DNA from: Cavenderia fasciculata
Taxonomy: Eukaryota; Evosea; Eumycetozoa; Acytosteliales; Cavenderiaceae
Length of the DNA stretch: 64,000 bases
Direction of reading: 5' to 3'
Assembly (NCBI RefSeq): GCF_000203815.1
Contig: NW_004457708.1
Location: 1,263,168 to 1,327,167, forward strand
Within the stretch, counting starts at the first letter, position 1. Each line of letters begins with the position of its first letter. Under the pieces are notes generated by a model. That model made no database searches, was not told the DNA's origin, and was given only the letters and a program-made list of their open reading frames with translations. Below are positions 1 to 64,000 of this stretch, piece by piece. Position numbers and translations under genes: made by a program.

Positions 1-343
1 TTATAATCAACTCTCTCTTTTTTCCAAAACACAACTGGATTGTAATTCTTTTTTTTTCAACTCTCTCTCCCTCCCTCTCCCTCTCTAATATACAAATATT
101 AGAGGTTTATTTGAATGGAATATTTAACTTGATCCATTTAGGAATTAATAAATAATAATAAGAATAAAACATAATAAATAATATGTACACAAAAAACTTT
201 TAAAAAAAAAAAAAAACTTTTTAGTGATTGACCAACGCGTCATTCTGCATACACGTGCATTCGTTCGTTTTTAATTTTTAAAGTAGTAACTCTTATAACT
301 TTATAGATATATTAAGAGAGTTAGTTCATTTATTCATTCATTA
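1..343. other. 5' intergenic region
   Basis: Non-coding AT-rich DNA upstream of the exoribonuclease gene. It holds CT-rich tracts at about 10-85, an A-tract at about 200-214 and a short T-rich stretch before the ATG at 344. No gene is visible. Promoter function is inferred from position only. Confidence 0.5.
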
Positions 344-3036
344 ATGGGAGTAGGAGGATTAGCAGATTATATTAGTACATATTATCCATCAGTTGTTAGA
401 TTCCAACAACAACAACAACATGGTGTAGGAGTTGGAGGAGGTAGACCAAGATATGATCATTTGGCAGCAGGATCATCGTATATGAGTGTTGGACAACTAC
501 GTAATAAATTGGGAGGTAGACATTCAAACAATACACGCGGTGCTGAAACTACACACTTGTTTATGGATATGAATAGTATCATTCATACTATATTTAGAAG
601 AAATCCCAATACAGATACATCTAAAATCTACAAACAAATCAATATGCGTATCAAGCAAACTGTAGATGAACACTTTCCCGTTAAAACTCTATTCCTTACT
701 ACTGATGGACCTGGTCCAAGAGCTAAAATACCTCTTCAACGTAAAAGAAGATCAAAGGTAAACAAAGATATACAAAACAAATCATATCAAATAGAATACT
801 TAGTTTCATTTCATTTATATATATATATATCTTTTAGTCTAAAGAAGATGGAATAAGTAGTTCATTGATTACACCAGGTACAATGTTTATGAGTGGATTA
901 AAGGATAGTTTAGCAAACTATTTCAAACATTCAAGATCTGTATCGAGTGCAATCATCTCTGCAAGTGATCGTTATGGTGAAGGTGAATTCAAAATCTTTG
1001 AATATATTAATAGTAAAACTTGGACCGACCAAGATTCTGTCATTGTTTTTTCAGAGTATGTTGTAAATCAAGTAATATATATATATATATTATTAAATTG
1101 TATTGATATTAATACATCATTCATCATTCCTCTTATTTTTTTTAGTGATTCAGATGTTATTTTATGTTCAATGTTGAGTAGTGCACCAAATATCATTGTC
1201 AAAGGTACATCATCAACCAAATGTTACCATATTGCTGATCTTAAACAACAATTAATTGCATCTGCTCCATTAATTAATCCAAGTATGTAAAATAATAGAT
1301 ATATTAGATATATGAGATAGATAGATATTAATGTTTATATTTACTTTGACTTTTAATTTAGAACAATTAATAGAAGATTTTGTATTTTTAAATTTATTTA
1401 GAGGATCTGATTATTATCCAAGGATGGATGGATTTAATTTTGTTAGATCATGGACTGCCTATTTGGAAGAGAAATCTAAAAAGGGATTATATAATCCAAA
1501 AACAAGATCTATCAACAAGGAGTTATTACAAAAGATATTTAATATTGGAGAAGGAGCAGTAGGAGGAGGAGGCGACTCGGTTAATTCATTGAGACAATTA
1601 TCTTGGAATACTTCTCTAAAGAATTATATTGCAATGACTTGGAGTCATTTGGGATTTAAATTTGGTAAAAATAATATTATCTCTAATAATAACAAGAACA
1701 ACAAAGAAGGGACTACCTCGACTACGACTACGACTACAGAACCTTCAATCGTCGAAGAGATTGAATCAAAACTTCTAAGACCAACATTTTCAAAAGAGGG
1801 TAATGGTCAATATTACATGACATTGGATGGCATTAAACATGGACCATTCAAAGTAGACGCTAAATATGAAAATGTTGATGGATGGGCTGATCTTTCTCCA
1901 ATAGTGTCACGTGCAATATTGACAGAACCAGACAATATCTTTTTAAATTATTATCAACCTCAATTGTCTGCTGAAAAGTATCAAATCCTCAAATCAAAGA
2001 GAACCAGTTTTGCAATGGAGATTGAAGATCAAGAGAATGCATCACCACCCGATGTTGGACAATACATGCAATGTGTCATTTGGTTGATGGAACTACTAAA
2101 GGGTAAATGCACAAATTTCCATCATCGATACCTCCCAAAATACTCGCCATCAATCAACCACTTTTCATCACTTTCAAAATTAAACAACAAAGAATTGGAT
2201 CGATTCGCATTGCCATTGACCCCTCTCGAATGTAATATTGCCCTTACCCATCAAAAAACAATTCACAATGTACATCCAATCTTTCATTCAATCATAAATC
2301 ATTCAAATCATTTTAGTTTAATTGATTATATCGCTGAACAAGTAAGAAGAAAAAGAAAAAGAAAAAAAAAATCAAATATCAAAAGAAATATTTATTAATT
2401 AATTTCTATTTAATTTCTATTTTTTAGGCATGGAATGATGAAGAATCAGTAAATAATTTATTAAAACAAATTAATGAAACTGATACAAGTTTATTAAATG
2501 AAAAGGAAAAGAGGTTAATGACATTTTCACCAACCGTCATTTACACAAAATCAGGCAATCAAATATATTATCAAGAGGAGAAATTGGCAAATGAAACCAA
2601 TAAGATTCCACATATTTATTCAGAAAGAAAACCATATATCGAAGATATTATACCACCAGTTGAAGAAGAGGAATTACCAGATCCATTAAATCAACAATCG
2701 TCGGCATTTGAACCATCAACTGCTGAACCATTTAAAACATTTAATTCATTTAAAGAATCTCAAGATAAACTTAGTAATTTAATCAAATCAAATGCTAATC
2801 ATAGAAAAACAACAATGTTAAATAACTTTAACAAGAATAATAATAATCAGAATAATCAGAATATTAATAACGATACTTTTAATATTAATATCAATATTAA
2901 TGGTAAAAGTTTAATTGGATCCATTTTAGAATCAAAATCAACCAATATCAAACCAATTCCAACTTCTTTTTCATCATCATCACCTATCATTAATAATTAT
3001 CAATTGGTTTTTAATTTATTAAAGAAAATTAAATAA
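344..3036 (+). CDS. XRN-family 5'-3' exoribonuclease
   Basis: Predicted 5'-3' exoribonuclease that would degrade 5'-monophosphorylated RNA processively. Five exons keep frame: 344-757, 838-1055, 1146-1282, 1362-2341 and 2428-3036, giving 785 aa. The XRN N-terminal nuclease landmarks occur in order: LFMDMNSIIH (first metal-binding Asp), TTDGPGPRAKIPLQRKRRSK, ITPGTMFM, ASDRYGEGEFKI (paired Glu), SDSDVIL (Asp pair) and FVFLNLFRGSDYYPRM (the 'GNDFLP' motif). An insertion rich in Gln/Gly/Val sits near residues 25-45. The C-terminal third is Asn-rich and has no domain I recognise. At 785 aa it is much shorter than Xrn1, and the spacing between motifs differs, so it is a divergent member rather than a clear XRN1 or XRN2 orthologue. 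Its 3' end faces the NmrA-like gene 47 bases away. The family call is firm; the cellular compartment is unknown. Confidence 0.9.
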
Positions 3037-3083
3037 TAAATAAATATAGTGATAACTTAACGATTAATTTATTATTTTTTGGT

Positions 3084-4083
3084 TTATTGTTTTTTCTTTG
3101 AGAGATATTCATCAAAAGTAGTAATATGAGTTAGGTTTGGAGCAATGGATAAGTCTAATCCAGGAAAAGTACCAAATTCTTCATAGAATTGAAACATGTT
3201 ACCCATTTCTTTGGCATTTGGGAATGGAAAAGTACCAAATACTTGTGGTGGAATATAGTTGTATTGAATATCGAATCCATAAAATTTGGATAATGATTGG
3301 ATGATATCATTCATTGAAACAGTGTGACAGAATGGAATCGATGCATTGGCATACTTTGTCTTGTTCTCCAAGATGGCAGAGACAATAGCACCAACATCAG
3401 TGACATCGGCCATTGCAATTGGAATCTTTGGATTGAATGGAATAGTGATAGAATAAGATTGACCATCTTCACTCTTTTTTGGTGCAAAAAAGGTTTCAAA
3501 ATTTTGATAGTAGAATGGAATATAGACAAAACTGACAGTCAATGATGTTGGGTTTTTGGAAGCTTGAAATTCAGCATAAACCTTGATTTCATCTTTTTGA
3601 TCAAAATGAGTAACTGGCAATGTCCCATTACTAATCTTTTCACAATTAACAAGACTACTAAAAATAAAATGTTCAACTTTCGCTAATACAACTGCATCTA
3701 CAATTCTAAAAGAGAAAAAAAACAAAAAAGAATAGGAATATTAATAAAATTTGATTCCAACTTTTTAAATAAATAAATATTATTATTTACTTTTTTCCAA
3801 CTTGACCTTCAGCTTCACCATAGGATTGAGCAGCAGTTACCAAGAAAACAGATTGACTTCCTTGTAATGCTTTGGCAAGTTCTTCGACAGTGGCAGTGGT
3901 TTGATCCAATTTGACCAATTCAACACCTTTCTTTTGCAAAGTAAGAGAGGCATCGGATTCAGGGTTACGAGTAATAGCTCTTACCTTGTACTTTGGATTG
4001 TTGAGTAATGATTGAGTGACTGATCCACCTTGGAGTCCAGTAGCTCCGAAAACAGTTACAATTTGAGTTTGAATAGTTGACAT
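3084..4083 (-). CDS. NmrA-like NAD(P)-binding protein (HSCARG/NMRAL1 type)
   Basis: Two exons, 4083-3791 and 3705-3084, joined in phase 2, give 304 aa. This matches the roughly 300-aa length of NMRAL1/HSCARG redox sensors. The N-terminus has a Rossmann dinucleotide motif, VFGATGLQGGSV (residues about 11-22), then RAITRNP, where NADP-specific members place the Arg that contacts the 2'-phosphate. VEHFIFSSL and a KAEVE-like helix follow, as in atypical short-chain dehydrogenases. The Tyr-Lys catalytic pair of classical SDRs is not evident. A regulatory, ligand-sensing role is therefore more likely than catalysis, as known for NmrA proteins. The intron starts GTAAAT and ends TTTTAG. The gene is tail-to-tail with the exoribonuclease gene. 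Confidence 0.88.
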
Positions 4084-4477
4084 TTTGAGATGATTGAAAA
4101 AAATATTATAAAAAAGAGATAATTAATTATGTTTAGATAAAGAATAGTGGTAGTTGTTGATTTAAATGTTTGATGTTTAAAACAAAGAAACAAAATTTCT
4201 TTAAATAGAAAATCATTGGAGTTGGGGGTCTGAAAAAATAAATAAAATAATCTAGAACAAGAGCAAGATGGGTCTTCCTTGATGTAGGTTTCTAAAGATA
4301 TTTAATTTATGACTTTGAAAAATATGAATTGTGTCACCAGTTTTCATTCAATTATCAATGAGTTTTTTTAAGGCTCGTTGGCCATAGCCGACCCACCCTC
4401 ACTTTTACTAAAAAACATTAACCCATATTCTTCTTCTTCATCGTAATGATTACATTACATTAAATATTATTGTTTAT
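4084..4477. other. Intergenic region between two minus-strand genes
   Basis: 394 bases without a coding signal. It should contain the NmrA-like promoter and the 3' flank of the ankyrin-type gene. A relatively GC-rich patch at about 4373-4405 (around GTTGGCCATAGCCGAC) stands out from the AT-rich background. I cannot assign it a function. Confidence 0.4.
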
Positions 4478-7065
4478 TTATTTTAAATGATTAATTAAAA
4501 AATTATAGGTACTAAAATTAAATAATTTCCTTGAAATTAATGATTGAGACAGTTGTTGTATTTGAGGAGTAGCCAATGTCATTTTAAAAGATGTTACCAA
4601 GTGTCTGAGGATAGTGATATTATTGTTGGCAGCGGCTATGATGATTTTATCCATCTGTTGATAGTTTAAATGTTGGGGTGTGATGAGTAGCTCATCATGT
4701 AACCCAGAGTAGTAATCACATTGTATCATGTGATGAGCGAGGCGATTAAGAATGTGTGGGTCCCCTTTACCTTGTTGAGCCAATGTTTGTATATATTTGA
4801 TTGTTTTAATATGTGGACGTTGACATTTTGGATGTATAGCAGTATTGGTTGGCACTGTGACGATCGAGTTGGCAGTATAGTAGTCTGCCAATGCAATATT
4901 ACCCTTTTCAACAAGACGTAAATACCATCTAATATCGAGCTTTGGTTTTTTCTCCACTTTCTCCATCCATTGTCTTTCTTGTAGTGATTGTTCGTCAATC
5001 TCTCTATTCCACTTTAATACTTTTAGATAGAATCGAATGTTACCGTGGGTCAACAATACCAATGGATTGATAGCTTTGACAAGTGGACAGTGTCGATGTA
5101 TCATTTCAGCTAAATGTAATCTAGATGGTTTCAATGATTTTTGGAGGAGAAGGAGATCATTTGATACTTGAAACCAATTTGTTTTTAGTCCAAGTACATA
5201 ATCAACCATTCGATATGACCCTTTTTTGATAGCTTTATACATTTGTTCCAATGCAGTTGTTTTGGACGTATAAATATACCCTTCATCGAGTATAAACTTG
5301 AATCGATCCTCTACCAAATATTTAAATACGTCAAGATGACACTCTCCAATTGGTGGTAATACAATCTCTGATAGGATATCTGTATGAGTGGTATGGTCAA
5401 GTTTATGTAATTGTGGAAGATGTTTGATCACCATTTTAACAGTCTCCAATGATCCCGACGAAATAGCATCAATCAAACATTCTTTTGATTGTTCCAAATC
5501 GAGTTGTTGTAGTACCGAAGTCGAGTTTGTAAATATAACTTCTAGAGTATCCACAAGTCCACGACTACAAAGATTTGGAATGGTATTAAATGAAACATTA
5601 AAATGTTTTAAATAAACCAACAACTCTTTGACAAACTCTGTATTGGCACCGTGGAGCAAAAGAATCATTCCGATATCGTCTTGAGAAGGCTGAATATTTT
5701 TCTCTTGTATCCAATACTTGATCATTTCTACATTGTGACTAGACAGTTCCAACAAGTTTGGTATTTCACATAGACTACTACCGATAATACCGTTGTTATC
5801 ATTGACAATTGTTTTAATTAAATTCATTCTTTTTAATGAATCATCGGTCAATGAGCATACTTGTTGTAACAACCAATGATATTTTTCTTTTGATGCATTT
5901 GGATACTTTTCATAGAGATATTTGTACATGTCGACGGTTGGGTTTGGGATGGGTATGGGGATTGGTTCAGATGTCTGATCCAAGTACTTGATAGTGTCAA
6001 TATGGTTACCTCTGATTGCCGATAGAAGAGTTTGAGGTGGAACACCATACAACAAACCAGGTCTTTCAAATAGATGTTTGACCATATTTAAGTGACCTTG
6101 TTCAGCTGCAATAGTCACCGCATCAATTGCCCATTTCCCACCTTTTGCAATTGCATCCAATTGATGATGATGTTTTGAAAATTCCAATAACCTTTCCAAC
6201 ATGTCAATATTATTATTTGCAGCACATTCAACCAATGCCCTCTCTGTGAATAAACATCCATCCATTTCTTTATCATTTTCATACTTTGTCAGTATATGTT
6301 CAATCACATGATAATGTTTGTTTTTAGCAGCTCCATCTATTGCAGCAACTGTAAAATCTACTCTATAGGTTGTTGTTCCTATCTCTCTCAACCCATCAAA
6401 ATAAATCAATACATCCAAATGACCATTCATTGATGCATTATCATAAGAATGATTTGTAAATTTAATCTAAACAAAATGAAAGAATAAATATAATATGTAA
6501 GTAACTATATCATTTGACACATAGTATTTATATTTAAATATATACATACTTTAGTATTTTGGTTAGTATTATTATTAATTAATAATTTGATAATATCTAA
6601 ATCACCATTTAAAGATGCAGTATCAATGGAACGAGTAGTGAATGGTACATTATGAATATTGACTAGATAATTGACAAGTTGTAGATTACGACTTGAAACG
6701 GCACAGTCAACAGCATAGTGTTCATCTTTAAAGGCAGATTCATAGTATTGATAGATTATATCAAATGATTCCATTTTAAAGCATACGGATGGATGATAGA
6801 GATGAGGTGAGCAAATTGCAATCACCATATCTAAAGTTGCCCATCCAACTTGTAATTTGTCCAATCCTCTTCTTCCTCCTATTTCTTTACAAAGATCATG
6901 TAACAGATTACCAGTTTGATTCTTTACAACCCAATCCAATGAAGGAATATTATTATAATTGAATGATCTTCTATTACCACCAGACAATTGCAATGATATA
7001 TTTTGAATCTCTTTTACAATCTTTTTAAATATATATTTGTTTTGAAATAATTGTTGTATATTCAT
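4478..7065 (-). CDS. Dictyostelid ankyrin-type repeat protein
   Basis: Two exons, 7065-6550 and 6466-4478, join in phase 0 and give 834 aa from the ATG at 7065. An in-frame upstream ATG at 7113 would add 16 residues (ending REREM) encoded by a CT-repeat-rich leader. I prefer 7065 because MNIQQLFQNKYIFKKIVKEI then sits at the N-terminus, as in related dictyostelid genes. Degenerate helical repeats of about 30 residues follow, with units such as AAEQGHLNMVKHLFE, AAKNKHYHVIEHIL and AAANNNITILRHLV, which resemble ankyrin repeats that have lost the canonical TPLH turn. No enzymatic domain is visible. A protein-interaction scaffold is the likely role; partners are unknown. The single intron lies just after the DIIKLLINNN repeat. 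Confidence 0.82.
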
Positions 7066-7113
7066 CTCTCTCTCTCTCTCGTTTTTAATTAATGATAATA
7101 ATGAATAAGACAT

Positions 7114-7866
7114 GCATGCATAGCTTGTTTCATTTAAATGTGTGTTTAAAGGTCACATGTTCCGAGAAAGAAGAAGAAAATAAAATAAAGATATTTTTGT
7201 TGTTGTTGTTGTTCTTTTGGTCGTGATCAATCATCATTCTTTGTGAGGTATGATATGTCTGAAAATGAATGATTCTTTCTCTCTATTCTTTCTTTGTAGT
7301 ATTAAAGACAATAACGACTGAAAGATGCATTAGATAGGAATTTAGACAAACTTGAAATAAATTAATGAACTACGACTGCATGCACGATCAGAGATACTTG
7401 AAACTTTTGGAAGAGTCCAAAGAGAAAGGTGAAATTGAGCTTGAAAAAAATTAATAAAAAAAATCTTTAAAATATTAGACTTTTTGGTCACACCACCAGG
7501 TCGTGTGTGAGCTCACTCTCTCTAACCCTGAATCGCAAGAAGCACATAACCCTTTTGTACTATAAACTAATTATCTTTTTAAGAAGTAGTAGTAATAACA
7601 AGTTTGGGATAGAGTATATATATTAGAGATTGATCTTTTATATATCCTACCAAACGACAAAGGCAACAAACACATCTTTACTTTACAGACTAATACTATA
7701 GTATAGTATAGTATAGTATTATCTCTATCTATCTATCTATCTTATAACTTTCTTTATATATTATTCATTCACACATTACATATATTTACATTACACATAT
7801 ATATATTTATTTATTATTCACAAGATAATTAAAAGGTAACTTTTAAAAGTTTAGTTTTAATTAAAT
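7114..7866. promoter_or_regulatory. Divergent intergenic region upstream of the DNAJC13 gene
   Basis: About 750 bases between divergently transcribed genes, so it should hold both promoters. It contains a GTT repeat (7197-7213), a patch around 7493-7520 with GTGTGTGAGCTCAC, a GTATA-type repeat (about 7702-7718) and a TATC repeat (about 7724-7742). No open reading frame here looks real. Confidence 0.4.
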
Positions 7867-10800
7867 ATGTCTGGGCAGACTCAACAAGCCACTTCGATTG
7901 AGGAGTTTATATCGGCTCATCACCGATCGCTTTCACTTTGGTATACAATCAAGCATTCATGGAAGAAAAAAAAGAGATTCATGTCGATCGATCCCATCAA
8001 TCTCACCACCTATGACACTTCGTCGTGGGAGAACACTAACCAGTGGGCGTGGGAAACAGGTATTGCTGACGTCTCTCCATCGGACAAGCAATCCAATCAA
8101 GTAGTCATCACAACCAAAAAGGATGGCAAAAAGAAAGATACCTTAAACTTTGAATCTGATCATCGTTCTGGTAAGACAAAAAAAAGGAGATGAAAAAGAT
8201 CAATTGTACATTAATTATATTTATATATTAACTTTTTAATATTTCTATTTCTTTTGTACTCTCTCTCTCTCTCTCTCTCTTTTAGAATTATTAACTGATT
8301 TACAAAGATCATTATCAGTAGTAAGAGCAGCAGAAAAACAAAACAAACCAGTTGATCAAATCAATTATCGTCATTTGGGACGTGCAGGATATGTGTATGA
8401 GATGAGTTTGAGAGAGTTGGCAACCGGATTGTACAAGTCGTACGGTGCCAAGAAACTCAAGCGTGGAGGTCTCTGGTTGGATGTTGTGTTGACTGTCTGT
8501 TCATGCTCTGTCGAGGAGCAGGATCCCGAGATTGCCAGAGATCCAAATGGCAAGCACTCCAAGATCCGTGTATCATACTTTTTCAAGGACATTGTCAAGA
8601 TTGAAAGCTTGGCCGACAATAACAACGCCTATCTCTTTTACATGAACAACGAGGTTGATGCCGCCACCGATCTCTTTATCGTCTCTGATCCAAAGTTTAT
8701 CGAAAACGTCATGCAATTCTCTAAAAAGTATGTTGGTCACGACGTCAAATTGTTAAAGTCCTCTTCATCACTACAAGACGTACCAAATCATCGTATCAAA
8801 CGTCACGGTAAAGAAGATGATGACGCCTTGGTTTCAATCATTGATTTCACTGTAAACAAAATTAGTAATCGTCATAATGGTCCTGTTCAAAGATTATTAG
8901 CTTTATCAACTACAAAGTAAGAGAAAAAATAGAAAAAGAAAAGAAAATAGAATCATTTATTAATTTTAATTTTATTATTTAGATTGGTTGAAAGAGATTT
9001 ATTAAATTATACAATTATTACAACTAGATCATATACTACTATTGCATGTTTAGTTAGATATGAAAGTGATAGTCAAAAGTTATCTATTCAATACAAGGAT
9101 GGCTTATTGAAAACCTATACTTCATCGGCTAGAGATGCATTGATTGCCAGTATCATTGATTTCTGTCGTTCCGTTGGAAATAATAATGCAACCATTTTTA
9201 CTTCTCAAATTGTTCGTGGTATGAAAATTACTCCTCATCATGTTACTCCAAGTGAAGTATGTAAATCAAATCAAAAGAATATATATTATTTTTTTTTCTT
9301 TTATATTTATCTTTTTTTTTTCTTTTTTCTTTTACTTTTTAGGATGTACAAGAACAATATATGAGATTATTTGAACAAAAATCATTTGATTTCGAAACGT
9401 TGAGTGTATCACAAATTGCACTTAGTTTGGATGGATTTATTTCAAATATTCCATATGCCGGTCTATCAAATGTATTTGCTGAAAAGAATGGCAAGGTAGT
9501 ATTAAATTGTATTCAAAAGTTATTGTCTGGTGTCAAGTTGGGACCAAACGATGACAAGAGTGACTATGACCTCATTTCAGTCATTCTCCAAATGCTCCGT
9601 AGAATCGTTGCAACTCGTGTAGGTTTTGAATTGTTTACTCATTTCCCTCATTGCAAAATCCCATTAATCAATCTCTTAAAACGTTCCATTCAATGTGTTG
9701 AAGATACCATTACCTATTATGGTATTGATTTAATGATTGCTTTAATTCAACCTGGTAAGCTAAAAAAAAATAGAAATAGAAAAACAAACAAATCAAAAAA
9801 ACAAAATACTTATTCTTTTTTTTTATTTTTTATTTTTTTTATAGCATTTGAAGGAGATTATGAATCAGGACAATGTCAATTAAATAAGAGAGAATTATTC
9901 ATGTCATTAGATTTAAACAAGACATTGTTTGAATTGATTCAAAGACATTCGGCAAGTGGAACGGGAGCTTTGGTTTTAAATTCGGCTATTGAATTGTTGA
10001 CTCTATTGTTATGTGAACCATACAGCGAGACTACAGATGCACCCATTTTCAATGATCTGTTGACACGTGTCGGTGCATTGGGACGTGACTTGTTCAAGTT
10101 GTTTATGCATCAGTGTCCTGCCATCTCCAAGAATGCAGGTATGTTGATGATGGTTGTCATCAATGAAGGTGATGAACAGTTGGCCAAACAAATGCAGATC
10201 ATTGCATTGGTTGAAGGTGCTTTGTTGCGTCATTTACACGACTCACTCTTTTTAAAGGTGTTGCCTGGAGTTGTCAACCCAACCAACATTAGAAACTCAC
10301 AAAAGCGTGAGATGAGCAAGATATTGATCGGTCTTTGGACGGCCGAGAATCCAGTCTGTCGTGCTCTACTTGATCGCGTGTTCCCACGTGGACTTGTGAT
10401 GTACCTAGACAGCGCTGAAGAGCCACCCAAAGAAGCTGCCCTATCCGCCGCACAAGAGAGCAGTGGTCCCAAAGCCATCAAACTCAGTATCTTTGCCAAC
10501 TGGCGTATGAAAAAGATCATCAAGACGAGAGAAACTATGGCCAAAGCTGTAATCCGTATCAAACGTGAACAAAAACCACTCAAACAACTCAACTGGCCCA
10601 TGTTCCTCTTCCAATTTGCTCAAGACCATCGTGACGCCAATCTCATCTGGAATCATACCACAAGAGAAGAGTTGAGAGAGTCAATGGACAATGAAATGCG
10701 TCTACTCCAACAAGAACAAGAAGCTGCGGGTCGTGAAGTGGTCGCATGGAATGATGAAGATTTTGAAGTCCCATACCCATCACTTAAAAAGGAGATTGCT

Positions 10801-13800
10801 GTTGGTGGATACTACATCTCGTTGTTGGTCGATGGTACCTCCAAGGGTATCCGTCTCCAACACCCAGGTAACTTTTTCAGCGAGTTGTGGCAGAATTTCC
10901 TACTCAACGAAAGTCCCGATCAAAAGGCATTGTGTATGCGTGCCATGACACTCGTCTTTACATTCTATCATCAACATCCAACCATGGTACACCCATTCTC
11001 AAATATTGCTCATCTCATTGATTTGCTCGAGACTACCAACGATGTCGTTTTACGTGATCGTCTTTTATTGTTTGCACGTTCTCTACTCCAAGTAAAGGCA
11101 AATGCCAAGTTGTTTATTGATAATCGTGGTATCTACCGTTTGATGGATCTCATCACACTCGTTCACACCCATTACACCTATGGTGAAGAAGGACGTCTCT
11201 TGCAAGAATGGTACTATGCACTTGAAGGTGCTGAAGGTAGTGCTCCTCAACGTGTCGGTCCAGTGTCCCGTGTCGAGCTCCTCGAACTGTACACTAGCAA
11301 AAAGATCAACCGAAACACTCGTTGTTGGGCACAAGGTTCGGAAAAGTGGAAGCCATTGTCTGCCATCCCCGAACTACGTTGGACCATCATGAACGGTACT
11401 ACACACGGAAACACTGGTGGTGTATTACCCAAGGCCGAACTCGGTAGTGTCATCCTCGACATTCTCAATGCACTCTGCAGTTTCCGTCCCACTCGTCACC
11501 CAACCACTGGTGCAGTCGTACGTCCACTCCCACGTGTCAAGCGTATCATTTGCGAGCCACTCAATCTTCCACGTATCGTCCAAACATTGCTTGCAGGTCA
11601 AGATATGCTTGTCGAAAAGACTGCTATCCTTTTAGAGTCATTGCTCATTGACAATGCAGTATTTACGAGTAAATTCTATCTTACTGGTGCATTCTTTTTC
11701 ATGTTGCTCTATCCCAACTCAAACATCTTGCCAATTGTCAAGTTACTCCAGATTATCCACAACAAGCAACACCTTATCACCAGCGAAGAAGCTTCCAAGC
11801 ACTCGGTACTCTATCCATTGCTCCCAGAGGCACTTATCTGTTTCCTCGACAATTACACTCCCGAAAACTTTGCTTCCAAATTCCTTTCAGACAATGATGA
11901 TCCCGAGACCATTTGGAATAGCAATATGCGTAAGCTTATGCGTGAAAAGATCGAGTTGCATTTGGCGTCACTCCCACAACGTCTCCATTCCAACACGACC
12001 ACCATCTACGAATACGTCCCTATTCCCAAGATCATCTATGCCGAGCTTGAAGGCGAGTTGTTCTGCCACTCGTACTATTTGTCGCGTCTCTGTGACACTC
12101 GTCGTTTCCCCAACTGGCCAATCCGTCAACCACTCGAACTATTCAAGAGCGTGTTGATTGTATGGTCCGAGGAGGCCGTCAAGGCTCCACAAGTCATGTC
12201 GGTGCAAGAAGCCATCGAAGTGCTCAACCTCAAGGTCACTGGCAAGCCACCCGCCGGCAAAGCACACAATTTCAAGGACGATGAGATTAGAAAGGCCTAC
12301 TACAAGTTGGCTGCCAAGTACCATCCAGACAAGAACCCAGAAGGTCGTGATATGTTTGAAAAGATCCAAACTGCCTATGAACTCTTGTCTACAGTCAACA
12401 ATATCGACAATGAACGTGGATCAGACAAGAAGATCTCGTTGATCCTCTTAACTCAGGTCATTCTCTACACTCGTTACATTGACCAGTTCCGTCCCTTCAA
12501 GTATCCAGCCTATCCACAACTATGGAAGCTTATCACTGAGCTCATGGCCAACGACAAGTCATTTGATCGCAAGAACAAGACTCCACTCATCTCGCCAGCC
12601 ACTCACCTTCTCTATCTCACCGTCGAAGCCTCTCCACTCAACTCTGAAGAGATTACTCGTAACAATGGTGTACCTATCCTCGCCAAGTTGTTTAGCAAGT
12701 CGGTCGATATTGTCTTTGAGGATCTCGTAGTCCCCACCCTCATCATTCAAACCACACCAGTCTCTCCAACATTCTCTGGCAAGCAAATCAAGGGAGATAT
12801 CCCCGAACCAAAGGCTGCAGGTCAAAATGCCAACACTCCACCAGGTATCGATCAAGAACCAGCCAACAAGTCTGACCAACCAGCTCCATCTGCTCCACAA
12901 GGCCCTTCCAACGCACTCATCACTATCCCTACTTCCAAATTCAACATTAATGATCCAACTTTGGAAAGCGATGTACCTGCCGAAGTTTCATCTTCATTAC
13001 TTCGTACTTTTGGTGTTATGGCCAAGTTCCCAGGTTCACGTAAACAATTATTTGCAAACAATGAGTCACTCAAGATTTGTGATAATATCTGTAAATGTTT
13101 GTATCTCTCTTACAGTCATCCACATATTGTAACCTATGCACTCGAAGCCATCTACCAATTTGCTCGTCAAGACGACGAACTTCAAGCTGCCATTGTTCAA
13201 GCTGGTGTTGTATGGCACTTGCTCCGTCTCTTGTTTGGTTATGATCACACTTTGGTCAACAGTGGTGTTGAAGTTAACCTCGACTCTAATCGTATCATGA
13301 TTGGTAATCTCCATGCTAGAATGTCACTTCGTGCCCTCAGAAGAATGTCTGGTATCAAGAGTGAAGAAGATATTGAAGGTTATGCCGAACCATCTGACAA
13401 ACCAGAAGACAAGGAAGCTAAAAAGGCAGCTGCCGAAGCTGTCCAAAAAGGAAATACTGGTCCTATTGCAATGCCAGTTCTCGATTCAAATGTTCTCACA
13501 CTTACTTCTGGTCAACCAACTCCAGTTGCAACCAATCCATTATCAAATTCACCAACACAACAAGGTCAATCTGCTTCCTCTCAACAAGGTCAATCTGCTA
13601 GTCCTACCACCGCTACTCCACCAATTGGTAATCAACTAGCAAATACAGCAGCATCAAAACCAATTCCAAAACCAACAGCTCATACTGCTAAAAAGGCAGC
13701 ACCACAAGTTGATGTTCAAGCATTCTTGGAAACTCCAGAGACTGAATTAAATCTAAAGGTTCGTGAAACGATTACAGTATTCCTCAGTAGTCATATTGTT

Positions 13801-15799
13801 GTTCGTCTCAAGATGCCAATTGGTACCATCCCATCGAAACACTATCACAAGTTGCTGACAGAGATGAATACCAAACACGAGACTGCCGCCTTTATTTGGA
13901 ACAGTTCAACCAGAGACGATTTGATGGAATTCTTGAACAAGAAATTGGATGAAGCTCATCGTAATCCAAATGCCATCAATCCATTCTCTACCGAAACCTT
14001 TTCCTACAAATCATTGTCTGGTGAACTCAAGGTTGGTGGATACTACCTTCGTGTTTACAATGCTGCCCCAACAGCTCCAACCAATGCTACCACCCCCATT
14101 TCCGATCTATTTGTACAGTTGGTAGATTTCTTGGCTCAACAAAGAACTGCCAACGAACTTCCACAACGTGTCGCCGACAAAAAGATCTGGGATATCTATA
14201 CATTCAAGGTATCAATGTCAATGGAAGCTCTTAGAAATGTTATTCAACATGGTAAAGTTAATCCAAATAACTTTAATCAAAAGGATAGAATGAGATTAAT
14301 CTTTAATTTCTTAAGGTAAAAAAAAATAAAGAAAAAAGAAAAAGAAAAGAAAAAAAAAGTAAAATATTAATCTTTTTCTTTATTTTTGTAGAATCGAAGA
14401 TAATTTAAATATATTAAAATTAACATTAGAAGTATTATCATTGGTAACATCAAATATGGAATGTATTCAACATATTGCAAGTGCAGGTAATGAAGCAGAA
14501 GGATGTTTGGTATCCAATTTGTTACAACTTTTGGCCAAACCAAAACAACCAATTTTGGACCTCCAACTAAAGGTATTACATTCATTGGTAGCTCTATCAC
14601 AACATGTAAACGATACTGTTAATCATTGCGGTGTATTGTATCTTTTAGATATTGTATCAAATAATCAAATCCAATTTGATAGTCGTGTTAGAGCATGTGC
14701 AGTACTTGGTAGAATGCTCATTGACAAGGTACATGGACCACGTGTTACATTGTTACTCTCCAAGTTTATTCCACCCGTCTTTTCATCGACCATGGGTGAA
14801 GACCCACAACAAACCGTCATGGTATTTGATGCACAACACGAGAACCCAGAACTTATTTGGAACAACAACACTCGTGCTCAATTTAGAGAGATTATTGGTA
14901 ACCTACAAAAGCAATACAATCAATTGCTCGTCAACAGCGGCACACTCAACCAACCATGGAGAATTGCCGAAGACTTTGCCATCTCTTACGAAATGGGTGA
15001 GAATGAAATCTTTATCGGTGGTGTCTACATCTCGCTCTTCCTCAAGCAACCAGGATGGTCTTTGCGTAATCCTCGCAAGTTCCTCCTCGAAGTATTTGAC
15101 TTGCTCATCAAATTGGCCGGTGCCGATGGTGGTCACGATGCCAAGATTCAACAATTGTCGCTCGCCATCATCTCACTCTTCCAACACCACAATGTCATTT
15201 CCGATCAACTTCCATCAACCGGTTACATTGAAAAGTTGCTGCCACTCATGAGTCACACCAACATTCAAATCCGTTTGCTCATGATCAACATTCTCCACTC
15301 CATGTCTGACAGTCAAGTATGCGTTGACCATCTCGCCAAGATTGGTACACTCTGGAGTCACATGGCCCGTGTCATCTCGTTGCCCAACGAAAACCTCGCC
15401 CTCACCGCCGAATGCATTGGCAAGGTGCTCAAGCTCAACCGTTGTGAAAAGAGCTGTCTCGTCGAACAAGCCTCACGATCTGAATTTATCAACAACTCGC
15501 TCAAGCTTTTGGAACGTGGAAAGGGTGTCTCACCAGCCACTCAGGCCATCGTTGTAAACTACCTCAAATCATTTGAATTGGATCCACTCCACGGTGCAGG
15601 TATCACTGCCATCCTTGATAAATCTGAAATCTGGGCCTCTTATTCCTCTCAAAGTCACGATCTCTTTATCACTGGCCCTGCGACTGGTCCTGTTGGACTT
15701 TTGACTGCTGGTACCACCACTGTTGGTCTATTAACTTCAACTGCTTTCAATCCTCAAGTTGGTAATTCAAACAAGGATGAACCTCCTCCTTTACTTTAA
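7867..15799 (+). CDS. rme8: RME-8/DNAJC13 endosomal J-domain protein
   Basis: Six exons keep frame: 7867-8170, 8286-8916, 8983-9256, 9343-9754, 9845-14315 and 14392-15799, giving 2,499 aa. That is close to the 2,200-2,600 aa of known RME-8 proteins. All family hallmarks are present. The N-terminal region ([18 protein letters not shown]) matches the family's membrane-binding start. A GYF_2-type module lies near residues 1010-1055 ([12 protein letters not shown] to W). The J domain at about 1325-1390 has HPDKN, the Hsp70-stimulating tripeptide. Four IWN repeats lie near residues 808, 1230, 1891 and 2187 ([48 protein letters not shown]). Armadillo-like helices fill the rest. In animals and plants RME-8 acts with Hsc70 on endosomes to remodel clathrin and sorting nexins. 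A Pro/Gln/Ser linker (about 1740-1830) follows the third armadillo block. Long C-ending codon runs suggest strong codon selection. Confidence 0.97.
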
Positions 15800-15924
15800 A
15801 ACAAAAAAAATTAAATAAAACAACAGTTTAAATTAAATATTTTCGAAAAAAATCTTTTGATTAACCACACTCCCAAAATTAAAATTAATTCATCCCCCCT
15901 GGCAACTGGCAACAAAAATCATAC
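15800..15924. other. 3' flank of the DNAJC13 gene
   Basis: Short AT-rich spacer between the DNAJC13 stop codon and the decayed gene that follows. No feature recognised. Confidence 0.4.
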
Positions 15925-16843
15925 TTGATTGTATCATTACAAAAGAACAGGCTGAAAGTCTCTTGGATTGTCTTGGCCTCAAACCAGCCAATGTCAAAAA
16001 GGACTTGGGTATTGATGACTTTGCCATCGCAACGCTCTTTCCTGGGTTGTTTCAATCCCACCCAAGGCTATTCACCAATACCAAGCGGGTCTATCTCCCC
16101 CCCCCCCCCCCACTCATTATACAAAAGAAGAAATTGAAAAGAACAAGAAAAAAAAGGAAACAAACTATCAAGCCATGTACAAAAAAGTATGTATATGTAT
16201 ATGTTTTTGAATAATGTATTGTAATGTAATATATTTATTTTTTACTTTCTTTGGAGATTGGCTGACTTTGATAATAATGAAAAGGAAGCAAATGCTGCGA
16301 TGGAGTATCCGCACCTCCCAGAGATTAAAAAACGATCGTAGATCATAACAAGATATATGGCAAAGATGAAAATAGAAGAATATTATTCGGAAAAGGAGGT
16401 CATACATTTAGCCGCTCAGAGTTGATTAAAGAGATTGCAAAGAAATTCCCAAAGTATTCTTCAACTACAACCAATACACCATCTCCTTCTATACCATCTC
16501 CTCCTTCTGTACAATCTCTATCTGTACCATATGCTCCTTCTGTACCATCTCTATCTGTACCATCTGCTCCTTCTGTACCATCTGCTCATTCTGTACCATC
16601 TCTATCTGATGGTGGCAGATGAACAATTGGTGGTGACCGATAGCTTTTTTTTGTATGTCACAGTGACAAAAGGTGATGTACAGAAGGAGCTGACGGTACA
16701 GATAGAGATGGTACAGAAGGAGCATATGGTATAGAGATTGTATCGCACACTCAAAAACAAACCAGATCACCAATACCGAAACGAAAATTCTGGGATATAT
16801 ATCTTTGTTCAAAGTTGAAATTAAAGACTTTATCAAGTATTAG
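15925..16843 (+). pseudogene. Decayed gene of unknown family
   Basis: Protein-like stretches occur in order but in different frames. The first is ITKEQAESLLDCLGLKPANV then KKDLGIDDFAIATLFPGLFQ. A run of 15 C (16097-16111) interrupts it. TKEEIEKNKKKK then QAMYKK precede a plausible GTATGT intron. LADFDNNEKEANAAMEYPHL follows, then a shift at a run of six A (16327-16332), then GKGGHTFSRSELIKEIAKKF. A Pro-Ser-Val repeat tract leads into an inverted repeat. ETKILGYISLFKVEIKDF ends the unit near 16843. At least two frameshifts plus the repeat mean it cannot encode one protein as it stands. I do not recognise the family; it could be a lost cellular gene or a transposon-borne ORF. No intact parent copy lies in the window. 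Confidence 0.5.
16510..16742. repeat. Long imperfect inverted repeat made of short tandem units
   Basis: The left arm (about 16510-16582) is built of 15-18 base units such as CTCCTTCTGTACCAT and CTCTATCTGTACCAT. The right arm (about 16675-16742) is its reverse complement with a few changes, including a four-base gap. The loop is about 92 bases. The left arm reads as a Pro-Ser-Val repeat in the decayed gene's frame, so one arm may have copied itself in inverted orientation, for example by template switching. A transcript could fold into a hairpin with a stem of about 65 bp. Confidence 0.8.
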
Positions 16844-16849
16844 TTTAAA

Positions 16850-17135
16850 ATATATTTAATCTTCTTATCTGAGGAAGACATCATGTTCAATGATCGCATG
16901 GGTGGTCAAAAGCATTAATTTTTATTTTAGTTGGAAGCGCTTTTCGCTGAAATTTTGAGCTTTTTTAAAACGCTGATTTTTTCGACATTGGTGTTTTCAG
17001 CTTTGGCTGAAAGCTCGTTTTTAGCGGGTCGAACACTGAGATAACTTCAGTTGGATTACCACTATTTATTCATATTGATTGCTATTGTTACTAAAATATA
17101 TTAATTTTTATTAAGTTATTTGTTATTAATTTTAA
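16850..17135. other. Intergenic region with a hairpin-rich patch
   Basis: Non-coding. From about 16930 to 17040 there is a less AT-rich patch with short self-complementary units: AGCGCTTTTCGCT near 16936 and TTTTCAGCTTTGGCTGAAAG near 16994, plus repeated GCTGA/TCAGC elements. It may be a relic of a small mobile element or a structured RNA. The evidence is only base composition and local pairing. Confidence 0.35.
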
Positions 17136-20100
17136 TTATTGACTTGGAATAGGAGAAGATAAAGGAGGAGTAGAAGTTATATGATGATCGTTTGAAGCGG
17201 GTGAACCAGTAGCACCACTATTTGTTGTTTGTTTTCCATTTACAATGTTTCCACTGGCACCGTTAACTTGAGCGAGAGGTGATGAGGAGGTGACAATGGT
17301 AGATCTACGAGCCTGAGAGGAAGAGGATGATTTTCCACTACGAATCGTTTCAGCCTTCTTTTTGTGCAACTGCTCAAAGTTGGGGTTGCTGTGAATGTTG
17401 CTTTTGATGGCTTGTACCCATGACTCCATTTCTGCCATGTTGGCAGCCGATATAAAGTAGGCGGCATGGTTGGCTTGCACAAGGGTGCCGTCTGAATTTA
17501 ATTTACACGCTTTCATCTGCTCCTGTGACGAGTGGAGCATAAAGCAAAACTTCTTTTGTACGACAATCGTGACAACGACATTCTCGAGTGGGATAATACC
17601 ACATGGTTCGTGATCTTGTGGTGTCTTAAAGTAGAGCAAACAATTGGCTTCGAGTTTGAACCAACGTTTTTTCCACGTCTTGATACGACCACCTTGTTTG
17701 GTGAGCCAACCCTTTTTCTCGACGTGCTGGTCGGCCTGCCCGTCACGCTCCATCTTGATCTCGTCTGTAATAATACGGTCATACAAACTCTCCATAAAGT
17801 CGGGTGGCAAATCATCACCATTATTGATACCACTATTGTTACGGATAAACTCTTGTTTGGTCATCTTCTTTTTAATGTTGGGGTTGTGTGCATCAGTGTT
17901 TAGCATAATCACCGAGAACGCCAACACATAGACTGTATCATTGTTGGAAAAGATCTTATTGTCGGGGTTGTGTGCATAAAACTGTTGTGCAAACTTTTCC
18001 ATCATACGATCGATCTTTTGAGCCTCACCTGGCAGTCTGAACGTCTTGAGGTACTTGCGCAGCGCCACGTCAAAGTCGAGTCCCGCAAAGTCGAGCTCTT
18101 CGACAAACGCGTGCAACACTTGCAGATTAAACGACGCAGCTTCTCCCAAGTACTCGCCAATCGCCGGTTTGTTGAGTGTATCTTGTGTCAACAAAAAGTG
18201 TGCAACATCTTTGGGTGTCAACTCACACAATCCAGAAGACACGGCAAACTCGATACCCTTTTTAGGTGACTGGTTAAAGAGAGCAACTGCATTCTTGATG
18301 AGGAGACGACGTTCGCGTTGTTGTTGTTGGTCGAGATCGTCTTTGAGCTGTTGATCGAGAGCAACTTGCACCTCGTCGGCAACCAATTGACTCGACTCGC
18401 GTTTATGTACAATGGCCATAATCTCGTCTGAATTGGTCGTACCAAAGCACTTGCCTAGATCGATCGACTGGCGACTAGACACATTACCAAGATCGGCACC
18501 TGCACGCAACAAGACACGTGCCACATCAGTATGTGCCTTTTTGAGTGCATACACGAGTGGTGTCTTGCCAGCGCAGTTTTTAGCGTCAACCTTGGCCTTG
18601 AATGAGAGCAACAGGTCAACAGTATCACGTGCACCTGCGGCACTTGCCAAATGCAACGGTGTCGACTGATGCGTATCAATAGAGTCGATGGCTGCACCCT
18701 TTTTAAGTAGCAGCTTGCAACAATCCGAGTGTCCATTGTATGCAGCATTGTGTAAAGGAGTTCCCCCCTGATTATCTTTAATCTCAATGTCTGCTCCACT
18801 CTTTATCAATGTATTTAAACATTTTACACGTCCATTGAATGCTGCCTTGTGTAGCGGTGATGCACCTTGATTATCCAATATATTGATCGTTGCTCCTTGA
18901 TCTACCAACATTTTACAAACTGATGAATGTCCATTAAATGCTGCTTTATGTAATGGTGTTGCTCCTTCTTCATCTCTAATATTAATTGTTGCTCTAAAGA
19001 AATAATAAAAAATAAAAAAGAGAGATTAGAGATAAAGAATTCTTTTTTGTTCTTTTTGTTTTTTTTTTTTGTTTTTTTTAATTTACTTTTGATTAATTAA
19101 AATTTGAACAATATCTAATAAACCATTAAATGCAGCCAAATGCAAAGGAGTAGATTGACGAATATCACGACAATCAATTGGTGATGAAAGTTTTAATAAA
19201 TGTTCGACAATATCTTTGTGTCCATTGAATGAAGCCTTGTGGAGGGGTGTTTCACCCATATCATCAATCATATCAATATGTGCACCCAACTCTAATAATC
19301 GTTTGAGGAGTGGCAAATTACCATTAAAACATGCATGGTGGAGTGGTGTGACACCCTCGACATCGACACAGTTTACATTCTCTCCATTTCTAACCAAAAT
19401 GTCTACGCAATCTATAAATCCTGCTGCCGATGCATTATGAAGTGGTGATATACCATGAATATCTCTTGGATCTACTTTTGCTCCTTTTCTCAATAATAAT
19501 GATACACAACTTGAATGTCCACTAAATGCTGCTTGATGTAATGGTGTTATTCCATCCTATAAAAAATAAAAAAAATAAAACATATTAAAATATTATATAT
19601 ATATATATTTCCTTTTCTTTATCTTTTTTTTATGTACATACACAATCTGAATGATTTACTTTAGCATCAGCTTTAATTAATAATTCTACACATTGAGGAT
19701 TACCACCAGCACATGCATAGTGAAGTGGAGTTTCACCATTGAGAGTGACAGCTTTGGCATCGGCTCTACATTGAAGTAGATAGGATACACACTCTGACGA
19801 TGCAAAGTGAGCAGCTTTGTGTAATGGTGTACCATTCTTGCTATCTTTGGTGTTTACGTCTGCTGGACCCTTTTCAACGAGCAGTTTGATACACTCGAGA
19901 TGACCACGTGAAGCAGCCCATTGAAGTGGAGTGTTGTTGCCAGAGTCGAGTGCATGTGGGTTACCCTTCTTTTCAAGGAGAAACGCCACACAACGCGACG
20001 ATCCACCATAGGCAGCGTGATGAAGGGGTGTTCGCTTCTCTCCATCCTCTGTCTCGACCGATGTGGCCGAATTGTTTAATAAATTGGATAGTCTTTCAAT

Positions 20101-20202
20101 ATCATCTATCGACGAGTAATAATGCACTGATGGACGTGCTGTCGATGTTGACTTGTTATCTACCAATGATAAATTACTATGTTGATTACTTGGTGATACC
20201 AT
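17136..20202 (-). CDS. secG: SecG-like Arf-GEF with ankyrin, Sec7 and PH domains
   Basis: Three exons, 20202-19642, 19556-19087 and 18993-17136, give 962 aa, close to the roughly 990 aa of D. discoideum SecG. About twelve canonical ankyrin repeats (TPLH.AA..GH..CV..LL) fill residues about 40-530. A Sec7 domain follows at about 577-756; FRLPGEAQKIDRMMEKFAQ carries the invariant catalytic Glu that expels nucleotide from Arf GTPases. A PH domain lies at about 762-878 (KKGWLTKQGGRIKTWKKRWF), typical of cytohesins, which bind phosphoinositides. The Ser/Thr-rich tail is disordered. Known role of the family: GDP-GTP exchange on Arf at membranes; D. discoideum SecG has been linked to adhesion and chemotaxis. 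Introns fall between ankyrin repeats. Strong similarity in domain order supports the symbol. Confidence 0.95.
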
Positions 20203-20932
20203 GATGGTTTTATAAAATAAATAAATATATAAATTAAATATATTTAACCAACCAATTACTACTAATTATTGATTATTATTACTAACTATTATTAATGTTA
20301 CAATTTGATTCTAAAACTACTACTACTACTAATATTACAACACAACAAACTCTCTATTTCTCTCTATCTATATCTTTTCTATCTATTATCAAAAGTTGTT
20401 GTTCAAAACCCTATAGTTGATCATAATATTAAATAATAATAATTCATTAGTAAATTGTTATTGTTATTATTCTTTGTTTGTCTCTTTTTTTGTGTTGATA
20501 TCAATCAAGGTGATAGATTGGTGATTTAGAAAATAAAAATAAAAAAAAAAGAGAGAAATATAACAACAACAATCACAACACCAATAATAACAACAATTAC
20601 AATAATATTATCCTCTCACAATTCCCCTTCATACTAATTTTATATTGTTGTCTCTTATTGTTATTATTGTTGTTGTTTGTTGTTGGTCTGATTATTATGA
20701 CGATGATGAATATTATAAAGTTTATAATGAGATTTCAAATGAGATGGGTGGTAATATAGAAGCAGGAAGGAGCAGACAGGATAGAGGTACAGTACAAATT
20801 ATATATATTTGATATTGAATGAATGTGATGTTGGTGTATATTGCGAGTATGTATGTCTATGCACCACCTTAGTAAGCACTGAGGGTACAGCAAGCTTTCT
20901 TTGGCCAACAACATTCATGTTAGAGTGTTGTG

Positions 20933-20963
<31 letters not shown>

Positions 20964-21424
20964 TTTTGATGATCCCAAACATAAATCTAGCATCATGTGT
21001 CATGTGATTGATAGGTAGGTATATCCCATCTCTTGAATTATATTGACTACTTGTGTGTGTGTGTGTTATCTTAATTAACTGTCTTTTAATAATATTATAA
21101 TCAATCAACCATCGATTGTTGTGACTGATAATTGACCAACCATATGTTATGTTTTGTGTCCTGTATCCTGTTTGTTGACATATATCACACTCACTCACTC
21201 ACACACACACAATCGTCGTTACTAAACACTCCTTCCTATATCTAATCTAAATCTATTGTTGTTGTTTTGTAGTTGTATTTTGAGTGAGAATGTATTATAT
21301 AATACTCACTCTTACTACCAATCTTAATTATACAGACAGTCTAGTCTGTCTACCTGTCTGTCTATTTTATAAATTAATTTTATTTGTAGTAGAATAGTAG
21401 AATTTATAAATTACCATTGGATTG

Positions 21425-21464
<40 letters not shown>

Positions 21465-22743
21465 TTGTTGTTTGAGAGTGAATAAAACACACAACGATTA
21501 ATTAATTGACTGGCTCTTGTTATTGTTCTCTTTCAACTCTACCTTTTCCTCTCTCCTCAAATACAACACTATCTATATTATTATTACTGTCTCTTTGTAT
21601 GTCAACAAACAAATATAAAAAAACAACAACTAAACCATCTATCTCTTTCTTCTTCTTTTTGTTTTTTGATCACACAACTCTATGACGTTGGGTTCTTTAC
21701 CAATAAATAACAACAGTCTCATTCTGTTAATTTCTCGGTCGATCACACTCTCTCTGGTGTGTTTGTGTGAATGTGTATATTAGTGGGCAATTAGTGTGTA
21801 TTTGTATTGTAGATGGGTGAGGTGAGAGTGAGAAGAATAAGAAAAAGGAGGGAAGGATAGGGAGTAAGTGTAGAGTGAGTTGAGTCTAGTCTCACATCTA
21901 TCTATGAAATATAAGAGCCTTACTTTTTGGTTGATCTTCTTCTTCTTCTTTCTAGTCTATACTCCTGTCAGGTTACGCGTTATTATACAGAGAGTTGTCT
22001 TTGTTATCTACCTATATACTCTACTCTATCTATCTATCTATCTACCACTCAATACAACCAAACTAACTAACCCCTACTAGTTTTCAAAGGGGATGAAAGG
22101 AGTGGAGTTGGTTTTTTTTTTTTCTATTTATTTTTTGGTTTTTTTTTTTTTCTCTACTTGCAACAAACAGGTTGTTGGTATGTATGATCATCTTTATATT
22201 TGAGTTCGAGATATATACATATATATATATATATTCCATTGATCTTGATCTTAATGGATCCTATTCTATTATTTTTTTTGCCCATCTAGATTCTTCTATC
22301 AAATTAGCATCCTCCCATATATTTCCATCTCTTCTCTGTATATATATATAAATATATATATATATGGAAATATTAATATTCCCATTCCCCCGGTCTTGTG
22401 TGAATGTGTGTTTTAAGCTTCTCCTTTGTTTTAGCCCAATGCATCCTGATTTTTTTCAAGCAAAAGAGTTGTTTCGCCCCCTCGTTCCAAAAGTCTTTCG
22501 AAAATTCTTTGACAAGAAAGAAAAATTCGTGTGCATCTTTTATTGAGGGCTTGTTTGGATGACCAACTTGGAATGGGAGGATTGCTTTGCCTATTAAAAT
22601 TTCATTGTCTCTCCTCTCCCTTCCTTCCTTCATTCCTCATCTTTTAACAATCAATCATTTAAAGAAAGAAAGATATTTATTTATTTATTAGTTTATTAGT
22701 TTGTTTTAAAGTTAAGTGTAGATATAGATAGGATAGATAAAGA
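20203..22743. promoter_or_regulatory. 2.5-kb divergent intergenic region
   Basis: The longest non-coding stretch in the window, between the SecG-like gene (-) and the Atg27-like gene (+). It contains a TTA trinucleotide repeat (about 20936-20965), a GT repeat (about 21052-21066), a TAA repeat (about 21427-21463) and a CTAT repeat (about 22026-22043), with many CT- and T-rich runs. A 22390-22560 patch is less AT-rich and can be translated on the minus strand for 86 codons, but nothing in it is recognisable. Long shared upstream DNA suggests regulated promoters; this is inference. Confidence 0.4.
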
Positions 22744-22951
22744 ATGCATCGTTCAATATTAGTAGTTATTGGTATTTTTGCCTGTTTGATCAGTTTGATC
22801 AATGGAGCTGTTTTTGTATCAAACTCTGCCTCCTCTGACAGTGCTGCAAGTAGTTCAGTTGCTGCTTCATCTGAAGAAATCAGACCATGTGTATTCAAAG
22901 CAGGCGAGAATATTGTTGATCTTAACGAACTTACTACCGAGTATGTGTTCA

Positions 22952-22988
<37 letters not shown>

Positions 22989-23148
22989 CTCTCTCTCTCT
23001 CCTCCTTCCCTCCTCATGATGATGAATGATAGCAACTGAACAAACAGTCTCTTCTAACCTCAACCTGTTTTTACCTTTCTTCTTCTTTTTTTTTTTTTTA
23101 GCACTATCAACTATAGCAATGACTTGGGAAATTTCTCTCTTTCAGGTA

Positions 23149-23179
<31 letters not shown>

Positions 23180-24073
23180 AATAAGATATTATTATTATCT
23201 TTCTTCTTCTTAATTACTTACTTGCTCTTATCAATCAACCAACCAATCAATCTATCTATTTAACCAAATTTGGTTTGTTGCTGATTTCTGCAAACTTTAG
23301 TCTGCAGCTTTGTTAGTGGCACTGCCACAGTGAATTGTGGACAGTCTTCCATTTGCTACAAAGATGCTGGTACTGCCAAGACACTCAAGATTGGGTCACA
23401 TCTCTCAGCACACGAGTTTCAAAACCGCAATGGCTCAGACTTTGGCGTCAAATTTGGTCTTGGTGATCAATGTGGTATGTACAAGATCACCACTGATATC
23501 CTCTTTTACTGTCAACAAGGTGTATGTATATCTATCTACATATGTAGTATATGTAAATGAATGTATATGTATTCTAGATATTTATCTATTTCTATTTTAT
23601 ATATAATATAATATAATATAGACATCTGGAACCATTACAAATGCTATTAGAAGTCCACTCCAAGTTGGTGCTGCATGTTATAGAAATTTCACCTTGTCAG
23701 TTGGTGCCTCTTATTTCTGTCCACCAGCTCCAAAGGGCGGTCTCTCTGGAGGTGATGTTTTCTTGATCATGTAAGTCAATCCAGCGACAACCATAACTAT
23801 AATATTATTATTATTATTATTATTATTATTTTTGACCAAACTAACAAACAATCAAATCAAATCAAATCAAATCTTACTAGTTTCTTTGTTGGTTTTGGAG
23901 CTTATTTCATTTTCGGAACTGCTATCCAATGTTACAGAGGTAGAAGAGGTACTGAAGCCATTCCAAACCATCATTTCTGGGGATCATTCTTTGGACTTGT
24001 TGGTGCTGGTGTTGGTTTCATCAAGAACAAGATTACCGGTGGATCATCCAATGGTAATTACCAAACAGTTTAA
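22744..24073 (+). CDS. Atg27/MRH-domain type I membrane protein
   Basis: Five exons, 22744-22940, 23102-23145, 23301-23521, 23622-23770 and 23881-24073, give 267 aa. A signal peptide (RSILVVIGIFACLISLINGA) is followed by a Ser/Ala linker and a lumenal domain with paired cysteines (RPCVF, VCSF, VNCGQSSICYKD, DQCGMYKITT, FYCQQG, GAACYRNF, YFCPP). This is the mannose-6-phosphate-receptor-homology layout. One membrane helix follows (FLIMIFFVGFGAYFIFGTAI), then RGRRG and a short cytosolic tail ending GNYQTV. The terminal YQTV fits a Yxx-hydrophobic sorting signal for AP adaptors, as in Atg27, which cycles among Golgi, vacuole and Atg9 vesicles in yeast. A cation-dependent M6P-receptor-like cargo receptor is the alternative. 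Function in autophagy is inferred from the family only. Confidence 0.82.
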
Positions 24074-24170
24074 ACCAAATCGAATGGATATCCCTCATTT
24101 GAAAAAATCTGAATAATCATAATAATAATAATAATACATGTATCGACAAATAATAGTATTATTACTACTC

Positions 24171-24240
<70 letters not shown>

Positions 24241-24906
24241 TAAAAATACCCTTTTTAAAAATAAAACTAAAAATAATCTAAAACAAACAAATACAAAGAT
24301 ATCTTTCTTTATATTTTATCTCCCAAACAAACAAATACTATACATTCTTTTAGAGAAAATATAGATAGTATAAATCATAGATAGACAAACCGAGATAAAC
24401 CCAAACCAAACCAAACCAACCATGATAATCAATAAAAACAAAGACAAACAAACAAGTATGCAATGGAAACCATCAAATTCCCTAGTTTTCGTTTTTTTTT
24501 TCGTTCTACTCTTTTTTTTTTTGAGAGAGAGATGATACCGAAAATTTTGGCAGAGTGACGATTAGGGAAAATGATGGTATGTACATAACAAACAAACATA
24601 AACATGACATATAAACATAATATATAAACATATTAGTAGAGACTACTGTAACCGAATGATGACAAGCAAAGAAAGAGGGCAGAGTAGAAAGCCCAGAGTA
24701 ATTTTTGAAAAACTACAGTGAACGATTATCATAACCCCAAAGCATTCAATGATGATTATTGGCCTTTAGTAATCCTACTAATAGTTTTGGTTGGTTGGCT
24801 AACTGGCTTGACTCGGTTCGATCTTGATATGGAAATAAATAACCTTGAAAACCACTTATTTAGTTTATGTTTCAAACACTATTTATTCCTATTCACACAC
24901 GCGTTT
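24074..24906. other. Intergenic region
   Basis: Tail-to-tail spacer between the Atg27-like gene and the eL31 gene. Besides the TAA repeat listed separately it contains A-rich runs with repeated AAACAAAC and AAACCA motifs (24280-24460) and a T-run at about 24490-24520. No gene seen. Confidence 0.4.
24172..24242. repeat. (TAA)n trinucleotide repeat
   Basis: About 23 uninterrupted TAA/ATA/AAT units. Such triplet arrays are common in dictyostelid intergenic DNA. The length is likely to vary between isolates. Confidence 0.9.
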
Positions 24907-25468
24907 TTAGTTGGCAGTGACGACCTTGGTCTTGAGGTTCTATAATAATATAAAAGTAAGTAATAAATGAATATATTAGTATGTCTAATCGCTTCGCTGC
25001 TGTCTTTTCTGTAATTACCTTGAAGGAGGCAACGTCTGGGACGAGGGAAGCGACGGTGATCATCTTTTGGGTTTCGTCTTCACCAGATTCGGCTCTCTTT
25101 CTTTGGAGAACGACACGGACACGGTTTGGAGTAGTCTTGATACCGTGGGCCCAGATGTACTTGTTCAACTTGTCATCAATGAGGACAACGTTGGTCTTCA
25201 TGTTCTTTTGAGCGAACTTCTTGATGAGCTTGATGGCACGTGGAGCTCTACGGAAGATGCAGCTAAAATGTAGATAGAAAAGAAATAGTGTAATATGGTG
25301 TGATGGAGGTGATTAGTACTGTATCTCTCTGTGCTGTTTACTGTGCTGTATCTGTTATCTCTGTTATTCTGCTAGTACATACATCTTCTTGAGATCCTTT
25401 TGGAGGTTGATGGTGTATTCACGGGCAACTGGTCCCTTTTCGGTTCTTTCGACTTTCTTGGTGGACAT
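24907..25468 (-). CDS. rpl31: 60S ribosomal protein eL31
   Basis: Three exons, 25468-25383, 25262-25019 and 24939-24907, give 120 aa, the usual eL31 size. The sequence starts MSTKKVERTEKGPVAREYT and continues with FRRAPRAIKLIKKFA, VLIDDKLNKYIWAHGIKT and RVRVVLQRKR, all characteristic of eL31, which sits near the polypeptide exit tunnel. The last exon encodes only ten residues (NLKTKVVTAN). Codons are C-ending (AAG, CTC, ATC), as expected for a highly expressed gene. The first intron interrupts codon 29, early in the gene, as is frequent in ribosomal protein genes. Confidence 0.97.
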
Positions 25469-26214
25469 CTCTGATAACGTGTATGGAGCAATGGAGTAGA
25501 ACTAAACGTTTGAAGATATCGATATCGATAATTTTCACGCTCTGCCTGCTGCTCGACCTACGCCGCGTCTCCTCTCGGTGCATTGCCAAAAACATATTTT
25601 TTTGAAAAATTCACTTTGAATCGAATGAATTTTTGCCCGATTACATTACTCTCATCAAAACTCGTTTTCACCTCTTCATTAAATTAAATTAATTATAATC
25701 TACTCTAATATACTTCACACAGATATAGTAACTACTACCTATATATATATATATATGATTCAAAATAGTTAGAGATATAATATGGATTAAATTGAAAGTT
25801 TATGAAAAGAGTACCCTCTTCCTTCTCTCTTGTCTCTTCTTTCTCTTTACATCAACTATCATCATATATTATAGTTGTTGTTGGTTTAGTTAGGGTAGGG
25901 TATTATAAGTTTACAAATAGTATTTGAATATATAATGTTGATCAGATCCAAAAGTTGTAATAATAACAACAATGAACGAGTACATGGTGATGGATGGGAT
26001 AGGCCCTACCTCTCTTTTTTTTACAATCTAAAAGGAGATCTCCTGCCCCTGAACCGAGCCGTGTTCAACCAACGCGTTGGTTGGTTTCAACGAGCAACAA
26101 ACAAACAAACAAACAACCATCTTATGGTGATAGATGAATCTTATCATATGACATTGTTCAAAAAAAAACATAGAGATTGAATAGATAGAGATAAATAGAT
26201 AAATAGATAGATAG
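25469..26214. promoter_or_regulatory. Divergent promoter region of eL31 and the first DNase II-like gene
   Basis: Non-coding. Near the eL31 side is a GATATCGATATCGAT motif (about 25516-25530). At 26066-26083 there is a perfect 18-bp palindrome, caaccaacgcgttggttg, immediately after GTGTTCA. A related GTGTTCA element recurs upstream of the other two DNase II-like genes. A GATA-type repeat (about 26172-26215) precedes the start codon and recurs before the second gene. Confidence 0.45.
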
Positions 26215-28614
26215 ATGAACAACTATTTATATTTATTTATACTTGCAGTTGTTCTTGTTGTTGTGATTACTAGTACCACGCATGTTGTTGTTGTTGAATC
26301 AGCACCAGTAACATGTCAAAGAGATTCATTACTCACAGGACAACAGAATCAAGATGTAGATTGGTGGTTAATCATCAAGTTGTCAATGGGTGATTTATAC
26401 CTCTACTATGATTCTGATATGAAAGAAGAACAATTTTTGGTATGTATAAAACATGTAATAATAATGTATAATAAATAATAATTGTATAATAATAATAATC
26501 TAAAATATATTTTTTTAAATTTTTTGAAGCAAGGTAAATTCCTAAGATCAAGGTATAGTGCATTTGGACAAGCATTAAAAACCATTGAAGATGATGCAAA
26601 TGATTATATTGGTTTTAATGATGATTTTGGACACAGGGATGCCGAGAAAACAAATTCATTTGGTTATTATAATCATGAAAAGGGTATTATTGCTTGGGAT
26701 GATAATCAAGGTATTTACATTCAACACTCGATTCCAAAGTTTCCAAATGGTGGTGGCTACTTTAAACAAAACAAGGTTGACAGATTTTTCACGATCGATC
26801 CAAAACCAGACTATCCAGATGATCAAGACAACTTGGAGTTTCTAAGGTTCGGTCTACTTGGATGGCCATGGGCCCAAGATGGAGGTGGGTATTATTCAAT
26901 GCTTCCATCTAATATAATGGGTGATCGTACGTGTTCCCAAACCGGGAAGGGTATGTACCCAAAAAACCTTGCTGGGATTGGTCAAATGTTAAAGAATTTT
27001 AATTTACCTGGCAATGCACCACACCCTCAACCACAAGATACTGCCAATATATTAAAATCAGCTACCTATGCTCAACATATATTATGTATGTCTTTGGATG
27101 CTCAAAATTGTATGTATAATATAATTATTCAAAATGAAATCAATCAAATCAAATCAACACAATTCGATATACATATATGTTTACTTTATTTATTTTTATT
27201 TATTTTTAAAAGTTCACAAAATAATGGATTTATTTAAAAATATGATGCCAAACAAGTGGAAAACAATGCCTGAAAAAATGTTGTTTGTAACAAAGACAGG
27301 TATACAAGAAGAGTTTGTATATAAACCTGAAGAGTATCTTACAAGAGACGGTGTATATACTTGGTCGATGGATCATAGAGGTGATGCTACAAAGAAGATT
27401 TATCTTATGGGCAAATACTTTGGACCCGATAAGAATCTTTGGAATGACGGTTTGTTTTGGGCCGACAAGTCTTGTAATCCACAAAGCAAAGATCAAGCAA
27501 CAAGGGAAGCCAATCAACCATGTATTCCAACTTGGGTAGAAGGTGGTCTTTCTCCATTAACATTATCCACACACTACTACTTGGGAGCCAAATATGATCC
27601 GGAAAAATTCAAATTCCCAAAATTCACAACTACATTTAAACATGGAACCAAGTCACAATTATTCGCTTGGGGTGCTGGTTATGGAGAAGGAGCAGATCAT
27701 AGCAAGATTGCATTTATTGAAGATCCAAATCATCCAAATTACGATTTATGGAATGTTTGTTTTAGTGGTTCAAATTTAAAACAAACAAAGGGTTCAGTAT
27801 TGGTATGTTGGTAATAATAATATTTATTTATTTATTTATTTATTTATTTATTAATGTTATTTTGTTTTGTCTTTATTATTAGGTTTGTTTTAAAAAAGAT
27901 TCATTGGTGAAAGCATTTATTAATCTTCAAGAGGGGGCACAAGAATCAATTAAAAGTTGGAGTGAAGAGACAAAGGGGGCAGATGGAAAACCATGGACGA
28001 TCTATCAATCATGGGATCCAGAGGGGGACTTTGCCAAATATTATAGGTATCATAGTCCCCAATTGGCATGTAATGCTGTCAGAGGTGTCACGAATCCTCA
28101 TTTATTGACACCAGAAACATTTTCAGAAGAAAAGTATGATAAGATACTACATTACACAACTATTTTCGAACACTATCTTTGGACAAGACAACCCAACCCT
28201 TCAAAAAACCCTATTACAACGTTGGAGAAATTCTATGCTGTTCATAATTTGGAAAGACCTCAACCGGCATTCACTGCTATGATGGGCAGATCCCCTCCTA
28301 CAAGGAATCCAAATAAAGAATCTCCACTAAAGAAACAGAGAACAGGTCTCTCTCCAACAGAAGAGAAGAAAGAAGAGAAGAAAGAAGAGAAGAAAGAAGA
28401 GAAGAAAGTTGAACCAAAGGTAGACTCACTAAGACAACGCTATATGAATCTTCCTAGAAACTTCAGACAAAACAAGCAACTCGAATTAAAAGCAAATGAA
28501 GCCAATACAAAACGTTTTGTTTGTGCTGGTGGACAAGTCATTAATATAGTTGGTCAAGCTACTCATCAAGAAACTGTTGATAGATGTAATAGTCAAAATA
28601 ACGGCGGTCAATAA
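26215..28614 (+). CDS. Secreted DNase II-like protein, copy A
   Basis: Four exons, 26215-26439, 26530-27109, 27213-27802 and 27883-28614, give 708 aa. A signal peptide (LYLFILAVVLVVVITSTTH) precedes CQRDSLLTGQQ and DVDWWLIIKLSMGDLYLYYD, the DNase II start. Both active-site HxK motifs of the pseudodimeric phospholipase-D-like fold are present: NHEKGIIAWD near residue 118 and ADHSKIAF near residue 368. QHSIPKFPN and YAQHILCMSL are further family blocks. Such enzymes cut DNA at acid pH without metal, in lysosomes or secreted fluid; for a bacterivore, digesting prey DNA is a reasonable role (inference). Unlike animal DNase II (about 360 aa), a C-terminal extension of about 290 residues follows. 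It contains a KKQR patch, a repeated EEKK tract (about 28361-28410) and a tail with VDRCN. The first of three tandem copies. Confidence 0.88.
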
Positions 28615-28833
28615 ATAAACCAAATAAATAGGAATAAAGGTCTACTTGATTGAAATTGGGATCAGCCACCCTGTTTCACAAAAAAAAAAAAAACCCAAAC
28701 CGCCAATTCGTGTTCAACCACGTTGGCTCTCTACCACATCACATATTAACTAGCGCACTACTATGATTATGATATTATTTAAAAGAAGATAGAGATAGAC
28801 AAGATAGAGATAAATAGATAAATAGATAGATAG
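28615..28833. promoter_or_regulatory. Upstream region of DNase II-like copy B
   Basis: 219-base spacer between copies A and B. It has an A-run (about 28679-28693), the element CGTGTTCAACCACGTTGG at about 28708-28725, which resembles the palindromic element before copy A, and a GATA-type repeat (about 28789-28832) like the one before copy A. Confidence 0.45.
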
Positions 28834-31486
28834 ATGAATAACTATTTATATTTATTTATACTTGCAGTTGTTGTTGTGATTACGAGTACTCATGTTGTTC
28901 AATCAGCACCAGTAACATGTCAAAGAGATTCATTACTCACAGGACAACAGAAATCAAGATGTAGATTGGTGGTTAATCATCAAAGTTGTCAATGGGTGAT
29001 TTATACCTCTACTATGATTCTGATATGCATGAACATCAATTTATGGTATGTATATTATTTAAATAATAGGTTTGTTTTAATATATTTACTTTTGTATTTA
29101 CTTTTTATTTTTCTTGAAGCAAGGTAAATTCCTAAGATCAAGGTATAGTGCATTTGGACAAGTTTTAAAAACCATTGAAGATGATGCAAATGATTATATT
29201 GGTTTTAATAATGATTTTGGTCATGAGAATCTAGCAAGGAATAATCCATTTGGTGAATATAATCATGAAAAGGGTATGATTGCTTGGGACAATACACAAG
29301 GTATTTATATTCAACATTCTATACCAAAGTTTCCAAATGGTGGTGGTTATTTGAAAAAGGTTGATAAGTTTTATACAATCGATCCAAAACCAGACTATCC
29401 AGACGATGAAGATAGTTTGGAGTTTCTAAGATTCAGTTTACTTGGATGGCCATGGGCCAATGATGGAGGTGGTTATTATACAACGTTTGCTTCTAATATA
29501 ATGGGTGATCGAACATGTGCCAATACCAATTCAGGTACCTATCCATATAAACTACCCAAGATTGGTCAAATGTTAAAGAATTTTGGGTTCCCCGATGGAG
29601 TACCTCATCCTCAACCACAAGATACTGCCAATGTATTAAAATCAGCTTCATATGCACAACATATATTTTGTATGTCTTTGGATGGTACTAATTGTATGTA
29701 TAATAATATATTCAAATCAAAGTTAATTAAAAGTACACAAAAGAAAGTATATATTAATTTAATTTAATTTAATTTATTTTGTTTGGTTTAAATAGTCCAA
29801 GATATAATGGCATTATTTCAAGATTTAATGCCAAACAAGTATAGTCCAATGCCAGATAATATGTTGTTTGTAACAAAGACTGGTGACTTGCAAACTAACT
29901 TTGCATATAAACAATTGAAAGATGTAGTAAGAGATGGTGTTTATAAAAAGGTGATGCATCAAAGAGGTGATGATACAAAAAAGATTTATGCTTTGGCAAA
30001 ATACCAAGGAAACAAGAATCTTTGGACTGATAGTCTGTTTATGGCAGATGAATCTTGTGATCCAGGTAATGATGATTTAGAAGTTAATCAACCATGTATT
30101 CCAACTTGGGTAGAAGATATTCCTCCATTAACATTGACTGCATATAACCTTGGAAAGGCATTTGATCCAGCTAGATTTAAATTCCCAAAATTTACAACTA
30201 CATTTGTTCAAGGTCAATCATCACAATTATTCGCTTGGGGTGCTGGATATGGAGAAGAAGCAGATCACAGTAAGATTGGTATTTTGGAAGATGAGAATCA
30301 TCCCAATTATAAAATATGGAATGTTTGTTTTAGTGGTTCAAATTTACAACAAAAAAAGGGTTCAGTTTTGGTATGTTGTATAAAATACATAGTTATATAT
30401 ATATATAGTTAACATACATATATAATTATTTGTATATGTTAATATTAATGTTTGTTATTTTGTTTTGATTTATTTTTAATTTAGATTTGTTTAAAAAAAG
30501 ATTCATTGGTGGAAGCATTTAAAAATCTTCAACTCAATGCACCAGATACTCAGGTGTCACCTGGATCAGGAACAGTATGGGCAGAGAATATAAGAATGCA
30601 GTCTAGGAGTTGGACAGCCAAACGATCATGGGATCCAGAGGGAGACTTTGCAAAATATTTTAAGAGTCATAGTGCTCAGTTGGTATGTGATGCCATTCGA
30701 AATACCAAAGTGGCGAATCCAGAATCATTCAAACCTGAAATGTTTGCAGGTCAACCAAAGGATGTACAAATACTATATACAACAATTATAGAACACTATC
30801 TATTTACTAGACAGAGTAACCCAACAAATGCACCCATTACAACATTGGAGGATTTCTATACCGGGTTGAATTTAATAAGACCGGTTACAAATGTCCCACC
30901 TCCCATGCAAGCACGTAAACAACCACCACTCCCAACTACACATCGTCCATCAGCTGTTACCACTACACAACCAGCAGTTAAAAAAAGATTGGTGTCAGAT
31001 ATGGAGGCACAAACAACATCAGCTGTCAATAATCGAAAAGAAGAAGAAGGACCACCAAAAAAGAGAATGAGATCGGAAGAGAAAAGAGCAGCTCTACAAG
31101 GTATTATTGATGATATTGATATATTCACATACGAAATCAAATCAATACAGAAATTGGTTAATTTTGGTTTAGAACAAGCTGATGATGAAGGTGTTGATGA
31201 TTGGATCAAACCATACATTTTAGAAAAGAATCAAGAAATTAAGAAATTGTGTGATACATTTTATCAAGCCAAGAAATTACAAATGGAAGAGTTGGAAGCA
31301 AACACAATCCTCTATGATTGTGATGTTGAATTACCAATTGAAACTGATACAACAAATGCTGATGGACAAGACCCACCCAAACCACAAGATACACCAATGG
31401 AAGAGGAAAAGAGTGATCCTATCATTCAACTAGTTGGTCAAACTTCAAAAAAGGATATTAACGATAGATGTAATCAATCTAAATAA
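28834..31486 (+). CDS. DNase II-like protein, copy B (first exon frameshifted)
   Basis: Exons by comparison with copies A and C: 28834-29045, 29120-29693, 29796-30370 and 30485-31486. Exons 2-4 are open and in phase. Both HxK motifs (NHEKGMIAWD, ADHSKIGILE) and the C-terminal extension with PPKKRMRSEEKR and the NDRCNQSK tail are intact. Exon 1 carries two single-base A insertions relative to A and C, in AAA runs at 28951-28953 and 28982-28984. As a result the frame from the signal peptide leaves the DNase frame before DVDWW and does not return. An in-frame ATG at 28992 would give 734 aa without a signal peptide. It may therefore be a recent pseudogene, a non-secreted form, or a sequencing error. 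The near identity of exon 3 with copy C points to recent duplication or conversion. Confidence 0.75.
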
Positions 31487-31741
31487 TAAATATCATTTTA
31501 TTTAATAAATAATAATATTTATTTATTTTCCATCCTTTTGGATCTTTGCAAAAAAAAAAAAAAAAGAATAATCACGTGCACAGAAAGGCACGTGTTCAGT
31601 GGATGGCATAACGATCAATTATCTAGATGATTTATTTAATTAAATAAAAGCATGTAAAGTTTTGAACACGTTAGCTTGTCATCGTTCATAGTTCTTGTCA
31701 CTATGTTAAAAGAAGATAGAGGTAGAGATAAATAGAGAGAA
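31487..31741. promoter_or_regulatory. Upstream region of DNase II-like copy C
   Basis: Spacer with an A-run (about 31549-31565), a CACGTGC ... GCACGTG inverted pair (31573-31579 and 31588-31594) that continues into CGTGTTCA, and a reverse-orientation copy, TGAACACG, at about 31660-31667. The elements resemble those before copies A and B. Confidence 0.45.
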
Positions 31742-34369
31742 ATGGGTAAATCTTTATATTTATTTATACTTGCAGTTGTTCTTGTTGTTGTGATTACTAG
31801 TAACACGCATGTTGTTGTTGTTGAATCAGCACCAATATCATGTCAAAGAGACTCATTACTCACAGGACAACAGAATCAAGATGTAGATTGGTGGTTAATC
31901 ATCAAGTTGTCAATGGGTGATTTATACCTCTACTATGATTCTGATATGCATGAACATCAATTTATGGTATGTATCACACTCTCTTGATAGATATGTACAT
32001 ATTTACTTACAATTATTCTTTATTTTTATTTAATTTGAAGCAAGGTAAATTCCTAAGATCAAGGTATAGTGCATTTGGACAAGCATTAAAAACCATTGAA
32101 GATGATGCAATTGATTATATTGGTTTTAATAATGATTTTGGACATCAGAGTCAAGTAAAGAATAATCCATTTGGTGAATATAATCATGAAAAGGGTATGA
32201 TTGCTTGGGACCTTGAGCAAGCTATTTACATTCAACATTCTATTCCAAAGTTTCCAAATGGTGGTGGCTACTTTAAACAAAACAAGGTTGATAAATTTTT
32301 CACTATCGATACTCAACCAGACTATCCAGACGATGAAGATAGTTTGGAGTTTCTAAGATTCAGTTTACTTGGATGGCCACGGGCCATTGATGGAGGTGGT
32401 TATTATACAATGTTTCCATCAAATATAATGGGTAGTCGAACATGTACCAGTACCGGCCCGGGTACAATCTATCAATCAAAACTACCCAAGATTGGTAAAA
32501 TGTTACAGAATTTTGGGTTCCCCGATAGTGTATCAAAACCTCAACCACAAGATACTGCCAATGTATTAAAATCAGCTTCATATGCACAACATATATTTTG
32601 TATGTCTTTGGATGCTCAAAATTGTATGTATAATAATAATAATATTCAAAATCAAATCAAAAAATATACGAATATTTATTTATTTATTTATTTGTGGTAA
32701 TTTTGGGTTGGTTTATATAGTCCAAGATATAATATCATTATTTCAAGATATAATGCCAAACAAATGGAATGATATGCCAAAGGATATGATGTTTGTAACA
32801 AAGACTGGTATTCCACAACCTTATTTTTCATATAAATTACTGAAAGATGTACAAAGAGATGGTGTTTATAAAAAGGTGATGAATCATAGAGGTGATGCTA
32901 CAAAGAAGATTTATGCTTTGGCCAAATACCAAGGTACAAAAAAGAATCTTTGGGCTGATAGTCTGTTTATGGCTGATGAATCTTGTGATCCAGGTAATGA
33001 TGATTTAGAGGTCAATCAACCATGTATTCCAACTTGGGTAGAAGATATTCCTCCATTAACATTGACTGCATACAACCTTGGAAAGGCATTTGATCCAGCT
33101 AGATTCAAATTCCCAAAATTTACAACTACATTTGTTCAAGGTCAATCATCACAATTATTCGCTTGGGGTGCTGGATATGGAGAAGAAGCAGATCACAGCA
33201 AGATTGGTATTTTGGAAGATGAGAATCATCCAAATTATAAAATATGGAATGTTTGTTTTAGTGGTTCAAATTTACAACAAACAAAGGGTTCAGTATTGGT
33301 ATGTATAAATATAGTTATATATATATATATTTACATATTAATATTAATGTTATTTGTTTTTTAGATATGTTTAAAAAAAGATTCATTAGTTGAAGCATTT
33401 AAAAATCTTCAGGTCAATGCACCAGATGCTCAAAGGTCACTTGTAACAGGTGATATTTGGGGAGAGAGGATAACTGGGCAAGTTCAAAATTGGTTAGCTA
33501 AAAGATCATGGGATCCAGAGGGAGACTTTGCAAAATATTTCCAGGATCATAGTGCAGAGTTGGTATGTAAAGCCATTAAAAATCCACTGGTGAAAGATCC
33601 AGATTCATTCGAACCTAAAATGTTTGCAAGTCAACCATTGAACGTACAAATACTATATACAACTATTATCGAACACTATCTATTTACAAGACTAAAGAAT
33701 CCAACAAATACACCACTCACAACATTGGAGGCATTCTTGACTGAATTGGGTCTGGTCAAACCAGAAATGCCTGTTCCAGTTCCTCTACAAACACGTAAAC
33801 AACCACCAATACCAATTATACATCGTGCAAATGCAAATGCAGCTATTGTAAACAACAACAAACCAGCAGCAGTTAAAAGATTGGCATCACAAACAACAAA
33901 TAATCGAAAAGTAGAAGAAGAAGGACCACCAAAAAAGAGATTCAAAACTGAAGAGAAAAGAGCAGTTATAGAAGGTATCATGGATGAGATGGACGATTTC
34001 ACAGAGGGGATCAAATCAATACAGAAAATGGTTGATTTTGGTTTAGAACAAGCTGATGATGATGATCCTGATTTAATCTGGATCAAACCATACTTTGTAG
34101 AAAAGAATTTACAAATCCAAAAATTGTGTGATGCATTTTATCAAGCCAAGAAATTACAATTGGAAGAATTGGCATCAAAAACTAATCTTTATGATTGTGA
34201 TGATGATGTTGAAATACCAATTGAAACTGATACAACTCCCGATGATGGACAAGACCCACCCAAACCACAAGACACAATAATGGTAGAGGAAAAGAGTGAT
34301 CCTATCATTCAACTAGTTGGTCCAACTTCAAAAAAGGATATTAACGATAGATGTAATCAATCTAAATAA
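31742..34369 (+). CDS. Secreted DNase II-like protein, copy C
   Basis: Four exons, 31742-31966, 32041-32623, 32721-33298 and 33365-34369, give 796 aa. Intron positions and phases match copies A and B. The signal peptide and DVDWWLIIKLSMGDLYLYYD block are almost identical to copy A. Both HxK motifs are present (NHEKGMIAWD, ADHSKIGILE), as is QHIFCMSLD. The C-terminal extension of about 330 residues has a Pro-rich part, a basic PPKKRFKTEEKR patch, a predicted helical segment (KSIQKMVDFGLEQADDDD, then KKLQLEELASK), an acidic tract and the tail LVGPTSKKDINDRCNQSK. The basic patch looks like a nuclear localisation signal, which is odd on a protein with a signal peptide; it may instead bind DNA. 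Catalytic competence is plausible. The function of the extension is unknown. Confidence 0.88.
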
Positions 34370-34579
34370 ATACAAATAAATACAAATAATATTATTAATT
34401 TATTTATTTCAATTCCCCTTGTATTCTTTTTAATTTCTAGCTAAATAGATATTTTGGTATATGTTTCAAAAAATATCTATTTTTCATGATTGTTTACTAT
34501 TATTGAATACCGAGTATAAGAACCTTTATTTCTATTCATTCATCTCTTATTATACTTTTATAATAATAATAATACAAAA
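34370..34579. other. Short intergenic region
   Basis: 210-base AT-rich spacer between DNase II-like copy C and the ankyrin-type gene. It contains two related stretches around AAATATCTATTTTTCATG and a TAA run just before the next ATG. Nothing else seen. Confidence 0.4.
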
Positions 34580-36733
34580 ATGTTAACATTTATATCTATT
34601 TTTCGAGTACCTTATATTAATCAATTAATTTTCACAAATATCAAACACATTTCAAAACAAATCTATTCAACTTTAACAAAACATGATGGAACATTGAATG
34701 TATCACAAAAAGGTAGTGATATCATTACATCACAACAACCACTTTTAGCAATGATATCACAATATGCATTACCATGGCATTTTATTAAACATTATATCAA
34801 TAATAACAAAGAAGAATTATTGTTTGAAAGAAGAATGTATTCAATTACAAAATATTGTAGTCATCCAAATGCTACATTAGATACTCTTATACATCTATTA
34901 GAATGGTCACCAGATTATGATCCACAAAAGGATTATTATGCAAGTTATTATACTAATTTAGTTGCCAGTATAGCATCGGTTGGACATGTTGCTATACTTG
35001 AACACCTTATTAAACGGTACCCAAACCTAGACTATTATAATGCCTATGACATGGCTGCTGAAAATGGACATCTTCCCATTCTAAAGCTTCTCACTGAACA
35101 GACATCTGCTCAATCTAATGATATATCAGGTGCACTCGATCAAGCTGCTAGAAGAGGCTATCTCGATGTTGTAACCTATATTCATCAAACTAGACCAGCA
35201 TCAAGTAAATCTGAATTCTCAAATGCATTGGATTCTGCTGGTAGTAATGGTCATTTAGATATGTTAAAGGTAACTAACTTACATATACTTATATCCCACC
35301 ATATTATAATATACATTTAATTAATTTCTTTTTATTTTTTTTAATTACTTTAGTTTCTTCTTTCAAATAGAGTAGTATTTAAATGTACTGAAAATACTGC
35401 AAATGGAGCTGCCAATAATGGTCATTTGCATATATTAAAGGTATCTATATAGATATTATTGATTGGTTGTTTGATAGATACAAAGATAAAAAAAAGATGA
35501 TATATATATTAATATTGTATTTAATATTATTTTAGTACTTGCATGAAAACAAAATAGAAAATGTATTTTCAAAAAGATGTATGGATTTTGCATCAATGAG
35601 AGGACATTTTGAGGTTGTACAATGGTTACATAAAAATAGAACCGAGGGATGTACAGTAGCAGCATTAAATAGAGCAACAACTTTGGAATTAATTCGATTC
35701 CTTCATTTGAATCGTACAGAAGGTGCTACTACTTTGGCAATTGATAGTGCTGCTTTTTATGGTTTGGATATGGTAAAATATTTAGCTGAAAATAGAAGTG
35801 AAGGATGTACACCAACAGCTTATGAAAGTGCTGCATTGGGAAATGTTGAATTGGAAGTATTCCAATATTTACATGAGAAATTTAATTTGGAATGTACAAA
35901 ACAAACATTACGTACACTGGCAAAGAACGGTAGAGTTGATGTCATTCATTATTTTAACAAACAATTTCCTACATCAAATATTTGGAAACCAAAAATTATG
36001 GATACAGCCGCTGAATATGGTCAAATTGATGTTGTCAAGGTAAATATAAAAATATAACAAACAAAAAAATATATATAAAAATATATTATTTATTAATCAT
36101 TTTGTCACAAATATTAATTAATATCTCTTTTTTTTGTTTTTAAATTAATATACTATTAGTATTTACATGAAAATAGATCAGAGGGATGTACAAGGAGAGC
36201 TATGGATGAAGCATGTGGTGATGAAGGGTCACTAGAGATGGTGAAATGGCTTCATTTTAATAGAACTGAGGGTTGTTCAGCCAATGCTATGGATACCGCA
36301 GCAAGATATGGTAAAATTGATATTGTAAAGGTAATTATAGTATAGTATTAGTTGGATCCATATATTTAGATTACCAGAATATATTTTGATCAAAAGAATA
36401 TTAATATTTTTTTAAATATTTCTTTTTTTATAGTTTTTACATTATAATCGTACAGAAGGATGTTCAATTGATTCAATGGGAGCAGCTGCACAATATGGAC
36501 ATTTAGAAGTCATGGAATTCATTCAAGAGAATTGTGAGGACGCATATATGGCAAGCACCGTTTTCTATGACAATAGAAGTCCCTTTAGAAACTACAACAA
36601 AATCGTTCAATTTGTGTTGGACAGGAAATTGGTTGAAAAAGAATTTATCGATAAAAGACATACTGTCTATCTTGCTACCAATGCTCATTATGAGATTCTT
36701 CAATTGGTTAACCAATATATCAAACAAAATTAA
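34580..36733 (+). CDS. Ankyrin-type 'NRTEGC' repeat protein
   Basis: Five exons, 34580-35269, 35354-35440, 35536-36039, 36160-36330 and 36434-36733, give 583 aa. Every intron is phase 0 and cuts at the same place in a repeat, just before [YF]LH.NR. The N-terminal module MLTFISIFRVPYINQLIFTN is shared with other dictyostelid ankyrin-type genes. The body has degenerate ankyrin units (SVGHVAILEHLIKRYPNLDY, AAENGHLPILKLL) followed by units beginning YLHENRSEGCT, FLHLNRTEGAT and FLHYNRTEGCS. This is a very large dictyostelid-specific family with no known biochemical function. The closest relative in the window is the frameshifted minus-strand gene at 48543-50824. No stop or frameshift was found here, so this copy looks functional. 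Confidence 0.88.
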
Positions 36734-37303
36734 AAGAATCCAATAGATGGTATTGTCACCCAAGTCCAACTGTTTTTTTTTTCCCCACGTACCACACACT
36801 TCTTTTCATCATCGTACCCCATTGGAACTGGTAACAAAACACCCCAGCTCAAACACTATCTCTCTCTTCCCAATTAATTAAAATTAATTTATAAATATTA
36901 GCAAATCATTTGTCTCAATTAATTACAATATATATCAGATAATAATAATAATAAAATAATGTCAAGTCGAATTAATCTAGATTAGATTTCAAGTGTATGG
37001 GAAAAACAACAACACCAACAACAGGTCTATAGACCTGTTACAATACCAATGTTGTTTACTCAAGTAAACAAATCTGTGACACAATCTCATTTAAAAGGTA
37101 GATTTGGTCAGTACACAAACGACTCAACTAGTTAGCATTTACTAAATTAATCATCGCACCACACCCACATGACATTGTATTTAACTCGACCAGTAACAAG
37201 CACCACCAGAACAAACAACAATAATAATAATAATTTGAAAAGGGTTTACTCATTCTATCACTCAATTCATTTTCTATTCAGTACTGAATGAATAATATTA
37301 GAT
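36734..37303. promoter_or_regulatory. Upstream region of the P450 gene with two palindromes
   Basis: 570 bases without a gene. A perfect 20-bp palindrome, aacaggtctatagacctgtt, lies at 37020-37039. Twelve bases further on, ttgtttact-ca-agtaaacaa (37052-37071) forms a second dyad with a two-base spacer. Both are within 300 bases of the P450 start and could bind dimeric regulators. No known factor is assigned. Confidence 0.5.
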
Positions 37304-39099
37304 ATGGTTTCCTTTTGGTTAATCTCTTTGGTTATAATCATATTATCATTTGTATGTACAACTATCTATCTTTGTTTGATTGGATCAATAATTAACTAAT
37401 TCTAATTTTCCAAAATTTGTACTTTTACAAAAAGGTGATCAGAAACAAAAAATATAATGAAAAGGATCCACCAGGCCCTTTTTCATATCCAGTAATAGGT
37501 ATTGGACCTTTTAAATTAGGATGTATTCATTTAGTGTTTAGATACTATTTAGATAGATATGCAAAGGTTGGAAAGGTTTTAAAAATATTTTTATTTGATC
37601 AGCCTTATATCACTATTGCCAATCCAACAGTCCTAAAGAATGTTTATTCTGCAGAGAATGGACAATATTTCAAAACTAGACCTCCACCCATCAGACATAT
37701 TTTAGCTCACAATACAAACAATTCTTTTATTATGGCTGATTATCCACAATGGAAAGAAACACGTAAATTATTAATTGGATCATTTGGTAAATCTAAACTA
37801 GCAAAGAATTACTCCCCTTTTATTGATTCTCAAACTCAAGAATTATTAAAAAAGTTTAAACATTATAATGGACAACCTGTAAGCCTAAAAAAACTTTAAT
37901 TATACTTTATAACAAATTTAATTATATTTCGCTAATTTAATATTCTTAAATTTAATTAGATTGAAATCAATGATTATTGGAAGAAATATTTTATGAATAT
38001 GGTTTCAAATCATGCATTTTCACATTATGTTTCATATGATGAAGATTTTAATCAAGGATTTTATCACAAAATATATCATGCACTTGAAGGTATCAATTTT
38101 GGAATGCTTGTACAATTAATTTTTTCAAGTTCCTATTTTATGTGGCCACTCAATTATTTGATTCAATTTATTCTAAAAGATCATTATACTGCTCTGCTAA
38201 CTGAATTAACAAATATCTATAATCAACATGTTAAAACTATTGATGATGAAAAGTATGTCATGTAATCTGTGTACAATGGTTAAAACAACAGACTGGTACT
38301 AACAAACAAACCATTTATTTATTAATTTATTAATTTATTTTTATAGTCCAAGAGATTTATGTGATTTATTAATTTCAGCAGGAAATGAAAAGGAATATGT
38401 TATAAATACATGTTTTGATATGTATACTGGTTTGGAAACATCATTATTTACATGTCAATGGGCAGTTTTAATGTTAAACAATTATCCACTTGTTCAAGAA
38501 AAGGTGTTTCAAGAACTCGACGAAATAGTTGGTCGAGGTAATCAATGTTTTATATCACATCGTCCAAATACTCCTTATTTCAATGCATTCCTATTAGAAG
38601 TATTCAGGTATAGACCAACCGTCATTTATTCATTCCCAAGAGAATGTACTCAAGATGTTATACTTTCAGATTACTTTTTCCCAAAGAATGTATGTAAATC
38701 CTCTAAAAGATTAAAAAAAATAGATAAATGACAGTAGAGATTAACAAACAACAATTTTTAATTTAAAATGTTTAGTGTATGGTAGCAGCAAGTGTAGATG
38801 TACTTCATCATGATCCAGATTATTTTGATGATCCACATACATTTAATCCAGATAGATTTATGAATCCTCCGATTGGACAATTAAACAACAAAGAGAATAT
38901 TTTACTTTTTGGATCAGGTAATAAGATTTGTATTGGAATGAATCTTGTCAATGATGCCATCTATATTGCTTTGACCAATTTACTGTTAAACTTTAAGATC
39001 AAAAGTAAATCTGGAGAATACCAATTTTTAGATGAAACTGAAACATCTATAATCTTTAGTTCCCCCAATAATTATTCTTATTGTTTATCTCAAAGATAG
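37304..39099 (+). CDS. Cytochrome P450
   Basis: Five exons, 37304-37351, 37435-37878, 37960-38252, 38347-38689 and 38776-39099, give 483 aa. Exon 1 encodes only the 16-residue start of the N-terminal membrane anchor (VSFWLISLVIIILSF). DPPGPFSYPVIG is the Pro-rich hinge. YTGLETSLFTCQWA corresponds to the I-helix oxygen-binding groove, LLEVFRYRP gives the ExxR pair, NPDRF is the PERF-like motif, and FGSGNKICIGMNL is the haem-binding loop with the Cys thiolate ligand. The loop has Lys where most P450s have Arg, a change from FxxGxRxCxG. The protein would be an ER-bound monooxygenase needing a CPR partner. The substrate cannot be inferred. It resembles the large dictyostelid CYP families in layout. 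Confidence 0.93.
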
Positions 39100-39304
39100 A
39101 TTTAAATAACAAATTAAATTAATAATATTGGTAAATAGTTTAAATCCAATCTTTTTATCATCAATCCACTCCTAAAAATATATTAAATAAATAGAATTAA
39201 AAGTATTTATAAAATGATTGTGTCTCTTTTTTTTTTTGGTTTAAACAAACGTTTTAGAAGATAATTAAAACCATATATTGGTTCAATCAATGGATATGTT
39301 GATG

Positions 39305-39433
39305 TGATGATAGAATTTAATAGTCAATACAAAGTAATAATTATTAGATATTGGTATGCTTTGAAAGGTTTGAACCCAATAGATATATATCCATTAATTA
39401 TTACTTTGTTTTGGCTATTAAATTCTATCATCA
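39305..39433. repeat. Foldback inverted repeat
   Basis: Left arm 39305-39343 and right arm 39395-39433 are 39-base reverse complements with two mismatches, separated by a 51-base loop. The arms contain TGATGATAGAATTTAATAG. There is no coding content. It could be a small foldback/MITE-like element or the remains of an element inserted near the retroelement relics that follow. Confidence 0.85.
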
Positions 39434-39602
39434 TGAATCAAACACTTTCTTTTTTTGGAGGTTGTTATTTCTGGAGTATAAGAGTTCATTGTTTGGTCCA
39501 TATTCTTCCATGTGTGATTCTTTTGAATAGTGTGCAATATTGACTAGTACATTGTAATACCTAAAAGATATGTATAAAAGATATTGAAAAAAATGCAGCT
39601 TA

Positions 39603-39734
39603 CGTGTCACAAGAATAATTGCTTATGGTTCAAAGAAGTTGTCTCCTTCTGAGAGAAACTATTCTACTTTGGAAAAAGAAATGCTCTCGGTTGTTTATTC
39701 ATTGCGTACTAACTATTATAATACAAGTAAATAA
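39603..39734 (+). mobile_element. Retrotransposon relic (RT-linked RNase H fragment)
   Basis: An open stretch without a start codon encodes RIIAYGSKKLSPSERNYSTL followed by EKEMLSVVYSLRTNYYN and a stop. This matches the conserved block after the reverse transcriptase in LTR retrotransposons of the Ty3/gypsy type ('I.Y.S.KL...E.NYS..EKE.LA'), part of the RNase H fold. Only about 40 residues survive, so it is a dead fragment. The recognition rests on motif pattern; a search against dictyostelid Skipper, DGLT-A and other elements would name it. Confidence 0.8.
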
Positions 39735-39948
39735 ATCACGACGAGGGACATCTTGGCCAATCAACCATTGCTAATATCAATCAATTAGCTGTCGTGAATC
39801 CACAAGCTATTGCTGCCATTGCATTATATGATGGATCTATTGGGGTTACAATCGATAGCAACGGCTTGAATAGATATTGATTTTACGAAATCAATAATGG
39901 TGGTGACTTCTTGGATGGTCTTGACATTGACGAGAAACAATGTGGCTA

Positions 39949-40150
39949 GAAGCCATTAATTAGTTTGGCACCTTTTTTGATTGGTCTGATGACCTTAAAA
40001 CGATGACTGTTGATAGTTACTGTCTGGGTGGACATGTCTACATCATACTCTTTAGCAAATCTGGCATAGTCATAGCCAACTTTTTCTATTAAAGGTTCTA
40101 TCCTTTGTAATTCCTCAAAGAGAGAATTTATTCTTTTGGAAAAGGAAGTA
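39949..40150 (-). mobile_element. Unassigned coding relic, probably transposon-derived
   Basis: On the minus strand an open stretch reads FNSLFEELQRIEPLIEKVGY, then DYARFAKEYDVDMSTQTVTI and HRFKVIRPIKKGAKL before a stop near 39949. It has no start codon and no recognisable domain. Codon use and protein-like composition suggest former coding sequence. Its position between the RNase H relic and a possible LTR edge suggests it belongs to a mobile element, perhaps in opposite orientation. Family unknown. Confidence 0.35.
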
Positions 40151-40199
40151 ATCTTATGTTCTTATCTGTTGTAATGTTGTATAAATATGATGATAAATT

Positions 40200-40454
40200 A
40201 AATGATAGTAATGTTTAATTCTTTTCTAAATTTTGGTATATAAAGAGCTGATATAGATTTGCTGAGTGTATCAGTTTTGTCCACTTTTCAGAAATATCTG
40301 TCACCTAATCAGCAAAACTTATAAATACTCATCTCTATCTGTAATATTCCTACTTGTTATTGCGATGTATCTAAATAAATATATTAAATGTGACACAACA
40401 AATTTTAATATGGCGAACGACGATCAATCTTTTTTTTTTAAAAAGCCTAAATAA
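40200..40454 (+). mobile_element. Possible LTR edge and start of a truncated element ORF
   Basis: A TATATAAAG box at 40237-40245, a candidate transcript start region, an AATAAA signal at 40374-40379, then TGTGACACAACA and a short ORF MANDDQSFFFKKPK (40410-40454). TATA box, polyadenylation signal and a downstream ATG in this spacing are what a retroelement LTR plus leader would show. The ORF stops after 14 codons. No matching second LTR is visible, so this is a weak proposal. Confidence 0.3.
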
Positions 40455-40734
40455 CTTAGTTGTACAAATAAAGGAATATACAATACTTTGTTTAAACATA
40501 TTATTCATTTTATTTATTTTTTTTAACTAGTTTTTGTAATTTTAAAAGTTTTTTTTTTGTTTTTCTTTTTTTTGTTGTTTGTTTCTGGATTGGGAAACTA
40601 TGAATTATTCTAATTATTATTATTATTATTATTTTTTGTTGGTATATAGGGTTCTTTGGTTGATTCAATTCTTTTTACACTGGTCTCTCTCTTTTTTGTT
40701 TCCTTTTTTTTTTGATTGTTTTGGTTTGTTTTGA
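40455..40734. other. 3' flank of the pan3 gene
   Basis: T-rich non-coding DNA with a TTA repeat (about 40613-40633). No gene. Confidence 0.4.
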
Positions 40735-43135
40735 TTAATGTGGTTTTTGATTGACCAATTCACCAAAAGCACCATCTGTACATCTCTTGAGATCTTTGTA
40801 GCTGACGACGAGGAGTGATTGTTCGTCTCTGCTCATGAGCATGATCTTTTCATTGACACCGCTATCGAGTTTGTTGAGTGCGTCAATGACGTGATAGAAA
40901 TCGAGGACGGGGGTACCATCATCGTAGACCTGGTGAAAGACATAGTCGCGGAACAGCTTGAGCAAGTAGCGGTCGCCAGTCTCGGACCAACGAGGGTCGA
41001 GGTCAAACGAGGGACGCTCGTTGATATATCCGAGCTTGACCATGAGTCTAAAGAGACGTCCATTCTCAATCTCTTTGGTCAACTCGGTCTCGAGCTCATC
41101 GGTGTAGCTGTGAAGATAGGTGTTTTCCTGTAGCAAGCGTGGCGCAATCATCGAGACAATGTCGTCGATTGTGGGGGGTGGCATATTGGGTTGCGGCTTG
41201 CTAAGCAAAAAGATGACAAGGTTTTTGAATTCCTTGCTATACTGCGACGAGATAAACTCGATCGATTTGCTCAAATTATTGTTGGTCGACGCCACTGCCG
41301 AGCGACACGCCAACGACAATAACAGTCTCCCAAATATCACGAGATCCTCGTGTTGGAACTGTGCCAAGTTGCGTGGTGTGTCAAAATTGACCACGTCAAA
41401 GATACCCACGCCGTTGATACGTATCCTGTTCTTACCGGTCAACAAAATCTTGGATGGATGGATCACACGACACACCAACCCATTACTATGGATCAGCTTG
41501 AGTGCCGATGTCAACTGACAAATAAAGCTCCACAACACTGCCTCATTCAATATTCCTCCACTACCATTCTGTGTCAAATATTTTGATTCCAATGTTTCTG
41601 ATCCTGGATGAAATTCATATGTAAAAAATATTGCTTCAAAAAAACAAATAAAATAAAAGATAAATATATTATATTATTATTAATATTCCTTGTTTGTTTT
41701 GTTTTTTTCCTACTTACAACTATTATCACCAAATTCTTTTGAAACAAATATTTCTTTTAATGAAACAATCGATGGATGTTGAATATTTCTCCAAGTGTCG
41801 GCAGCTTGCAAAGCAAACTCGCTCGATAGTCGGAATCCCTCGACACGACGAATGGCGTATGGGTAGCCGTCGTTTGTACTGATTGCCTTATATACAGAGG
41901 TTGGGTATCCAAACATCATACCAACCTTATCGCGTGAAGTCTCGCTATCCAATGGATACAGTGAATGATATTTATGAAGTATTGGTGGAATATTTTTCAT
42001 TCTTGGATCTAAATGAATATAAAAATAAAAAGAAGAGTAGTTGAATATTAATGTCTACCAATCCAAATCAAAACCTATATATATGTCGCTTTAGATTTCT
42101 TTCTTTCTTTACCATTTGGATCCAAGGTTGCGTAGAGTAAAGACTTTTGTTTTAAAAGATCTTGTCTCAAACTCTCGGACATGAAAAATGAGTTGAGATA
42201 TCTTCTTCCAGCAGTTTGTTTTGTTCTTGAATTTGTTTGAGAATATGATGGATATGGAGTATACTAAGTTTCAAAAAATAATAAATAATAAATAATAATT
42301 ATAAATATTTTAAAGTTGTAAAGGATTAAGAGTTGTCTAGAGAGAGGGATATATAGGATCATATTGAATCATACAATTTGGGGAATTCTTGGTTGGTTTG
42401 GATTTTGTGATTGTGCCGCATATTGTTGTTGTTGTTGTTGTTGCTGTTGTTGCATTTGTTGAATTTGTTGCATTTGTTGCATTTGTTGTATTTGTTGCAT
42501 TTGTTGTATTTGTTGTTGAGTATATGATTGTGGTGATGGTTGTTTCTGTTGTTGTTGTAGGACAGATGCAGCATGATTGTTTTGTTGTTGATACATAACA
42601 TAGGGTTGTTGTTGGGTTTGATCCATATCATAAATCGGACCGTGCCCACCATTATTATTTTCCAACCAAACATTCTGTTGTTGTTCTCCACTATTACTAC
42701 TACTGTTACTTCCACCACTACCATACATGTTTCTATTTCCAACACTAACACTATTGTTTCCTCCTGGTGGACTCATCATATTTTGAAATGATTGTATCAT
42801 TGGATCCCTAGACACAAAAGTAAAGCATATAAGTGTTAGATCGTCATCATCATCATCATCGAGATAAAGTATATTGTTATGTTCACATCTCTATATTGTA
42901 GTTGAAGATCTTCAAAGATATCCTATCCTATCTATCTAACTGTCTATCTCTGTCAATGTACAATAAAAGTATATATTCTATTGTATACAATATCATATCT
43001 GTTGAGCATAATAGTAGAGAAGAGGGATAGATGTATTATAGTAGTTGATGACGATGCATACATGTTTGGTTGCTGTTGCTGCTGTTGTTGATAGCCTCCA
43101 CCGCCACTTGCAACATTCTTGTTTGTGTGACTCAT
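40735..43135 (-). CDS. pan3: PAN3, subunit of the PAN2-PAN3 poly(A) deadenylase
   Basis: Five exons, 43135-43062, 42807-42375, 42263-42113, 42008-41718 and 41633-40735, give 615 aa. The N-terminus is disordered, with a Gln/Met-rich tract at about residues 105-165. From about 225 comes the pseudokinase: AIRRVEGFRL retains an ATP-site-like strand, but the catalytic loop reads LVCRVIHPSKILL and there is no DFG, as in known PAN3. A coiled-coil-like stretch near 475 leads to the C-terminal knob: NGRLFRLMVKLGYINERP, DPRWSETGDRYLLKLFRDYV, LNKLDSGVNEKIMLMSRDEQ. The family dimerises and recruits PAN2 to poly(A)-binding protein. No N-terminal CCCH zinc finger is visible. PAN2 is not in the window. Confidence 0.94.
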
Positions 43136-43610
43136 GTCTCTATCTCTCTCTCTATCTCTATATCTCTTTCTCCTGTTATTTCCTATTTTATGGTTGTTTA
43201 CGATTGCAATTAGAGCACTCTAATTCTCTTTCCTTCTTCTTTGTGTGTTTACTGTTTTTTGAAAAAGAAAGAATTTTCAAAACAGAATTATTATTTTTTT
43301 TATTTATTTTTAAATGATAGGTTGACTGATGGGTGGATGAAAGATAGAATGATTCATTAAAAATTATAATAAATATTTTTTATTATTCTAGAAATATTAT
43401 TTATTACTTTTATCTGTATATTTATCCCAATTATCTTTATTTATATATTTGATTTTTTTTTTTTTGAACGAATGTTTATCGTTTCCTGCTTCAAACACAC
43501 TCACACCCCACTTTTTGAATAATGATCATTCTTTTTTTTTTGGTCTACTACTTTATTTATTCGTCTTGGTTTTTATTTTTATTATTTATTTTTAAAAGTT
43601 AAAATTTTAA
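43136..43610. promoter_or_regulatory. Divergent promoter region of pan3 and gpaa1
   Basis: 475 AT-rich bases between divergent genes, with CT repeats near the pan3 start and several T-runs (43449-43464, 43531-43540). No coding signal. It should carry both promoters. Confidence 0.4.
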
Positions 43611-45936
43611 ATGATATCTATTTTAGAAGAATTAAATGTTTATATTAATATTTTAACTCAAAATGTAAAATCATTCATCTTTCAAAATAATAGAATCATT
43701 ATTTATCTTTCCATCATAGTTCATTTACTTGCCATTTTAATTTTATTTTATCTTCCTTTTTTGGGTATGTTTTTTTCACCAACAAGAAGAAACTTTGACT
43801 TTAATCATTTCATTCAACTCTCTCTCTCTAATCTTTTGTGTTTTAAATGTATGTTTAGGAAGAAATACATATCTATCAGAAAAGAATTTACAGTGTACTG
43901 TAACACCATTCATATCAAACTCTTTGACTTTTGTGAAACAGGCTGAAGAGTATCATAGATCATTGATTGAAGATGACGATGATGAAGTAGCTAATCGAGC
44001 ATATTGGATACACGATAGATTGATTGAAATTGGGTCGGTGGATGTCCAGATACATAGGTTTAACGCATCAAGGGATCGTGTTGGTATCAATGTGATTGGA
44101 GTGTTGCGTGCATCACGAGCCATTGGAACTGAATCATTTGTCGTAACAACTACATACGATCAGAACAAGAGTGAAGGAGGTATAGCCTTTCTACTCGCTT
44201 TTATAGAGTATCTTGGTGAAAAGAGTCGATGGAGTTCTAGGGACCTATACTTTGTGTTTACAAGTGAGGGTCGTGACCTTGACATTAGTGGTGTATCTGT
44301 TTGGCTCAATGATTATGGTCAATTTAAAAGTACCAACAAGAATATTGGTTGGACAAAACAGCCATTAATGAGAAGTGGTCCTATATTTGGTACGATTGCA
44401 TTGGATAGGATTGTAACATCGGATGATTTATTTAAAAAGATTATAATCTATCCAGAGGGATTAGAGGGGTCTTTACCAAACCTTGATATGGTTAATGTCT
44501 TGTCCACTACATCTTATCTAAACGATGTTCCAGTTGGACTCAGTTCGATGGGTCATTGGGAGCCACCCGTTGGTTCAATCACCGGTCTATTATCTTTTAT
44601 CCTTCATTCATCCATTTCACTTCCAAGATCTAATCATGCTATCTATACACGTTATGGAATCAACTCTATTGGTATAAGTACTGATGCCTCTCGTAACTTT
44701 TTCGATTTTGATTATTACTCTTCACCACTTAGGAATATTCATACAGATAGCAATAATAACTCACTAAATATAATATCACCATCAAAAACATTTATCACTC
44801 TTGGAAAGATCATTGAAACTACAATCAGACATTTAAATAATGCTGATGAACAATTACATCATGTATGTTAAACATAGAACATCGTCCATCACAATTATAA
44901 CTAACAAATTTATTGTTCAAAATATTTAGAGTTTTAGATGGTATATGTTGGGAGGATCGGTATATTTTATAGATACTGGACAGGCATTACTACCAATGAT
45001 ACTATCAACCATATCAAACGTTATATTGATATTAAATATATTATTTAAATATTCTCAAGGACAAAAAGGAAAAGATAATAATAATAACAGTAGCACTAAT
45101 TCATTTTATTTATCCTTATTTAAATCATTTCTATGGTTTATTCCATTACTACTATTATTGATATCATATCTTTTATTACCTACATTTTTATCAAATATTC
45201 TTGGTCTTTTACCAACTATCGATTTAAATGTAAATATTTATTAATTAATTTATTTAACTTGTTTCTAACTTTTTTTTTTTTTTTTAAACTAGATTACAAA
45301 TACACATTGGATAATTGAATTATTTAATGATATTTATTTATTAAAGGATAATATTGAAAATCAAATAATTGTATCGTCAATCATTTATTTAATAATGTGT
45401 ACACTATTTTATTGGCTTATTTATAAACCTTTATTTCAAACTTTAACATCTATTCTTACACCCCCGCCATCAACCCAAGATGAAAATGAATCGACCATGA
45501 AAAAAGATTCTTTAATATTGATATTATTAGGATGTATGTACTTTTAATTTCAAAAGTTTTCTATCTTTTTTTTTTTTTCTAATCATTATTTCCATTATCT
45601 ATAGATTTAACATTAATAGGATTAATATTAATGATAAGTAATAATCAATTTGCATGTTTATTTATTGTACTTTCATTACCAGGACATCAATTTTTATTAT
45701 TATTATCAAACAAAGAATCACATAGTTTTTTGTCACGAATGACAATTATTGTTTGTTCAAGAATATCTATTATAATGTTTATTGGGTGGACCGTAATCAG
45801 CGTAGGTTGGAAGAAATCAGTCATTGGAATCATCCATGGACATTATTATTATGGTTCCCAACTATTTCCTTTTATTTTATTTTTTTTAATTCCTTTCAAT
45901 ATTTTCATGTTGTTGTCTAAAAAAATTCAAAAGTAA
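43611..45936 (+). CDS. gpaa1: GPI transamidase component GPAA1/GAA1
   Basis: Five exons, 43611-43764, 43859-44862, 44930-45229, 45293-45533 and 45605-45936, give 676 aa, close to GPAA1 proteins. An N-terminal membrane helix (IIIYLSIIVHLLAILILFYL) is followed by a lumenal M28-peptidase-like domain: GINVIGVLRASRAIGTESFV, FLLAFIEYLGEKSRWSSRDL, then DLDISGVSVWLNDY. Several membrane helices fill the C-terminal third, as in the family. GAA1 works in the ER in the transamidase complex with PIG-K/GPI8, PIG-S, PIG-T and PIG-U, attaching GPI anchors to proteins. The ankyrin-type gene downstream starts only 25 bases after the stop. Confidence 0.92.
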
Positions 45937-45961
45937 TCTGATTTTCGGTTTTTGATGAAAG

Positions 45962-48499
45962 ATGACAAAAGAGATAAACAACAACAAAGAAAAAGAGATA
46001 ACTAGATTATTTAAATTTTTATTTAATCAAGTTGTTATCAAGAGACAGATATTTTATTATATAAGATGGATACATTTAACGTGTAAAGTCGATCATCTAG
46101 ATGATCGATCACAAAAACAACAACAACAACACTCATCAACTGACCACATCGTAACAGTCAAACAACAACTAAAAAGACAACCTTCTCATTATGAGTACAC
46201 TTATTTTACCAATCCACGTATTGGAAAGGATATAGAGAGTGATACATCACTGTACAAGTTTGTTCGGTATAATCGAGCCGATCTATTCTTCAAATATGCT
46301 CATCTAGTGCAACTAGATCAAACACTGGTCAAAGTAGAACAATCAAAGGGTTGGTATTTACATTATTGCACTGGTTTGGTGGAATCTTACCGAAATGTAT
46401 TGTGGGAGACTGCTACGACGCTATGTTGTAATCCCGACATTATCAAATACCTGGCACTTCAATGTACATTTACCAATCCTCGTAAAGAGTTGTCTAATCT
46501 CTTAAAAGGCAAATATTACTATCGATTCAAATTGGACGGTAGTAGTAACGATCAAGCCGAATCAATCAATCGACTACATATACAATCTCTATTATCGTTT
46601 ATAGATGTTGTATTCATCCTTCACGATAGATTCGCTAAAGACCTACTAGTATTCAAGTATAGTAATAAATTCACAAGATTAATATTCAATCATTCAATCA
46701 TTTGTGAAACAATCATTAATCATATCAACAAATTATATAATCAACAAGACATAGATATAGATATATCTACATTGACTATTACCCCTCCTTCCTCCCATCA
46801 TCCTCTTCAAAAACCAACAGATCAATTAATCTTAAAGACTCTATCATTATTGCACCAATATAAAATATGTAAAGTCAATTGGCAACATATTATTAAGAAA
46901 TCAATCAAATACTCTAATACAAAGATGATAGATTATGTCGTGGAAAATCATGGTGGACCAAAAATGTTGACATCCTCTCATTTAAATTATGCAATTTGGA
47001 CTAGTAACATTAAAATGATCAATTATATCATGTCGGTTAATAATAATATCAATAGTAATAGTTATACTCTACATTCATCTTTAAATCCAAAAGATGTACA
47101 ACTCTATGCTCACGGTGATATAAACCAAGAAAAACAAAAACAACATTTTATATCAATCATATTATTGGTATTGGATAAATTTTCCAATCCTCTTGGTGGC
47201 AAATGGATATTGGAAAAGATTCATCCTCTTTTACAATCAATATCATTGTTTTATACTTTATTCAACTCCAACAAGGTCACACTCCAAAAACAAAACAATA
47301 TATCAACTTCAAAAATATTGGGATCAATTGTTCTTTCAAAAGACATTAATTTATTACATCATGTCACATCATCTATTCAATTTTACAATGATCAAATTAA
47401 TAATCAAAATAATCAAAATAATAATAATAATCAAAATGAAAATGAAAAGATTGAATCCAACAAAAAAACAATTTATTTGGATTATCAATATGCTATAAAT
47501 TGTTGTTTCAAAATTGGATCAAAAGAATTATTAACTTTTGTATTGGATCTCGCTATTCAACAAAATCATCATCCTCTTTACCAAATTCCTTACAAGATAC
47601 TTTACATACCAACAACTACAGATTCTATCAAGATTGGAGAATATGTCAATTTGGTTGGATACGCCATGCAAAGATTAAAGTCGACTGTCAATGAAATAGT
47701 TTGTGATCAATATTTAATTTGTAGATTACTTTCACATCCTAGTACATTGTTGTGGGAAACTATCCAATCGCTATTCCCAACGATCAACCATCGACCAGGT
47801 GATAGTCCAAAGGAGATATACCAATGGTATATGCATGGCTATCTATCTGCAACGCCAAGAATAGCGAAAAGCACCATTCAATGTACCAGATCACTCAACT
47901 TTGAACTATTTGACCGTACCATTGGATCGGTACCGATAGGAGACCGTGCCTTCCTCATGGAAAAGTTTATTCAAAATCTAATCTACGTTGTGGATGATTG
48001 TAATCGTTTGGATTGTTTTTATTCAAACTCGATCGCTCCTTTACATCATACAACTCTTCCTTTAGAAAACTCTTCACCAGACTTGGTCCAGAGATACCAA
48101 CAAAGATTAAAGGCAAAAGAATTTATCAACTCTATCTTTTCAAACAAAAATATATTTTCCTATATTTGTTTTGATAGTATTTATATTCCAAATACATTAG
48201 TTAATGAACAACATCCAAATAATCAAAATAATAATCAAAAAAATAATCTTACCATTTTGGAATTTATGGGCCAAGTATTAAAAGATAGAGATATGTATGT
48301 TTTCAGTGGATGGCAATCACGTTTAAAGTATGAACAAAAGACAAAAGTCTCTGGAACATACACTTTGGCGGATATGGCAAGATCAAACAGAGTTTCATTT
48401 TACAAATCTAGTAAGATGAAACAAATTCAAACATTGTATCGTCCTCTTTTCAATTTCTTTGGATCAATTGAATTATTAAGAGCATTGGATGCTGAATAG
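45962..48499 (+). CDS. Ankyrin-type dictyostelid protein, single exon
   Basis: One uninterrupted frame of 845 aa. The N-terminal segment ITRLFKFLFNQVVIKRQIFY followed by IRWIHLTC corresponds to the 'LF..IF.NK.I...IF..I..IH' module of dictyostelid ankyrin-type genes. Degenerate helical repeats follow (NTKMIDYVVENHGGPKML, TSNIKMINYIM, DINLLHHVTSS). Asn/Gln runs interrupt it near residues 480-500 and 750. There are no canonical TPLH repeats and no enzymatic domain. It starts 25 bases after the gpaa1 stop, and an out-of-frame ATG at 45954 precedes it. It faces the frameshifted ankyrin-type gene 43 bases downstream. Function unknown. Confidence 0.8.
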   Translation: MTKEINNNKEKEITRLFKFLFNQVVIKRQIFYYIRWIHLTCKVDHLDDRSQKQQQQHSSTDHIVTVKQQLKRQPSHYEYTYFTNPRIGKDIESDTSLYKFVRYNRADLFFKYAHLVQLDQTLVKVEQSKGWYLHYCTGLVESYRNVLWETATTLCCNPDIIKYLALQCTFTNPRKELSNLLKGKYYYRFKLDGSSNDQAESINRLHIQSLLSFIDVVFILHDRFAKDLLVFKYSNKFTRLIFNHSIICETIINHINKLYNQQDIDIDISTLTITPPSSHHPLQKPTDQLILKTLSLLHQYKICKVNWQHIIKKSIKYSNTKMIDYVVENHGGPKMLTSSHLNYAIWTSNIKMINYIMSVNNNINSNSYTLHSSLNPKDVQLYAHGDINQEKQKQHFISIILLVLDKFSNPLGGKWILEKIHPLLQSISLFYTLFNSNKVTLQKQNNISTSKILGSIVLSKDINLLHHVTSSIQFYNDQINNQNNQNNNNNQNENEKIESNKKTIYLDYQYAINCCFKIGSKELLTFVLDLAIQQNHHPLYQIPYKILYIPTTTDSIKIGEYVNLVGYAMQRLKSTVNEIVCDQYLICRLLSHPSTLLWETIQSLFPTINHRPGDSPKEIYQWYMHGYLSATPRIAKSTIQCTRSLNFELFDRTIGSVPIGDRAFLMEKFIQNLIYVVDDCNRLDCFYSNSIAPLHHTTLPLENSSPDLVQRYQQRLKAKEFINSIFSNKNIFSYICFDSIYIPNTLVNEQHPNNQNNNQKNNLTILEFMGQVLKDRDMYVFSGWQSRLKYEQKTKVSGTYTLADMARSNRVSFYKSSKMKQIQTLYRPLFNFFGSIELLRALDAE

Positions 48500-48542
48500 A
48501 ATAAATTGTTAAATAAACTTTTGAAAGATATTATTTATTTAT

Positions 48543-50824
48543 TTATTCTTTTTTTAAATATTGTCTAAGGAGATTGACAGACTCATAATCTGTCCATTGA
48601 TCCATATATGATTTTAAATGGTTTTCTTTAATATCAGTTTTTGATATGAAATTGGTATTGTCTAAAAGGTATTTCAAGGCAGTATTGTATGAGCTGCTTG
48701 AAGTTTGACGAGACAAAACCTTTTCTACAATACACCCTTCAGTACGATTCTTGACAAGGAATTCTACTACTTCTACTTTGCCACATGCTACAGCTTTTGA
48801 CATTGCTTCATTAGTACATCCTTCACTTCTATTAAAATGTAAAAACTAAATAAAAAGGGAATTTGATCAATTGTTAATAATACTGATTATAATCATGTCA
48901 AAGAGATGTATTTTTTATATATTTGAACCATACTTTTACTATTTCAAATTTTCCAGCTCCACAAGCATCATCCAAAGCTTTAGTGGTTGCTCCTTCAGTT
49001 CTATGTTGATGTAGGAATTCAACTATATCCATAAATCCACTTTTGGCGGCAGTATCCATAGCCAATGTTGTACATCCTTCAGTACGATGAAAGTGTAACC
49101 ACTAAACCAATAAATAAATAATTCAATTATTAATATTTAATATTTAAAAAGATATCATTTGAATTTAAATTACCTTTAAAACTTCAAATTGATTATTTAA
49201 AACAGCATTATTCATTGAATTTTTAGTCCAAATGCCATAGATTGGATATCGTCGATCAAGATATTCAATTATATCCAATCGACCATTTGCAGTGCATATT
49301 CAAGAATTGCCAACTCTACATATGATTTGAATTTTTCACAAAGAAATATAGTCATTTCTAAACCAGGTCTCAGAAAAGATATCCTATTAATTGGTTTAGT
49401 CAATCTTTCTGTTCTATTTTCAACCAAATACTAAAATAAATAAATGATTAATAAAAGTTGTTTTTTTTTAAAGTTTCTTTCTTTCTTTCTTTCTTTTTCT
49501 TTCATATTTACCTTTAAAATCTCAAAATTAGCACTAGTTATTGCAACAGAGATTGCTTCTGGTGAACATCCTTCGGTTCTATTTTCTTGTAGGAATTTGA
49601 TATTTTCAAATTTAACTCTTTGAATGGCATTGTGCATGGCCATCTTACTACATCCTTCAGTTCGGTGATAATGTAAAAATTGTAAAACCTCTAAACTATA
49701 CACTGAATCCATTGTCATGGGAAGACATCCTTCAGTTCTATTAAAATGTAAATACTCTACTATATCCAAAGATCCATTCTCTGCTGCTTTTGTCATTGCT
49801 TTGTTTGTACATCCTTCTAATCTATTTTCATGTAAATACTAAAAATAGAAAAAAAAAATAGATCAATTAATATTTATATATATTGATAATATAATATTGT
49901 TTAGTAGTTCTACACACTTTTACTATTTCAAAATGCCCTCTTTCAGCAGCTTTATCCATAGCATCTGTTGTACATCCCTCTGATCTATTTTCATGTAACC
50001 ATTTTACAGTTTCATAGTGTCCGAAAAAAGCAGCTTTGTTCATTGCCTCTTTTGTAATTCCTTTTATTTTTTTAAGATGTAGAAACTATAATTATAGTAA
50101 AGAAAAGAGTATTAGACTTTAAATGTACATTGTTATGTTGAGGATTATAATGTGTGATACTTTTTTACATACCTTTAAAACTTCAAGTTTTCCTCTACAA
50201 GCAGCATCATCGAGTGGTAGAGTACTTGGTTTAAATGTGATTCCCTTATTGTAAAGGTATTCTAGTACAGTTACATCTCCTCTGTATACAGCACTTAACA
50301 ATCCGTTTAGTTTGATTTCGTCATCAGACTCTTTCTCTAATAGTTTGAGGATTGATAAATGACCACATGCTACTGCTTGAGGTTTGGCACCTTTCAAGTC
50401 CATGTTTGGATACCTCTTGATAAGATATTCCAATATCTCGACGTTGCCGCTTGATCCAATTTTGTGTGCCAATTCGTTGTAATAGGGTTGTTTGTCTTGA
50501 GGATCGAAATCTGGTGACCAATCATCGATCAGATGTATGAGTGTAGCCAACTTTGCATTTGGGTGACCACAATACCTTCTGATGACATGCATTCTTCTTT
50601 CAAACAATACATTCTCTCGAGGTGGTAAATAATGTTTGATAAAGTCCCAAGGCATTGCATACCTACTGATCATTTCAAGATAGGGTAACTTTACAATATC
50701 ACTACCTTTTGCTGGGTACAGCCCCCCAATCGAATGATCGATGTCTTGACAACACCCGAACTTGTTTGAATATCACATGTCTGATATACGAGTGTCCGAG
50801 TAACCCTGCAAATGTTATCGTCAT
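48543..50824 (-). pseudogene. Frameshifted ankyrin-type 'NRTEGC' repeat gene
   Basis: Six exons follow the same plan as the intact gene at 34580-36733: 50824-50173, 50085-49918, 49838-49512, 49430-49174, 49101-48934 and 48845-48543. Introns are phase 0 and lie before [YFW]LH.[NH]R. Two breaks are visible. First, the start module (MTITFAGLLGHSYIRHVIFK) and the following AKGSDIVKLPYLEMISRYAM are in different frames; the join falls at a run of six C on the plus strand (50722-50727). Second, in exon 4 the frame changes near 49291-49300, between VELAILEYA and TANGRLDIIEYLDRRYPIYG; the exon is one base short of a multiple of three. Repeats with NRTEGC occur through exons 2-6. Two independent breaks make a pseudogene the simplest reading, although sequencing error at the C-run is possible. 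Confidence 0.7.
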
Positions 50825-51221
50825 TCTTGAGACAGACACACACAATCGTAAAGATAATAAAAAAGAAAACGTTCGTTCGATAAAACAGGTCTCGGTTTCC
50901 AAAAAATATATATTAAAAAAAATAATTATTTTTTTTTTGTTTAATTTGATTCTGCTTCAAAATAAATTATTCGATTCATTAATTAAATTGGTTACTAGTT
51001 ACAATATTTATTTGTTTATGGAGATTAAATTGCATTTACTATCTTTCCAGAAGCAGATATTTGGACGAGTGCTCCGTATCCAGGTAAAAGAACAAAATAT
51101 ATTTGGCTTATTCTTGTTCAACCCCCTTAAATAAATAATTCATTAAAGTTTCATCAATATGGTTCTAACCTGTTCATTTAGGTAGGATAGTTTTATTCAA
51201 TCAAATGTTTTTAATTGATTT
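50825..51221. other. Intergenic region
   Basis: Upstream of the frameshifted ankyrin-type gene and downstream of the receptor gene. It is AT-rich with a T-run at about 50930-50938. A 66-codon minus-strand frame reaches into the start of the ankyrin-type gene. No separate gene supported. Confidence 0.4.
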
Positions 51222-53522
51222 CTAGAAAGGTGTTGAAACATCTCGCTGTTGTAATTTAATTTCATTGTCATCTAAATCCTCTTCAGAATCTGAATTATAA
51301 TCGAGTGATTTCATTGTAGATTCTACATCAATCTTTGAAATAGTTCTACTTGCATTACTACCAGCCGATGGATGGTTTGTAGATTCTGTTGGATTTGTCT
51401 TTGTCTTGTCTCCACCACTACCTCTAAATCTATTTTGGAAACGTGCCAAAATACCTTGTACCAATCTATTATGAATAAATATAGATCTCTTCCAAATCTT
51501 TCTAGACTTTGCACTGAATCCATAAATAAAAAAGCTATACAATCCATAGATACGAAGGAAATAAACATATGCCGCCATCATACCAAAATCAGGTCCTCTC
51601 AACGTACAATCACTTCGACCACTAAATAAACATTGTGAAAATGATGGTACCTCTGTATCATAAATTCTCTTTGTAACTACATTATCTGAATAATAATTCC
51701 TAAACAATTAAATAAACAAACAAAATATATATTAATAAATAAATATAAATATATATTAATCTATTTTAAATTATATATTTCATCATACCAAAAGAAAAGA
51801 TAAACATAAGAAAAATAAATGGCGATTACCATCAACATTGGTTTTGCCTCGAGTATGATAAGACTACCTCCTCTTCCAGTAGCTCTAACCACTTTAAATA
51901 TTTCAATCATCACCAATACAATGAGTACCGATGCAATGGTTAATGCAACTCCCAAAGGTACCCATAAAAATACATTTTCATAAACATCTCCTCCAACTAT
52001 CCAACACCTAAATAAATAAATTAATATATTTTAATTAATATATATTTTTATACTTGGCTTTTAATATATTTATATTTCTCGATTACATACATAAAGTTTC
52101 CCTTATTATAACCATAAACTTTTAAACCAAGTGGAACAAAACTAAAAACAAGTGTAAAGATTGTGATACCAGCAAGATAGTATTTGAAAAGTTCGAGTTT
52201 CTTGGTTAAATGAGTGATGGTGTAATAGATTTCTATGGCAATGACACACCACCATGCTGCAGAGTTGAGTGCAGAGAATTGAAATAAAAATGCGTTGAAT
52301 ACACACATACCATCCTCTGAAGAGGTAGATCGAATTTGTGAAGGACATAAAAAGGATTCTGTACTACCACGGCCCATGAAATTGTTGAGTACGCCAGACA
52401 ATGACATTAAAAAGATTGATGTTAAAAAGAGTGCCAAGTTCTTATCATTGGCAGTTTTGAATTGATTGAGACATGCAAATGTAACAAATGTAAACAAACT
52501 ACCAAAGAATGATAGATAGGCAATGACATCGTGAAAGGTAAAGAGTGAATCCCACTGATTCTCTGTGAATATTGGTAGTGGACATGGTAACACACATGCA
52601 CTACTATTCGTTACGTAAAAGTATCCTTCCTTCCCACCTTGCTCGTGTGACATGGTAGAATTGAATAAAAGTAGTGGTAAAGGACACGACTTTTGATTGT
52701 ACGAGCCATTTACGTATAGTAAAGGGTTGAGACACTGTACCTTGTAATCAAATGTACCTCCAAACTCTGTTAAATTGTATAAACTTCCATTGACCGGATA
52801 ACTAGGTATATAATCATTACCAAATGCAGGATCACCTTTAGAACAATTAAATAAAGTCTCTGGTATTTGACATTTCTCTGTTGCAGCTTGATAACAATTA
52901 TTCTGACATGTTCTTCTAGGTAACACCACAACAGTAGATGTATTTGTAACTGTATCATTAACAGTTACATTTAAACATTCTAAAAAGAACTAAAAGCAGC
53001 AAGAAAAGAGGTTAATTATAATGAGCATAATAACAATGATAGTATACTATCTATATATATGTACATACAAATGAACAAAGATTGATATAGGTTGCAGTAT
53101 CAGATTGACATTCTTGAGGTCCGATTAATTGAACCAATTGAAAATATGTTTCTGTTTGTGTTCTAAGGTAGGTTTGATTGGTTGTTGAATTTACATAGAT
53201 TGAATCTTTAGAGAAGATTAATTAGAAAATAAATAAAAATAGAATAGAATATTTTTCTACTTTGGTGATGTGAAGCACTGCCGTTTTTTTTATTATTATT
53301 TTTTATTTTACATATATATTATTTGTACATACTTGGGTTTGCTAGCAAACCTCCACAAAGAGGAAAGTCTGGTCTATCACCTATATATGGTTCACATTTT
53401 GCTCCTTGGTCAATTGGATAATAGTAATCACCATTGATTTGATTTGCTAATTGATTACTGTATACTGATGTTGTTAAAGTTGCAAGTATCAAAAATACAA
53501 CTACTACTGCTTTAATATCCAT
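51222..53522 (-). CDS. Frizzled/smoothened-like receptor
   Basis: Five exons, 53522-53333, 53205-53069, 52989-52091, 52007-51789 and 51699-51222, give 640 aa. A signal peptide (IKAVVVVFLILATLTTSVYS) leads to a lumenal/extracellular domain of about 240 residues with many Cys and N-glycosylation sequons (NSTTN, NVTVNDT, NNCYQ, NGSYN). Seven membrane helices start near residue 262 (DVIAYLSFFGSLFTFVTFAC). CVIAIEIYYTITHL and WIVGGDVYENVFLWVPLGVA follow as expected for class F receptors, and the tail is Ser/Asp-rich. D. discoideum has a large fsl family of such receptors with unknown ligands. The KTxxxW motif that binds Dishevelled is not evident. The cytosolic end carries an acidic stretch (SDSEEDLDDNE). 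Confidence 0.9.
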
Positions 53523-54047
53523 CTATTATTTATATTTACACTTCACTTTCTCTCGATATTATTGATTAATGAATGAATGAGGAATGAATGAATGATCAAT
53601 GACTTGATAGTGCTCGTTTTGAAATGGAATCAAGATTTCAGTGGCTAACCATTGTTGTAATAATGCATGGGTCAATTTAGAGTTTACTGCCGTACCTAAC
53701 ACCTTGCTAGTATCTTTGTTTGGCTTTAGACTCGAGTCATAACTCGAGTTAAGGTCGGAGTTTAAGATGAGCGGGTGGTTGACAACAATGACTTGTGGCG
53801 AAAATAAGTGTCGCTTCACTGAACAGTCGCATCTGGATAGGTGAGGGTCGGAAAAAAAATCTAAAAAAAACTACTCTGGCAAATTGGGTATGCCCTTGGA
53901 AAGACTATAGAGCCCTAAACACCCTACACTTCGTTTTCAACTGTTACCCAATCTCCCAACATCCGTACAAATCCCACAAAGATCCATTTATATATCTATT
54001 GTTTGTTTGTTTTGATTTAATTTATATTTTATTATTTTCTATTTTTT
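53523..54047. other. Intergenic region with a weak coding relic
   Basis: Spacer between the receptor gene and the thioredoxin reductase gene. On the minus strand at about 53559-53840 an open stretch without a good start reads LSRCDCSVKRHLFSPQVIVV, then LTHALLQQWLATEILIPF and a stop. Composition is protein-like and less AT-rich than usual for intergenic DNA. I do not recognise it. It may be a fragment of a mobile element or a short species-specific gene. Confidence 0.25.
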
Positions 54048-55283
54048 TTAATGTTGTTCAGATAAGAAACGTTCAGCTTCAAGAGCAGCCATACAACCAG
54101 TACCGGCAGCAGTGATAGCTTGACGATAGATCTTATCTTGAACATCACCACAGGCAAAGACACCTTCAATGTTTGTCTTGGTCGAGTGACCTTGAGTGAT
54201 GATGTAACCGGTTTCGTCGAGTGTGATTTGGTTGTTGAGGAAAGCAGTGTTTGGAACATGACCAATAGCGTAAAAGAGACCTTGAGCAGCGAGTTCTTCT
54301 GGTTCCTTGCCCTTGGTTTGGACAGTGACGTGGGTCAAGAGCTTGCCATCACCACGGGCACTTACCAACTCGGTGTTCCAGACGATGGTGATCTTTGGGT
54401 TAGCAAGGACACGTTGTTGCATGGCCTTTGATGCACGCATTTCATCACGACGCACCAACAAACTAACCTTGCTAGCAAAATGTGTTAAAAAGGTGGCCTC
54501 TTCGCAGGCAGTGTCTCCACCACCGACGACAACCAAATGCTTGTTACGGTAGATTGGAAGGGCACCATCGCAGACGGCGCAGGCAGAGATACCTCTGCTC
54601 CAGTATTCTTCTTCGCCTGGGACACCCATCTTTTTAGCGGTGGCACCAGTAGCGATAATAACAGTCTCGGCAAGGACGGGCTTGTCCTCTTCGTCCTCAA
54701 TGTATAATGTGAATGGTCGCTTACTAAGATCCATTCTCAAGACGTTCTTGGTCTCGATACGAGTACCACAGTGTACACTTTGCTCTCTCATTCTGTCCAT
54801 CAACTCGGGTCCAGAGATTTGTTGAGCAAATCCTGGGAAATTTTCAATCTCTGTAGTTGTTGTCAATTGTCCTCCTGCTGCAACTCCTCCTGCCATAAAT
54901 CCTTCAAACATGATTGGTTCTAATCTTGCTCTAAATATTTATTTAAAGTTAATACTCGTATACTATATATGTGTATTGATTGATAGATAGAGATAGATAG
55001 AGATAGATACTACATACCTTCCAGTATAAATAGCAGCAGTGTGACCAGCTGGACCACTTCCAACGATGACTACCTTTTCGATCTTTTGTTCAGTTGACAT
55101 TCTTCTGATGATATATGATATATTGTTAATATTACTATTATTGTTGTTGACTGTTAATGTCGATGTTGATTTGTATTGATATAAGTTATTGTTGTTATTA
55201 TTTAATCTAAATAATGATTGTGATTGTGATGATGATGATTGAATGAATTTATTACTGTTTGTAGTTAATAACCTCTTTATCAT
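54048..55283 (-). CDS. trrA: Thioredoxin reductase (low-molecular-weight type)
   Basis: Two exons, 55283-55018 and 54930-54048, give 382 aa. VVIVGSGPAGHTAAIYTGR binds FAD, GGQLTTTTEIENFPGF is the adjoining block, CAVCDG is the redox-active disulfide, VVGGGDTACEEATFLTHFA binds NADPH, and GVFACGDVQDKIYRQAITAA is the second FAD motif. This is the bacterial/plant/fungal type, which reduces thioredoxin with NADPH as a homodimer. Before MSTEQKIEKV (ATG at 55100) lies a 61-residue Ser/Asn-rich, basic leader (MIKRLLTTNSNKF...) that looks like a mitochondrial presequence. Initiation at 55283 or at 55100 could give mitochondrial and cytosolic forms. That dual use is inference. Confidence 0.95.
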
Positions 55284-55940
55284 TATATTTATTAATGTCT
55301 GTCTCTTCACCACTTTTGATTCAACCAGCGCTTTTAAAGTTTTGTGGGGTGGCTTGAAAAAATTAAAAAAAAAAAAAAAGCGATTCGGAAAGAACAAGAG
55401 AACGGTCCCTAGAATAGAACAATGGAACAAACGTCGATGTAAATACTCAACAATTTTCAAAGTAGTCAACTATCATCATATGATATCTAGATTTGGTTTT
55501 AGTATGGTGTATAAATATACCAGTATTCCGTGTGAATAAATAATTTGAATTTCTTGTAAAACTTTTGTTGAAATGGCAACAACATGGGTTAGGGTTATTC
55601 GGGTCCATAAACAACATAACGCGATTCTTTCTTCCATGTACATTAATATGTGGGTTCATTGTTCCTTTGGTTTGTTGTTACTCTTGATTTGTTGTCATTT
55701 TTTGGTGGTTGTTGTTTATATTATTTATTCTTCTTTTTTGATATTTTAAATACATTTTAATTTAATTTGATTTCTTGTGTTGATTTTAAAATCCTATTAT
55801 CCTTTTTATAAAGGAAATAGGTATGGTGTTATTGGACAATATATATTGGATGGGATGAGGGTTGAGAGACTATTTTTGATTACTACACTTTGTTTGTTGT
55901 TGTTATTATTTAGTTTACTTGTTTACTTTTTGTTGTTTGT
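55284..55940. other. Intergenic region between thioredoxin reductase and ERH genes
   Basis: 657 bases. An A-run of about 15 lies near 55364-55378, flanked by a less AT-rich patch (55380-55440). T-rich DNA fills the rest. No gene supported; it should contain the thioredoxin reductase promoter. Confidence 0.4.
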
Positions 55941-56426
55941 TTATTGAGCCATTTTTTGCAAGTGGTTCATGATTCTATTCTTGATCCATTCCTTGTTGTA
56001 TGGAACGTAAGCATTGATAGAATGAGTGTAAACAAGACATGAAAGATCATGAATGCTATCCAAATATTTGAAAAGTGAAGCAATGTCGTAGGTGATGTTC
56101 TTTTGAGTTGGTCTTGACTCTTTTAATTTTTGTTCGTATATGTAACAGATACCTAATATCATCACATCAAGTATTAATCAATCTATTATCTCTATATCTA
56201 ATCTATCTAATCTATCTATCTATCTCTCTTTATACATACCTTCAACGGCAGCTTCAACAGTTTCATAATCCATAAAAGTACGGGTGGCCTTTCTGCCTTC
56301 TGGTTGCATCAATACGATGGTGTGTCTGCTGCTCTGTAATATTGTAGAGTAGTAGTAGTAGTAGTATTCATATTATATTAGTACGTTCTATATAGATATA
56401 AGATAGGTGTCTAGATTAATTACCAT
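55941..56426 (-). CDS. erh: Enhancer of rudimentary homolog (ERH)
   Basis: Three exons give 102 aa, close to the 104 aa of animal ERH: 56426-56424 (only the ATG), 56333-56240 and 56152-55941. RHTIVLMQPEGRKATRTFMD, YETVEAAVEGICYIYEQKLK, ITYDIASLFKYLDSIHDLSC and AYVPYNKEWIKNRI align with ERH across its whole length. ERH is a small homodimeric adaptor that links RNA-binding proteins such as YTH- and CIZ1-type partners to splicing and RNA decay. A coding exon of three bases is unusual: the start codon is followed directly by GTAATT. If that is wrong, the start lies in an upstream exon I cannot see. Confidence 0.9.
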
Positions 56427-56665
56427 TATTATAATATTATGTATTTAATTAAAGGGATATAATAAAACTTTTAAAATTCGTAGGTGTTTTGACTTGCAAG
56501 TTCAAAGGGGTAGAATGATGATCAGCAGAAAAAAAATTAAAAAAAATCGATTGCCAAGGTTCCCTCTCTTTCTTCGCACTCTATTGATGACTTTGCTGTA
56601 CTTGTACTTGTTTCATTCTTGAGAGGAAGAGATATATATATATATTTTATATATTAAAGGAAGGG
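56427..56665. promoter_or_regulatory. Divergent promoter of ERH and PPIH genes
   Basis: 239 bases separating two divergent genes. It contains an AT repeat (about 56634-56646) just before the PPIH start and an A-rich run at about 56528-56548. Sharing of a short promoter by two splicing-related genes is notable but may be chance. Confidence 0.4.
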
Positions 56666-57277
56666 ATGTCAACATCAGATATTAATAGTAACGGAGTTAA
56701 AGAAGAGAACCCAATCGTATTCTTTGATGTTAGTATCGGTGGTCAGGCAGTTGGAAGAATCAGAATTGAATTGTATGCTGATGTAGTCCCAAAGACTGCT
56801 GAAAACTTTAGGTACCTACATATAAATACAAAACATAATAGATATAGTAACTAACTTTCTTTGTTTTTTAGACAATTTTGTACAGGTGAATTTAGAAGAG
56901 GAGGACAACCAATTGGATATAAAGGATGTTTGTTTCACAAGGTTTCAAAAGATTTTATGATTCAAGGAGGTGATTTTGTAAGACGTGATGGTACTGGTAG
57001 AGAATCAATATACGGCGAAAGATTCCCAGATGAGAACTTTAAACTAAAACATACTGGACCTGGTACATTGTCGATGGTTAATAGTGGTCCAAATTCAAAT
57101 GGTTGTCAATTCTTTATCTCTTGTGTAAAGACTGATTGGTTGGATGGAAAGAATGTAGTATTTGGTCAAGTTATCGATGGTATGAAGGTTGTTAGAACCA
57201 TTGAAGATGTTCCAATCAATCCTCAAACAAGTAAACCAAAATATGAAATCGTCATTACTCAATGTGGTCAATTATAA
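56666..57277 (+). CDS. ppih: Cyclophilin, peptidyl-prolyl isomerase H type
   Basis: Two exons, 56666-56811 and 56872-57277, give 183 aa. [76 protein letters not shown] and [20 protein letters not shown] show a complete cyclophilin fold. The active-site Arg (FRQFCTG in place) and the Trp that contacts cyclosporin ([13 protein letters not shown]) are present. IGGQ.VGR.RIEL and [13 protein letters not shown] place it with PPIH/CypH, which binds PRP4 in the U4/U6 snRNP. The N-terminal extension is about 14 residues. It lies head-to-head with ERH and tail-to-tail with the DDX52 gene. Confidence 0.95.
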
Positions 57278-57573
57278 TCACAAGAAACAACAATGATAGT
57301 CTAGACTAGAGCTTTCAACTGTACATAAACCACTACTTTTTCAAATGCAACGATAATGTTGCAACGTGATAGATAGAAATCTTTCTTTAAATTGGTCCAC
57401 AACATGTTTGATCAAACCATGACACATGTTTCAATAGATCTATCCAAAAAAGTAGAAGATGATCCACACACGCACACATCCTTTTAATTTCAAGGATTAA
57501 AAAATACCCATCAAATTAAATCAAAATTATTAAAAGTAATATAAAAATATTTCCAAAAAAATCAATTATTTAT
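57278..57573. other. Intergenic region between convergent genes
   Basis: 296 bases at the 3' ends of the PPIH and DDX52 genes. AT-rich, with CACACACGCACACATCC at about 57464. Nothing further recognised. Confidence 0.4.
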
Positions 57574-60014
57574 TTATTTCTTTGGTGAATCAAACTTCCT
57601 CTTTTTCAAATCTTGTTGTTGTTGTTGTGGTTTCTTATTATTATGATTATTATTTGGTTTCTTATTATTATTATTATTTTGTTGATTTCCACCATTTCCA
57701 TTATTGTTTGGTTTCTTACCTTTATAATTATTATTTTGATTGTTGTTATTTTTACTATTATTATATTGACCATATTGAATTTGTTTTCTTGTTTGTTCTT
57801 TTTTATTATTAACATGAATCTTCCATCTTTCATTGGCTGGAATAGTTGAAACTGATTTTCTTCTAACTTTAACTTCACTATCTTCAGCATACCCATCTGT
57901 AATTTTATCCTAAAATACATAATAAATGATTAAATTAGTACTTTTGATTCTTTTCTTTTTCTATTTCTATTTCTTCTTTCTTACAGTAGTTAAATGTTGC
58001 ATCCAATCAGGAGTATCATAACCAGAATTTCTAATAACATTTGAAATAGATGGGATCATTGGGAAATCATCTTTGGTGTAGAGAGTAATAGCTTTACCTT
58101 GACGACCGGCACGACCAGTACGACCAATACGATGAACATAACTAGCAATTGTATTTGGGAAATCGAAATTGATGACATAGTTTACACCCTTGAAATCCAT
58201 ACCACGAGCCATCAACTCGGTACAAATGAGTACCCATATCTTACCGGATCTGAAACGTTGTACAATCGTATCTCTTTGTTGTTGGGTACGATCAGAGTGA
58301 ATGACATCGACATTGATATTATCGAAAATAAGTTCTTGGAACAATTCAGTGGCACGTTCCTTTGATTGCACGAATATTAAAATAGGTGGTTCCAATCCCT
58401 TTTGGAATAATTGTCTCAATGCCAATAATTTACCATCTTCCTTACCAACAAATAATAATTTTTGATCAACATTGATTGATGCTGAATTTCTATAGAAAAT
58501 AAACTGTTAGTATCATTTTTCAATCTTTTCTTTCAACAAACAAACTACATACTGAGAACCAATTAAAACTTTGATTGGATTTTTCATAATGGATCTAGCC
58601 ATTTCTTCAACCACTACGTTCATGGTAGCACTGAATAAATGGATTTTAAGTGATGCATTCTTACAAGCATTGATCACACTATCAACTTGTTCCAAAAATT
58701 GATCATCAAATAATTTATCTGCTTCATCAAATACTAAATGTTCAACACTAAATAACAAATAATATTAATATAAAAATAAATATATATTTTTCAATATTCT
58801 ATTCATTTTCTAGTTGATTGCAACTTACTGATTTAATTTTACAACTCTACTTTGAATTAAATTTACAATTCTTTGTGGTGTAGTAATTAAAATATCTATA
58901 ATATAATAATAATAGTTTGGTTAATACTGGGGGATTAAAGATGTAAATAAATGTTTGTTTGATAGTTACCAAAATTTTTAGAGATTGGAGCCATTTGATC
59001 ACCAGATACAGTTTTTGATAATACACATATTTTGAATGGTTTACCCTTTGAGAACAGTCTAAAGTTTCTATAGATTTGTTGAGCGAGTTCACGAGTTGGT
59101 GAAACAATGACACAACGGAAACCAAGTTTCTTTGGTTCGTGTAGAGATTGAAGGATTGGAATGGAAAAGGCAGCAGTCTTACCGGAACCAGTTGGTGCAC
59201 AGGCAATAACCTCACGACCACTGATAATGGCTGGAATCGATTGCATTTGGATGGGTGAAGGATCCTTGTATTTGGCAGCACGAATATTCTTTAAAATATA
59301 TTGACGCATATTGTATGGTTCTTCAAGTAACTCATCAAAACTTTGAATTACATTTGGTATATCTGTTCCAGTAACACTAATATTTAATTTAGTTCTAATA
59401 TCTCCATTACTATTATTATCACCACCATTTTCTTCTTTTTTAACTTTATCTTCATCATCATCTTCATCGTCACTACTGTCATCTTCATTTTTAATTTTAG
59501 TTGGTACATATTTCTTTTGAAATATATCAACATCTTCTTCATCTTCATCTTCTGATTCATTGTAGTCATCCTTGTCTTCTTCTTCATCATCCACTTCTTC
59601 ATCTTGACTATTTTCTTCATCTTGACTGTTGTCTTCCTCATCCTCATCCTCTTCCTCCTTTTCCTTTTCTTCTTCTCTTTGTCTCTTTTTATTCTTTTCC
59701 TCTTCTGCAGCAGCTTTCTTTTGTTGTTCTTTTTGTTGTTCCTTTTGTTTCTTTTCTTGTTCTACCTTTACATCACTCTTTCCAAAGAAATGAAGGTTAC
59801 TAGATGCTTGATGTACATCTCTTTCTTGTGATTTAATTCCCTACATATTGTTATAAAGATAGATAGATAGAGATATACGTGTTAGAGAACGACTCATCAT
59901 TACCACCACAACCCCTCTTTTAATATTTACCTTGAACAATTCAACATCTCTTGCATATTTCTGTTTGTTGAATCTAGCACCTGTTCCCAAACTAAAGAAT
60001 ATACTCTTATCCAT
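57574..60014 (-). CDS. ddx52: DEAD-box RNA helicase DDX52/Rok1
   Basis: Six exons, 60014-59931, 59840-58970, 58895-58829, 58747-58553, 58489-57985 and 57909-57574, give 685 aa. The start [17 protein letters not shown] resembles Rok1/DDX52. A strongly acidic and Lys/Glu-rich low-complexity segment fills about residues 60-185. Helicase motifs in order: [13 protein letters not shown] (Q), APTGSGKT (I), SPTRELAQQ (Ia), TTPQRI (Ib), DEADKLFD (II), FSATM (III), [18 protein letters not shown] (IV), [18 protein letters not shown] (V) and [10 protein letters not shown] (VI). DEADKLFD and RGMDFKGVN are typical of Rok1. Rok1 acts in the nucleolus in 18S rRNA processing and early 40S assembly. The tail has Asn/Lys repeats ending [10 protein letters not shown]. 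Confidence 0.94.
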
Positions 60015-61081
60015 CTTATTATTAATAATAGCTTCTTCTTTTAATAATAAACAAATAAACGAACAAGACGAATACTACAATCGATTCGTTCGGGTTTTTG
60101 ACAACTCAAATTCTCTTTTTTTTTTTTTTATTTATTCGTTTCTCCAACTATCCTTCAAAAAAGGTATAACATATGAAACGAGGATTGATCAACTTGTACT
60201 AATTATATACATATAAATATATATATTTCTTTGATCTCGTATTTAAAAAGTTTCACCGATAATAGATTATCGAGAAATTATTTTCCATCATTGTATGTTG
60301 GAAAACTCAAGCATATTTATGTTTCATGATTGAATACGACAATGAAAAAGGATGGGATATGTGGGATTAGTACAAGAGTTGAGTTCTTCCGTCCCAGCTT
60401 TCCCATTTGGGAATTAAAATTAACCAAAAAATCTTTTCAATTTAAATTAACTTATCAGTCCCGCTACACTTTTTGAAATGAAAGAAGCTTGTTTGATGGT
60501 GGGCATTACCTTTTCCCCCTCTCTCTTTTACTGCTGAATAACTTATCAGAAGAAGAAGGAGAAGAGGATGATACTTTCTTAATAGCACGTAGTTGAGATA
60601 GGATAATAGATATCCATCCATCATTGATGCTTTTTATTATTTCATAAACATACATACATAAACATACAGAGATATATAGATAAATATTAAATCAAAATCT
60701 TAAATATACTCGTAAGTAAGTAAAGTTTGTTTGTTTGTGTTAATATTTAAATATATGTTGAACATATGTTAGATACTAGTTAAACATATATTTGAGGAGA
60801 TAAAAAATGGATACGGTCTGCTCACCTCCCAACCCCCTCCCTTTATCCAACCAATCCTTTTGTTTTTTTTTTAATAATGTTATCTTTTTTTAAAATAATA
60901 TTTGATATTCCTATTACATTCATACATAATAGTATCATATTATTATTAGTATCATATATTATTTGTTATCATTATTCTTATTCTCTTTAAAAAGTCAAAC
61001 AACAAATACAATACTACTCAAGTTACTTTACTTTACTTACTTTATCCATTTATTTATTCATTCATTTATTAATAAGAAGAA
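60015..61081. promoter_or_regulatory. Divergent promoter region of the DDX52 and ATP-citrate lyase genes
   Basis: 1,067 bases without a supportable gene. It contains a T-run (60116-60129), tandem CATACATACATAAACATACA units (about 60648-60668) and several AT repeats. A 60-codon minus-strand frame around 60442-60624 has no recognisable content. Confidence 0.4.
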
Positions 61082-62631
61082 ATGGCAAGAAAAAAGATTA
61101 GAGAATACAGTAGTAAATCATTGTTGAAACAACATTTGGCAAGTCTTTGTAATGAAAGACTCAACTTAAAGATGGTACAAGTACAACAGGGATCGTTGAG
61201 TCTTGTCGAGTTGATGACTCTTCCAGCACACAGTTGGTTGCAATCGACCAAGTTGGTTGTCAAGCCAGACATGTTGTTTGGAAAACGTGGAAAAAATAAC
61301 CTTGTCCTTTTGAATGCCACCGTTGTAGAGGCTGACCAATTCATCAAGGAACGTATGGGCAAGTCAGTCACCATCTCTGGCAAGACCGGTCCAGTCACTC
61401 ATTTCATAGTCGAGCCATTTGTTCCACACGCCGTCGAATACTACTTGTCGGTCGTTGCCAAACGTGACGTCAATACCATCTCGTTTTCAAGTTGCGGTGG
61501 TATGGAAATTGAAGAGCTTTGGGATAAGGTTAAAAGTGTCGATATTGCCTACGGAGACTCCATCGATACCGTCAATCTACATGAAATCGTTGATAATACA
61601 ATTCAAAATAGAGAATATATTATTGATTTTATTAAAAATGTTTATAAAATTTTTGAAGGTAAAAAAAGATATAGAAACAAAAAAAAAAAGAAATAGAAAA
61701 AGAAACAAATATTTAAATATTTATTTATTACTTTTTTTTAAATTTAGAATTGTCATTCCATTTTATTGAAATGAATCCATTTACATTGGATCAAGATGGT
61801 AAACCATTCCCATTGGATATGAGAGGAGAGATTGATGAATGCGCATCATTCAAATGTGGTAACAAGTGGATGGTTGATGGTGACCCAATCCAATTCCCAC
61901 AACCATTTGGCAGAGAATTATTCCAAGAGGAAACTTTTATAAATGATATTGATGAAAAGACTGGTGCTTCTTTAAAATTAACTTTATTAAATCCAACTGT
62001 AAGTTTAAAAAAAAACAACAAGTATAATATATTTAAATATTAATTTAATATCGGTCGTTTTTAGGGAAGAATTTGGGCAATGGTAGCAGGAGGAGGAGCA
62101 TCTGTGATTTATGCAGATACAGTTGCTGATTTGGGATATGGACATGAATTGGGTAACTATGGTGAATATAGTGGAGATCCAAATGAAGAGGATACCAACA
62201 AGTATGCATCTACCATGTTGAGTCTTGCCACTCGTAATCCAGATGGTCGTCCAAGAGCCTTGTTGATTGGAGGCGGTATTGCCAACTTTACCGATGTAGC
62301 AGTCACATTTAAAGGAATCATCCATGCCATCAAACAATATAGTGATGAGATTGTAAGATCAAATTTACATATTTTCGTCAGAAGAGGTGGTCCCAATTAT
62401 CAATCTGGTTTACAACATATGCGTGAAATTGGTCATAAACTTCAAGTCCCAATCAAAGTTTTCGGTCCTGAAGTCAATATGACCAGTATCGTTTCAATGG
62501 CCATTCAACATATCAATACTTCTCCAAATATTGATCCCTCAACTGCTTTAAAAAATCATTCAAATGGAAATGGAAATGGCAATACTAATGGTAATGGTAG
62601 TTCAAATGGTAATAGTCCAATTACTGTTTAA
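61082..62631 (+). CDS. acla: ATP-citrate lyase, A subunit (split, plant-type)
   Basis: Three exons, 61082-61658, 61748-61998 and 62065-62631, give 464 aa. The protein starts [19 protein letters not shown] and contains [20 protein letters not shown] (ATP-grasp), [18 protein letters not shown]-like sequence, [58 protein letters not shown] and [19 protein letters not shown]. This matches the roughly 420-aa ACLA subunit of plants and fungi, not the fused 1,100-aa animal enzyme. With ACLB it makes cytosolic acetyl-CoA and oxaloacetate from citrate, CoA and ATP. The frame ends here, followed by a Gly/Asn-rich tail of about 30 residues, so no ACLB domain follows; ACLB must lie elsewhere. The Gly-rich tail is species-specific padding. 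Confidence 0.95.
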
Positions 62632-62805
62632 AAAATTAAATAATTAAATAATAAAACAAAAATACATTTCTTCTTTTATAGTTTGTTTGTTTAAATTTAT
62701 ATATATTATTTGGTTTATTGAAAAAAAAAAAAAAGAAATTCTTTCTATTCTTATTATTAATTAATTATATATTTGTTTGTTTGTTTGTGTTTGTTTGATT
62801 TTGGG
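62632..62805. other. Short intergenic region
   Basis: 174 bases between convergent genes, with an A-run at about 62721-62734 and GTTT repeats (about 62772-62798). No feature. Confidence 0.4.
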
Positions 62806-64000
62806 TCAAGAATATAATTGTTTTACTGCACTATTAATTAATATTTGATCAGAATCTAATAATTCAATCTTTAGTCTATTATAATGTGGCAATATATCAT
62901 GAATATCAATAAATAGACCAAAAGATAATTGAGAAAATACATTAAACTCTGATGCAAGTAATTCTTTTTTTGTAATTGGAAATTTCTTTTCGATACTCTA
63001 AATAAATAAAATAAAATAAAAAATTAGAATTAGAAACTAAATAAATATAATATTCTTTTCTCTTTTCTCTTTTGTTTTCTCTTTTACTTACTTCAATTAA
63101 AGGAGAAAGTGATTCTAAAGCTTTTGGGTCATGAAATTTAGCAGCCAATAATAAACAAGTAGAGGCATGTAATTTACAAGAAGGTTTTGTAATGATATTC
63201 TTGAGAATGAGTTTTTCCAAAAAGACATAGGATAGTGCAAGGGTAGACATTTCAATATCAGACATGATTGCAATCTTTTTAAGCTTTCTCTTGAGTTTTC
63301 TAATCTTGTAGAGTGTGACACCTGGTTGACTGATCCATTCATGTTTTTGTCTAAACTGTTCGTTTAGTTCCTCTTTGATGGCACCTTTTTTAATGTAGGG
63401 AAAGATTGAAATTTTGTAGCCAGGCAGATTCATGACGGTACGATGTTTACCAGTCTTGAGCTCTGAATTGTCGAGGAATAGTGGATCATACTTTAATGGT
63501 ACACCATTAATGTCTAGATCGTCAGAGGCAATTGGTTGATTGGGTGCAACATAGACCGACCCCAATAAATGACCATACGACGTTTCACCACCCTTTAGAC
63601 TCTTTAATATTCCAATCTCCTTGGAGGCTGATGTAACCACTTGATTATCAGATGAATTGATTGATGGATAGGTATCATTGGATTCCTTAGATGTACCACT
63701 CTTTCCTTTGATCTTTACCTTTCTACTCTCTCCACGGATCATTGAAAATACTGATACTGGATGTCCAGAAACAGTTGTAAAATATATTCTTTGTGTCAAT
63801 TGAACATTATAATTATTATTATATTCATCACTAAAAAAATAAATAGAAAAGGTTAGAAAATAATATTTTCTTTTAAGTCTAGATTGTTTGTTTTCTACAC
63901 ATACATTGTATTTCTTTTCCTTGATGTAATTTGTTGTTGTTGTTGATTAGTCGAGTCGATTTGATTATTATTATTAACAGGGATATTATTTAAACTTGAA
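62806..64000 (-). CDS. CABLES-like cyclin-box protein (5' end beyond window)
   Basis: The visible exons are 64000-63905 (open at the edge), 63830-63092 and 62997-62806, about 342 residues; the N-terminus lies outside the window. After an Asn/Gln-rich stretch come TVMNLPGYKISIFPYIKKGA and a cyclin-box-like domain: IRKLKRKLKKIAIMSDIEMS, TLALSYVFLEKLILKNIITK, KLHASTCLLLAAKF, then FPITKKELLASEFNVFSQLS and HDILPHYNRL. The pattern RKRLKKIA..S..E.STLALAYVYFEKL..K matches CABLES1/2, adaptors that in animals link Cdk5, Cdk2 or Cdk3 to Abl-family kinases. No kinase-docking site is otherwise apparent. Stop codon is at 62806-62808. Confidence 0.85.

Follow-up and report, generated by a model that had tools for sequence, protein, structure and literature searches.

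Which function is served by the long C-terminal tails of three neighbouring DNase II genes in Cavenderia fasciculata is the question raised by this locus: the enzyme is of a familiar kind, and the unusual part is the tail. In animals, DNase II is lysosomal, has about 360 amino acids and extends little beyond the terminal Cys element. Within the window (the whole stretch of DNA that was analysed, 64,000 nucleotides), positions 26215-34369 contain the three genes in tandem on the same strand, with four exons each:

26215..28614, + strand: gene 1, exons 26215-26439, 26530-27109, 27213-27802 and 27883-28614; 708 aa
28834..31486, + strand: gene 2, exons 28834-29045 (frame disrupted), 29120-29693, 29796-30370 and 30485-31486
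31742..34369, + strand: gene 3, exons 31742-31966, 32041-32623, 32721-33298 and 33365-34369; 796 aa
26215..26310, + strand: signal-peptide-like segment of gene 1 (gene 3: about 31742-31837), from reading of the sequence; end approximate

The three adjacent same-strand genes are arranged as the first-pass annotation had described, and the introns it called identical in position are found at homologous positions in the trio (phases 0, 1 and 0). The spliced frames of genes 1 and 3 are open end to end, and the introns of gene 1 are GT-AG. A codon-usage gene finder built for this analysis reproduced these exons for the whole trio apart from gene 2 exon 1 and gene 3 exon 4; for the latter it preferred the internal acceptor 33413, the start at 33365 being set by homology. 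Concerning the N-terminal region, genes 1 and 3 both reach a 13-residue hydropathy maximum of 3.48.

The DNase II identity of the array was examined by a Pfam profile search of the translated genes (gene 1 at full length, exons 2 and 3 of gene 2 singly, and exon 4 of all three genes), which gave matches above the curated cut-off of PF03265 (23 bits). Gene 1 matches DNase_II with E=1.3e-25 (90.7 bits) and exon 2 of gene 2 with E=5.4e-11 (42.7 bits), while exon 3 of gene 2, searched alone against Pfam, has no match. Exon 2 of gene 3 scores 34.6 bits against PF03265 in the profile search of the genome. Both HxK motifs (NHEK and DHSK) are kept in all three genes, as had been claimed, together with the histidine of HSIPKFP:

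26671..26685 (gene 1), 29261-29275 (gene 2), 32182-32196 (gene 3), + strand: first HxK motif (NHEKG)
27695..27706 (gene 1), 30263-30274 (gene 2), 33191-33202 (gene 3), + strand: second HxK motif (DHSK)

Based on these motifs and on the family, the core would hydrolyse DNA through its HxK/HxK pair, presumably in the metal-independent, acid manner of DNase II. Compared with the DNase II family (PF03265; human DNase II-alpha; structure 5i3e, putative deoxyribonuclease-2), the common traits are the HxK/HxK core with its second histidine (HSIPKFP) and DHSK, the terminal Cys element and perhaps, in genes 1 and 3, the signal-peptide-like start; the differences are a longer, diverged core and the residues added past its end. 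A canonical single-domain paralog of the same genome, at C7:1359541 (L001), aligns with almost the entire DNase_II profile (E=4.8e-89) and has 5i3e as its PDB relative (E=6e-24); unlike the trio, it consists of one uninterrupted frame (403 residues) with neither tail nor pat7 pattern. The core of gene 1 measures 447 aa vs 366 in this paralog. Searched by sequence against solved structures, gene 1 gave chance-level matches only (best E 0.5) and retrieved no DNase II structure. Among the trio the dN/dS of the core is 0.40-0.54, and the core of gene 1 is identical to those of genes 3 and 2 at 0.72-0.74 of protein positions.

The tail is encoded by exon 4, which opens with the last element of the core:

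27883..28614 (gene 1), 30485-31486 (gene 2), 33365-34369 (gene 3), + strand: exon 4, terminal core Cys element followed by the tail
28009..28041 (gene 1), 30626-30658 (gene 2), 33506-33538 (gene 3), + strand: SWDPEGDFAKY block, 11/11 residues invariant in the trio
28324..28341 (gene 1, PLKKQR), 31052-31072 (gene 2, PPKKRMR), 33926-33946 (gene 3, PPKKRFK), + strand: NLS-like cluster, pat7 pattern

Where a typical DNase II stops soon after its terminal Cys, genes 1, 2 and 3 continue for 230, 320 and 321 further residues, counted from the NLQ that closes the core. The long extension proposed earlier is present in all three genes, at 230-321 residues against the 250-330 first given. Such an end is a typical, not a defining, DNase II feature, and the trio is a variant. 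Because the terminal Cys element of the core stands at the head of exon 4, this exon reads as a continuation of the same coding unit; we discarded the alternative of a separate unit, which the first-pass annotation had named, in the form of a separate transcript, as a refutation. The same annotation called the extension novel and named a match to a domain common to most DNase II proteins as its other refutation; the search returned no Pfam domain with an E of 1 or less and nothing above cut-off in NCBIfam. A sigma70-ECF match (NCBIfam) in exon 4 of gene 2 is ascribed to chance (E 0.076, 12.6 bits vs a cut-off of 42.9). An IPT/TIG fusion in the window was also rejected, as Pfam detects TIG neither in the complete gene 1 protein nor in the three exon 4 translations. 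Single-sequence searches (E threshold 1), one using a 157-residue piece from exon 4 of gene 1 and the other all of exon 4 of gene 2, found no relatives beyond the trio.

The tail evolves fast and is poorly predicted as a fold. Its protein identity is 0.37-0.42 (gene 1 vs genes 3/2), and exon 4 of gene 3 reaches a mean pLDDT of 42.4 as a single sequence and 46.9 when aligned with genes 2 and 1. Helices are predicted for residues 195-272 of this exon (block pLDDT 64-78 over 201-270), with the basic cluster of gene 3 just ahead of them; gene 1 is without most of this helical segment. The dN/dS of the extension among the trio is 0.52-0.57, from which we conclude that the tail is constrained, and three blocks are invariant (SWDPEGDFAKY, EHYL and DRCN).

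The earlier suggestion of a locally expanding family is supported by the three neighbouring DNase II genes on one strand, with the correction that the trio is part of a larger set of tail-bearing genes and that the genome contains about 26 DNase II-like loci (profile search; grouped by hand). Tails are also found in four distant paralogs (C1, C16, C18 and C21). All seven tail-bearing genes contain, by reading of the sequence, a phase-0 intron that precedes the terminal core Cys by one codon. The DNase II-IPT/TIG proteins that this genome also encodes have a related DNase II domain and differ from the trio in their TIG repeats and in this intron, which is found in none of 15 TIG-type models; many of these end at locus edges and some have spurious terminal exons, and the set leaves out C5, C13:388947, C13:412363 and the canonical gene. 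By reading, the N-termini of C16, C1 and C18 are hydrophobic. The best exon of C21 scores 22.3 bits and that of C18 22.9 (23 with its neighbours), against the Pfam cut-off of 23. The models of C16 (an in-frame stop, bridged by the gene finder with a doubtful intron) and C21 (a short tandem duplication that, by reading, interrupts the exon 1 frame) are rough. In the tree, from which the modelled C13:388947 was left out, C18 and C21 sit on long branches and are paired with little certainty. Homology of the four paralog tails to those of the trio is unsupported: the hhalign probability is 0.6% at best, and 374, 1321, 1411 and 1349 of 2000 composition shuffles reach the alignment score of C1, C16, C18 and C21, respectively, in a comparison that took the first part of the trio tails only. 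A weak resemblance of the C1 tail to the trio (hhalign E 0.1) was dropped.

The one feature found in every tail is the NLS-like basic cluster, which in the trio is classical by motif only (three of three tails). The pat7 pattern occurs in 7/7 tails vs 7-10% of background ORF ends, a small background of 21 to 41 C-terminal segments, depending on length, from 41 ORFs that are stop-to-stop frames and not gene models. The cluster was spotted before being tested, and the independent cases are at most five because the trio is one lineage. Shuffling each tail still yields pat7 in 5-37% of cases, and the pattern is also present in 3/19 other DNase II-like models and in the core inserts of C1 and C18. 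Concerning net charge, three of the seven tails (gene 1, C16 and C21) are slightly basic, so a looser DNA-binding role may also fit; the other four are acidic.

We tentatively propose, at somewhat below an even chance, that the trio encode acid DNases of the DNase II family, lineage-specific and either secreted or lysosomal, whose tail, with its NLS-like cluster, would bring the enzyme to chromatin or the nucleus once its compartment opens. The HxK/HxK core would hydrolyse DNA, and the fast-evolving tail would keep, in each tail-bearing paralog found, the basic cluster that brings the enzyme to chromatin. The lysosome or vacuole might open during autophagic death of stalk cells, or in an engulfed or killed cell; the enzyme could then be retained at the nucleus, or enter it by import, and degrade nuclear DNA. 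Counting against this, secreted proteins do not usually come into contact with importins, so that use of an NLS would need a breach or uptake. The proposal draws on the DNase_II profile with both HxK motifs, the hydrophobic N-termini, the dN/dS of the extension, pat7 in all seven tails and the common intron; we infer the acid DNase activity, compartment, nuclear targeting and biological occasion from these sequence features. A stronger version, in which secreted DNases evolved to reach nuclei and their rapidly changing tails were selected mainly for a nuclear address, destroying the nuclear DNA of dying, engulfed or competing cells in social amoebae, is improbable.

The roles offered by the first-pass annotation, namely digestion of prey DNA, phosphate scavenging and defence, are conjectural. 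A plain digestive role, as acid DNases that break down the DNA of bacterial food, with the tail a drifting, dispensable, disordered spacer or propeptide and the clusters incidental to lysine-rich disorder, is a real possibility, if one well short of even. The lysosomal location of animal DNase II fits this, as do the lower identity of tail than core, the poor fold prediction, tails that are not alignable across lineages and the ability of composition alone to yield pat7; however, pat7 in every tail exceeds both controls (background ORF ends and shuffles), and the trio tail keeps its invariant blocks. That basic cluster and helices tether the enzyme to a partner protein, or to DNA outside the cell or in the phagosome, with no import, is unlikely: the predicted helices of gene 3, the cluster just before them and the three slightly basic tails agree with it, but most of the helical segment is absent from gene 1 and four of the seven tails are net acidic. 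Crown-of-thorns starfish plancitoxins are secreted DNase II of several gene copies, identified in spine preparations, and are 356 aa at full length including the signal peptide (PMC10448888). The trio, likewise DNase II in several copies, might by analogy be secreted nucleases reaching the nuclei of competing amoebae or other eukaryotes. A signal-peptide-like start combined with an NLS-like cluster would suit such a working analogue, which we nevertheless consider very unlikely: no entry domain was found in Pfam or NCBIfam, release onto other cells is supposition, and the reported plancitoxin length leaves no room for a tail like that of the trio. Our literature search found papers naming DNase II together with Dictyostelium, and none joining the word dictyostelid to DNase II or plancitoxin to nuclear localization. 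If the NLS-like clusters work as proposed for chromatin, they would account for the action of a lysosomal acid nuclease on it, and would open to direct testing the way dictyostelids dispose of nuclear DNA when cells die, or nuclease attacks of one cell on another.

Gene 2 bears on the size of the array under any of these functional readings. A signal peptide had been claimed for each gene; genes 1 and 3 have a signal-peptide-like start. Exon 1 of gene 2 codes for that peptide too, but not in the frame of exons 2-4, and its length departs from genes 1 and 3 at two places, by one base each. In the model of the gene finder, gene 2 begins at 28992 and has no signal peptide. Given this disruption, gene 2 may be a young pseudogene, a reading slightly on the doubtful side, in which case the array would be two genes and a remnant. 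Against it, exons 2-4 remain open over 716 codons (716 aa), with a dN/dS of 0.34-0.60 vs gene 3, and an assembly error in exon 1 is possible because both extra bases sit in short A runs; also, splicing at an alternative donor, four bases further downstream, might bring exon 1 back into phase, although the VDWW segment would remain missing. Exon 1 compared between genes 1 and 3 has a dN/dS of 1.59, derived from very few synonymous changes, and we counted this value against the best explanation.

GT-AG splicing resolves three genes of four exons each on the same strand, bearing out the array of three adjacent genes proposed by the first-pass annotation:

26215–28614, gene 1: GT-AG spliced, four exons, 708 aa
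28834–31486, gene 2: GT-AG spliced, exons 2–4 open, 716 codons
31742–34369, gene 3: GT-AG spliced, four exons, 796 aa

A purpose-written codon-usage gene finder agreed on every exon apart from exon 4 of gene 3 and exon 1 of gene 2. The Pfam family DNase_II matches gene 1 at E=1.3e-25. In gene 2, exon 2 matches it at E=5.4e-11; exon 3, searched alone against Pfam, did not match it. Both HxK catalytic motifs (NHEK and DHSK) are found in all three genes, as had been claimed, and so is the histidine of HSIPKFP. The terminal Cys element of the core aligns with RGGGTAC of the canonical single-domain paralog (C7:1359541, L001). Because exon 4 opens with this element, it is read as part of the same coding unit as the core, and a separate unit appears ruled out.

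The C-terminal extension comprises 230, 320 and 321 residues in genes 1, 2 and 3, respectively; the earlier estimate of about 250–330 fits genes 2 and 3 and is too high for gene 1. It was described as novel, and indeed no Pfam or NCBIfam family matches it above the cut-off. In the profile-searched genome (31.0 Mb, 21 contigs, the window included), taken for that of a dictyostelid on its composition and gene style, a single-sequence search confined it to the three genes among the best candidates scored. Its first part is conserved and includes SWDPEGDFAKY, a block invariant in the three genes; then come a basic cluster, in genes 2 and 3 a predicted helical segment, and a conserved end with DRCN. 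Its structure models are poor (mean pLDDT 42.4 and 46.9), and its dN/dS is 0.52–0.57 vs 0.40–0.54 for the core.

DNase_II has 33 matches in the genome (32 above the cut-off), sorted manually into some 26 gene-like loci. A tree was built from 25 domains, leaving out the modelled paralog C13:388947; in it the trio groups with C16:382855 and C1:235369 (support 100/99), while C18:1684047 and C21:1395781 are paired at 99/95 on long branches, outside the group of the other five tail genes. All seven carry a C-terminal tail and, read by eye, a phase-0 intron one codon 5' of the terminal Cys; this intron was found in none of 15 models of DNase II proteins with IPT/TIG repeats (TIG-type). Contrary to the tree, the common intron supports a single origin of the tail-bearing group.

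An NLS-like basic cluster of the PSORT-type pat7 pattern is present in 7/7 tails; the trio is a single lineage in this tally, and the pattern was spotted ahead of its testing. Of background ORFs, 7–10% have it in their last 100–310 residues (41 stop-to-stop ORFs taken from the window and from six control stretches of 10 kb, giving 21 to 41 segments for each length). Among other DNase II-like models 3 of 19 carry it, and when each tail is shuffled in turn it arises at 0.05–0.37. C1 and C18 have such clusters in core inserts as well. Going by their charged residues, four tails are net acidic and three slightly basic (gene 1, C16 and C21). No alignment of the tails between lineages was obtained, yet all have pat7; the property is thus kept while the sequence turns over.

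By family, the core would act as an acid endonuclease, and the tail's job is most likely localisation or access to substrate. An NLS on a secreted protein would be useful solely once a compartment opens or the protein is taken up. Dictyostelid stalk cells die with large vacuoles, and this death may be the natural occasion for nuclear access. Plain food digestion, with the tail irrelevant, is nearly as likely.

Compared with genes 1 and 3, gene 2 exon 1 has two one-base length differences, each in a short A run, which put the signal peptide out of frame with the remainder. The claim of a signal peptide in each gene therefore needs amending for gene 2, where the encoded peptide is frame-separated from exons 2–4. 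Between genes 2 and 3, dN/dS in exons 2–4 is 0.34–0.60, so constraint persists; the gene may be a young pseudogene or the disruption an assembly error. Genes 1 and 3 differ ever more at synonymous sites from exon to exon: divergence is 0.04 in exon 1 (dN/dS 1.59, on this small synonymous base), then 0.32 and 0.47, and reaches 0.9–1.1 in exon 4, which suggests that their 5' part was recently homogenised; across 26215–34369 the gradient looks as if gene conversion had been confined there. Read by eye, the exon 1 frame of the C21 paralog is interrupted by a short tandem duplication (L028, ~780–860) and the C16 paralog has an in-frame stop (L025, ~3440–3520), so disruption in the tail group extends beyond gene 2.

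PMC4148230 includes one Dictyostelium fasciculatum DNase II in a phylogeny and lists it with the small number for which no signal peptide is predicted; the family is therefore already published for that species. In PMC10448888 the plancitoxins are presented as members of DNase II, 356 aa long in their full-length forms. No description of the tails was found in the accessible portions of the open-access literature.

Elsewhere in the genome, DNase II genes with IPT/TIG (L009–L024) form head-to-head pairs:

C2, 1350816 (−) and 1356025 (+)
C7, 739847 (−) and 744227 (+)
C9, 295263 (−) and 299999 (+)
C14, 763822 (−) and 769059 (+)
C13, 384472 (−) and 388947 (+); 407174 (−) and 412363 (+); 431191 (−) and 436599 (+)

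TIG was found in 7 of 8 scanned ORFs of large DNase II proteins outside the window; DNase_II and TIG share one frame in two of these and are elsewhere joined through gene models. These large proteins fall into two clades. One (support 99/96) lacks the first-motif histidine and an intact second HxK in all eight tree members, C2 retaining the latter His; the other has the second HxK in 9/9 and the first in 8/9, the ninth having no model over that part. Each of the seven head-to-head pairs has one HxK-less and one HxK-keeping member, C13:388947 being assigned by likeness. C9 and C17, and C13 and C14, are sisters in both clades. The layout is reminiscent of the TgrB1/TgrC1 recognition pair. A table in PMC4931340 marks tgrB1 '4' and tgrC1 'DD', which we read as narrow conservation. 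On C13 (~383–439 kb, L017–L021) the pair is present three times, ~24 kb apart, in what looks like a segmental tandem triplication. The C17 pair (734311+ and 753299+) lies on one strand, 19 kb apart. C5 4105298+ is of the HxK-less kind only, with no TIG found in the ORF scanned, and C9 316006+ is an additional HxK-bearing copy.
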